NCBI GenBank assembly: GCA_004294095.1
Contig: RDZR01000052.1
Span: forward strand, 1 to 39,018
Source of the DNA: Verrucomicrobiota bacterium
GTDB lineage: Bacteria; Verrucomicrobiota; Verrucomicrobiia; Verrucomicrobiales; Akkermansiaceae
Reading direction: 5' to 3'
Length of the DNA: 39,018 bases
Below are positions 1 through 39,018 of the stretch, one piece after another. Position numbers and translations under genes: made by a program. How positions within the stretch are numbered: position 1 is the first letter of the stretch; each line of letters starts with the position of its first letter. The notes under the pieces were generated by a model that was not told the origin of the DNA, searched no databases, and was given only the letters and a program-made list of their open reading frames with translations.

Positions 1-42
1 TTTTAGAAATCGGCAAGTAAGTTTTAGAAATCGGCAAGTAAG
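1..42. repeat. 21-bp perfect tandem duplication upstream of trpS
   Basis: Two identical 21-bp copies lie head to tail at positions 1-21 and 22-42; each begins TTTTAGAAATCGGC and ends AAGTAAG. The array may extend beyond the window edge, so the copy number is unknown. It ends 42 bases before the chosen trpS start and so lies in its leader region. No function is visible. Confidence 0.85.
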
Positions 43-84
43 CCTTGCTTGACCGCGCCGCTCGATCGCTCACATGGTTTTGCC

Positions 85-1050
85 ATGCGCATTTTGACGG
101 GGCTGCAGCCAAGCGGCAAATTACACATCGGTAATTATTTCGGAGCGATCGAGCCGGCTGTTAGACTTCAGCAGGCGGGAGACGCATTTTACTTCATTGC
201 TGATTATCACGCGATGACATCATCCCAAGATGCCAGCACCTTGCGACAAAATGTTAGAGAGCTCGCGATTGATTATCTGGCCTGCGGGCTCGATCCAACG
301 CGGGCGATTATTTTTCGCCAAAGCGCGGTGCCCGAGGTCCACGAACTCGCATGGTTGCTTTCTTCAGTTTGCCCGATGGGCCTGCTCAACAAGTGCCATT
401 CTTACAAAGACAAAATCGCCCAAGGCCTTGCTGCCAATCATGCGCTGTTCGCTTATCCCGTGCTGATGGCGGCCGATATTTTACTCTACGATGCGCAGCA
501 AGTGCCAGTCGGAAAAGATCAGAAACAACACTTGGAAGTGGCACGCGATCTAGCGATCAAGCTCAATGAAACCTATGGCGACTCTACGGTGGTGGTTCCC
601 GAGCCGATCATCCGCGAGGAGACGGCCTTGGTGCTCGGCATCGATGGCCGGAAAATGAGCAAGTCCTATCAGAATACCGTGCCCATTTTTGGTGAAGAAA
701 AAGCACTCCGCAAATTGATCATGAAAATTCCAACCGACTCCACGCCGGTGGAAGATCCTAAGCCGGTGGAGGGATCGATCCTGCTCGCTTTCCACGCCCT
801 TTTTGCCTCGCCCGATGAACACAAGGAAATGATCGCCGCGCATCTCAATGGTGGAGTGGGTTACGGCGATTTGAAAAAACGTTTATTCGATGCCTATTGG
901 AGTTACTTCGCGGCGATGCGTGAGCGCCGTGAGACGATTCTAACAGACGAATCTTACGTAGATGACGTTCTGGCAGATGGAGCGAAGCGGGCTCGTGTAA
1001 TCGCTCACAAAGTGTTAGAGCGAGTTCGTGATGCCGTCGGGTTGAGCTAA
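85..1050 (+). CDS. trpS: Tryptophanyl-tRNA synthetase
   Basis: This is a class I aminoacyl-tRNA synthetase that charges tRNA-Trp in the cytoplasm. It is 321 residues from the ATG at 85, close to the usual ~330. The N-terminal strand reads MRILTGLQPSGKLHIGNY, with the HIGH-type signature HIGN at residues 14-17. The second class I signature, KMSKS, is at residues 190-194. A longer in-frame reading from a TTG at 49 adds 12 residues unlike the family, and the conserved block starts immediately at the ATG, so I prefer 85. The next gene starts 12 bases after the stop, which suggests co-transcription with the DJ-1-like gene. Three copies of TGTTAGA (159, 252, 1013) and one TCTAACA (939) lie inside the gene. 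Confidence 0.96.
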   Translation: MRILTGLQPSGKLHIGNYFGAIEPAVRLQQAGDAFYFIADYHAMTSSQDASTLRQNVRELAIDYLACGLDPTRAIIFRQSAVPEVHELAWLLSSVCPMGLLNKCHSYKDKIAQGLAANHALFAYPVLMAADILLYDAQQVPVGKDQKQHLEVARDLAIKLNETYGDSTVVVPEPIIREETALVLGIDGRKMSKSYQNTVPIFGEEKALRKLIMKIPTDSTPVEDPKPVEGSILLAFHALFASPDEHKEMIAAHLNGGVGYGDLKKRLFDAYWSYFAAMRERRETILTDESYVDDVLADGAKRARVIAHKVLERVRDAVGLS

Positions 1051-1062
1051 TCCAATTTTTCG

Positions 1063-1629
1063 ATGAGTCTCACTGATCAACGTGTCTTGTGTTTGCTTTT
1101 TGATGGAGTTGAAGAGCTGGAACTTGTCGCGCCGGTGGACTTGCTGCGCCGTGCCGGCTTGCATGTGACGCTCGCATCATTGAGCACGCCTACCGTTATT
1201 GGCAGAAACGGCATTGCCATTGCTGCGGATGCCTTGATCGATGCGCTGGATATCTCGACTTTCGACGTGCTGTTGATTCCGGGTGGGCCAGGCATCGCGG
1301 CTGTGCGTGCTGAGGGCAGAGCGGCGAGCTTCGCTGCGGAATTTGCGGAGCATGGAAAATGGATTGCGGCCATTTGCGCAGCACCGTTGGTCTTGCACGA
1401 TGCGAAATTGTTAGAAGGTAAAAATTTTTGTGCTCATGGCTCGACCCATGAGTTGCTTCCCAACTCGAATAGCCAAGCGGTGGTGATCGATGGGCGGATG
1501 GTGACATCCATGGGCGCTGGCACTGCGATTGAGTTTGGTCTCGCGCTGATTGAGCAATTGTTAGATCAAGACGCAGCCGCGGAGGTAGCGCGGGCCATTC
1601 ACTGGCAGTCGCCCAATTTCTTGACGTGA
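1063..1629 (+). CDS. DJ-1/PfpI family protein (YajL/DJ-1 type)
   Basis: This 188-residue single-domain protein belongs to the DJ-1/ThiJ/PfpI superfamily. DJ-1/YajL-type members are small cytosolic proteins linked to oxidative or carbonyl stress. The nucleophile elbow AAICAAP places the reactive cysteine at residue 105. The conserved glutamate that contacts it is E20, in the block EELELVAPVDLLRRAG, matching the DJ-1 pattern. The segment LLIPGGPG (about 70-77) is the usual glycine-rich loop. The length is typical. The exact activity (chaperone, deglycase or redox sensor) cannot be read from the sequence. The last bases overlap the start of the next gene (GTGA overlap), so the two are probably translationally coupled. 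Confidence 0.9.
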   Translation: MSLTDQRVLCLLFDGVEELELVAPVDLLRRAGLHVTLASLSTPTVIGRNGIAIAADALIDALDISTFDVLLIPGGPGIAAVRAEGRAASFAAEFAEHGKWIAAICAAPLVLHDAKLLEGKNFCAHGSTHELLPNSNSQAVVIDGRMVTSMGAGTAIEFGLALIEQLLDQDAAAEVARAIHWQSPNFLT

Positions 1630-3122
1630 GCCGCGATCACGGCAGGTTGAGTCCAGTGAAAGTAGAATTCTATCAAGTATTGACGATTGTTAGAAGAGCC
1701 ATCGGCTACGGGGTTCTAGCGGTTTTTTTGACGTTCATTATAGTCATTGTTTTAGCACTGCAGCAGCGGCCAGATCTTTCCTTGTGGCATCAAGTCCGGC
1801 TGCACGAAGAATTTGAAGCAGATAGCGGGACCAACAACTTCGCTTCTTATCTAACAAAAGAGGGAAAACTCTTCGCCGAGATGGACCGTGAAATCTATCA
1901 GAAAAGTCCGGTGGCAAATTCTGCCGATGCCTCGATCAATCGTTATCAGCGCGGCAGCCGCACGGATCCCACATCGCAAGTGGTGAATTGGAATCGCACG
2001 TTTGTTCTTAAGAATGAAAACCCAGTGGCAGGGGTTTTATTGCTGCATGGTCTATCAGATTCACCGTATAGCTTGAAAAATCTGGGAGAAAATTTACATC
2101 AGCAAGGTGCGGCGGTGATTGGATTGAGGATTCCGGGCCATGGCACAATTCCTTCTGGATTGATTGACGTGAGCTGGCAAGACATGGCCGCCGCAGTGCG
2201 TCTTGCGATGATCGAAATCAGCAAAATGGCACCCGGAAAACCGATTTTCATGATTGGCTATTCCAATGGAGGCGCGCTTGCAGTGCAATATGCGCTGGAT
2301 GTGTTAGACGAACCAAAGCTGACCATGCCTGATGGTTTGATCTTAATTTCACCAGAGATTGCGCTGCCCCGAGTGGCGGCCATCGCGGTTTGGCAAGGAC
2401 GGCTGGGGTCTTGGCTTGGGATGGAAAAAATCGCATGGAACTCGATTTCTCTCGAATATGATCCTTACAAATACTCCTCATTCGCCATCAATGCCGGTGA
2501 TCAGGCGTATCGGCTCACCCAGCACAACGACCGCAGACTTGCCAAGTTGGAAGGGACCGATCTGCTAAAGCGCTTTCCGCGCACGATTGCTTTTCAATCC
2601 GCGGTGGATGCCACGGTTTCCGCCGCGCATTTGGTCACGCGTTTGTTCAATCGCTTGCCGCCCCATGGCCATGAATTAGTGGTGTTTGATCTCAACCGCC
2701 GCGCCGAGCTTGAGCATTTGATTGCTTGGAAAAGACGGCACCCGTTTGATGAGCTGTTAGAGTGTTCTGATAAATCGTTCGATCTAACCGTTTTGAGTAA
2801 CTCGAAGGAATCCGTGAAATTATCTATTCGCCAGCGTCGAGCAGCGGGGGGCTATCAGGAAATACCTACTGCGATGGAGTGGCCTGATGATGTGTATTCG
2901 CTTTCACATGTGGCGCTGCCGTTTGCCATGTCTGATCCATGGTATGGCCGCGGTGAGAATGGCCAATTGACGTTGGGCAACTTGGCACTGCGAGGGGAGA
3001 GGGGAGTGTTGCGCATTTCTCCCCAAGATCAGCTCAGGCAGCGATGGAATCCATTTTACCCGTGGACGCAGGAAAAAATGTTCCAATTCATGCGGCTGAA
3101 ATCAGACGAGGGATCTAACTGA
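1626..3122 (+). CDS. Membrane-anchored alpha/beta hydrolase
   Basis: This 498-residue protein has one hydrophobic segment near residues 27-46 (the run GVLAVFLTFIIVIVLALQQ) followed by an alpha/beta-hydrolase domain, so the enzyme probably faces the periplasm on an N-terminal anchor. The family signature is clear: oxyanion-hole HG at 141-142 (LLLHGLSDSP), GLRIPGHG at 167-174, and the nucleophile elbow GYSNGG with S213. An Asp in FQSAVDATV and a His in HGHELV are plausible triad partners. It resembles lysophospholipase/esterase-like hydrolases, but the substrate is unknown. The GTG start at 1626 overlaps the preceding stop; an alternative GTG at 1656 would trim 10 residues. It meets gltD tail to tail. 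Confidence 0.85.
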   Translation: MSRDHGRLSPVKVEFYQVLTIVRRAIGYGVLAVFLTFIIVIVLALQQRPDLSLWHQVRLHEEFEADSGTNNFASYLTKEGKLFAEMDREIYQKSPVANSADASINRYQRGSRTDPTSQVVNWNRTFVLKNENPVAGVLLLHGLSDSPYSLKNLGENLHQQGAAVIGLRIPGHGTIPSGLIDVSWQDMAAAVRLAMIEISKMAPGKPIFMIGYSNGGALAVQYALDVLDEPKLTMPDGLILISPEIALPRVAAIAVWQGRLGSWLGMEKIAWNSISLEYDPYKYSSFAINAGDQAYRLTQHNDRRLAKLEGTDLLKRFPRTIAFQSAVDATVSAAHLVTRLFNRLPPHGHELVVFDLNRRAELEHLIAWKRRHPFDELLECSDKSFDLTVLSNSKESVKLSIRQRRAAGGYQEIPTAMEWPDDVYSLSHVALPFAMSDPWYGRGENGQLTLGNLALRGERGVLRISPQDQLRQRWNPFYPWTQEKMFQFMRLKSDEGSN

Positions 3123-3125
3123 TTT

Positions 3126-4622
3126 TTATGGCAGTTGGGTCACGCCCATCAAATAGCGATCGCACTCGCGGGCCGCACCACGGCCTTCATTGATGGCCCA
3201 GACGACGAGTGATTGGCCGCGGCGCATATCGCCCGCAGCGAAGACACCCGGCACGTTGGTTTGGTAACAATCGTGGTCTGCTTTCACATTGGTGCGAGCG
3301 TCCGTCTCTAGAGCAAATTGCGAGATGATTTTTTGCTCCGGTCCGGCAAAGCCCATCGCCAATAGCGCGAGCTGGCATGGAATTGTCCGGCGTGTGCCAT
3401 CCACTTCTTTGGGAACAAATTGGTTTTTCTCGTTTTTGTCCCAAATGATATCCGCAACTTCCAAGTGCGTGAGCTGACCTTCTGCATCGTGAATGAATGC
3501 TTGGGTTTGCACTAGATACTGACGTGGATCTTGGCCTTGCAATGCCGCTGCTTCCTCTTGGCCGTAATCCATTTTGTAAACCTTCGCCCATTCTGGCCAC
3601 GGATTGTTCGCAGCACGGGATTCCGGTGGTTTCGGCATGATTTCGAGCTGCACGACGCTGCGGCAGCCGTGACGCAGGCTGGTGCCCACGCAGTCCGTGC
3701 CGGTATCGCCGCCGCCGATGACGACGACGTCCTTGCCCGTCGCATTCAGCACCGGATTGCTGCCATTGAATGCATGATCTAACTGATGGCGAGTGTTGTC
3801 TGTTAGAAAATCCATGGCGAGGTAAATTCCTTTGGCATTCCGCCCTGGGATTTCCAAATCACGGCCGTAGGTGGCACCGCAGCAAAGCACCACGGCATCA
3901 AATTCTTTGCGGATGCGTTCCACCGTCCAATCCGCATCGTGGCCGACGGAGATGCCGGTCTTGAACTCAATTCCTTCCTCTTCTAACAGATCTACGCGGC
4001 GCTGAACGACGAGTTCTTTGTCCAGCTTCATGTTCGGAATGCCATACATCAGCAATCCGCCGATGCGGTCTTCACGCTCCATGACGGTGACGTGGTGGCC
4101 AGCTTGATTGAGCTGGTCCGCACATGACAAGCCGGCTGGTCCCGAGCCGACGACGAGCACTTTTTTGCCCGTGCGCCGTTGTGGAATGCGCGGCAAAACC
4201 CAGCCCTCTTCAAAGCCGCGATCGATGATGGCGGCTTCGATATTTTTGATCGTGACTGGTGGCTGGATCACTCCGAGCACGCAGGCGCTTTCGCATGGTG
4301 CGGGACAAACTCGTCCGGTAAATTCCGGGAAGTTATTTGTTTTGTGGAGGCGATCGAGTGCCTCACGCCAGCGCCCACGATAAACGAGATCGTTCCATTC
4401 TGGGATGAGATTATTGATCGGGCAGCCGCTGGCCATGCCGGAAATGATGTGGCCGGTGTGGCAAAATGGAGTGCCGCAATCCATGCAGCGCGAGCCTTGT
4501 GAGCGTAGTTGTTTCTCGTCTGATTGAATTTTGAACTCGCGCCAATTTTTGAGCCGCTCAATAGCAGCAACTTCGCTGCTCACCTTGCGCTCGACTTCCA
4601 TGAATCCGGTTGGTTTTCCCAT
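3126..4622 (-). CDS. gltD: Glutamate synthase (NADPH) small subunit
   Basis: This is the beta subunit of glutamate synthase; it passes electrons from NADPH through FAD to the large subunit for ammonia assimilation. It is 498 residues, normal for the family. N-terminal cysteines for two 4Fe-4S clusters are present: C46, C49, C54 and C67 (CMDCGTPFC...GCPINN), then C106, C110 and C114 (CPAPCESAC). The FAD-binding glycine motif is GSGPAG at 159-164, and a second dinucleotide motif, [12 protein letters not shown], follows in the NADPH domain. The C-terminal [17 protein letters not shown] block is typical. It lies 57 bases downstream of gltB on the same strand. The two genes form an operon in the order gltB-gltD. 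Confidence 0.97.
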
Positions 4623-4633
4623 GGTTCTAAATA

Positions 4634-4650
4634 TCTAACAATTTCTAACA
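4634..4650 (-). repeat. Intergenic TGTTAGA doublet between gltB and gltD
   Basis: On the minus strand two copies of TGTTAGA are spaced 10 bases start to start (TGTTAGA-AAT-TGTTAGA). They sit in the 57-base gap between the gltB stop and the gltD start. A near-identical doublet with one mismatch lies at 33867-33883. See the finding on the over-represented heptamer. Confidence 0.8.
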
Positions 4651-4679
4651 GTTTATGATCGGGTTTGTTCGCGGCAATC

Positions 4680-7600
4680 TCAATTTCCGCCAACGCGTGA
4701 GAGATCTTTCAAATTTTCCTCAAATGCGGCCATCGCGGCATCATCGCCGGTGAGGCCGAGTTCGCCCACTTTGCGGAATGCTTCGAGCATGCGTTCGTAA
4801 TCGCGAGGCAATACTTTGAAGAAGCGTGCCAGCTCCGCTTGCCAATTTTCTAACAAGAATTTTCCGCGTGCCGAGCCGGTGAGGGCGACGTGTTTTTCAA
4901 TCGCTTGGCGGACGGTTAGAATGTCTTCATCACTGCACTCGATGAGGCGGTAAAGATTGACCATGTCCGGATTGAGGCGTTTTTCAAACATGCCATCGAT
5001 GTCGTAAATGTAAGCGGTGCCGCCGGACATGCCGGCTGCGAAATTGCGGCCCGTCTCACCGAGCACGATGACTTGGCCGCCGGTCATGTATTCGCAGCCG
5101 TGATCGCCGACTCCCTCGACGAGTGCGTGAACACCCGAGTTGCGCACGCAGAAGCGCTCTCCCGCGATGCCATTGATGTAGGCCTCACCCGCTGTGGCAC
5201 CATAAAATGCGACGTTGCCAATGATGATATTTTCCTCGGCTTTGTAGCGTGCCTCGCGCGGCGGGTAGATGGCAATTTTCGCTCCGGAGAGGCCTTTGCC
5301 GACGTAGTCGTTGGCATCGCCTTCCAGATAGAACGTCATGCCCGGCGGAGTAAATGCTGCGAACGATTGGCCTGCGCTGCCGACGAATTTTAGCTCAATG
5401 GTATCTTCCGGAAGCCCCTTGCCGCCGTATTTACGGGATATTTCACTGCCCGTGATGGTGCCCACGACGCGGTTGACGTTGACGATTGGCAACTCTGCTC
5501 GGACCTTTTCTCCGCGCTCGATGGCGGGTTTGCAGAGCTTGAGCAAGTGGGTGTTATCAAGAGCATCTTTGAGGCCGTGATCTTGGAGGATTTGTTGGTA
5601 GGTGCCGACATCATCGCCCACTTCGGGCTTGTGGAAAATGCTGGTAAGATCCACGCCGCTGGCTTTCCAGTGCTCGGTGGCTTCTTGGGTATCGAGGCAC
5701 TCCACATGGCCGACCATTTCATTGACGGTGCGGAATCCACACTCGGCCATGATTTCGCGCATTTCCATGGCGATGAACGTCATGAAATTCACCACATGTT
5801 CCGGTTTGCCTTCAAAATTTTTGCGCAGCACGGGGTCTTGGGTGGCGATGCCGACTGGGCAGGTATTTTTTTGGCAAACGCGCATCATCAGGCAGCCAAC
5901 CGTTACTAGAGGTGCAGTAGCAAAGCCAAATTCTTCCGCTCCTAACAGAGCAGCGATGGCGACGTCACGGCCAGTTTTGAGTTGGCCATCCGTTTCCAGC
6001 ACCACGCGGCTTCGCAAATCATTGAGCAGGAGAATTTGATTGGTTTCCGCAAGGCCCAGCTCCCATGGGGCGCCGGCATTGAAGATCGAGGACGATGGCG
6101 ATGCGCCAGTTCCACCGTCATGGCCGGCGATGAGAATCACATCCGCATGGGCCTTGGCCACGCCGGCGGCGATGGTGCCGACGCCGACTTCCGCGACCAG
6201 CTTGACGTTGATGCGAGCACGCGGGTTGGAATTTTTTAAATCGTGGATCAATTCTGCTAGATCTTCGATGGAGTAAATATCGTGGTGCGGTGGTGGCGAA
6301 ACGAGACCCACTCCGGGAGTGGAGTAGCGCACTTTGGCAATCCACGGATAGACTTTCGAGCCGGGCAGTTCGCCACCTTCACCGGGCTTGGCACCTTGTG
6401 AAATTTTGATTTGGATTTCATCCGCATTGATGAGGTATTCGCCCGTTACGCCGAAGCGGCCGGATGCGACTTGTTTGATCGCCGAGCGTTTGCTATCGCC
6501 ATTCGGCATTGGCACGTATCGCTCAGGATCTTCGCCGCCCTCGCCGGTGTTGGATTTGCCGCCAATGCGGTTCATGGCGATGGCCAGCGTTTCGTGAGCC
6601 TCTTGGGAAATCGAGCCATACGACATGGCACCGGTTTTGAAGCGGCGGGTGATTGCTTCCACGGGCTCAACTTCCTCAATCGGCACCGCTGGCCGATTTT
6701 TGCGAAAGCGCATCAAGCCGCGCAGGGTCGAGAGGTTTTGGCTCTGATCGTTGACCTTTTGGGCGTATTGTTTGTAAATTTCGTAACTTCCGGTGCGGGT
6801 CGATTTCTGCAACAGATGGATGGTTTCCGGATTGAATAGATGAAATTCGCCATCTTTGCGCCATTGATACACTCCGCCAGGATCGAGCGCACGATCGTCT
6901 GCTGGAATGTGGCGATCTGGAAATGCCGCGCGGTGATGGATGAGTGCCTCTTCTGCAATTTGTTCTAAGTCAGAGCCTTCACAGCGGCTGGATGTGCCGC
7001 AGAAGAAACGATCGACCAGTTCAGTGCTGAGGCCGATGGTTTCAAAAATTTGCGCACCGCGGTATGAAGCGACGGTGGAAATTCCCATCTTCGCCATCGT
7101 TTTGACTACGCCTTTGATCGAACCTTTGAGGAAATTGTAAACCGCTTTTTCAAATGGAATCTCGATCATTTGATCGGCGATCATTTGATGAATCGTTTCA
7201 AAGACCATGTAGGGATTGATCGCGTCCGCGCCGTAGCCGATGAGCGTGGAGAAATGGTGAACTTCGCGCGCTTCGCCGGTTTCTAGGATGATGGATACCA
7301 GTGTTCTCGTGCCTTTTTTGACCAAATAATGATGGATGCCGCCCATCAGCAGCAGGGTGGGAATCGCGGCATGCGAAGCACTCAGATTGCGGTCCGATAA
7401 AATCAGCAAATTGTGGCCATCTTTGATCGCTTGATCGGCTTGGGCACAGATGGATTCAAAGGCGCGATTGAGGCCAACACTGCCCTGGCTCGCAGGAAAT
7501 AGCGCATCGAGCGTGATTGCTTTGAACCCGTCTTCTTTCACCTCGCGGAGTTGGGCGAGTTGGCGATTATCGATCAACGGATGATCAATGCGAATCATGC

Positions 7601-9350
7601 GGCAACTTTTCGGGCCTGGCATGAGTAGATTGCCCTCGGAGCCGAGGAACGTTTCCGTCGCAGTCACCAGTTCTTCGCGGATGCAATCGAGCGCCGGGTT
7701 GGTCACTTGGGCGAAGATTTGTTTGAAATAGCTGTAAAGATGCTTTGGTTTTTTCGAGAGCACCGCGAGTGGCGTGTCATTGCCCATCGAGGAAATCGGT
7801 TGCACGCCAGTCGTGGCAGTTGGCACCAGCATCATACGCAGGTCTTCATAGGTGTAGCCGAAGGCGATTTGGCGCTCAAGGATGCGCTCGGGCTCGACCT
7901 CATTTGGTGCTTGGGCGGCAGGTAAATCGGCGAGGGTGAGGCGATTTTCTGCTAGCCATTTTGCGTAGGGCTTCGCCTGATAGATGCGTTTTTTGACTTC
8001 CTCATCCGGCACGATGCGGCCTTCTTTCATATCCACGAGGAACATGCGTCCTGGGCGCAAGCGGCCTTTTTCCACGATCGATTTCGGATCCAGATCCGGA
8101 ATGACACCGACCTCCGAAGCCATGATCACGAGATCTTCATCCGTCACGTAATATCGGCTAGGGCGCAGGCCATTGCGGTCCAGCACGGCACCGATTTGCT
8201 GGCCGTCCGAGAAGGTGATGGAAGCCGGGCCGTCCCATGGTTCCATCATGCAAGCGTGGAATTCGTAAAACGCTTTTTTATCTTCATCCATCATGGTGTG
8301 GCGCTCCCACGGCTCGGGGATCATCATCATCATCGCGTGGACGAGATCGTAGCCGCCGTAGTGCATGAACTCGAGCGCGTTATCAAAGCGTGCTGAGTCT
8401 GAGCCATCCTCATTGATGACGGGGAAAATATTTTCAATAGCGGTGCCAAAGACATCGGAAGCACATTGCGCTTGGCGTGCTTTCATGAAATTGGCGTTGC
8501 CCATCACGGTGTTGATTTCTCCGTTGTGAGCGATAAATCGGTTAGGATGCGCGCGCGACCAACTGGGGAACGTGTTCGTCGAAAAGCGCGTGTGCATCAA
8601 TGCCAGCGCCGACTCGAAGTCTGGATCGTGAAAATCTTTGAAATACTCTGAAAGCTGACATGGGGTGAGCATGCCTTTGTAAATCATCGTGCGGGCGGAG
8701 AGACCGGTCACGTAATGATAGCCTGCGCCAGGGAAAGTGTTAGATTGGATGCCATGCACGGAGCGAAATTGATTCGGCAATTGGTTATTGCGGATTGCGT
8801 GGCCAACGCGCTTGCGGATCACGTAAAGCTTGCGCTCGAAGTCCATCGCAGACATCGCAGGATCCGATTTACCGATGAATATCTGCTTGATCAATGGCTC
8901 GTAACGGCCAGAGGTTTTTCCTAAAATCTCGCTTTTTACCGGCACGGTGCGCCAGCCGAGGAATTCTTGCTCCTCGTCGTTGATGATGTGTTCAAACAAC
9001 TGCATCGCGACCTCGCGCGTCGATGGATCGGGCGGCAAGAATACACAGCCTGAGCCGTAATTCCCCTCAGCGGGTAGCGTCACGCCTTTTTTGGCCATTT
9101 CTCTGCGCAAAAATTTATCCGGCATTTGGATAAAAATTCCGGCACCATCTCCAGTGGCAGGGTCTGATCCGCTGGCACCACGATGGTCCATATGCTGATT
9201 CATCGTCAGCGTTTTGACGATGATGTCGTGCGAGCGCAGCCCTTTCAAATGCGCGATGAACCCAACGCCACATGAGTCTTTTTCGTGGCGAGGGTGCCAC
9301 AATCCTTGGGCGGCCGGCCAACCAAATGGAGATTGCTGAGTTGATGACAT
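4680..9350 (-). CDS. gltB: Glutamate synthase (NADPH) large subunit
   Basis: This is the alpha subunit of bacterial glutamate synthase, 1556 residues (family usually ~1500). The N-terminal class II glutamine amidotransferase nucleophile is C27 in KDSCGVGF, so a 26-residue propeptide would be removed to expose it. Central FMN-binding and synthase domains follow, with landmarks [13 protein letters not shown] and [13 protein letters not shown]. The 3Fe-4S cysteines are C1153, C1159 and C1164 in [12 protein letters not shown]. The C-terminal GXGXG beta-helix domain is recognisable (for example [17 protein letters not shown]). It makes glutamate from glutamine and 2-oxoglutarate with GltD. The gene carries unusually few TGTTAGA motifs (4849, 8738) for its length. 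Confidence 0.97.
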
Positions 9351-9598
9351 GACGAGAAAATCGTTAGCTTGGAGTGTATTAAATTACTTGCAAAAATGGA
9401 GAGCGGATGAGCTCGCGGATTTACCCGAGATTTCCATCAGCAACATTCTGCCGGAAGGTGATTTTTCAATACCTTTTCTACGCTGTCAATGCTGTGAATC
9501 ATTCACTCGTGGACTTTTTTGGGTGCATCGTCGGCAGCAAAAATTAAATTCCTGAGTATTGCAATCATCCACAAAAAAACCAATCATGCGCCTAACCG
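9351..9598. other. Intergenic region between divergent gltB and zinc-ribbon gene
   Basis: This 248-base gap separates two divergently transcribed genes and should hold both promoters. Apart from the candidate gltB promoter I see no strong hairpin, operator or repeat. A 68-codon frame running through it has no family resemblance and overlaps the gltB start codon, so I do not call it a gene. Confidence 0.6.
9461..9489 (-). promoter_or_regulatory. Possible sigma70-type promoter for gltBD
   Basis: On the minus strand, a perfect -35 box TTGACA (9484-9489) is followed after 17 bases by AAAAAT (9461-9466), a weak -10 with 4 of 6 matches. It lies about 110 bases upstream of the gltB start. No other good match was seen in this 248-base gap. 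Confidence 0.35.
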
Positions 9599-11212
9599 AT
9601 GACCATTTCCCAACCTGATGATGCCAGTTTGCTGATTCGCTGCCCCAGTTGTAGCCAACGCTTCAAAGTGGGTGAGGAATTGCGCGGACGGATGGTAGAA
9701 TGCGGCGCGTGCGAACATCGCTTCCGAATTGAAGATGACGTCATTGTTCGCGCGAAGAAAATTTATCCCGGCGAGAAAAAAGGTGTTTCAAGCACGGCAT
9801 TTTTGCGGGTGCCAAAGCCGGTGGAAACTCCTGCGGGATTTCAACATCCAGTCGCTAATTATTTAGAATCAGTCGATCCTACTTTTCTCGAGCCTATTTC
9901 TCCCTTGCGCATCCTCGGTGCGATTTTTGGGGTTGGCGTGATGGCATTCATCGCGATGCTACTGGTTTTTCAGACTGGGCCGGCTGGTGCTTTGAACGGC
10001 ATGACGCTTGTTAGCCGTCTGATGATGAGCGGCTTTGCTTCGCTCCTCGGTCTGTGTTTGCTCATTTATGGGAATCCTAGGGCTCAGAAAAAAGCTGCGG
10101 GTGTTGCTTTGCTTATGTCTGCTGGACTGATCGCCCTAGCATTTCATTTCGGCCAAGATGCAGATCGTAAACATGAAGCCAAGCAGAGGGCGAAAAAACT
10201 CGAGATTCCTGCCCCAGAAGTCTTTGATGGTGCTGCCAATGATACAGATGAAATCGCGGTGCTGCGTAAGAAAATTGGCACGGATCCATTGGTCGCGGAA
10301 ATTGAGCGCAATATGAAGCTGGATCCACCACGCAGTGTTTTCGGCATTTGGATTCGCGACTTGCTGGATAGTAATCGAATTCTCGTCCGAGACTATATTA
10401 TCAGTGAGACAGCAGCAGATCCATCATCCCACATTTACCCACGGGGCGATGGAAATTATCTGATGGTCCTGATTGCTCCCAAGCAGAATTTAGAAGAACT
10501 GCCTAAAGTGCTGGGAACGTTGGGGAAATCCACTGAGGTGTATGATAAAATTTCGGTCGTCGAAGTGGATATAGAAAATAAAAATTTTGTCGAAGGGCCA
10601 ATCGATAAACTCAGCAATCGAGATGATCCAGCATTCTATGAACTCAACAAACGTGAGCTCGATAGCATTGACAAAGAACGCATTCAGCGAGCAGTTATTC
10701 GCTTGGTGGATGCTGAGCCACGGGCCTATCGGGAAGATATCTCAAGGCGGCTCGTCGATCTTTTAGGAAACCAAGAGATGGACTTCGAGTCTGACCTGAG
10801 TCGTGCTCTGCTTTTATGGGGCACTGATTTTCCACCTGCATCGACTGCGGCGGTTAAATCTGCACAAGCGCTTAAGATCAGAGGCAAGGTCTTACCCCCT
10901 CCTTTGGTGGACTTAATCGCCAAAACGCCTTCTTCGGAATCAATCAAATTTATCTACGAGTTGTGGTTGGGTGACCCAACGCGCTGGGAAGAGCACTTTT
11001 CTAAAATCGGCCAAAATGCAGAAGAAACGATTCTTTCTAACATACAAAAATTCACCCCCATCACGCTCCAATCTTCAATCCGCTTGCTAGGGCAAATTGG
11101 CGGGACGAAAAGCATCGGCATGCTTTCTTCACTTGGTCCCCAGCAAAATCCGGAAACCCGCATTCTGATAGATCAGGCGCTGAGCTCCATCCGTCAGCGC
11201 GCAGGGAATTGA
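9599..11212 (+). CDS. Zinc-ribbon membrane protein, function unknown
   Basis: This 537-residue protein starts with an MJ0042-type zinc ribbon: CPSC (C15, C18) and CGAC (C35, C38) flanking a short beta segment. Three hydrophobic segments follow at roughly residues 101-125 (GAIFGVGVMAFIAMLLVF), 133-155 (MMSGFASLLGLCLLIY) and 160-182 (AAGVALLMSAGLIALAF). The remaining ~340 residues are soluble and have no motif I recognise; the last part looks helical and repeat-like, possibly HEAT-like. The zinc ribbon should be cytoplasmic. The next gene has the same ribbon with identical cysteine positions, so the two probably work together. No enzymatic role can be assigned. Confidence 0.75.
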   Translation: MTISQPDDASLLIRCPSCSQRFKVGEELRGRMVECGACEHRFRIEDDVIVRAKKIYPGEKKGVSSTAFLRVPKPVETPAGFQHPVANYLESVDPTFLEPISPLRILGAIFGVGVMAFIAMLLVFQTGPAGALNGMTLVSRLMMSGFASLLGLCLLIYGNPRAQKKAAGVALLMSAGLIALAFHFGQDADRKHEAKQRAKKLEIPAPEVFDGAANDTDEIAVLRKKIGTDPLVAEIERNMKLDPPRSVFGIWIRDLLDSNRILVRDYIISETAADPSSHIYPRGDGNYLMVLIAPKQNLEELPKVLGTLGKSTEVYDKISVVEVDIENKNFVEGPIDKLSNRDDPAFYELNKRELDSIDKERIQRAVIRLVDAEPRAYREDISRRLVDLLGNQEMDFESDLSRALLLWGTDFPPASTAAVKSAQALKIRGKVLPPPLVDLIAKTPSSESIKFIYELWLGDPTRWEEHFSKIGQNAEETILSNIQKFTPITLQSSIRLLGQIGGTKSIGMLSSLGPQQNPETRILIDQALSSIRQRAGN

Positions 11213-11213
11213 T

Positions 11214-11250
11214 TTTTTGCATGCGCAAGCTTGCAGGCAGCATGCAAAAA
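11214..11250. repeat. Perfect 11-bp inverted repeat just after a stop codon
   Basis: The arms are TTTTTGCATGC (11214-11224) and GCATGCAAAAA (11240-11250), with a 15-base loop. The loop itself contains the 10-base palindrome GCAAGCTTGC. It begins two bases after the stop of the preceding gene. There is no T tract after the stem on either strand, so it is not a canonical intrinsic terminator. It could be an RNA processing hairpin or a protein site. Confidence 0.7.
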
Positions 11251-11268
11251 GTCGAAAGTTAGAATGCG

Positions 11269-12393
11269 ATGCAAACCCGAGATGCTACGCGCCGATGGAG
11301 CGCATTTATCTGCCCGCAATGCCAATTTGTTTTTCGTGTGCCCAAAGCACATCTAGGACAGCGTGCCTTGTGTCCTGGTTGCCAAGCGTGGGTGCGCATC
11401 CCTGATCTAACGGAAGAGACCCCTGAACTCAAAGTGCCGCAAACCGCTCCCATCTCAGAAACGCAAACACTCAAACCTGCGGACCTTACTCGCATCCGCA
11501 GAAAAAAACGCAGCAAAGGCAAACGTAGCGCCAAAGATGAAGTCGGCTGGGAGCGCGATGCGCACAGATCATCGTCTAAAGAGAACCGTCAGCTCAGGCT
11601 TCTCATGATCTGCGGGGCCGTTCTTTTCTTCGGCGCCCTCGCCGGCATTTCCTTTCTCTTTCTCAATAAAGAGAAGCCATTGCCACCGTTGCCAACATCT
11701 CAGCCCCCCGTGGTGGCCGCAGACTCAACTCAGCAGAAAATCGCCGACATAACACCTACACGCGAGCAAGAGCTGCTCAAAGAAGCCGAGCCATTGGTGG
11801 CCAATTTCCTCAATGCAACAACCATTCAAGAAATCCTACCACTCATCCGCAATCCGGAAAAAACAGAAGCCAAAATATTGGCCATGTATCCCGATGGCAC
11901 CTTTCCTGCCCTCGGTCTAACCAAATTTAATGAGCAGGGGAAGCTCGCGATGAAAGGAAAATTGCTGGCCATTCCCGTTCGCCTTCGCTCTGGAGAACTG
12001 CGTCCTATCGCAGTTCTATTCGATCATGATCAATTGAAAATCGATTGGGAAAGTTGGGTCGGCTGGTCCGAAATGTCATGGCCTGATTTTTTAGAGAAAA
12101 AACCTGCTACCCCCGTGGAATTTCGTGTCGATGTCTCAGATGTGGACTACTATAACTTTAGTTTCACCGATGATAAGAAATGGCAATCCTATCAATTGCG
12201 CTCCGTGGATGGTGAACATCTCGTTTACGCTTACGTCCTGCGCGATAGCGAATTGCATGGCAAGCTCAAGCCCCTTGTAGAGACAAAAACACGCATGCAA
12301 ATCCTTAAGCTGAAATATCCTGAAGGCGCGTTGCGAGAAGACCAAGTCATCATCGATAGCTTCGTCCATGATGGCTGGGTCATTTCCGAATAA
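11269..12393 (+). CDS. Zinc-ribbon, single-pass membrane protein
   Basis: This 374-residue protein has an N-terminal zinc ribbon, CPQC (C15, C18) and CPGC (C35, C38). A basic region (RIRRKKRSKGKRS) follows, then one membrane segment near residues 109-130 (LLMICGAVLFFGALAGISFLF). The remaining ~240 residues would be outside the cytoplasm, and I recognise no domain in them. The ATG at 11269 is chosen because the ribbon begins straight after it. The cysteine spacing is identical to the upstream gene, which suggests a paralogous or partner pair. The following gene begins 8 bases later, so this is probably an operon running into hrpA. Confidence 0.75.
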   Translation: MQTRDATRRWSAFICPQCQFVFRVPKAHLGQRALCPGCQAWVRIPDLTEETPELKVPQTAPISETQTLKPADLTRIRRKKRSKGKRSAKDEVGWERDAHRSSSKENRQLRLLMICGAVLFFGALAGISFLFLNKEKPLPPLPTSQPPVVAADSTQQKIADITPTREQELLKEAEPLVANFLNATTIQEILPLIRNPEKTEAKILAMYPDGTFPALGLTKFNEQGKLAMKGKLLAIPVRLRSGELRPIAVLFDHDQLKIDWESWVGWSEMSWPDFLEKKPATPVEFRVDVSDVDYYNFSFTDDKKWQSYQLRSVDGEHLVYAYVLRDSELHGKLKPLVETKTRMQILKLKYPEGALREDQVIIDSFVHDGWVISE

Positions 12394-12401
12394 CCATCAT
12401 C

Positions 12402-13814
12402 ATGATCCCTACCATTTACGAAAAATCGCTCGAACTGAATCTCGACCCCGCAGTCTATGGCACGCTCGCCGAGATTGGCGCTGGCCAAGAAACGGCGAAC
12501 TGCTTTTTTCGCGCTTCGGGAAGTTCCGGTCTAGTGGCTAAAACCATCTCCGCTTATGACATGACCATGAGCGATGCCATCTATGGGCATGCCGTGCGCT
12601 ACGTGTCAAAGGAGCGGCTCGTCGCGATGCTCGATCATGAGTATCAGATTTTGTTAGAAAGGCTCGGACCCAAGCGTGGTGCCAACACCACTTTTTTTTC
12701 TTTTTGCAACACCGTCCGTGCTCGTGGCTGGAATGATCAGGGAGAATGCCACGGCTGGATCGGCCTGCGCTACCAGATGAAACCAGGCGATCCGCCGGCG
12801 GACATCATCATGCATGTCCGGCTGTTAGATGCGCGGACAATTGATCAAATGGAAGTGTTAGGCGCACTCGGAGTGAATCTCATCTACGCAGCCTATCGTC
12901 ACCGTGGTCATTTGAAACGCTTCGTCGAATCATTGATGGACCATGTGCCTGCCTCCCGCGTGGAAATTGACGTGCTCAACTTTACCGGCCACGGATACGG
13001 ATTTTTTGATAACCGATTATGTGCTCTGCAGCTCGTTGAAAGTGGTCTAACAGATGCGACCATGTTTCTGCCTAACGGGGAAGTCGTTCAGCCAGCGGAA
13101 GCACTTTACAAAAAGCCAGTCATGCTGCTTCGCGGCAGTTTCGCGCCATTGATGAATATTCATCTCTCCATGCTTCAGCAAGCTCGTCCAGGGTTCTCGC
13201 GATTGTTAGATTCTAACAATTCAGCGGAAATCGTCGAGGTTTGTGAAATTTCCATGCAAAACTTGCTGCGTGGAATAGGCGTCGATCCCATGCAATTTTT
13301 AGACCGTGCAGACGCGCTGCAAGCAAATGGCAAAACCGTCCTCGTTTCCCGCTGCGCAGAATTTCACCGCCTCTCTGCTTTGCTACGGCGCTGCACCAAT
13401 CAACCGATCGGCATCATCTTGAGTATTGGTTTGCTTAACGAATTGTTCAAACCCAAGTGGTCTGAAAATCTCGCTGGCGGGTTGTTAGAATCGTTTGGGA
13501 GATTATTCAAAGATGGTGTTTCACTGCACGTTTTTCCTTGGAAAAATCGCAAAACGGGAGAACTCGTCTCCGCGAGTAATTTCCGCGCACCATCTCTCAG
13601 TAAGCACCTTTATGAACATTTTCTGATCAATCATCGAATCATTGATGTGCCTTGCGATGATCTTCGGTTGTTAGATTATACTGGCCGCGATGTTTGCCGC
13701 TTGATTCTAACAGGTGATGAAAAATGGCGTGAATTAGTTCCCCCTGCATCATGGAAAATGGCGGAATGCCACGCCCAACAGATGCAGCAGTTCAATGCAC
13801 AACCCGCCGTCTGA
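12402..13814 (+). CDS. Conserved protein of unknown function (470 aa)
   Basis: This is a soluble 470-residue protein beginning with LDPAVYGTLAEIGAGQETANCFFRA. The opening block resembles a widespread bacterial family that I recall under unreliable transferred names and without an established function. I see no signal peptide, membrane segment or catalytic motif I can name; conserved-looking stretches include SAYDMTMSDAIYG and NFTGHGYGFFDN. It ends 20 bases inside the start of hrpA, indicating translational coupling. TGTTAGA motifs are very dense here: seven or more, including an inverted adjacent pair at 13204-13218. Confidence 0.7.
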   Translation: MIPTIYEKSLELNLDPAVYGTLAEIGAGQETANCFFRASGSSGLVAKTISAYDMTMSDAIYGHAVRYVSKERLVAMLDHEYQILLERLGPKRGANTTFFSFCNTVRARGWNDQGECHGWIGLRYQMKPGDPPADIIMHVRLLDARTIDQMEVLGALGVNLIYAAYRHRGHLKRFVESLMDHVPASRVEIDVLNFTGHGYGFFDNRLCALQLVESGLTDATMFLPNGEVVQPAEALYKKPVMLLRGSFAPLMNIHLSMLQQARPGFSRLLDSNNSAEIVEVCEISMQNLLRGIGVDPMQFLDRADALQANGKTVLVSRCAEFHRLSALLRRCTNQPIGIILSIGLLNELFKPKWSENLAGGLLESFGRLFKDGVSLHVFPWKNRKTGELVSASNFRAPSLSKHLYEHFLINHRIIDVPCDDLRLLDYTGRDVCRLILTGDEKWRELVPPASWKMAECHAQQMQQFNAQPAV

Positions 13815-16800
13815 GCAGCCAAGCACCGTGACCTTCTCAGGACATTGGAACTATCCGGGCGACTTGCCCGTCGTCGCTCATCGCGATGAAATTCTCGCCG
13901 CCATCGGTGCTCACCAAGTGGTGGTGGTAGTGAGTGATACGGGTTCTGGAAAAACGACCCAACTGCCAAAAATGGTGGCCGAGGCACTCGGTGAAAATCC
14001 GGGCCGCATCGGCTGCACTCAACCGCGGCGCCTCGCCGCATCCAGCGTTGCCAAACGTGTGGCAGAAGAACTGTCCGTGCCGCTCGGCGGTTGGGTCGGC
14101 TATCAAGTGCGCTTCGAGGATCGCACTTCGCAAGACACACGCATCAAGTTCATGACGGATGGCATTCTGCTCGCTGAGACGCAGGGCGATCGCCAACTGC
14201 GCCAATACCAAGCGATCATTCTGGACGAAGCTCACGAACGCTCACTCAATATCGATTTTCTGTTAGGCTATCTCAAGCGGTTGTTAGAAAAACGTGGCGA
14301 TCTCAAGTTAATCATCTCATCGGCGACTCTGGATGCAGGCGGCTTTGCTGCATTCTTTGCTCGGGAGGGCCACGAGGTGCCGATCATTCAAGCACCGGGG
14401 AAATTATTTCCCGTCGCTGAATTTTTTTTAGCCCCCTCAGATGATGAAGAATTGCCGCAACATGTCGCGCGGGCGGTGGACCACTTGAGCACTCTGGATC
14501 CAATGGGCGATGTGCTCGTCTTTCTCCCCGGAGAGCGAGAAATTCGAGAGTGCGCAGAAGTGTTAGATGGCCGATCGTTTCGTTCCACAGAAGTGCTGCC
14601 GCTCTACGCGCGTCTCAGCATGCAGGACCAGCAGCGCGTTTTCCAACCCGGCAACAAACGCCGCATCATTCTCGCAACCAACGTCGCTGAAACGTCACTG
14701 ACCATTCCGCGCATCGCTGCAGTGATCGATTCTGGCCTTGCCCGCGTCAACCGTTGGAGTCCGGGAAAAGGCGTGCAACGCTTGCAAATTGAACCGATTA
14801 GCCAAGCCAGTGCACGCCAGCGCATGGGCCGCTGCGGGCGCGTGCGCGATGGGATTTGCATCCGGCTTTACGATGAAGTCACGCTCGCAGAGCAACCTCC
14901 ATTTTCCGATCCAGAAATCCGCCGCAGTTCGCTCGCAGGTGTGATTTTGAGAATGAAGTCATTGGCTCTGCCGGACATCGAAGAGTTTCCTCTGTTAGAT
15001 CCGCCTGCACCCAAAGCAATCGCGGAAGGTTACCGCACCTTGCGGGAAATCGATGCGCTGGATGCTCATAAAAATCTGACGAAGGCAGGCTCGGATATGG
15101 CAAAAATTCCGGTCGATCCTCGCTTGGCAAAAATGCTGCTCGCCGCCAGAGAGAACAACTGCCTAACAGAAGCCATTGTGTTAGTGGCCGGCTTGGAATC
15201 GAACGATCCACGCGAAAGACCAGCGGAAAAAGCGCAAGAAGCTGATGCCGCACAAGCTCGGTGGAAAGATGTGGAGAGTGATTTCATGAGCCTGCTTCGC
15301 CTGTGGGTGGATCTATCTGAATTCGACGAGGGGAGGGGACGCTGGCGTCGAAATGCCCTGCGTAAATTCTCGCTGCGCCATTTTATCAATGCTCGTCGTG
15401 TTCTCGAATGGAGTGGCATCGCGGAAGAATTGTGCGGCTTGTTAGAAAGCTTGTGGAAAATTCGCATTCCACCGCTGCGGAAGATTCAGTTAGATTCTGG
15501 ATTGCCCGACGTGCTGCATCGCTCGCTGTTAGCAGGCGTTCCTCGCCAGTTTGCATTGTGGGATCCGCAGGCGAAAATCTATCGCAGTGCCAGTGGCGGC
15601 TCGTTTTCGATTTTTCCCGGCTCCTGTTTGTTTGGTCGGGCCAAGCGTCCGATGTGGGTGCTTGCGATGGAACTGGTGGAAACAAGCCGCCTGTGGGCTC
15701 GCAAAGTGGCGAGCATCGACCCCGCGTGGATCGAGCAAGTCGCACCTCATCTGTGCCGCAAACTCTATGGAGAAGTCAGATGGGATGCGGATCAAGGTGC
15801 CGTTTATGCCAATGAATCAGTCATTTGCGGCGGGCTGATTGTTGTTTCAGGAAGGCGAGTCCACTACGGACGCATCGATGCCAAAGCTGCTCGCGGAGTA
15901 TTCATTCGCGAGGGATTGCTGACGGGAGCTGTTAGACAAAAACTCAAATTCGTCACGGAGATGAAGGAGCTCCGCGAGCAAATGACGGCGATCGAGACCA
16001 AGCTGCGGCGGCCTGCCGGATTGTGGAGTGATGAGGCTCTCATCGATTGGTTAGAAGCGCGAATCCCTGATTCGGTGCATACGACAGCAGCTTTTGAAAA
16101 ATGGTGTCTGGAACAAGGCGACGCATTTTCTTTACAGCTCCATCATGTGGTGGCGGAGGATTTGGATGATCTCGGACTTGAGCGATTTCCCGATGAAATC
16201 ATGCACGAAGGGGAAAATTATTCGATTTATTACCACGTCGGCCAAGGCGATCGAGACGATGGTGTTTGCTATGGAGTTTGGGTGGACCAATTACCGAGAT
16301 TTCCAGACTGGCTGTTAGAATGGGGGATTGATGGCAATTTAGCTGATCGAGTGGAATCACTCATTCGCGGGCTGCCTAAAGATTTCCGCCGAGCATGCCA
16401 ACCAGTGGCGCAAACGGTCGATTCATTCGTCGAGCTTTGGTCTTTGGCGCCAAAAGATCGTCCACTCAAGCAAGCACTTTGCGAGCACCTAGAAGCTCGC
16501 TGTGGAGTGAAAATTCCGTTAGATGCCATCGATTTTTCACGCCTCCCTGCGGCCATGCGATCGAAAATATGGGTCTGCGATGATGCCGGTGAAGAAATGG
16601 CGTTTGGCGAAGATGTCACACAAGTGAAAATGCAGTTAGCCGCTTGCATGAAAGAGCGCTTCGAAGCCGTGGCCAACGAGGAAGTCGCCCGCAGTGGATT
16701 GACTTCATGGGATGGTGAGGCGTTGCCTTGCTCGATCGCCACACCCGGAGGTCTCGCATTTCCTTCTCTAACAGACGAAGGCAATGCGGTGGGCATTGTG

Positions 16801-17529
16801 GCGAGCACCAGTCTCGCAGAATCCACGGAATTGCACCGCGCAGGTGGCGCTCGTTTGTTGTGCCTTGCCGCGCCCCAACAAATTCAACATCTCACCAAAA
16901 AATTTCCGTTAGGAATGAATGCCCGCATCGGGCTTTCCCACCTTGGTCAAGGTGGCACCACCATTGATGATCTGCTGCTCCTCACCGCAGAAGTTTTGGC
17001 GGCTGGCCCCTTTCCTCGTGCGCCACAGGATTTCCATCAGCTCAGTGCGGCCCGGCGTGGCAATTGGCACGATGCTGCTGGCAAAGTTGGCGCATGCCTC
17101 GACGCAATCGTTGAGCAGCGCACAACCATAGAAGCTTGGCTCTCGAAGCAACGCAGTGACCGCAATCTAACAGAAATATGCGAGGATCTTGATGAACAGT
17201 GGCAATGGCTTTTTCGCTCGCGTTTTATTTGGCGCGCTGGGACCATCGAGTGCTTTGAGTATCCACGAAGGTTGCGCGCGATCAGCTCAAGAATTGGCAG
17301 AATCCAGTCTCTCCCTTTGATCAAAGATTTGGAAAAAACCCAGCGTTTGCGCGTTCTCTGGCAGCCGTGGTTTTCACGCTGGATCGATCAGCCTGAAGAT
17401 CCTGCACTCTGGCACATCGGTTGGTTGTTAGAAGAATACCGCGTTTCATTGTTTGCTCCAGATATACCATTGCGCAGCAAAATTTCTGAAAAAATCATTA
17501 AAAGTGCGCTGGAAACTTTGGTTAGATAA
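13795..17529 (+). CDS. hrpA: ATP-dependent RNA helicase HrpA (DEAH box)
   Basis: This 1244-residue DEAH-box helicase is close to the usual HrpA length (~1300). Visible motifs are Walker A GSGKT (50-54), TQPRR (75-79), DEAH (144-147) and SAT (176-178). Further on are [11 protein letters not shown] and QRMGRCGR (motifs V and VI). The long region after the helicase core matches the HrpA-specific C-terminal extension (DUF3418-type). HrpA acts on mRNA and, in E. coli, helps rescue collided ribosomes; that role is family knowledge and is not shown here. The ATG at 13795 overlaps the end of the previous gene by 20 bases. Its 3' end overlaps the convergent transporter gene by 8 bases. Confidence 0.93.
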
Positions 17530-18733
17530 CCCACAAACCAACGATTGCGGCGCTCATCAAATTTGACATCGTGCCCGCCAAAACAGCCTTGATGCCTAAG
17601 CGGGCAATATCTGAGCGGCGGTTCGGTGCCATACTCCCAAGCCCACCTAACAGAATGGCAATGGATGATAGATTCGCAAACCCGCAGAGGGCGACGGCGC
17701 AGATCGCTTGTGTTTTGTTAGAAAACGATTTCATCCACTCAACGTATTGGATGTAAGCGACAAATTCGTTGAGCACCAGTTTCTGCCCGATCAAACTACC
17801 GCCGCGGATTGCATCGTGCCAAGGCACGCCAATCATCCACGCCACCGGACGAAAAGCATGGCCAAGAACGGCTTGCAGGCTCCAATTGTTAGCCCCAAAC
17901 CAATTTCCTAGCCCGCCTAACAGTAAATTGAGCAACGCGATCAATCCGATGAATGCCAATAGCATTGCGCCCACATTGAGTGCGAGTTGCAAGCCCGTTG
18001 AAGCACCAAAAGCAGCTGCATCTAACACATTAGTCGGCTTATTTTCGCCTTCGGCAAAGTCCTTGCGAGATTCATCAGGCCTTTCGGTTTCTGGAATCAA
18101 GAGCTTGGCAAAAAGCAATCCACCGGGTGCTGCCATGAAGGATGCTGCGATCAGATATTCAATTTTCACTCCTAACAGAACGTATCCGGCGAGAATGGAT
18201 CCAGCGACGCTCGCGAGCCCGCCGACCATCACTGCGAATAATTCCGAGCGCGTCATATTCGCAATATAGGGCTTCACCACCAGCGGCGCTTCAGTTTGGC
18301 CGACAAAAATATTCGCTGCGGCAGAGAGTGATTCCGCACGGCTGGTGCCTAACATTTTTTTCAGTAACCCACCTAACAGACGGATGATGATGTCCATGAT
18401 TTTCAGGTGATAGAGCACCGCGATGAGCGAGGAAAAAAAGATGATCATCGGCAGCACTTGCAGCGCGAAAACGAAGCCGACTTCTGGCTGGCCACGAGTC
18501 AGCCCACCAAACAGGAAATCCACGCCATCTTTGCCGGCGCTGATGGCCATGGTCACCTGATTGCTCGCCCACTCGAGCGCGGATCTCCCCGCGGGTAAAC
18601 CGAAGACGATGGCCGCGATGCTCACTTGCAGGGCAAAGGCGACTCCAACGGTGCGCCAGCGAATCGCTGATTTTTTTTCTGAGAGAAAATATGCCACAGC
18701 AAATAAAATCACGATTCCCACTAAGCCGTTCAT
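17522..18733 (-). CDS. Concentrative nucleoside transporter (NupC/CNT family)
   Basis: This 403-residue inner-membrane protein matches the CNT family, which imports nucleosides with H+ or Na+. Evidence: an N-terminal hydrophobic helix ([15 protein letters not shown]), the loop [12 protein letters not shown] at 145-156 (the CNT substrate/cation motif), and [10 protein letters not shown] plus [23 protein letters not shown] near the C terminus. About eight to ten hydrophobic segments can be counted, as expected. Substrate range and coupling ion cannot be read. It is convergent with hrpA, overlapping by 8 bases. Confidence 0.93.
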
Positions 18734-18788
18734 AAGAAAAATCTAGTAAATCGATATGCGTTGAAAAGACAATACGCGGGGGAAATAA

Positions 18789-18806
18789 GCTGTTTCGTCC
18801 AACAGC
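18789..18806 (-). terminator. Weak hairpin after the lipoprotein gene
   Basis: GCTGTT and AACAGC form a 6-bp stem with a 6-base loop. On the minus strand it is followed by TTATTTCC, a poor U tract. It lies between the lipoprotein stop and the transporter start, so it could end lipoprotein transcription. Confidence 0.25.
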
Positions 18807-18863
18807 CTAGCTATCGGCTTGCATGAGGGGGCTGAGTTGTTTGAAGGAAGTCCGCGAGCTGTC

Positions 18864-19385
18864 TCAACGCACCCTGCGGCCAACGGATAAACTGCCAAAT
18901 CTCCGGCAAATGATGCAGTGGTCATTCACAAAGTGGATCTCGATATCCAACGAAGCATATTGAGGCGATGGCTGGTAAATTAAAGCCCCGCCCATGCTCG
19001 GGTTGGCGTATCCGTGCGGATTTTGCATCACGATGTTGATGCGCAGATGGTCGCCTTCCGGAGATTCGATGAATTCCCAACGCGCGGAGCCGGGCAGAAC
19101 TTTCCCACGTTGAGCGCCGCTGGCACCTTGCGGCGGGCGCCCAGTGGAATCGAGAATTGAACCGTCATTGCCGCGTAAACGGAAATGTCCGCCGCGCATG
19201 AATTCCATCGTCCCGTCCATAAGCTCCCATTTCCCGACAATCAGCTTTTGTTTCGATTCGGTAAGCGGCTTGGCGGGAGTTAGACGTGAGGCCTGCGCCG
19301 CTGGCAGCGATGCCTGACTGAGCGGCACCGGCGCGCAACCCGCAAGAATGGCGATGATTACCAATATGAAATAACGCCCATGCAT
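18864..19385 (-). CDS. Putative lipoprotein, function unknown
   Basis: This 173-residue protein starts with MHGRYFILVIIAILAGCAPVP, a lipoprotein signal peptide with lipobox LAGC and lipidated cysteine at residue 17. The mature part has one recognisable trend, a small beta-type fold starting VGKWELMDGTMEF and rich in W, F and polar residues. This resembles 'lipocalin-like' or 'protein of unknown function' lipoproteins, but I cannot name a family. It is the last ordinary gene before the island: no TGTTAGA motif is found from here until lysC. Confidence 0.7.
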   Translation of the reverse strand: MHGRYFILVIIAILAGCAPVPLSQASLPAAQASRLTPAKPLTESKQKLIVGKWELMDGTMEFMRGGHFRLRGNDGSILDSTGRPPQGASGAQRGKVLPGSARWEFIESPEGDHLRINIVMQNPHGYANPSMGGALIYQPSPQYASLDIEIHFVNDHCIICRRFGSLSVGRRVR

Positions 19386-19588
19386 GATTCAGACACAAAT
19401 TCCTATTTTCTCCGATCAAAGGAAAAGTTCCTCCTCCTCAAACGTAGTTCAACAGCTCCTTTTGCCAAGATTTCTTTTGCCCAAAAAACGCGGCCAAATC
19501 GCCGCCAGATTCATGTTCGTAAGCGTCGCATAGTCGCCGATCGAGGGCCGTATTCCCTGCCGGATTTTTAGTAAAAAAATCGCCTCCT
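19386..19588. other. Non-coding left edge of the island
   Basis: This is a 203-base stretch between the lipoprotein start and the end of the hsdR debris. Short minus-strand frames run through it, but none resembles a known family. It probably holds the lipoprotein promoter and the unrecognisable left boundary of the acquired DNA. Confidence 0.4.
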
Positions 19589-19753
19589 TTAAACCCACTC
19601 CGCACAAAGCAGCTCCGCCTGTGCAAGCACGGTCTTCACAGCTTCTTCCTGCAAGTCGGGCGGGTAGCCGTGTTTGTTTAGGATGCGCTTCGCTATCACT
19701 TTGATTTTGGCGCGGGCACTTTCGCGGAGGGTCCAATCGATGGTCACGCGGTG
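19589..19753 (-). pseudogene. hsdR: hsdR fragment 3 (extreme C terminus)
   Basis: Minus-strand translation reads [17 protein letters not shown] followed by [18 protein letters not shown]-type sequence (here [18 protein letters not shown]) and a stop. This is the characteristic C-terminal end of type I restriction subunit HsdR (DUF3387 region), about 55 residues. It is cut off from the rest of the gene by insert A. Roughly 90-100 residues that normally precede it are missing. Confidence 0.8.
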
Positions 19754-19830
19754 GGAAAGTGCGAATGAAGAAGTGCGAATGAAGAAGTTTAGGCACTTCG
19801 ACCTTCGGAATTCATACTTCGGACTTCTCC
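19754..19830. repeat. Insert A: miniature TIR-like element in hsdR debris
   Basis: This ~77-bp insert starts with GGGAAAG (19753-19759) and contains two tandem copies of the 14-base unit GCGAATGAAGAAGT. It ends (reverse complement) with GGAGAAGTCCGAAGTATGAA, giving imperfect inverted ends. The composition (GAATGA/GAAGT words) matches inserts B and C. Exact borders are estimated from where HsdR homology stops on each side. Confidence 0.55.
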
Positions 19831-20021
19831 ACGTTCGTCCTTGAGCAGCTTCTCCAGCAGCTCGGCGGCGACGTTCTTGTGCTTAAGGCCGCGCACTTCG
19901 GCGAGGAACTGGTCGCTCAGGATGCTGATGTCCGGCTTGGGCAATCCGGCGGCGGTGAAGACGTCGATCACCTGGCCTTCGGTGGTGATGGCCTTGCTTA
20001 CTAGCTGGCGGATGGCGGCGG
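19831..20021 (-). pseudogene. hsdR: hsdR fragment 2 (C-proximal segment)
   Basis: Minus-strand translation gives [17 protein letters not shown], then [33 protein letters not shown] and [13 protein letters not shown]. This is the HsdR segment that normally lies ~100 residues after the helicase part. It is in a different frame from fragment 1 and runs into stops in insert A, so it cannot be part of a functional protein. Confidence 0.8.
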
Positions 20022-20117
20022 ATTCTGAAGTCTGAGGTAGGAATTATGAATGATGAAACCGACGTGCTGAGAATCATACTTCTGCATTCATCATTCATCA
20101 TTCATCCTTTCTTCCCG
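20022..20117. repeat. Insert B: miniature TIR-like element in hsdR debris
   Basis: This ~96-bp insert lies between two hsdR fragments. On the minus strand it opens with GGGAAGAAAGGATGAATGAT, carries the heptamer-type repeat (ATGAATG)n, and closes with TCATCATTCATAATTCC, so TGAATGATGA and TCATCATTCA form inverted ends. It shifts the hsdR frame and adds a stop. About 90 residues of HsdR are missing at this point as well. Confidence 0.55.
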
Positions 20118-20865
<748 letters not shown>

Positions 20866-20868
20866 GAA

Positions 20869-23800
20869 TTATTCATGCAATTCCGGGCCCATCAGATTCA
20901 GCTGCACCAGAACTGACAGCACGCGGTCTAATGCCCGACAGCAATTCTGAGCGGCAGGGTATTGCCATTTGTCGTCTTTTGTGTGGTCCGCATGGTCTGA
21001 AATCCCACGGACGACGAGAGTTCCTCGTGGTCCACGTAGCGGATTCAATTTTAGTTCATAAAGCGCTTGGCCAAAACCGCCCGCCTCCGTCTCAAGAGCC
21101 AAGGTTTTCTCATTATAAGCTAATAACCACTTCCGAACTTCAGCATCGCGGAATTTAACAACAGCTTCACCAGTTCCGATTGGGCCGAGATGCAATGTGA
21201 ATTGTGACGCGAAAGAGCCGACTGCCGCATCGTGCTCGATTCTATCCACGAGAATCGTGTTAACCACGCTGAGCAAAGTCGGGTCGATATTGTAGCTTTC
21301 GCCGCGATGCTTCGTGCCCGATTCGGTCTCCGCGCGCTTGTCATAGTAAATTGACTGTTCCGCGACGACAACGTCTGTCAGCTTTGCGTCTTTATGGATG
21401 CTGCCTGCAATGCCGAGGAGCACGATCCATTGAGGATTGTAATCGGTAACCATGTCGTTAAACGCGGAAACAATCGACCGATTGCCCTGCGTCAGGGCTT
21501 GTGTAACGGCCACGCGCAATGGCTTCCCGCTGCCGACCGCCTTCGTGCTCGTATAATAAATCCGGCCGCTTGAAGCGACCCGTTGCGGAGCAATCGGGTT
21601 TCCAGGCGATAAATAGTCTAAGATGGCTCTTACCTCAGTTGGGACGATAGCAAGAATACCGACGTCATAGTGCCACTTGCTTTTCCGGGAGGGCAGTTCT
21701 TGTGCTGTCGCGCTGCCCTGCGTCTTTAGAAGGGGCGGCAGGGTCATCGGGAAAGTGAGATCTTGAGCGCTTTCCCCTGTAGCTTGGTCGAGCACAACTC
21801 GCATGGCTTGCGTTGCTTTCGTTAATTGGTAATGCGCACGGGCTCCAGTGGTAGAGCGGTTTGGGTTTGGGATTGGTATGGCGCCTACCTCCGCGCGAAT
21901 CGACTCAAGGAATTCCTGTTGTGTAACGACGTGGAGTTCGTTTTTCTCGGGCAGCCCCAATTTCTGGTCAATAACTGCCGAAGCGCGTTCCCAAAAAATC
22001 GGATTAAGAAATCGGTTTTCGGTTTTTGGACACATGAGCTGCACACCTCGCGGCAACTCAGCGAAGAGGACGGCTCTAACCGGAACGTGTTGTCCGGTGC
22101 TAGCAATGACCTCTGTTGCCATTTGGAGCAACCACTTCCGAGCCGACGGACCATAACCGCAGACCCAGAAGCCGCGAAGCACCGAAGCTTCCTCACTCGG
22201 AATTTGCTGAATGATACATGACTCCTCCTTGCGTGACTTTGCCAACACGGACCGAATTACTTTGCTGCCTCGATCAAACAAGCTTCGGTGCGTTGCTGCA
22301 GGAGCGCCGATATCAATATGTAAGACATGTGGAAAACGAGTGACGGAGAGAACCCGCCCAAAGTTGCCGACCTTAATTGCGGCCTCAGCAAGCAGGGTTC
22401 GGCCTTTCGGAACGAGTCCGTCTAAACGATTGGCTGCATATTCCCGCAATTTCGCCGGTTCAAGTTTGTTCTCGGCGACCCGAGTGCGTGCAAGGTCGAT
22501 GTCGCGCCTTAGCGTGGAATCCATCGCAGCAGTGCAATTAGTAGCAAATTCCGAGGCGATGTTTTCAAGATCGGCAAGAATCTCTACCCGCGCCCTATCC
22601 ATAACCTCAGGTGTGGACTGGAGCGACGGGTTTGCCTCGTAACTCAGCGCCAACATGAGCAAACGGGTGTAGATGTTACTTTCGTAAACCCAAATTGCTT
22701 GTGCCTGTAACAATTCGGTGACTTGGGGATCCTGTCCGTCGCTAGTTGCTTCGCTTTGCGCCGGCCAAAATGAGGTCCAGACCGACTGATACAAGGCATC
22801 GGTCAACCGCTGTGGGATGTCTCGATATACAAGCTGACGCGGAATTCCAGCAATGTGTTTTTCCAATTTCCATTTTGCGCTGTTGATCGCGATGTAAACG
22901 CGCTGCCGACGGAGCCAGTTCAAAACGTTGGTATGTTGGCTGTCGGCCTCGGGAATCGGGCCCGAGTGGGACTTGAATCGGTTGCCGATTCTCAACCACC
23001 CACGACAGAAAATGTCGATCTCGGCTGCCAAAGCAGCGGCGACATCAGTGTCGTTCGCGCAAGTCGCCAATAGGGTCCATTCCTCAAGAGAAACCAATGA
23101 AGCAGCATTCGGGACAGTATTCGGGCGATGTAGGTATCCGATCAAGTTGCCAACCTGTTTAGCTTGGTTTTCAGCGTTCGCATAAACGGAAGCTTCAATG
23201 ATTGTGTCGACTCGGAAGCCTGAGCCGGGGCCATCTGGCATCGGGGTTTCGTGAATTACGCCGTGCTCTTCCAATAAGTGACTCAGCCACCGTTCTTCGT
23301 CGTGTCCGTAAAGGTCGGCAACCTCTGACTGGGCAACCGCTCCATGGAGTGAAAATCTAATGCCGACAGTCCCAGGTGACCCAGAGACGCCCAAGAATGG
23401 ATGAAGAAACCTTTGTTGAACACCGATTCGTATCAGGAGCACCAAAAGCTTTTCGACTAGCAGATGTGGTAGAACGGAACGTTTGGATGCATTGGAACAT
23501 GCCTGTAGCGCTAGTCCGAATAGCCGGATTTCTGCTCTGCTGAATAGCACGTCTTCACCATGGCGATATGCGCGAAACACTTTGCCATTCCGCTCTGTTG
23601 TAATCGGAACCACGACTCCCCGGTCGATTGCTTGGTCGAGGAATAGAGAGACCGCCTCCGTAGCATCGCTGCCAAGGTGGGCCATGTGCTCCTGAAGTTG
23701 GGTGTGAGAATATCCTCGTTCAAGCCGATTAAAAGGCGACAAATCTCTGACTTCTTCCCACTTATCAGGAGAAAGCATTCGGCCACCGGATTGTGCTTGG

Positions 23801-24999
23801 CGCTCTGTGGTGCGCTCCAGCTCGACGAAAGGCTTCGAAAGGCGTGCACGAATCGACGGAATGTCCCGAGTCATGCTCCGCGCATCAGGTCGCAATTCCA
23901 AATCCGGCGGATCGGAGGCAAAGGTGGCGGGCGGGGCACCTTTGAATAATCGTTCGCGACTCTCGACGAGCCGCTGGACCAACCCAAATGACGGTGGTGA
24001 GAACAGGCTCTCCAACATCCGGCGGGAATGACCTAGAACTGGCCGCTTCAGAACGTGGCGCGCAACTCCTTCCAACCAAACACAAGCTAGGCACGACGCG
24101 GCGAGGTAGTGCAACAACCGCAACCGCGACGTTGGTGAGGTGAAAAATGCCCAAGCTGGATCTTCTGGGTAGCCGCTGTTAATTTTCAACCTTGCCCAGA
24201 GTGCGTCTAATTCGCCTCCACTCATCGCTTGGAAGATCACAATTGGAAGTGCCGAGCATTGCCAAAACGAATTCTTCTCTGGGTGTTGGCGGATGTAGAG
24301 CCGGATTTTCACGAGAGACAGTGGAGCGCAGCTCCATCCAAGGCGATTTTCGAATTCGGCCAAGACCTCGGGTGGAGGTGAGCATGTGATTGAAAAAACT
24401 CCGTGCTCCCGCTGCCAAGGAGACGACACGTCGCGTGCACTCCAAACAGGCAGGCCAAATAGTGCCTGCAGCGACCTCTCGGGGACTCGGAGTTGCGAGA
24501 ACACCGGGTAGTCGGCCGCATAAGGCATTGGCAGGACTGAGATCGCGTCGACTATCGTGGCGCACACTGAAACCACTTGTGCGTGCGGCAGCACAAGAAA
24601 TGGTGGCGATGGTTCGATCTTAGCGCGATCCCATCGCTCCTTGCTCACGCAGAGCACAGACGCCTGAACGTCCGCAGCGCCGGCCCTTAAAAACTCGTCG
24701 CGGGCAGTTGCTAGGGTGCTTCCAAATACTACGACATCGTCAATCAACGTCACGCGCTTGCCCTTCACCCAACTCAAATCCATGTCTTTGACCCGGTCGG
24801 AGGTCACCGTCGCATTGAGGGCAGTCAAACCGAGGGCGTCGAGGCCGTTAATAAGGCATGTAGCCTTTCGGGCCATAGTGACGAAAATGTCGGTCTTTGT
24901 ATGGCTAAGCCGCTTCCCGAATTCGATTAAGTGGGGGCGAATCGACGGTTCAAACTGGGCGAGGAATGCCTCTTGGCTCGAAAGAATTTTATGACTCAT
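20869..24999 (-). CDS. PRTase-like / winged-helix-like / nucleoside-phosphorylase-fold multidomain protein
   Basis: This 1376-residue protein is of a composition I cannot match to a named system. Residues ~1-160 look like a phosphoribosyltransferase fold, with a PRPP-binding-type loop [18 protein letters not shown] (83-100; acidic pair D87-D88). Residues ~425-490 ([25 protein letters not shown]) look like a winged helix-turn-helix. The long middle is mostly helical with no motif I can name. Residues ~1110-1365 form a nucleoside phosphorylase/nucleosidase-type domain: [26 protein letters not shown] (G1196), LALETEAGG (E1303/E1305) and VRGISDHAD with the catalytic-type D1335. No signal peptide or membrane segment is evident. 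It is the last gene of a three-gene minus-strand cassette, 45 bases after the methylase. It is probably an effector acting on nucleotides, which is inference. Confidence 0.8.
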
Positions 25000-25044
25000 G
25001 GTTGAGCGACGGTTTGTAGTTTAGAAGCGCGGGATTCATCGAGA

Positions 25045-25938
25045 TCAAAACGCGGAGGCGGATAAAGCCATATCGATCGCAGGCAATGACGAACGAGACG
25101 GAACTCTTGTCTGGTTGGAGAATATGAAGAGTTCAGAGCCTTTATATGCCTTCGCTGCGTTGTATTGCAGAAGGTATTGAAACGACTTTCTTCCTCTATA
25201 GAAGGCCTGAATTTCGTTACAAGAGTCATAAGAAACAATCCAATGCTGCGAGATCGCGCGTTGTATCACCACGGCGATGCGTTGATGGTCTTCTGGCTTA
25301 TAATGATTCGGATAGAGGCGGTCCGCTTTGCGGAAATATGGCGGGTCACAATAGACAAGCGTCCGCTCCGGAAGACGCGGAACATACTGATTAATGAAGC
25401 GTTCCGCATCCCAGTTCCGAATCTTGATGTCGCCCTTTCTTGCCGCGATGGCCTCCATTCGAGAAATTAGTTCGTTCCGCGGGAACCGGGCGTCGATTTT
25501 CCATTCACCCGTCTGGTCTAGTCCTCCAATAACCCCACCATTAAGAATTCCCGACCGATTGCACCGGTTTAGATAAAACATTGCAAATCCTACGTCGAAA
25601 CGATCTGCCGTATGCCGATTCCGGAAAATGTCTTGCTGACGCCTCCATTTATCGACGTTCAAAGAAGCTCGGGACACAGCTGCGCAGAATCTTTCTGGCT
25701 CATTCAAGAGCGAATGCCAAAACGAATAAACGCCGATGCACGAATCATTGAGATGGACTCGCCTGACGCGTCCCCTCAGCAGAAGCTCCATTGCGACACC
25801 GGCGCCACCAGCAAATGGCTCTACATAATCGGCCCCTGCGAGTCCGTTCGCGATGAGTATCTCGTCAACAAACGGCCACAGGCGCTGTTTTCCTCCGGGA
25901 TATCGTAGTGGTGTTTTATACTGACTCATGTTGTTCAC
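25045..25938 (-). CDS. D12-class DNA adenine N6-methyltransferase (Dam/M.DpnII-like)
   Basis: This 297-residue enzyme should transfer a methyl group from S-adenosylmethionine to adenine N6 in DNA. Motifs: TPLRYPGGKQRL at 9-20 (family N-terminal signature), SAM-binding DYVEPFAGGAG at 37-47, FYLNRCNRSGILNGGVIGG at 121-139, and catalytic DPPY at 198-201. All key residues are present, and the length is typical (~270-300). The recognition site is unknown; GATC is the usual target of relatives but is not shown here. The ATG at 25938 begins 9 bases after the ParB-like stop; an ATG three codons later is also possible. A co-transcribed role with both neighbours is likely. Confidence 0.92.
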   Translation of the reverse strand: MNNMSQYKTPLRYPGGKQRLWPFVDEILIANGLAGADYVEPFAGGAGVAMELLLRGRVRRVHLNDSCIGVYSFWHSLLNEPERFCAAVSRASLNVDKWRRQQDIFRNRHTADRFDVGFAMFYLNRCNRSGILNGGVIGGLDQTGEWKIDARFPRNELISRMEAIAARKGDIKIRNWDAERFINQYVPRLPERTLVYCDPPYFRKADRLYPNHYKPEDHQRIAVVIQRAISQHWIVSYDSCNEIQAFYRGRKSFQYLLQYNAAKAYKGSELFIFSNQTRVPSRSSLPAIDMALSASAF

Positions 25939-25947
25939 GCCAAAGGG

Positions 25948-27348
25948 TTAGCCGTTCATCTCCTCAAGAAGTGGAAAGACATTCCCAAACAAGATGCAAA
26001 TATCCGGTGGTGAAACTGAAAACGACGGGTGGTGAACCAATTGATTCATCGACGTCACGGAAAGGAGCCCATCTTTTTTCGCCAATTCTGTCATAGGACC
26101 GTGCAGCACTTTCACTTTGGCTTTGTCGGCACTGTTGTTAGTCAAATAGTTGACGATGTCGCGCAAGAGATCGGCCAACGACTTGTCTGAACCGTCTTTC
26201 TTCTTCGGGTCAGGGCCACCGCCCGACTTGTGGTCGACGCAATACGCTTTGGCGGATAGCTCGAATAAGCTACGTAAAAGAAAACAAAATGCGTGAGGGT
26301 GGGTTTCTAGTTTCAGCGTCCTGATCTCGTTCAGGAGTGTCGCTATCTTGTCGCGGCCCATGCCTTTGACTTTGAAAGACGCAAGTTTTTTCCGGACCGA
26401 TTTAGGATCGTTTGAGGGATGCGCTTTGGTTGCACCTCCCTTGCCTTGTGCAGGTGTAGAGCCACCACTTGCACCTGTTGTGCCTGCGCCACCACCGCCG
26501 CCACCTCCGTTCGTTCCAGAGTTTCCCGAACCAGACGTGCTCCCGCCAGGATTCGCCTCCGCGCTTGGGACAGCCAGACCATAGGACGTGAGCCATGTTT
26601 GCGAAGGAGTTCGAATCTCCTTAAAGCCCAGAGTTCCCGTGCCAATGTCGAAAAGCAGGCCATCGAACAACTTTTTATTCTTCCCCGGATAGGCCGCCAC
26701 CAAATCCACAGCCCCTTTCGCCTTTAAAATTGGTGCCAATTTTTGCAGGGCTTCATTAAGGACTGTAAGATGATATTCTCCTGACCACCGCTCGGCCTGC
26801 TGAGGGTTAAGATTCTTTCCATGCAAAAGATAAGCTTCCAGCAAGGTCAAGCCGGGTTCGGACTTTTTGAGCTGGTCTCTCGCGTAGCGCGCTGTTGCGA
26901 CCGAATTCCACTTATCCCGCCCAGACGTGTCTGCTTTCGCGTGGGTCCTGGCGACCAACTTGTCCACGAATGAAGCGTCGTTTGCCGTGTAAACGACGCA
27001 GGGTATCGTCTGGTTATCAGTCTTCCATTTGCTCGGGAGTTGGTCGATCCGGGCTTGGATGTGTTCGGGAAGATCTACATTTTTGGTGATCCCGTGAATC
27101 AGTTTCAAAGATGCCGTTCGGCGATTGCCCTCCTTCACAACGTGCTCCCCATTCACATTCAGAACAACAATGTTTTCGGTTGGGCTGTAGCCGTCATCGA
27201 GCAGGCTTTCCATTAGTCCCCAGAAGTAGTTCGGATGAATTGCGATCAATGCGTTCGTCGCGTGCTCTTCATCCGGCTGATGGACAGTGCGGTAGTTGGT
27301 CAGGTCGATTCTAAGGTCGGCGACTTTGATTTGCTTCGTTGTTCCCAT
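25948..27348 (-). CDS. ParB/sulfiredoxin-like N-terminal domain protein with Gly-rich linker
   Basis: This 466-residue protein is the first gene of the cassette. Its N terminus (VADLRIDLTNYR ... VVKEGNRRTASLKLI, EGNRR at 73-77) matches the ParB/Srx-like fold, whose members bind or cleave nucleic acids or hydrolyse nucleotides. A glycine/serine/threonine-rich linker occupies about residues 259-320, including a run of seven glycines. The C-terminal ~145 residues form a helical domain (LLRSLFELSAKAYCVDH) without a name I can give. It lacks classical chromosome-partition context (no parA). With the adjacent methylase it may provide DNA or modification recognition; this is inference. The gene starts 14 bases after the truncated hsdM frame. 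Confidence 0.75.
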   Translation of the reverse strand: MGTTKQIKVADLRIDLTNYRTVHQPDEEHATNALIAIHPNYFWGLMESLLDDGYSPTENIVVLNVNGEHVVKEGNRRTASLKLIHGITKNVDLPEHIQARIDQLPSKWKTDNQTIPCVVYTANDASFVDKLVARTHAKADTSGRDKWNSVATARYARDQLKKSEPGLTLLEAYLLHGKNLNPQQAERWSGEYHLTVLNEALQKLAPILKAKGAVDLVAAYPGKNKKLFDGLLFDIGTGTLGFKEIRTPSQTWLTSYGLAVPSAEANPGGSTSGSGNSGTNGGGGGGGAGTTGASGGSTPAQGKGGATKAHPSNDPKSVRKKLASFKVKGMGRDKIATLLNEIRTLKLETHPHAFCFLLRSLFELSAKAYCVDHKSGGGPDPKKKDGSDKSLADLLRDIVNYLTNNSADKAKVKVLHGPMTELAKKDGLLSVTSMNQLVHHPSFSVSPPDICILFGNVFPLLEEMNG

Positions 27349-27361
27349 AGTGTGGCTTCGG

Positions 27362-27637
27362 TTAATTTAGTGACAGGTGGCTGCGGCCAGCACCGATGAG
27401 GGTGCCGCGTTGGCGGACGTCGATGAAGCGTGTCTGCTTGCGGCGGTCGCGCAAGCCGCGTTTGGCGTCGGCGGTTTTGTTTTTCGCGAGGAACCAGAGG
27501 CAGACGGGGATCTGCGTGCTGTAGAAGAGCTGGCCGGGGAGGGCGACCATGCAGTCCACGAGGTCGGCCTCGATGAGGGCGCGGCGGATGTCGCCTTCGC
27601 CGGACTGGTTGGAGGACATGCTGCCGTTGGCGAGGAC
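27362..27637 (-). pseudogene. hsdM: hsdM fragment 2 (internal/C-proximal segment)
   Basis: Minus-strand translation VLANGSMSSNQSGEGDIRRA, then DLVDCMVALPGQLFYSTQIP, VCLWFLAKNKTADAKRG and RRKQTRFIDVRQRGTLIG is the conserved downstream part of the type I methylase HsdM. It terminates early in RSHLSLN and a stop, right where the ParB-like gene begins, so the C-terminal part of HsdM is missing. Insert C separates it from the N-terminal fragment, and the catalytic core (SAM motif, NPPF) is missing between the two. Confidence 0.85.
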
Positions 27638-28112
27638 GGGGAAAGTGGGAAGTAAGAATGATGAATGAAGAAGTGGAAGACCGTCTTCCTTTCTCATTCT
27701 GCCTTTTGATTTCCACCCTCGCGGGCTTTTTTGATAATCGTGACGAAGATGGCGGTCAGTTCGTCGCACTCGGCACGAAGCGGTTGCAGTTTGGTCGCTG
27801 GCACGATTTCTCCATCGACGAGGAGTTCCAGCCAATACGCGGATTCTTCCAACTCCCGCAGAGAGTCGCCGCATTTTGCGATGAACTCTGCTTTGCTTCG
27901 GCCGCGGTGAGCTTCGCGGTAATTCGCCCCGACGGATGTTCCCGAGCGGAGCAGTTGTTTGCCCAGCATCTGAGCTTCCGTCGATTTCGGCAGGCTTCCG
28001 AACAGGCGGATGATTCGCAGCGCAAACTGTTTGGTCCGGTCCTTGAGGTCGTTTTCTTCCTTCATGGTTTTGATTTTCCTCCTCCTTCTTCATTCTGACT
28101 TCAACCTTTCCC
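27638..28112 (-). mobile_element. Insert C: IVS-like element carrying a four-helix-bundle gene, inside hsdM
   Basis: This ~475-bp element interrupts hsdM. Its ends are imperfect inverted repeats: the left reads GGGAAAGTGGGAAGTAAGAA, and the right (reverse complement) reads GGGAAAGGTTGAAGTCAGAA, both followed by ATGAAGAAG-type sequence. It carries one gene (27694-28065). The hsdM reading frame stays open across the whole element, in a different frame from the internal gene. About 240 residues of HsdM are missing at the insertion point, so this was not a simple clean insertion. It may move like the intervening sequences found in bacterial 23S rRNA genes, which often encode this protein family. 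Confidence 0.6.
27694..28065 (-). CDS. Four-helix-bundle protein (23S rRNA IVS / S23 / bAvd-like family)
   Basis: This intact 123-residue protein belongs to the family first described from intervening sequences in 23S rRNA and related to the bAvd accessory proteins of diversity-generating retroelements. Diagnostic blocks are LKDRTKQFALRIIRLFGSLP (7-26), MLGKQLLRSGTSVGANYREA (33-52), RGRSKAEFIAK and LEESAYWLELL. It is predicted to form a pentameric nucleic-acid-binding helical bundle (family knowledge). A strong Shine-Dalgarno, AAGGAGGAGG, lies about a dozen bases before the ATG. It sits between inverted repeats inside hsdM debris. Its role in mobility is unproven. Confidence 0.9.
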   Translation of the reverse strand: MKEENDLKDRTKQFALRIIRLFGSLPKSTEAQMLGKQLLRSGTSVGANYREAHRGRSKAEFIAKCGDSLRELEESAYWLELLVDGEIVPATKLQPLRAECDELTAIFVTIIKKAREGGNQKAE

Positions 28113-28282
28113 TCGGTGTCGGAGATGTATTTGAGGAAGATGAGGCCGAGGACGACGTGCTTGTATTCCGCCGCGTCCATGTTGTTGCGGAGCTTGTCGG
28201 CGGCGAGCCAGAGCTTAGCCTCGAAGCCGATGGTAGCGGTGGAGGCTGAATCGGATGCTGTGGCTTTGCGTTTGGCGGGCAT
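28113..28282 (-). pseudogene. hsdM: hsdM fragment 1 (N terminus)
   Basis: From the ATG at 28282, the minus-strand translation MPAKRKATASDSAST leads into LWLAADKLRNNMDAAEYKHV and VLGLIFLKYISDTEG, the N-terminal helical domain of a type I methylase subunit. Homology stops at the TIR of insert C after about 57 residues. Without the catalytic core it cannot methylate DNA. The N-terminal part may still be translated because its start and upstream region look intact. Confidence 0.85.
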
Positions 28283-28791
28283 AAGGAAAGCGGCGGAGGT
28301 TAAGGAGTTACTACGATGATGGTTCACTTTCTTTATGGGTGAACGTTAGCTTTGTATTGAGGGAATGCGCAAGTTCATACGCTCATGTTGGAGTCGTTAA
28401 AGGGTGGGTTGGTGAGAGAGTAGGAGGTGCGCAAGTCGCGACGGTAGGTGTCGACCTGCTCGGGGTAGAAGCCGCCTCGGCATCATTCATGGCCGTGGAA
28501 TCGGAAATGAAAGCAGACGGCTCCACGCCTAATGCATGGTTTCGCGTCGCCGCACGGCGCAAAGAATAAGCACACGGATTTTTCAAAACGCCAGCAATCG
28601 CAGCTTGCTCGGCACGCTCCTTGAGCTGCGCCTAGGTAGAGCGTTGTCATCCCACGCAATGGTCTTCGTGCTGGTAATCGCGGTGCCGATTTCAAGATTT
28701 TCGTAGCACGAGATGAGTTAAACACATGAGCAAGTGAGCGCAATTTCTTGCCAAGTCGGAATTCGGATATTTAACTCCGGCACCTTTTCCC
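28283..28791. other. Degenerate right edge of the island, upstream of lysC
   Basis: This ~509-base stretch has no intact gene. On the minus strand at about 28370-28480 a short frame reads GGFYPEQVDTYRRDLRTSYS followed by LTNPPFNDSNMSV and a stop. NPPF is the catalytic motif of N6-adenine methylases, so this may be another methylase relic. A second frame at about 28590-28700 reads EIGTAITSTKTIAWDDNALP and stops; I cannot place it. The lysC promoter presumably lies in the last ~60 bases. I see no riboswitch-like structure. Confidence 0.4.
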
Positions 28792-30018
28792 ATGCCTCTC
28801 ATTGTTCAAAAATACGGCGGCACGTCGGTTGGCTCGCTCGATCGCATCCGCAATGTTGCCGCGCGCGTCAAGCGCACTCGTGATCAGGGCAATCAAGTGG
28901 TTGCCGTCGTCTCGGCGATGTCCGGGGTGACGGATGGCTTGATTAAAATGGCCAAAGATCTTGCGGGGTCTCCAAGTGAGCGCGAGATGGACGTGCTGAT
29001 GGCCACGGGTGAGCAGCAATCGATCGCGCTGGTGAGCATGGCTTTGCAAGAAATGGGTGTGGATGCTGCATCGATCACTGGCAGGCAGGCGGGAATCATC
29101 ACCAGTGGTTCTCACACACGCGGCCGGATTGAAAAGATCGATCCGGCGATGATGAAGCAAATGCTCGACGAGGGGAAATCTTTGGTGGTTGCCGGTTTTC
29201 AAGGAATCACGCCGGAGGGAATGATCCATACTCTTGGCCGCGGCGGCTCGGATCTAACAGCCATCGCGGTGGCGGCGGCGCTCAAGGCAGATGTTTGCCA
29301 AATCCTCACCGATGTGGATGGAGTCTATACGTGCGATCCGCGGGTGGTGAAAAATGCACGCAAGCTGCCGGAAATTTCCTACGATGAGATGTTAGAAATG
29401 GCCTCATCCGGCTCGAAAGTGATGCAATCTCGCTCGGTCGAATTTGCGAAAAAATTTGGAGTCGTTTTTGAAGTGCGCTCATCTCTCAATGATCATCCTG
29501 GAACCTTAGTATTAGAAGAACATCCCCATATGGAAAATGTCGTCATCCGCGGAATTTCTATCGAGCGCTCGCAAGCTCGGCTCACGATCACCGGCATTCC
29601 GGATGCGCCGGGCATGTCTGGCTTGATTCTTGGCGCGCTGGCCGATGCGGAAATCAATCTGGACATGATCATTTCTAACATCGCGAATGATGGATTTGCG
29701 CGGCACTCGTTCACCATGCATTCGAGCGATCTCGGCAAGGCGCAAGCTGCGTTGAAGCGCGTTCTAACAGATCTTGCGCCAAACTCGAAAATTGAGACCG
29801 AGGCGGGCATTGCCAAACTTTCTGTGGTGGGCATCGGCATGCGCTCGCATTCCGGAGTTGCTGCTACCATGTTCAAGGCATTGGGCAACGCCGATATCAA
29901 CATCGGCATGATTTCCACTTCGGAAATTAAAATTGCGGTGACCGTGGATGAAATGCGCATCGAAGACGCAGCTCGCTCTGTGCACGATGCCTTTGAGCTG
30001 CATAAAGCTCCCGCGTGA
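28792..30018 (+). CDS. lysC: Aspartate kinase
   Basis: This 408-residue enzyme catalyses ATP-dependent phosphorylation of aspartate, the first step toward lysine, threonine, methionine and diaminopimelate. The N-terminal KYGGTS (7-12) and GRGGSDLTA (149-157) are kinase-core signatures, and ILTDVDGVYTCDP follows. Two ACT regulatory domains occupy about 265-400 (RLTITGIPDAPGMSGLILGAL; LSVVGIGMRSHSGVAATMF). The length fits a monofunctional aspartokinase, as in aspartokinase II/III types. Feedback inhibition by lysine and/or threonine is expected from the ACT domains. It is the first gene right of the island and again carries the TGTTAGA motif (29253, 29390, 29674, 29763). Confidence 0.96.
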   Translation: MPLIVQKYGGTSVGSLDRIRNVAARVKRTRDQGNQVVAVVSAMSGVTDGLIKMAKDLAGSPSEREMDVLMATGEQQSIALVSMALQEMGVDAASITGRQAGIITSGSHTRGRIEKIDPAMMKQMLDEGKSLVVAGFQGITPEGMIHTLGRGGSDLTAIAVAAALKADVCQILTDVDGVYTCDPRVVKNARKLPEISYDEMLEMASSGSKVMQSRSVEFAKKFGVVFEVRSSLNDHPGTLVLEEHPHMENVVIRGISIERSQARLTITGIPDAPGMSGLILGALADAEINLDMIISNIANDGFARHSFTMHSSDLGKAQAALKRVLTDLAPNSKIETEAGIAKLSVVGIGMRSHSGVAATMFKALGNADINIGMISTSEIKIAVTVDEMRIEDAARSVHDAFELHKAPA

Positions 30019-30031
30019 TGCGGCAGCTCGC

Positions 30032-30676
30032 TCAGAGGTGGGCGATCATCTGTGACTTTTCAAAACGTGCCTTAGGTGCGGCGGCGTATTTATCCGTCGC
30101 TAAACGGTAGCCAAGCGCGCAGGCAACGGCCGTGCGATATCCGGTATTCTGCAAGCCTAACAGCTCATCATACCCAGGCGCATGAATGCCTTCTAACGGA
30201 CAACTATCGATGCCCATGACTGCGGCTGCGGCCATCAATTGGCCAAGCGCAAGATAGACTTGGCGGCGATTCCAATCATGCCGCTGCTCAGGAGTCATCG
30301 CACCGGAAAATCCTACAATCATTTTTTTCAATGGCGCGAGAGCGGCTTCTGGCGTGCCTTGCACTTGCCCAAGACGTTGGATCCATTGATCGATGTCATG
30401 CAGCTCGAGATCCGCCCGCGCAGTGAGAACGACCAAGTGAGATGCCTCAATCACCTGCGGCTGATTCCAAGATTGAGCTGCAAGTTTTTGCCGAAGTTCC
30501 GGATCATCGATCACCCAAAATTTCCACGGCTGAAGGCCAAACGATGAAGGTGTTAGAACGAGAGATTCTTCGATGGCTTGCCACGCGTCTGTTGAAATTT
30601 TCGCTGTGGGATCAAATTGCTTGGTGGCGTATCGCCAGCGTAAGTCGGCAAGTAAAGAGTCAGGCGAAATCGGCAT
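30032..30676 (-). CDS. NAD(P)H-dependent nitroreductase family protein (NfsB-like)
   Basis: This 214-residue FMN-dependent oxidoreductase runs from the ATG at 30676. Features: RYATKQFD (the classical R-x-x-x-K-x-F N-terminal signature of NfsB-like nitroreductases), LTPSSFGLQPWKFWVI (FMN-binding), and GIDSCPLEGI plus YRTAVACALGYR towards the C terminus. A longer reading to 30712 overlaps lptD and adds 12 unlike residues, so the shorter start is chosen; it lies 4 bases after the lptD stop. Members reduce nitro compounds, quinones or flavins; the natural substrate is not evident. Confidence 0.9.
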   Translation of the reverse strand: MPISPDSLLADLRWRYATKQFDPTAKISTDAWQAIEESLVLTPSSFGLQPWKFWVIDDPELRQKLAAQSWNQPQVIEASHLVVLTARADLELHDIDQWIQRLGQVQGTPEAALAPLKKMIVGFSGAMTPEQRHDWNRRQVYLALGQLMAAAAVMGIDSCPLEGIHAPGYDELLGLQNTGYRTAVACALGYRLATDKYAAAPKARFEKSQMIAHL

Positions 30677-30680
30677 GATG

Positions 30681-33134
30681 TTAGGGTTGGTTGTTAAATT
30701 CGATGGGCACATCAGCGCCCGGCAGTTCTTTGAAGCTGAGGCTAAAAATCACCCCAAATTCTTCTTCCAAACGATTGTCTCTATGATTGAAACCGACTGA
30801 CGCAACCCAATTTCCCATATCGTGATGAAGTGAGTATTGCTCAAATTCCAAAGTGCCATCATCCATCTCCAATTCATGCAAGGTGCCGAAGCCCCAATTT
30901 TCACGAAAACGCGAATACGTTTCCAGCGAGACGTGATTGGAATCTATCAGAACCGGATGCCCACTGAGCATGCGATAGCCAAGGGCAAATTCAAAATTTT
31001 CATAGGGTTGGTAGCGGATTTGGGTATTGAGCTCTTCATAGCCCGATCCAGTTGACGCAATCGGAAATTGCGTATCCACATCCAATTTCAACCACGGCAC
31101 AGGTGCCCAGCGCAGCTTGTTGTATAAATTGGAAAGCCTTCGATCGCCCTCCGGATCTTGCATGAATGCATCCACGTAAGTATCCAAATAAAGCCATTCG
31201 TAATTCTGCTGATCGCGGCGCGTGATCAATCGATTCCGAGCACCTACGCGAAGGATATTCCAACTGCGCAGATCATCCACCGCGGTGAAGCGCATCGGGT
31301 CTAACGGACGCGGGCGCGTGGATGGGCTGAGCCGATCCACATCCGGACCGAGGCGATCGTAATCGTCCACCGCCATCACGGACCATGCTGCATACGGCTG
31401 GACGACGTGCAACAGGCCATCGATGCCAAGTTTTTCATCCCGATAGCCACTCATGCTTTTTGAAAATTTCATCGATGCCTCAAGTCCCGCATGGCCGTAT
31501 AGACGATCACTGTTAGAGAGCGGGCCGTCCACTGAGTCATAACGTGTATATCCTGCGCCGACTTTTGGCGTGAGCTGGAGAAAATTTCCGAGCTCTAACT
31601 GATAGCTTAATTCCTGATAGGTATCGAGGCGGAAATAGCTAGAATCATGCAACTGCCTTTCGAGTGCTCTGCGAGTATCGCTGCCAAGCGGTTGATTGAT
31701 CATTTCCTCGGCCAGTAATTTTTCGTAACCCGTTAATTTCGCGAGCAGAGCTGGTGCATTGGGATCACCTGCGAGCATGCCACTCAGCGGTTTGATGGTT
31801 GTATTGTGCAAGAGATGGTCCATTCGCTCGCCGATCAACCCCAACGAGCTGCGCCCTTCATGCAGGATCGGCAAGTCAAAAAGCGGCCTGCGCACACGGT
31901 CGTAAGAAATTTCCGGAAGCCGCTCATCTGCTCGGTAAAAATCATTGACCTGGTAGCGCACCATCCCGCCAAAGAGCGATTCATCATCCCTGCGGAAAAT
32001 CCCCAGCGTATTGTCAGGTGATGGATTGTTCCGGAAAATCGCCCGATTAAAATCCTCCAAATAATATCGATCGCTGAGCCAGGTGAGATTACTCGCCAGC
32101 GTCCATTCTGCACTCGGCGAGGAAAAAAGCTCATACTGATTTTTCAAACTCAGCGTGTAACGATCCTCATTGGTAAAGACGCGCGGCAAGCCGTTGCGAG
32201 TCGTCTTTGGGTTCATATCATTGAGGTAATAAAATGAGAACCCGGGCAGTTCTTCCAAATTTTCCTCGCGCGTATCCACAAGATCCACGCCAAGCCCGAT
32301 GCCACGCTTGCTAAACAAATCCACATTCCAACGCGAGAGCAGCCAATTTTCCTCCTCATCCCCACCTAACATGATGCCGTAGCGATTTTTTAGAAAAATC
32401 CCCAAATCCGATCGCGCTCCCGGAGTGAAATGATACCCCAATTCTTGATCTAACGGCTGGCTCAAATACGGCAACCAAAAAAATGGCGTATCCCCAGCGT
32501 AAAGTTTGAGATCCTCGAAAACAACTTTCTCGCCCGGATAAATCGTCGTCTTATCCGCCCGCACCCAATAGCCTGGATTCTGCGCGTCATGAGTCGTGAT
32601 GCCCGCATCGTAGCCGACATACACTTGCCGGTCCCCGCGCTGCTCGGTCGTGAATTTCCCAGACTCTAACAAAATAGGGTCAATCGATGCTCGCAGGCCA
32701 CGCGTATCGAGCTTCTTGAGCGCGTAATCGTATGTGACAGATTCCCCGCGTTGAAAAAGATTCCCCTGATAGATCGAGACATCGCCAGTGATGATCGTGA
32801 CTTTTGCCTTGGTATCGATCGTCGCGCGGTCCCCAAAAATATTCAGCCCATTGTCCCCCTTGATGTGGATTGGCCCACCCAGCGTAAGAATGCCGGTGTT
32901 GAGATCGCCACTAATGCTGCCACCTTCATTTTTGATTTCAAGCTCTTTGGGCATTTCCCACTGCGCCGGGCCAGGTGCCAGCAACGGAATCTCAGGCGGT
33001 GGGACCGGCGTGATGACATCCAGCAATGGCAGCAATTCCGAATCGGGAATGGCTTCAACTTCTTGGCCCACCACTGGGTGAAAAAGACACAAAACTGCTA
33101 ACCATCGTAACCTGCGCACCATCGCAATGATCAA
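30681..33134 (-). CDS. lptD: LPS-assembly protein LptD (outer-membrane)
   Basis: This 817-residue outer-membrane protein completes LPS transport by inserting LPS in the outer leaflet. A signal peptide is present (MIIAMVRRLRWLAVLCLFHPVVGQ). An N-terminal OstA/LptA-like beta-jellyroll spans about residues 65-230 (GPIHIKGDNGLNIFGDRATI; VYVGYDAGITTHDAQNPGYWVRAD), with the conserved FFWLPYL block near 215. It is followed by a large beta-barrel of alternating aromatic residues. The length is near that of E. coli LptD (784). Identity to proteobacterial LptD is probably modest. It is followed 4 bases later by the nitroreductase gene. Confidence 0.85.
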   Translation of the reverse strand: MIIAMVRRLRWLAVLCLFHPVVGQEVEAIPDSELLPLLDVITPVPPPEIPLLAPGPAQWEMPKELEIKNEGGSISGDLNTGILTLGGPIHIKGDNGLNIFGDRATIDTKAKVTIITGDVSIYQGNLFQRGESVTYDYALKKLDTRGLRASIDPILLESGKFTTEQRGDRQVYVGYDAGITTHDAQNPGYWVRADKTTIYPGEKVVFEDLKLYAGDTPFFWLPYLSQPLDQELGYHFTPGARSDLGIFLKNRYGIMLGGDEEENWLLSRWNVDLFSKRGIGLGVDLVDTREENLEELPGFSFYYLNDMNPKTTRNGLPRVFTNEDRYTLSLKNQYELFSSPSAEWTLASNLTWLSDRYYLEDFNRAIFRNNPSPDNTLGIFRRDDESLFGGMVRYQVNDFYRADERLPEISYDRVRRPLFDLPILHEGRSSLGLIGERMDHLLHNTTIKPLSGMLAGDPNAPALLAKLTGYEKLLAEEMINQPLGSDTRRALERQLHDSSYFRLDTYQELSYQLELGNFLQLTPKVGAGYTRYDSVDGPLSNSDRLYGHAGLEASMKFSKSMSGYRDEKLGIDGLLHVVQPYAAWSVMAVDDYDRLGPDVDRLSPSTRPRPLDPMRFTAVDDLRSWNILRVGARNRLITRRDQQNYEWLYLDTYVDAFMQDPEGDRRLSNLYNKLRWAPVPWLKLDVDTQFPIASTGSGYEELNTQIRYQPYENFEFALGYRMLSGHPVLIDSNHVSLETYSRFRENWGFGTLHELEMDDGTLEFEQYSLHHDMGNWVASVGFNHRDNRLEEEFGVIFSLSFKELPGADVPIEFNNQP

Positions 33135-33192
33135 TAATCAAGGAACCTACGAAGTAAAGCCAGAATCGAAACCCAGCCTAACAGCCTACTTC

Positions 33193-33657
33193 TCATCCTT
33201 CCTCAGGCGGTGACATTACCAGCACACGATCCAAGCCATGTTGGCTAAATTCTTGCCAGTAGCGTTTTTCCCATGCGGCGCAGCGCTCGCGCCTTTGCTC
33301 CTCGCTGAGCATTTCCCATGCATCCATGCCGATGGCTCGAATCAAATCGCGGTCCGCCATCCGCACAGTCAATTCTTCCCAAAAACACTCATTGCGGAAT
33401 TCTTCATAACATTCCGAGCTAAATAAAGTTTCCTCAAATTCACGGGATAGAAAAAAACGTTGGCTCTGCCCATCGTATTCGATCATGTGCGCAAAGCCCT
33501 GCTTGCTCGCTTTTTCCATGATTTTACTTTCCAGCACTTCATACTCCATCAATCGAGGAACCGCCGATGGCTGTTGATTCCATGATGCAACATTGCTCGC
33601 CAAGCTAATCATTTCTAACAGCGTCGCGATTTCTTTCTGTGATAAATTTAATTGCAT
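33193..33657 (-). CDS. Conserved hypothetical protein (~154 aa)
   Basis: A soluble, mostly helical and acidic protein with no recognised domain. The ATG at 33657 is preferred over the more upstream in-frame start at 33732, because the added 25 residues (MIWQSEDFCGCELAAGW...) look non-coding. Patches such as FFLSREFEETLFSSECYEEF and WEMLSEEQRRERCAAWEKRY suggest a charged helical fold. It may be translated with lptD, being upstream of it on the same strand with a 58-base gap. Confidence 0.55.
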   Translation of the reverse strand: MQLNLSQKEIATLLEMISLASNVASWNQQPSAVPRLMEYEVLESKIMEKASKQGFAHMIEYDGQSQRFFLSREFEETLFSSECYEEFRNECFWEELTVRMADRDLIRAIGMDAWEMLSEEQRRERCAAWEKRYWQEFSQHGLDRVLVMSPPEEG

Positions 33658-33783
33658 CTTGCGCGCAACAAACCACCCCGCCCATCCCGCCGCAAGCTCA
33701 CAACCGCAAAAGTCCTCACTTTGCCAAATCAACGCTTGATCCCGCCATCATCTCTTGTCACACATTCCCCGCGGCGATTTTTT

Positions 33784-33858
33784 GCATGAGTAGCTCAGCG
33801 GTAGAGCGGTCCGTTTACACCGGATTGGTCGGCGGTTCGATCCCGTCCTCGTGCACCA
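33784..33858 (+). tRNA. tRNA-Val (anticodon UAC), CCA encoded
   Basis: This 75-base cloverleaf has an acceptor stem GCATGAG/CTCGTGC with one G-U pair, and a D arm GCTC..GAGC. The anticodon stem GTCCG/CGGAT encloses the loop TTTACAC, giving anticodon TAC. The T arm is GGCGG/CCGTC with loop TTCGATC. Discriminator A and CCA are encoded. It reads GUA/GUG valine codons. No further tRNA is adjacent; a TGTTAGA doublet follows immediately (33867-33883). Confidence 0.92.
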
Positions 33859-33866
33859 GCCATTTT

Positions 33867-33883
33867 TGTTAGAATTTGTTAGA
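33867..33883 (+). repeat. TGTTAGA doublet downstream of tRNA-Val
   Basis: Two TGTTAGA copies are spaced 10 bases (TGTTAGA-ATT-TGTTAGA), between the tRNA and the convergent metallophosphoesterase gene end. It differs by one base from the doublet in the gltB-gltD gap. Confidence 0.8.
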
Positions 33884-33892
33884 AAAGTTGGC

Positions 33893-34762
33893 TCAGGAAA
33901 CTGGAAACTGCCACTCTCGCAAGCAAGGTCCGAAGCCGCATCCCTCAGGACTTTCCTCCACCAAGCCGTAGCGCAGCCACTCGCCTCGCCACTCGATCCA
34001 TCCGGCGCGCCCAGGATTCATGAATGATCCGGTGTTGATGACGCGGATGCCTCGCTTCAGCCACAATCCACCGTAATGAAAATGGCCGATGATCAAGCAC
34101 TCCGCCTGCGGGAAATAGCGCTCACAAAATGCTGCACCCGCATCGGCCTGAGTGAGCCACGCGGCGAGCATTTTCCACGCACGGCTAGGCGGCACCATCG
34201 CATCCCACGCTCGTTGGTGCAAATGCCGCCCTTGGGGATGGCGCACGCTTCGGAGCTCTTGCGCAATGCGCCTCGCGAGATGGATTCTCGTCTCGGCATC
34301 CGTTTCTGCTGTTGGGAAATCAGCCCATAGTTCCTCAACTCTCTTGGCATTACGAAGAATTTCGCGCTTCCACGGCGAGCCGCCATAGAGCAGCGCATCT
34401 CCATGCGTGATGATGATTTTACCTGCAGCCAACGAGATCCATCCTTTCCCAGGCCAGCCCGGATCATGATTTCCTGATAGAAAAATGGCCTCCACACCTT
34501 CCTCCTCACACATCCGCCGCAATCCATCTAACAAAATTTCCGCTTGCGGGCGAAATGCCGTCGATAATTCCTGCCACGTATCGCCATTAAAAATCACCGT
34601 CCCAGCCCCGCGGATCAATGGCCGCAATCGTTCCACATCCCGCAACCGCGAGACGCTGTGCCCCAGATGTAAATCGGATAAAATCCGCACCGGCTCACGC
34701 ACCACTCGCTCGGCGCTGCCGCACCGCCTCGAATAAGCAAACTCCCGTTGCCACCGAGACAT
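33893..34762 (-). CDS. Calcineurin-like metallophosphoesterase
   Basis: This 289-residue protein has the full metallophosphoesterase motif set: DLHLGH (D30, H32), GDTW (D61), GNHDPG (N98, H99), HGD (H120) and GHFHYGG near 229. It is a metal-dependent phosphoesterase. LpxH (UDP-diacylglucosamine pyrophosphohydrolase) is one possible relative given the LPS-gene neighbourhood, but the sequence alone does not show it. Homology starts at about residue 26 ([11 protein letters not shown]), so the true start may be a GTG near 34705 or 34687 instead of the ATG at 34762, which would otherwise overlap the upstream gene by 68 bases. Confidence 0.85.
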
Positions 34763-35303
34763 TCAAACACTCAACACGCCCAGCCATCGGAATCGATGCC
34801 AGAAAATCACAATGCTCTTCTGTTAGGCGCCGCATGCCTTTTTCTTCCGCACCCATCACCAATGCCAACGGCCCACGCAAATCTAACTGATAGATTGATT
34901 TTGATTTCGCATGATCTGAGGTGCCGACGATCCAAATTCCGGCCTGTTTGAGTTTTTCCAACATGCGTGCGAGATTGGTCACTTGAGCAAATGGCACCAC
35001 ATCCGCGGCACCCACCGAGATGCGGCGCACGGTTTCGGTAATGCCCACCGCCTTGTCCTTGGGCGCGATCACCAAATGCACGCCAGCAGCATCCGCACTG
35101 CGCAAAATCGCCCCCAAATTATGCGGATCCTGCACGCAGTCCAAGACGAGCACGAATGGCTCTTTGATTTCTGCTAGAATGGCCAGCGCCTCATCTTCAT
35201 CCAGCGATGCCCTGATTTCCTCCACATCCGGAGCGTGGCGATTGGCTCGTGCCTCATGGCGCGGTGAGTGCGGCGGTTGTGGGCCATTGCGGCGCGGTTT
35301 CAT
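34695..35303 (-). CDS. rlmB: RlmB/TrmH-type RNA 2'-O-methyltransferase
   Basis: A SpoU-family 2'-O-ribose methyltransferase with motif 1 [12 protein letters not shown], motif 2 [10 protein letters not shown] and motif 3 [22 protein letters not shown], which form the alpha/beta-knot SAM site. E. coli RlmB methylates G2251 of 23S rRNA; the same target is likely but unproven. It is only ~200 residues from the ATG at 35303. The usual N-terminal ~75-residue RNA-binding (L30e-like) domain is reduced to a basic, Pro/His/Arg-rich tail, with a helical part ([20 protein letters not shown]) before the knot. An upstream in-frame ATG (35363) would add 20 residues. Confidence 0.82.
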
Positions 35304-35405
35304 GCACCGGATTGTGAGCGGATGCTGGCCAGCGCGTCGAGTGCGGTTTTCAAAAGTGGCCATCTTCCCGCTTGAATCTCAACGCGGCCGCGGCAAGTCT
35401 TCGCC

Positions 35406-35669
35406 ATGCCTGAAATGCCGGAACCCGATCGCCGTTTCCATGAGTTTGTCATTCTACAAGCTCAGAACGCCGGGCTATTTCTCGGCCAAATCCCCAATCC
35501 GCAGACGGGCCAAAAATCAATCAATCTGCGCGCCGCGGAATCCGTGCTCGATTCTTTAGAAATGCTGGTGGATAAAACTCATGGCAATTTATCCGCCAAC
35601 GAGGAAAAACTCCTGCACACGGCACTCAATCATTTGCGCAAACTCTACACGGAGGCCGCTGAATCCTAA
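35406..35669 (+). CDS. DUF1844 family protein
   Basis: This 87-residue protein matches the small helical DUF1844 family: FHEFVILQAQNAGLFLGQIP at 11-30, then AESVLDSLEMLVDKTHGNLS and EEKLLHTALNHLRKLYTEA. Family members are found beside various genes in many phyla and have no established function. It ends 10 bases before the kdsA start; the two are probably one operon. Confidence 0.85.
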   Translation: MPEMPEPDRRFHEFVILQAQNAGLFLGQIPNPQTGQKSINLRAAESVLDSLEMLVDKTHGNLSANEEKLLHTALNHLRKLYTEAAES

Positions 35670-35679
35670 CGCGAAAATC

Positions 35680-36504
35680 ATGAACACTTCGTTCGATCCA
35701 TTTCATATCCAACACGTCCCCGTCGGCGGCCCATCGCCATTTTTTATCTTGGGCCCATGCGCCTTGGAGTCGGAAACCTTCGCTTGGGAAATGGCCTACG
35801 CGCTTAAGGAAATTGCCGAGCGCACCGGCATTCATTGGATTTTCAAAGCCTCATTTGATAAGGCGAACCGCACCTCGATCAGTTCATTCCGCGGCCCGGG
35901 CATCGAAGATGGATGCCGCATTCTGGGCGATATCGGGCGGGAAATTGGCGTGCCCGTCACCACGGACATCCACTCGATCGAGCACGCGGAAATCGCTGCG
36001 GAATCCATCGATCTACTGCAAATCCCTGCCTTTTTGTGCCGCCAAACAGATTTGTTAGAAGCCGCTGCGAAAACCGGGCGCTGCGTGAACATCAAAAAAG
36101 GCCAATTCCTCGCGCCCGCAGATACCATCCACATCGCCGCGAAAATGCGCTCGTTTGGCTGCGAGCGGTTTCTCATCACCGAGCGCGGCACCACCTTCGG
36201 CTATCATAACCTTGTCGTCGATATGCGCTCACTCCACTGGATGCGCAAAGAAGGCTTACCCGTGGTCTTCGATGCCACTCACTCCGTGCAACGCCCGGGC
36301 GGCGCCTCAGGCACCACCGGCGGCGATGGTGAACTCGCCCCCGTGCTCGCGCGTGCCGCCGTCGCCACCGGCGTGGATGGCCTCTTCATGGAAGTGCACT
36401 CAGATCCCGCCAATGCTCTATCAGATGGCCCCAACCAAATTCCGTTAGAATTTATCGAAGATCTTTTAGTGAAATTGATCGCCATCCACCACGCCTCCCA
36501 CTAA
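35680..36504 (+). CDS. kdsA: 3-deoxy-8-phosphooctulonate synthase (Kdo-8-P synthase)
   Basis: This 274-residue enzyme condenses phosphoenolpyruvate with arabinose 5-phosphate to make Kdo-8-phosphate, needed for the LPS inner core. Signatures: FILGPCALES, FKASFDKANRTS, DLLQIPAFLCRQTDL, NIKKGQFLAP, ERGTTFGYHNLVVDMR, DATHSVQRPGG and EVHSDP. All active-site blocks are intact. The start at 35680 is preferred over longer readings that overlap DUF1844, because family similarity begins there. It heads the LPS-transport genes that follow. Confidence 0.96.
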   Translation: MNTSFDPFHIQHVPVGGPSPFFILGPCALESETFAWEMAYALKEIAERTGIHWIFKASFDKANRTSISSFRGPGIEDGCRILGDIGREIGVPVTTDIHSIEHAEIAAESIDLLQIPAFLCRQTDLLEAAAKTGRCVNIKKGQFLAPADTIHIAAKMRSFGCERFLITERGTTFGYHNLVVDMRSLHWMRKEGLPVVFDATHSVQRPGGASGTTGGDGELAPVLARAAVATGVDGLFMEVHSDPANALSDGPNQIPLEFIEDLLVKLIAIHHASH

Positions 36505-36514
36505 TTTTTTTGGA

Positions 36515-37765
36515 ATGATGAAAGTTGCGTTGATGGCGATTTGCTGCGTGAGTTCCTCATCACTTTGGGCAACTGCCGCTGAGCCTTCTCCATCGAGCAA
36601 ACTCTCTGCCATTTCTCTGCTACCCAATGGCAGCCAGTTGCACGATGTGGTCTTCCCACGCTACGATGAATCGATGCGCTTGATCTCCTCTCTCAAGGCT
36701 GGAGAAATGACGCTGGTCAATGCTGAGGAAATTTCAGGCACATCGGTAGATCTCAAATTATACAACTCGGACGAATCACTGCGCGCGGAATCTTTTTTTT
36801 CTAAAGCTCGATTTTTACGCCGCCTCAATATGGTATTGGCAGACCAAACGGTGACGATTCGCAGCGATCGCTTCACCACCACCGGCGCTGGGTTCTGCTA
36901 CAGCATCGAAAGTGGTGAAGGCTATCTGTTAGGTCCAGTGCTCGCCTACCTCTATCAAAAACCAATCGAGACATCCATGAAATCCTCCAAGACATCGATG
37001 GCGCAATCTGCCGCCTTGCTCAGTGCCGCGATGGCCAGCTCCACACTCGTCGCCGCGCCTGCCACTCCATTGTCAGAGGCTGATATGGCCAAAGCGGAAC
37101 AAGATGCCTCATCCATCGCACAAGCTGCCAACGCGGCCAATCAAACCACGGAGCAAAGCGCCGCCGCCGCCAAAACCGCCGCAGACCAAGCATCCGCCAA
37201 AGCTGAAAAATTTCTATCAGATGCTCCGATCAAGCCATCGCCCTCCGCCGAGCCAGCCTTTGCCGCAGCTAGCCAAGCTCTGGACGTGAAGCCAACCGCC
37301 AACGACACCAAGATCGAATGCGACGGCGGCGTGTATTTCGATGCCGAGGCGGGCGTGCTCGTCTATCAGAAAAATGTGCGCGTCGATGACCCACGTTTTT
37401 CTCTAACAGGTGCCAATGAGCTAAAAGTCATTTTCAAAAATACGGAAAAATCTGCAACGCCGGACGCCTCGCCCTCGTTCGCAGGAAAGCTTGGCTCCGT
37501 GGATAAAATCATTGCCTCCGGCGCGGTGCGCATACTGCAAAAAAACCCCGAAGCGGGAAAGCAAGCCATCGAAGCCAGCGGCGCACTTTTCCACTACAAT
37601 CTAACAAACGGCGAAATCATCCTCAGCGGCGGCTTCCCATGGGTGCGCCAAGGCAACAGCGTGATGCGCGCGAAGGAGCCTAATCTTAAAGTGCGCATCT
37701 TATCCTCCGGCAGTTTCACCACTCAAGGAAATTGGGAAATGCGTGGCATCCTCCCCCAGAAGTAA
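36515..37765 (+). CDS. LptC/LptA-like periplasmic LPS-transport protein (probable fusion)
   Basis: This 416-residue protein begins with a signal peptide (MMKVALMAICCVSSSSLWATAAEP). Residues ~30-150 (SLKAGEMTLVNAEEISGTSV, VDLKLYNSDESLRAESFFSK, FTTTGAGFCYSIESGEGYL) resemble an LptC/YrbK-like beta-jellyroll. A helical Ala/Gln-rich linker (about 187-240) follows. Residues ~262-410 resemble LptA/OstA (IECDGGVYFDAEAGVLVYQK, NVRVDDPRFSLTGANELKVI, IIASGAVRILQK). It is immediately upstream of lptB, as lptC-lptA usually are. The fold assignment is by pattern and position, not clear identity. The linker is shadowed by no other gene. Confidence 0.65.
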   Translation: MMKVALMAICCVSSSSLWATAAEPSPSSKLSAISLLPNGSQLHDVVFPRYDESMRLISSLKAGEMTLVNAEEISGTSVDLKLYNSDESLRAESFFSKARFLRRLNMVLADQTVTIRSDRFTTTGAGFCYSIESGEGYLLGPVLAYLYQKPIETSMKSSKTSMAQSAALLSAAMASSTLVAAPATPLSEADMAKAEQDASSIAQAANAANQTTEQSAAAAKTAADQASAKAEKFLSDAPIKPSPSAEPAFAAASQALDVKPTANDTKIECDGGVYFDAEAGVLVYQKNVRVDDPRFSLTGANELKVIFKNTEKSATPDASPSFAGKLGSVDKIIASGAVRILQKNPEAGKQAIEASGALFHYNLTNGEIILSGGFPWVRQGNSVMRAKEPNLKVRILSSGSFTTQGNWEMRGILPQK

Positions 37766-37783
37766 CGATGCCACTTTCTTGCC

Positions 37784-38539
37784 ATGCAAATTGATCCCAG
37801 CGAGACAAGCAACGCAGTTCTCTGCGCACAGAATTTGAAAAAAGTTTATGACGGCCGAGCCGTCGTCGATGGCGTATCCATCACCGTCAATCCGCGCGAA
37901 ATCGTCGGCCTGCTAGGTCCTAACGGCGCTGGCAAAACAACGTCGTTTTACATGATCGCCGGCCTCATTCCTGCCGATTCTGGAACGGTCTTTTTCCAAG
38001 GAAATGAAATTTCACGCAAGCCGATGCACAAGCGCGCGCAACTCGGCCTCGGCTATTTGCCGCAGGAAGAATCCATCTTTCGCAAACTCAGCGTGATCGA
38101 TAATTTACTCGCCATCTTAGAAACGAGACCCAACCTCAGCCGCTCAGAGCAAAAGCAAAAAGCACAAGAGCTGTTAGAGCGCTTCCGCATCGCCCGCCTC
38201 AGCAAATCCATCGCCTCCACCCTATCCGGCGGGGAAAAAAGACGCCTAGCCATCGCCCGCTCGCTCTGCTCGAGCCCAAGTTTGCTCATGCTCGATGAGC
38301 CTTTTGCCGGCATCGATCCCATCGCCGTCGATGATATCCAAAACATCGTCCGCGAGTTGAGAGATCGCGATGGCCTCGCCATCCTCATCACCGATCACTC
38401 CGTGCGCGAAACTCTCAAAATCACCGACCGTGCCGTGCTCATCCACGATGGCCGCGTCATTCTACAAGGAGACTCGCACGAACTGGTCAATCACCCGATC
38501 GCCCGCAAACACTACCTCGGCGAGGATTTTAAAATGTGA
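37784..38539 (+). CDS. lptB: LPS export ABC transporter ATP-binding protein LptB
   Basis: This 251-residue ABC ATPase powers LPS extraction from the inner membrane with LptF/LptG. Motifs: Walker A GPNGAGKTT (45-53), Q-loop LPQEESIF, signature LSGGE (147-151), Walker B LLMLDEP (167-173, E172) and the H-loop H205 (ITDHSVRE). The fragment FRIARLSKSIASTLSGGEKRR and the LPQEESIFRKL block are LptB hallmarks. It follows the LptC/LptA-like gene by 18 bases. lptF/lptG are not in the window. Confidence 0.95.
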   Translation: MQIDPSETSNAVLCAQNLKKVYDGRAVVDGVSITVNPREIVGLLGPNGAGKTTSFYMIAGLIPADSGTVFFQGNEISRKPMHKRAQLGLGYLPQEESIFRKLSVIDNLLAILETRPNLSRSEQKQKAQELLERFRIARLSKSIASTLSGGEKRRLAIARSLCSSPSLLMLDEPFAGIDPIAVDDIQNIVRELRDRDGLAILITDHSVRETLKITDRAVLIHDGRVILQGDSHELVNHPIARKHYLGEDFKM

Positions 38540-39018
38540 GATTTTTTTTAGATAGGCCAGCCATCCTGTCCCAACTTCGCCAACTGAAATCATATGATTT
38601 TTTTTGAAAATCTCGAATTTCAAGACCTCCAAAGTCTGAGTCTCTCTAATCCCAATTTGTGACCATTTGCCTCTTTCGTGGCCGGAAAAAACTTCAAATT
38701 CTAACCAAAAATGTCACGAACCCGCACGCACTTCGAGCCCTCCAGAAAAAACTCCCTCCTATTATCCGCGGTTGAAAATCCATAAATCAGCAACCCGTCT
38801 GTCGTCTTGTGCCTTGTTGAAGGTGCAAGCCTTCTCGACCGCCGGAGCTTTAGCGAAGGAGGTGGCGAAGAACCGGACAAAGTCGGATTCCCACCCACAT
38901 CAGCCCGCGGCTCGCCAGTGCTGCTCTGGTGCTTGATCTCCGGCACTTATTAAATCCAAACCTCGCGGATAATTTTCCCCATCATCCAGCGGACTCATCA
39001 CCCCAAGTCCATTTTCAC
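38540..39018. other. Degenerate non-coding 3' region, possible partial gene end
   Basis: 479 bases without a supported gene. A T-rich run (TTTTTTTT near 38552) directly follows lptB without a stable hairpin. Around 38830-38890 the sequence CTTCTCGACCGCCGGAGC followed by TTTAGCGAAGGAGG resembles a dispersed low-identity repeat I have seen in related genomes; this is memory, not checked. On the minus strand a frame from 39016 to 38900 reads GVMSPLDDGENYPRGLDLIS then AGDQAPEQHWRAAG and a stop; it may be the end of a gene running off the window. No family recognised. Confidence 0.4.

Follow-up and report, generated by a model that had tools for sequence, protein, structure and literature searches.

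In Coxiella burnetii, the 23S rRNA is interrupted by an intervening sequence (IVS) in which direct heptameric repeats (GACAGAT) precede the S23p open reading frame and complementary ends form a 28-bp terminal stem that is cut by RNase III, according to the sections at hand of a 2016 paper (PMC4990558). The same sections state that an IVS takes the place of the small tetraloop in its rRNA helix, and that the origin of rRNA IVSs and the role of S23p are still unclear although these were discovered more than 25 years ago. Heptameric repeats, GGGAATC in Xanthomonas and GGGGA(C/T)T in Nostoc, are described in the available portion of another paper (PMC4692102).

The window, i.e. the whole 39,018-nt stretch of DNA that was analysed, belongs to contig C9 of a draft genome (3.0 Mb, 113 contigs). 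It contains three inserts (A, B and C) sited in remnants of the type I restriction genes hsdR and hsdM, not in rRNA. An earlier note, made from the letters of the window, had taken A and B to be geneless MITE-type derivatives of the four-helix-bundle element, insert C. This reading is partly supported by the present analysis: it was right in kind and wrong in detail. We think it reasonably probable that A and B are non-coding short hairpin elements of the IVS class outside rRNA, and that the accompanying deletions came about via recombination between copies or via insertional exchange.

Results

Inserts A, B and C take the place of restriction gene segments

All host remnants are read from the minus strand. 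In gene sense, the hsdR remnant upstream of insert B (20120-20861; SWI2_SNF2 / T1R_D3-like by Pfam) is followed by insert B (20021-20119), a remnant between inserts B and A that is 97% identical to genome G072 (19833-20020), insert A (19750-19832) and the hsdR 3' end up to the stop codon (19589-19749). The hsdM gene consists of a 5' remnant before insert C (28115-28327; HsdM_N by Pfam), insert C itself (27639-28114, minus strand) and a 3' remnant after it (27362-27638; N6_Mtase by Pfam). A 1376-aa ORF on the minus strand (20869-24999) directly abuts the truncated hsdR, which lacks its 5' part at that place. The ORF has a C-terminal phosphorylase domain (PNP_UDP_1), and its remainder has no Pfam match at 1e-3.

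When the window was aligned to G072, whose flanks are 87-97% identical at the DNA level, insert A was found to put 83 nt in place of 294 nt of hsdR, insert B 99 nt in place of 338 nt of hsdR, and insert C 476 nt in place of 938 nt of hsdM. The length of insert B was 96 nt under another aligner setting, and its right border is fixed only to within some bases, as its last seven letters, CAGAATC, are also found in the missing host segment. The sizes first given for A (about 77 bp) and B (about 96 bp) hold within a few bases. Their description as plain insertions does not, because 0.3-0.9 kb of host sequence is missing at each insert.

In genomes G074, G203, G209, G148 and G171, the hsdR spacings taken from match ends were 294-296 nt and 335-340 nt at the same places, and in four loci (L131, L132, L133 and L134) hsdR aligned to that of G072 without any break of at least 15 nt. 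The spacing at insert C, also by match ends, was 844, 842 and 876 nt in G209, G069 and G016, respectively, compared to 938 nt in G072, which is an imperfect reference in that its hsdM is itself broken by an in-frame TGA in the DPACGSGG motif (L162) and has an approximately 82-nt palindrome that many other alleles lack. Matches to the hsdR and hsdM stretches, many of them partial, were obtained in 105 and 94 of the 239 genomes of the order, respectively. Among plasmid records, a search for HsdM yielded nothing closer than distant homologues, which were left out of the comparison. Read against these alleles, A, B and C each stand where part of the host gene is gone, in a restriction locus undergoing decay.

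Seven-base inverted arms are common to the three inserts

Insert A is an 83-nt heptamer-armed hairpin, insert B a 99-nt heptamer-armed hairpin with inverted repeats, and insert C a 476-nt element in which heptamer arms enclose an ORF. When A, B and the arms of C were read by sevens, one side was found to consist of GAANNNN units and the other of NNNNTTC units, with GAA or TTC at every seventh base, and imperfect inverted ends were present in the inserts. The heptamer arms of all three end approximately 10 nt or less from the host boundary on both sides (by eye). The words listed in the earlier note are there as claimed: GGGAAAG at one end of insert A and at both ends of insert C, GGGAAG at one end of insert B on the minus strand, GAATGATGAATGA in inserts B and C, and GAATGAAGAAG in inserts A and C. 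Beyond GGGAA(A)G, the three inserts have no terminal sequence in common. The 14-nt tandem duplication in insert A (19757-19784, plus strand) is exact, with positions 19757-19770 equal to 19771-19784, and is made of two 7-nt units repeated.

Among 2000 dinucleotide shuffles, a single one reached the lag-7 self-match of insert A (21 did so at any lag from 3 to 12) and none reached that of insert B (none at any lag from 3 to 12). For the right arm of insert C the lag-7 self-match was reached in 1 of 2000 shuffles (10 at any of these lags), and for the short left arm of C alone it was not significant (112 of 2000, and 702 at any of these lags). Folding z-scores were -3.4 on either strand for insert A, and -2.8 and -2.1 for insert B. 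The stem score of insert C is weak, 15.5, under the 95% point of mismatched pairs (17.5), and insert C scores 15 in the lag-7 array test, in which the threshold is 16 of 21.

The ORF that fills insert C (27694-28065, minus strand, 123 aa) encodes an S23p / 23S rRNA-intervening-sequence protein (PF05635, 74.9 bits, cut-off 33.8) and not a transposase; PDB chain 2rld_A (E 6e-23) is the only solved relative that was found by sequence at E 0.01. As had been proposed, A and B carry no gene: neither an ORF of at least 90 aa nor an S23p ORF was found inside either insert.

These findings show that inserts A and B are genuine, non-random features, though not simple insertions. From their 7-nt inverted arms, together with the S23p-linked arrays, the geneless copies elsewhere and the empty sites described below, we conclude that A and B are of one element class with C, as geneless, heptamer-armed hairpins that are probably of the IVS class. 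The kinship of A and B with C is borne out by a common arm architecture and common 7-nt words.

Host loss accompanies heptad inserts and breakpoints recur

Alleles were compared for hsdR (the window and 40 loci) and hsdM (the window and 39 loci), with duplicates removed by hand. Inserts of at least 45 nt in alleles of at least 78% identity were counted, and those with a run of at least three GAA/TTC heptads were placed in the heptad class. Among 68 inserts, host loss of at least 40 nt was found in 11 of 12 heptad inserts compared to 8 of 56 others (Fisher p 5e-7), in a table whose rows are not independent, the window giving three and L099, L100 and L193 two each, and in which some of the eight non-heptad losses may stem from divergence or separate deletions. 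The exception among heptad inserts is an 85-nt clean insertion in L100 with 4 nt lost, and a copy in L246 stands for approximately 17 nt of host, so that a large deletion is not obligatory. The 85-nt element of L100 matches the element of L214, which stands for 217 nt, in 72 of 87 aligned columns, loop included, and the two occupy different hsdM sites; five other hairpins matched the 85-nt element in 51-58 of 87-91 columns.

If A and B were true MITEs, i.e. deletion derivatives of C moved in trans by the four-helix-bundle protein, the host deletions would have to be later, unrelated decay. Five alleles of hsdR or hsdM (L140, L192, L209, L221 and L228) do lose segments with next to no insert. 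The unequal association of host loss with heptad and other inserts argues against such decay as the cause.

The hsdR and hsdM genes of these bacteria also contain up to six different short palindromes per gene, mostly as clean insertions (L135, L189, L191, L203-L207, L210-L212 and others). The families found there include TGACTCCTTCG...CTCGGC, approximately 82 nt long, and GAGCGGAGCGAGACAG, approximately 60 nt long.

Several breakpoints are common to different alleles. The hsdM right end at 1231 was found in the window, L099 and L101, and that at 1178 in L100 and L212; hsdM left ends at 797-799 recur in L099, L100 and L214, and the hsdR right end at 1576-1578 is common to insert B of the window and L193. 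The S23p ORFs of the window, L099, L100 and L101 are 89-92% identical at the DNA level. The right arm is common to the window, L099 and L101 (end 1231) and their left arms differ, while L099 and L100 have a common left site (approximately 799) and left arm. The left arm of the window pairs better with the right arm of L100 (24) than with its own right arm (18), in an arm-pair matrix that is clear only for the window and in which the left arm of L101 singles out no partner. In G108 (L212), a distant S23p ORF lies between hsdM breakpoints 450 and 1178. Both parental insertions at the breakpoints of the window were found in none of the alleles compared. Since the arms go with their site, the alignments would fit recombination between copies at different sites, each copy bringing its own arm.

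The hsdR of L193 (G173:C599) contains an out-of-order piece (by eye), a segment that ends at the left breakpoint of insert A being joined via a heptamer hairpin to the right breakpoint of insert B. A target preference for host TTC is not claimed: 6 of 11 hsdM breakpoints touch TTC (background 0.066) and 0 of 7 hsdR breakpoints do so, in a count that was picked after the data were seen.

Copies elsewhere and empty sites in relatives

A scan of the window's own genome with a 19-mer of this type, allowing up to three mismatches, gave 19 forward and 7 reverse matches and none in the reversed control. The matches fall on inserts B and C, not on A. Others fall on the arms of a second S23p gene (ORF C26:259-627), on an inverted pair that has no gene and includes a long array of TTCATCC (C26:3461-3706), on a short geneless copy near a contig end (C77:48-73) and on four single words, of which two are on C36, one on C50 and one on C76. 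A CTCAAAT heptamer array at a contig end accompanies a third S23p gene (C5). The same word class is found in A, B, C and the C26 copies. Geneless copies are abundant in family f4 as well, and the further genome copies foreseen in the earlier note do exist. The gene that hosts the C77 copy is presumably RHS-like; this label, like ispG, kinase-like gene, toxin-antitoxin-like and REP-like, is a putative one assigned from the sequence.

The position of some copies at contig ends (C5 and C77) in a draft of 113 contigs would suit an assembly artefact, in which short-read joins across repeated hairpins dropped gene segments. Against it, insert A taken together with its flanks matches the own genome at a single place, and hairpins are found at the same breakpoints in other assemblies, though mostly drafts (L099, L100, L101, L193, L212 and L214), and we judge an artefact very unlikely.

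The hairpin pattern was found in 40 of the 239 genomes of the order, compared to 2 of 239 for the reversed control, and several genomes of genus g19 contain 40 to 89 overlapping pattern matches. Six elements of G102 and G209 have the ends AATGAC...GTCATT and are 83, 83, 83, 80, 114 and 82 nt long; the three G102 copies, 83 nt each, have the fixed ends AATGACGAA...TTCGTCATT. The constant 23-nt loop of these three copies was considered as a CRISPR-like signature and dropped, since 36 loops, measured in elements hand-picked from hairpin listings, are all different and range from 4 to 41 nt.

Orthologous loci of relatives contain empty sites. The element of L250 is common to L298 and absent in L296 and L297. 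At the site of L246, an element with the same words is found in L305 and none in L299 and L300. The element of L255 is common to L312 and L313 and absent in L310, and L311 keeps a short piece of it; the element of L261 is absent in L307. In other species, palindromes with other words are found at the L246 site (L301-L304, L306 and L315), and at the L257 site units of the GTCTCAN type are found in L314. Several hairpin word families make use of places that tolerate insertion. A stop-free frame of more than 370 codons (377-400) runs through the element in 3 of 20 loci (L246, L250 and L257), and shorter frames run through it in some others of the 20, so that peptides derived from the element can sit inside predicted proteins, as the earlier note had suggested.

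The freely varying words and unit numbers, the long TTCATCC array on C26 and the presence of different word families at the same gene sites in different species would all agree with growth in place, in which a 7-nt unit multiplies by replication slippage and is carried over to the other arm by template switching, deletions are by-products and nothing moves. Heptamer simple repeats are over-represented in many bacterial genomes according to the sections at hand of PMC4692102. We nevertheless hold growth in place to be distinctly improbable, because the same 85-nt element, loop included, is found at two different hsdM positions, the ends of the three 83-nt G102 copies are fixed, and S23p ORFs lie inside such arms in records from several phyla.

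S23p genes are associated with seven-base arrays

The S23p genes analysed were 30 of the order, 30 relatives of insert C, three of the own genome (including the window) and that of G108, from which 6 of 64 were dropped for lack of an ORF at the assumed place (L128, L070, L072, L086, L087 and L092). An array was scored when at least 16 of 21 positions matched at lag 7 near the gene. A lag-7 array was found beside 42 of the 58 remaining S23p genes, a non-random set in that the loci of the order are among its best-scoring S23p matches and the others are mostly relatives of insert C, compared to 0 of 58 at the other lags from 4 to 12 and one at lag 3; control flanks 0.8-1 kb away had a lag-7 array in 4 of 55. 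In an earlier pass on 30 S23p genes in which strand was ignored, lag 7 was found in 12 of 30 and lags 4-6 and 8-11 in none. A second set, made up of 26 S23p genes of five genomes rich in hairpins, included 9 with a lag-7 array and 3 with GAATG words in their arms. The median stem score over the 58 loci was 18.0 compared to 8.5 for mismatched pairs, and 31 of 58 lay above the 95% point.

The arm-word class tracks the S23p tree, with 10 changes over 41 rows compared to 13-15 in 300 shuffles, and 6 changes compared to 7-12 shuffled within one S23p clade of 16 rows, the classes having been made by crude single-linkage in which some different words are lumped. The insert-C clade is accompanied by words of the GAANNNN class in Verrucomicrobia, Chloroflexi, Herpetosiphon, Planctomycetales, Bacteroidota and Calditrichaeota, as named in record titles only. 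Several S23p elements (own C26, L112, L115, L116, L118 and L125) begin just past a stop codon and end just ahead of a start codon (by eye).

S23p elements with GAANNNN words were also seen at different positions in two genomes (L033, G000:C26 237-652, and L114), in what we take to be a mod/res-like restriction locus beside a toxin-antitoxin-like pair. Restriction loci recur as hosts of S23p elements.

S23p resembles the Avd partner of diversity-generating retroelements. A reverse transcriptase partner of this type was considered and set aside, since no RVT_1 match was obtained in G072, a 96%-complete genome that has many hairpins and in which S23p was matched 10 times. The own genome has one RVT_1 match, on another contig than the window. 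Matches to Y1_Tnp, the type of transposase that partners REP/RAYT palindromes, numbered 7 in the own genome and 10-27 in four relatives.

The proposal that A and B are MITEs of a four-helix-bundle element is consistent with the arm class and words common to A, B and C, and with the presence of S23p-bearing and geneless copies with the same words in the own genome (C26). Derivation of A and B from such an element was left unsupported by the genome comparisons. Across 48 g19 genomes, the numbers of hairpins (overlapping pattern matches, not element numbers) and of S23p genes were weakly correlated (rho 0.25, p 0.08); this correlation, weak and non-significant, was rejected as proof of mobilisation by S23p. 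G209, a draft with 8% contamination, has 22 listed hairpins and no S23p gene over the cut-off (three sub-cut-off matches), and GAATG words flank few of the S23p genes in hairpin-rich genomes (the 3 of 26 above). The 36 differing loops give no common inner sequence from a parent. No target-site duplication was seen by eye in the six G102 and G209 elements or at the sites with empty alleles. A MITE origin is in our opinion unlikely.

Discussion

The reading of A and B as IVS-class hairpins builds on what was observed, namely arms with a seven-base period, heptamer arrays beside many S23p genes, elements that are present in some relatives and missing from others, and the replacement of host segments. 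The arms of such an element would be arrays of degenerate 7-nt units (here GAANNNN / NNNNTTC) inverted around a variable loop, and in the long form, such as insert C, the loop would hold the S23p (PF05635) four-helix-bundle ORF. The class would be that of the bacterial 'intervening sequence' (IVS), which is chiefly known from 23S rRNA and would here be present in protein-coding genes and tight intergenic gaps. Deletions may arise when two copies at different sites recombine via their similar arrays, leaving one hybrid copy; alternatively, insertion itself may swap host sequence for the element. Once transcribed, the hairpin would form an RNase III-type stem. The predicted outcome is loss of the restriction enzyme. 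That S23p acts on the arms to spread the elements is a guess.

A broader interpretation, which we put forward tentatively and do not expect to hold in full, is that S23p/IVS elements might form a large superfamily of mobile hairpins with heptamer arms, in which each S23p lineage would have a 7-nt word to itself and coding and geneless copies would occupy gaps and protein genes across several phyla. Such elements could swap host segments on insertion or by recombination between copies, and rRNA IVSs could be the special case where a host helix tolerates them.

Copies in protein genes, geneless relatives, empty sites and lineage-linked 7-nt words provide material on which IVS movement and S23p binding can be tested. 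Unusual in-frame peptides in proteins predicted for these bacteria can also be explained by the elements, and the locus shows one way in which a restriction system is taken apart.

In searches of open-access papers, none was recognised that links heptamer arrays to S23p elements located in protein genes. In heterocystous cyanobacteria, the STRR heptamers and the heptamer hairpins in P6b of the tRNA-Leu(UAA) intron are built of 7-nt units, with arms that are complementary and with words of two classes at a single site; we know of no S23p gene in them. The TAACTGA repeats of marine Beggiatoaceae are, like the window elements, 7-nt tandem units at many loci that are patchy across distant bacteria, but they are direct repeats, lie mostly upstream of start codons and are proposed to be regulatory, and the terms '23S', 'four helix' and 'intervening' are absent from the portion of that paper at hand (PMC4679880). 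In two Xanthomonas strains, 70 and 75 pairs of closely spaced convergent arrays, i.e. inverted ones, resemble the window elements. In contrast to the latter, the Xanthomonas and Nostoc heptamers are treated as quadruplex-forming simple repeats, and in the available sections of the paper no gene replacement by them was seen and 'four helix' does not occur (PMC4692102). The rRNA IVS of Coxiella burnetii, as described in the sections at hand, has in common with the elements reported here an S23p ORF in the loop, complementary ends and heptameric repeats (PMC4990558). The window elements differ from it in that they lie in protein genes and intergenic gaps, use other heptamer words, have geneless short forms and are accompanied by host losses of hundreds of nt.
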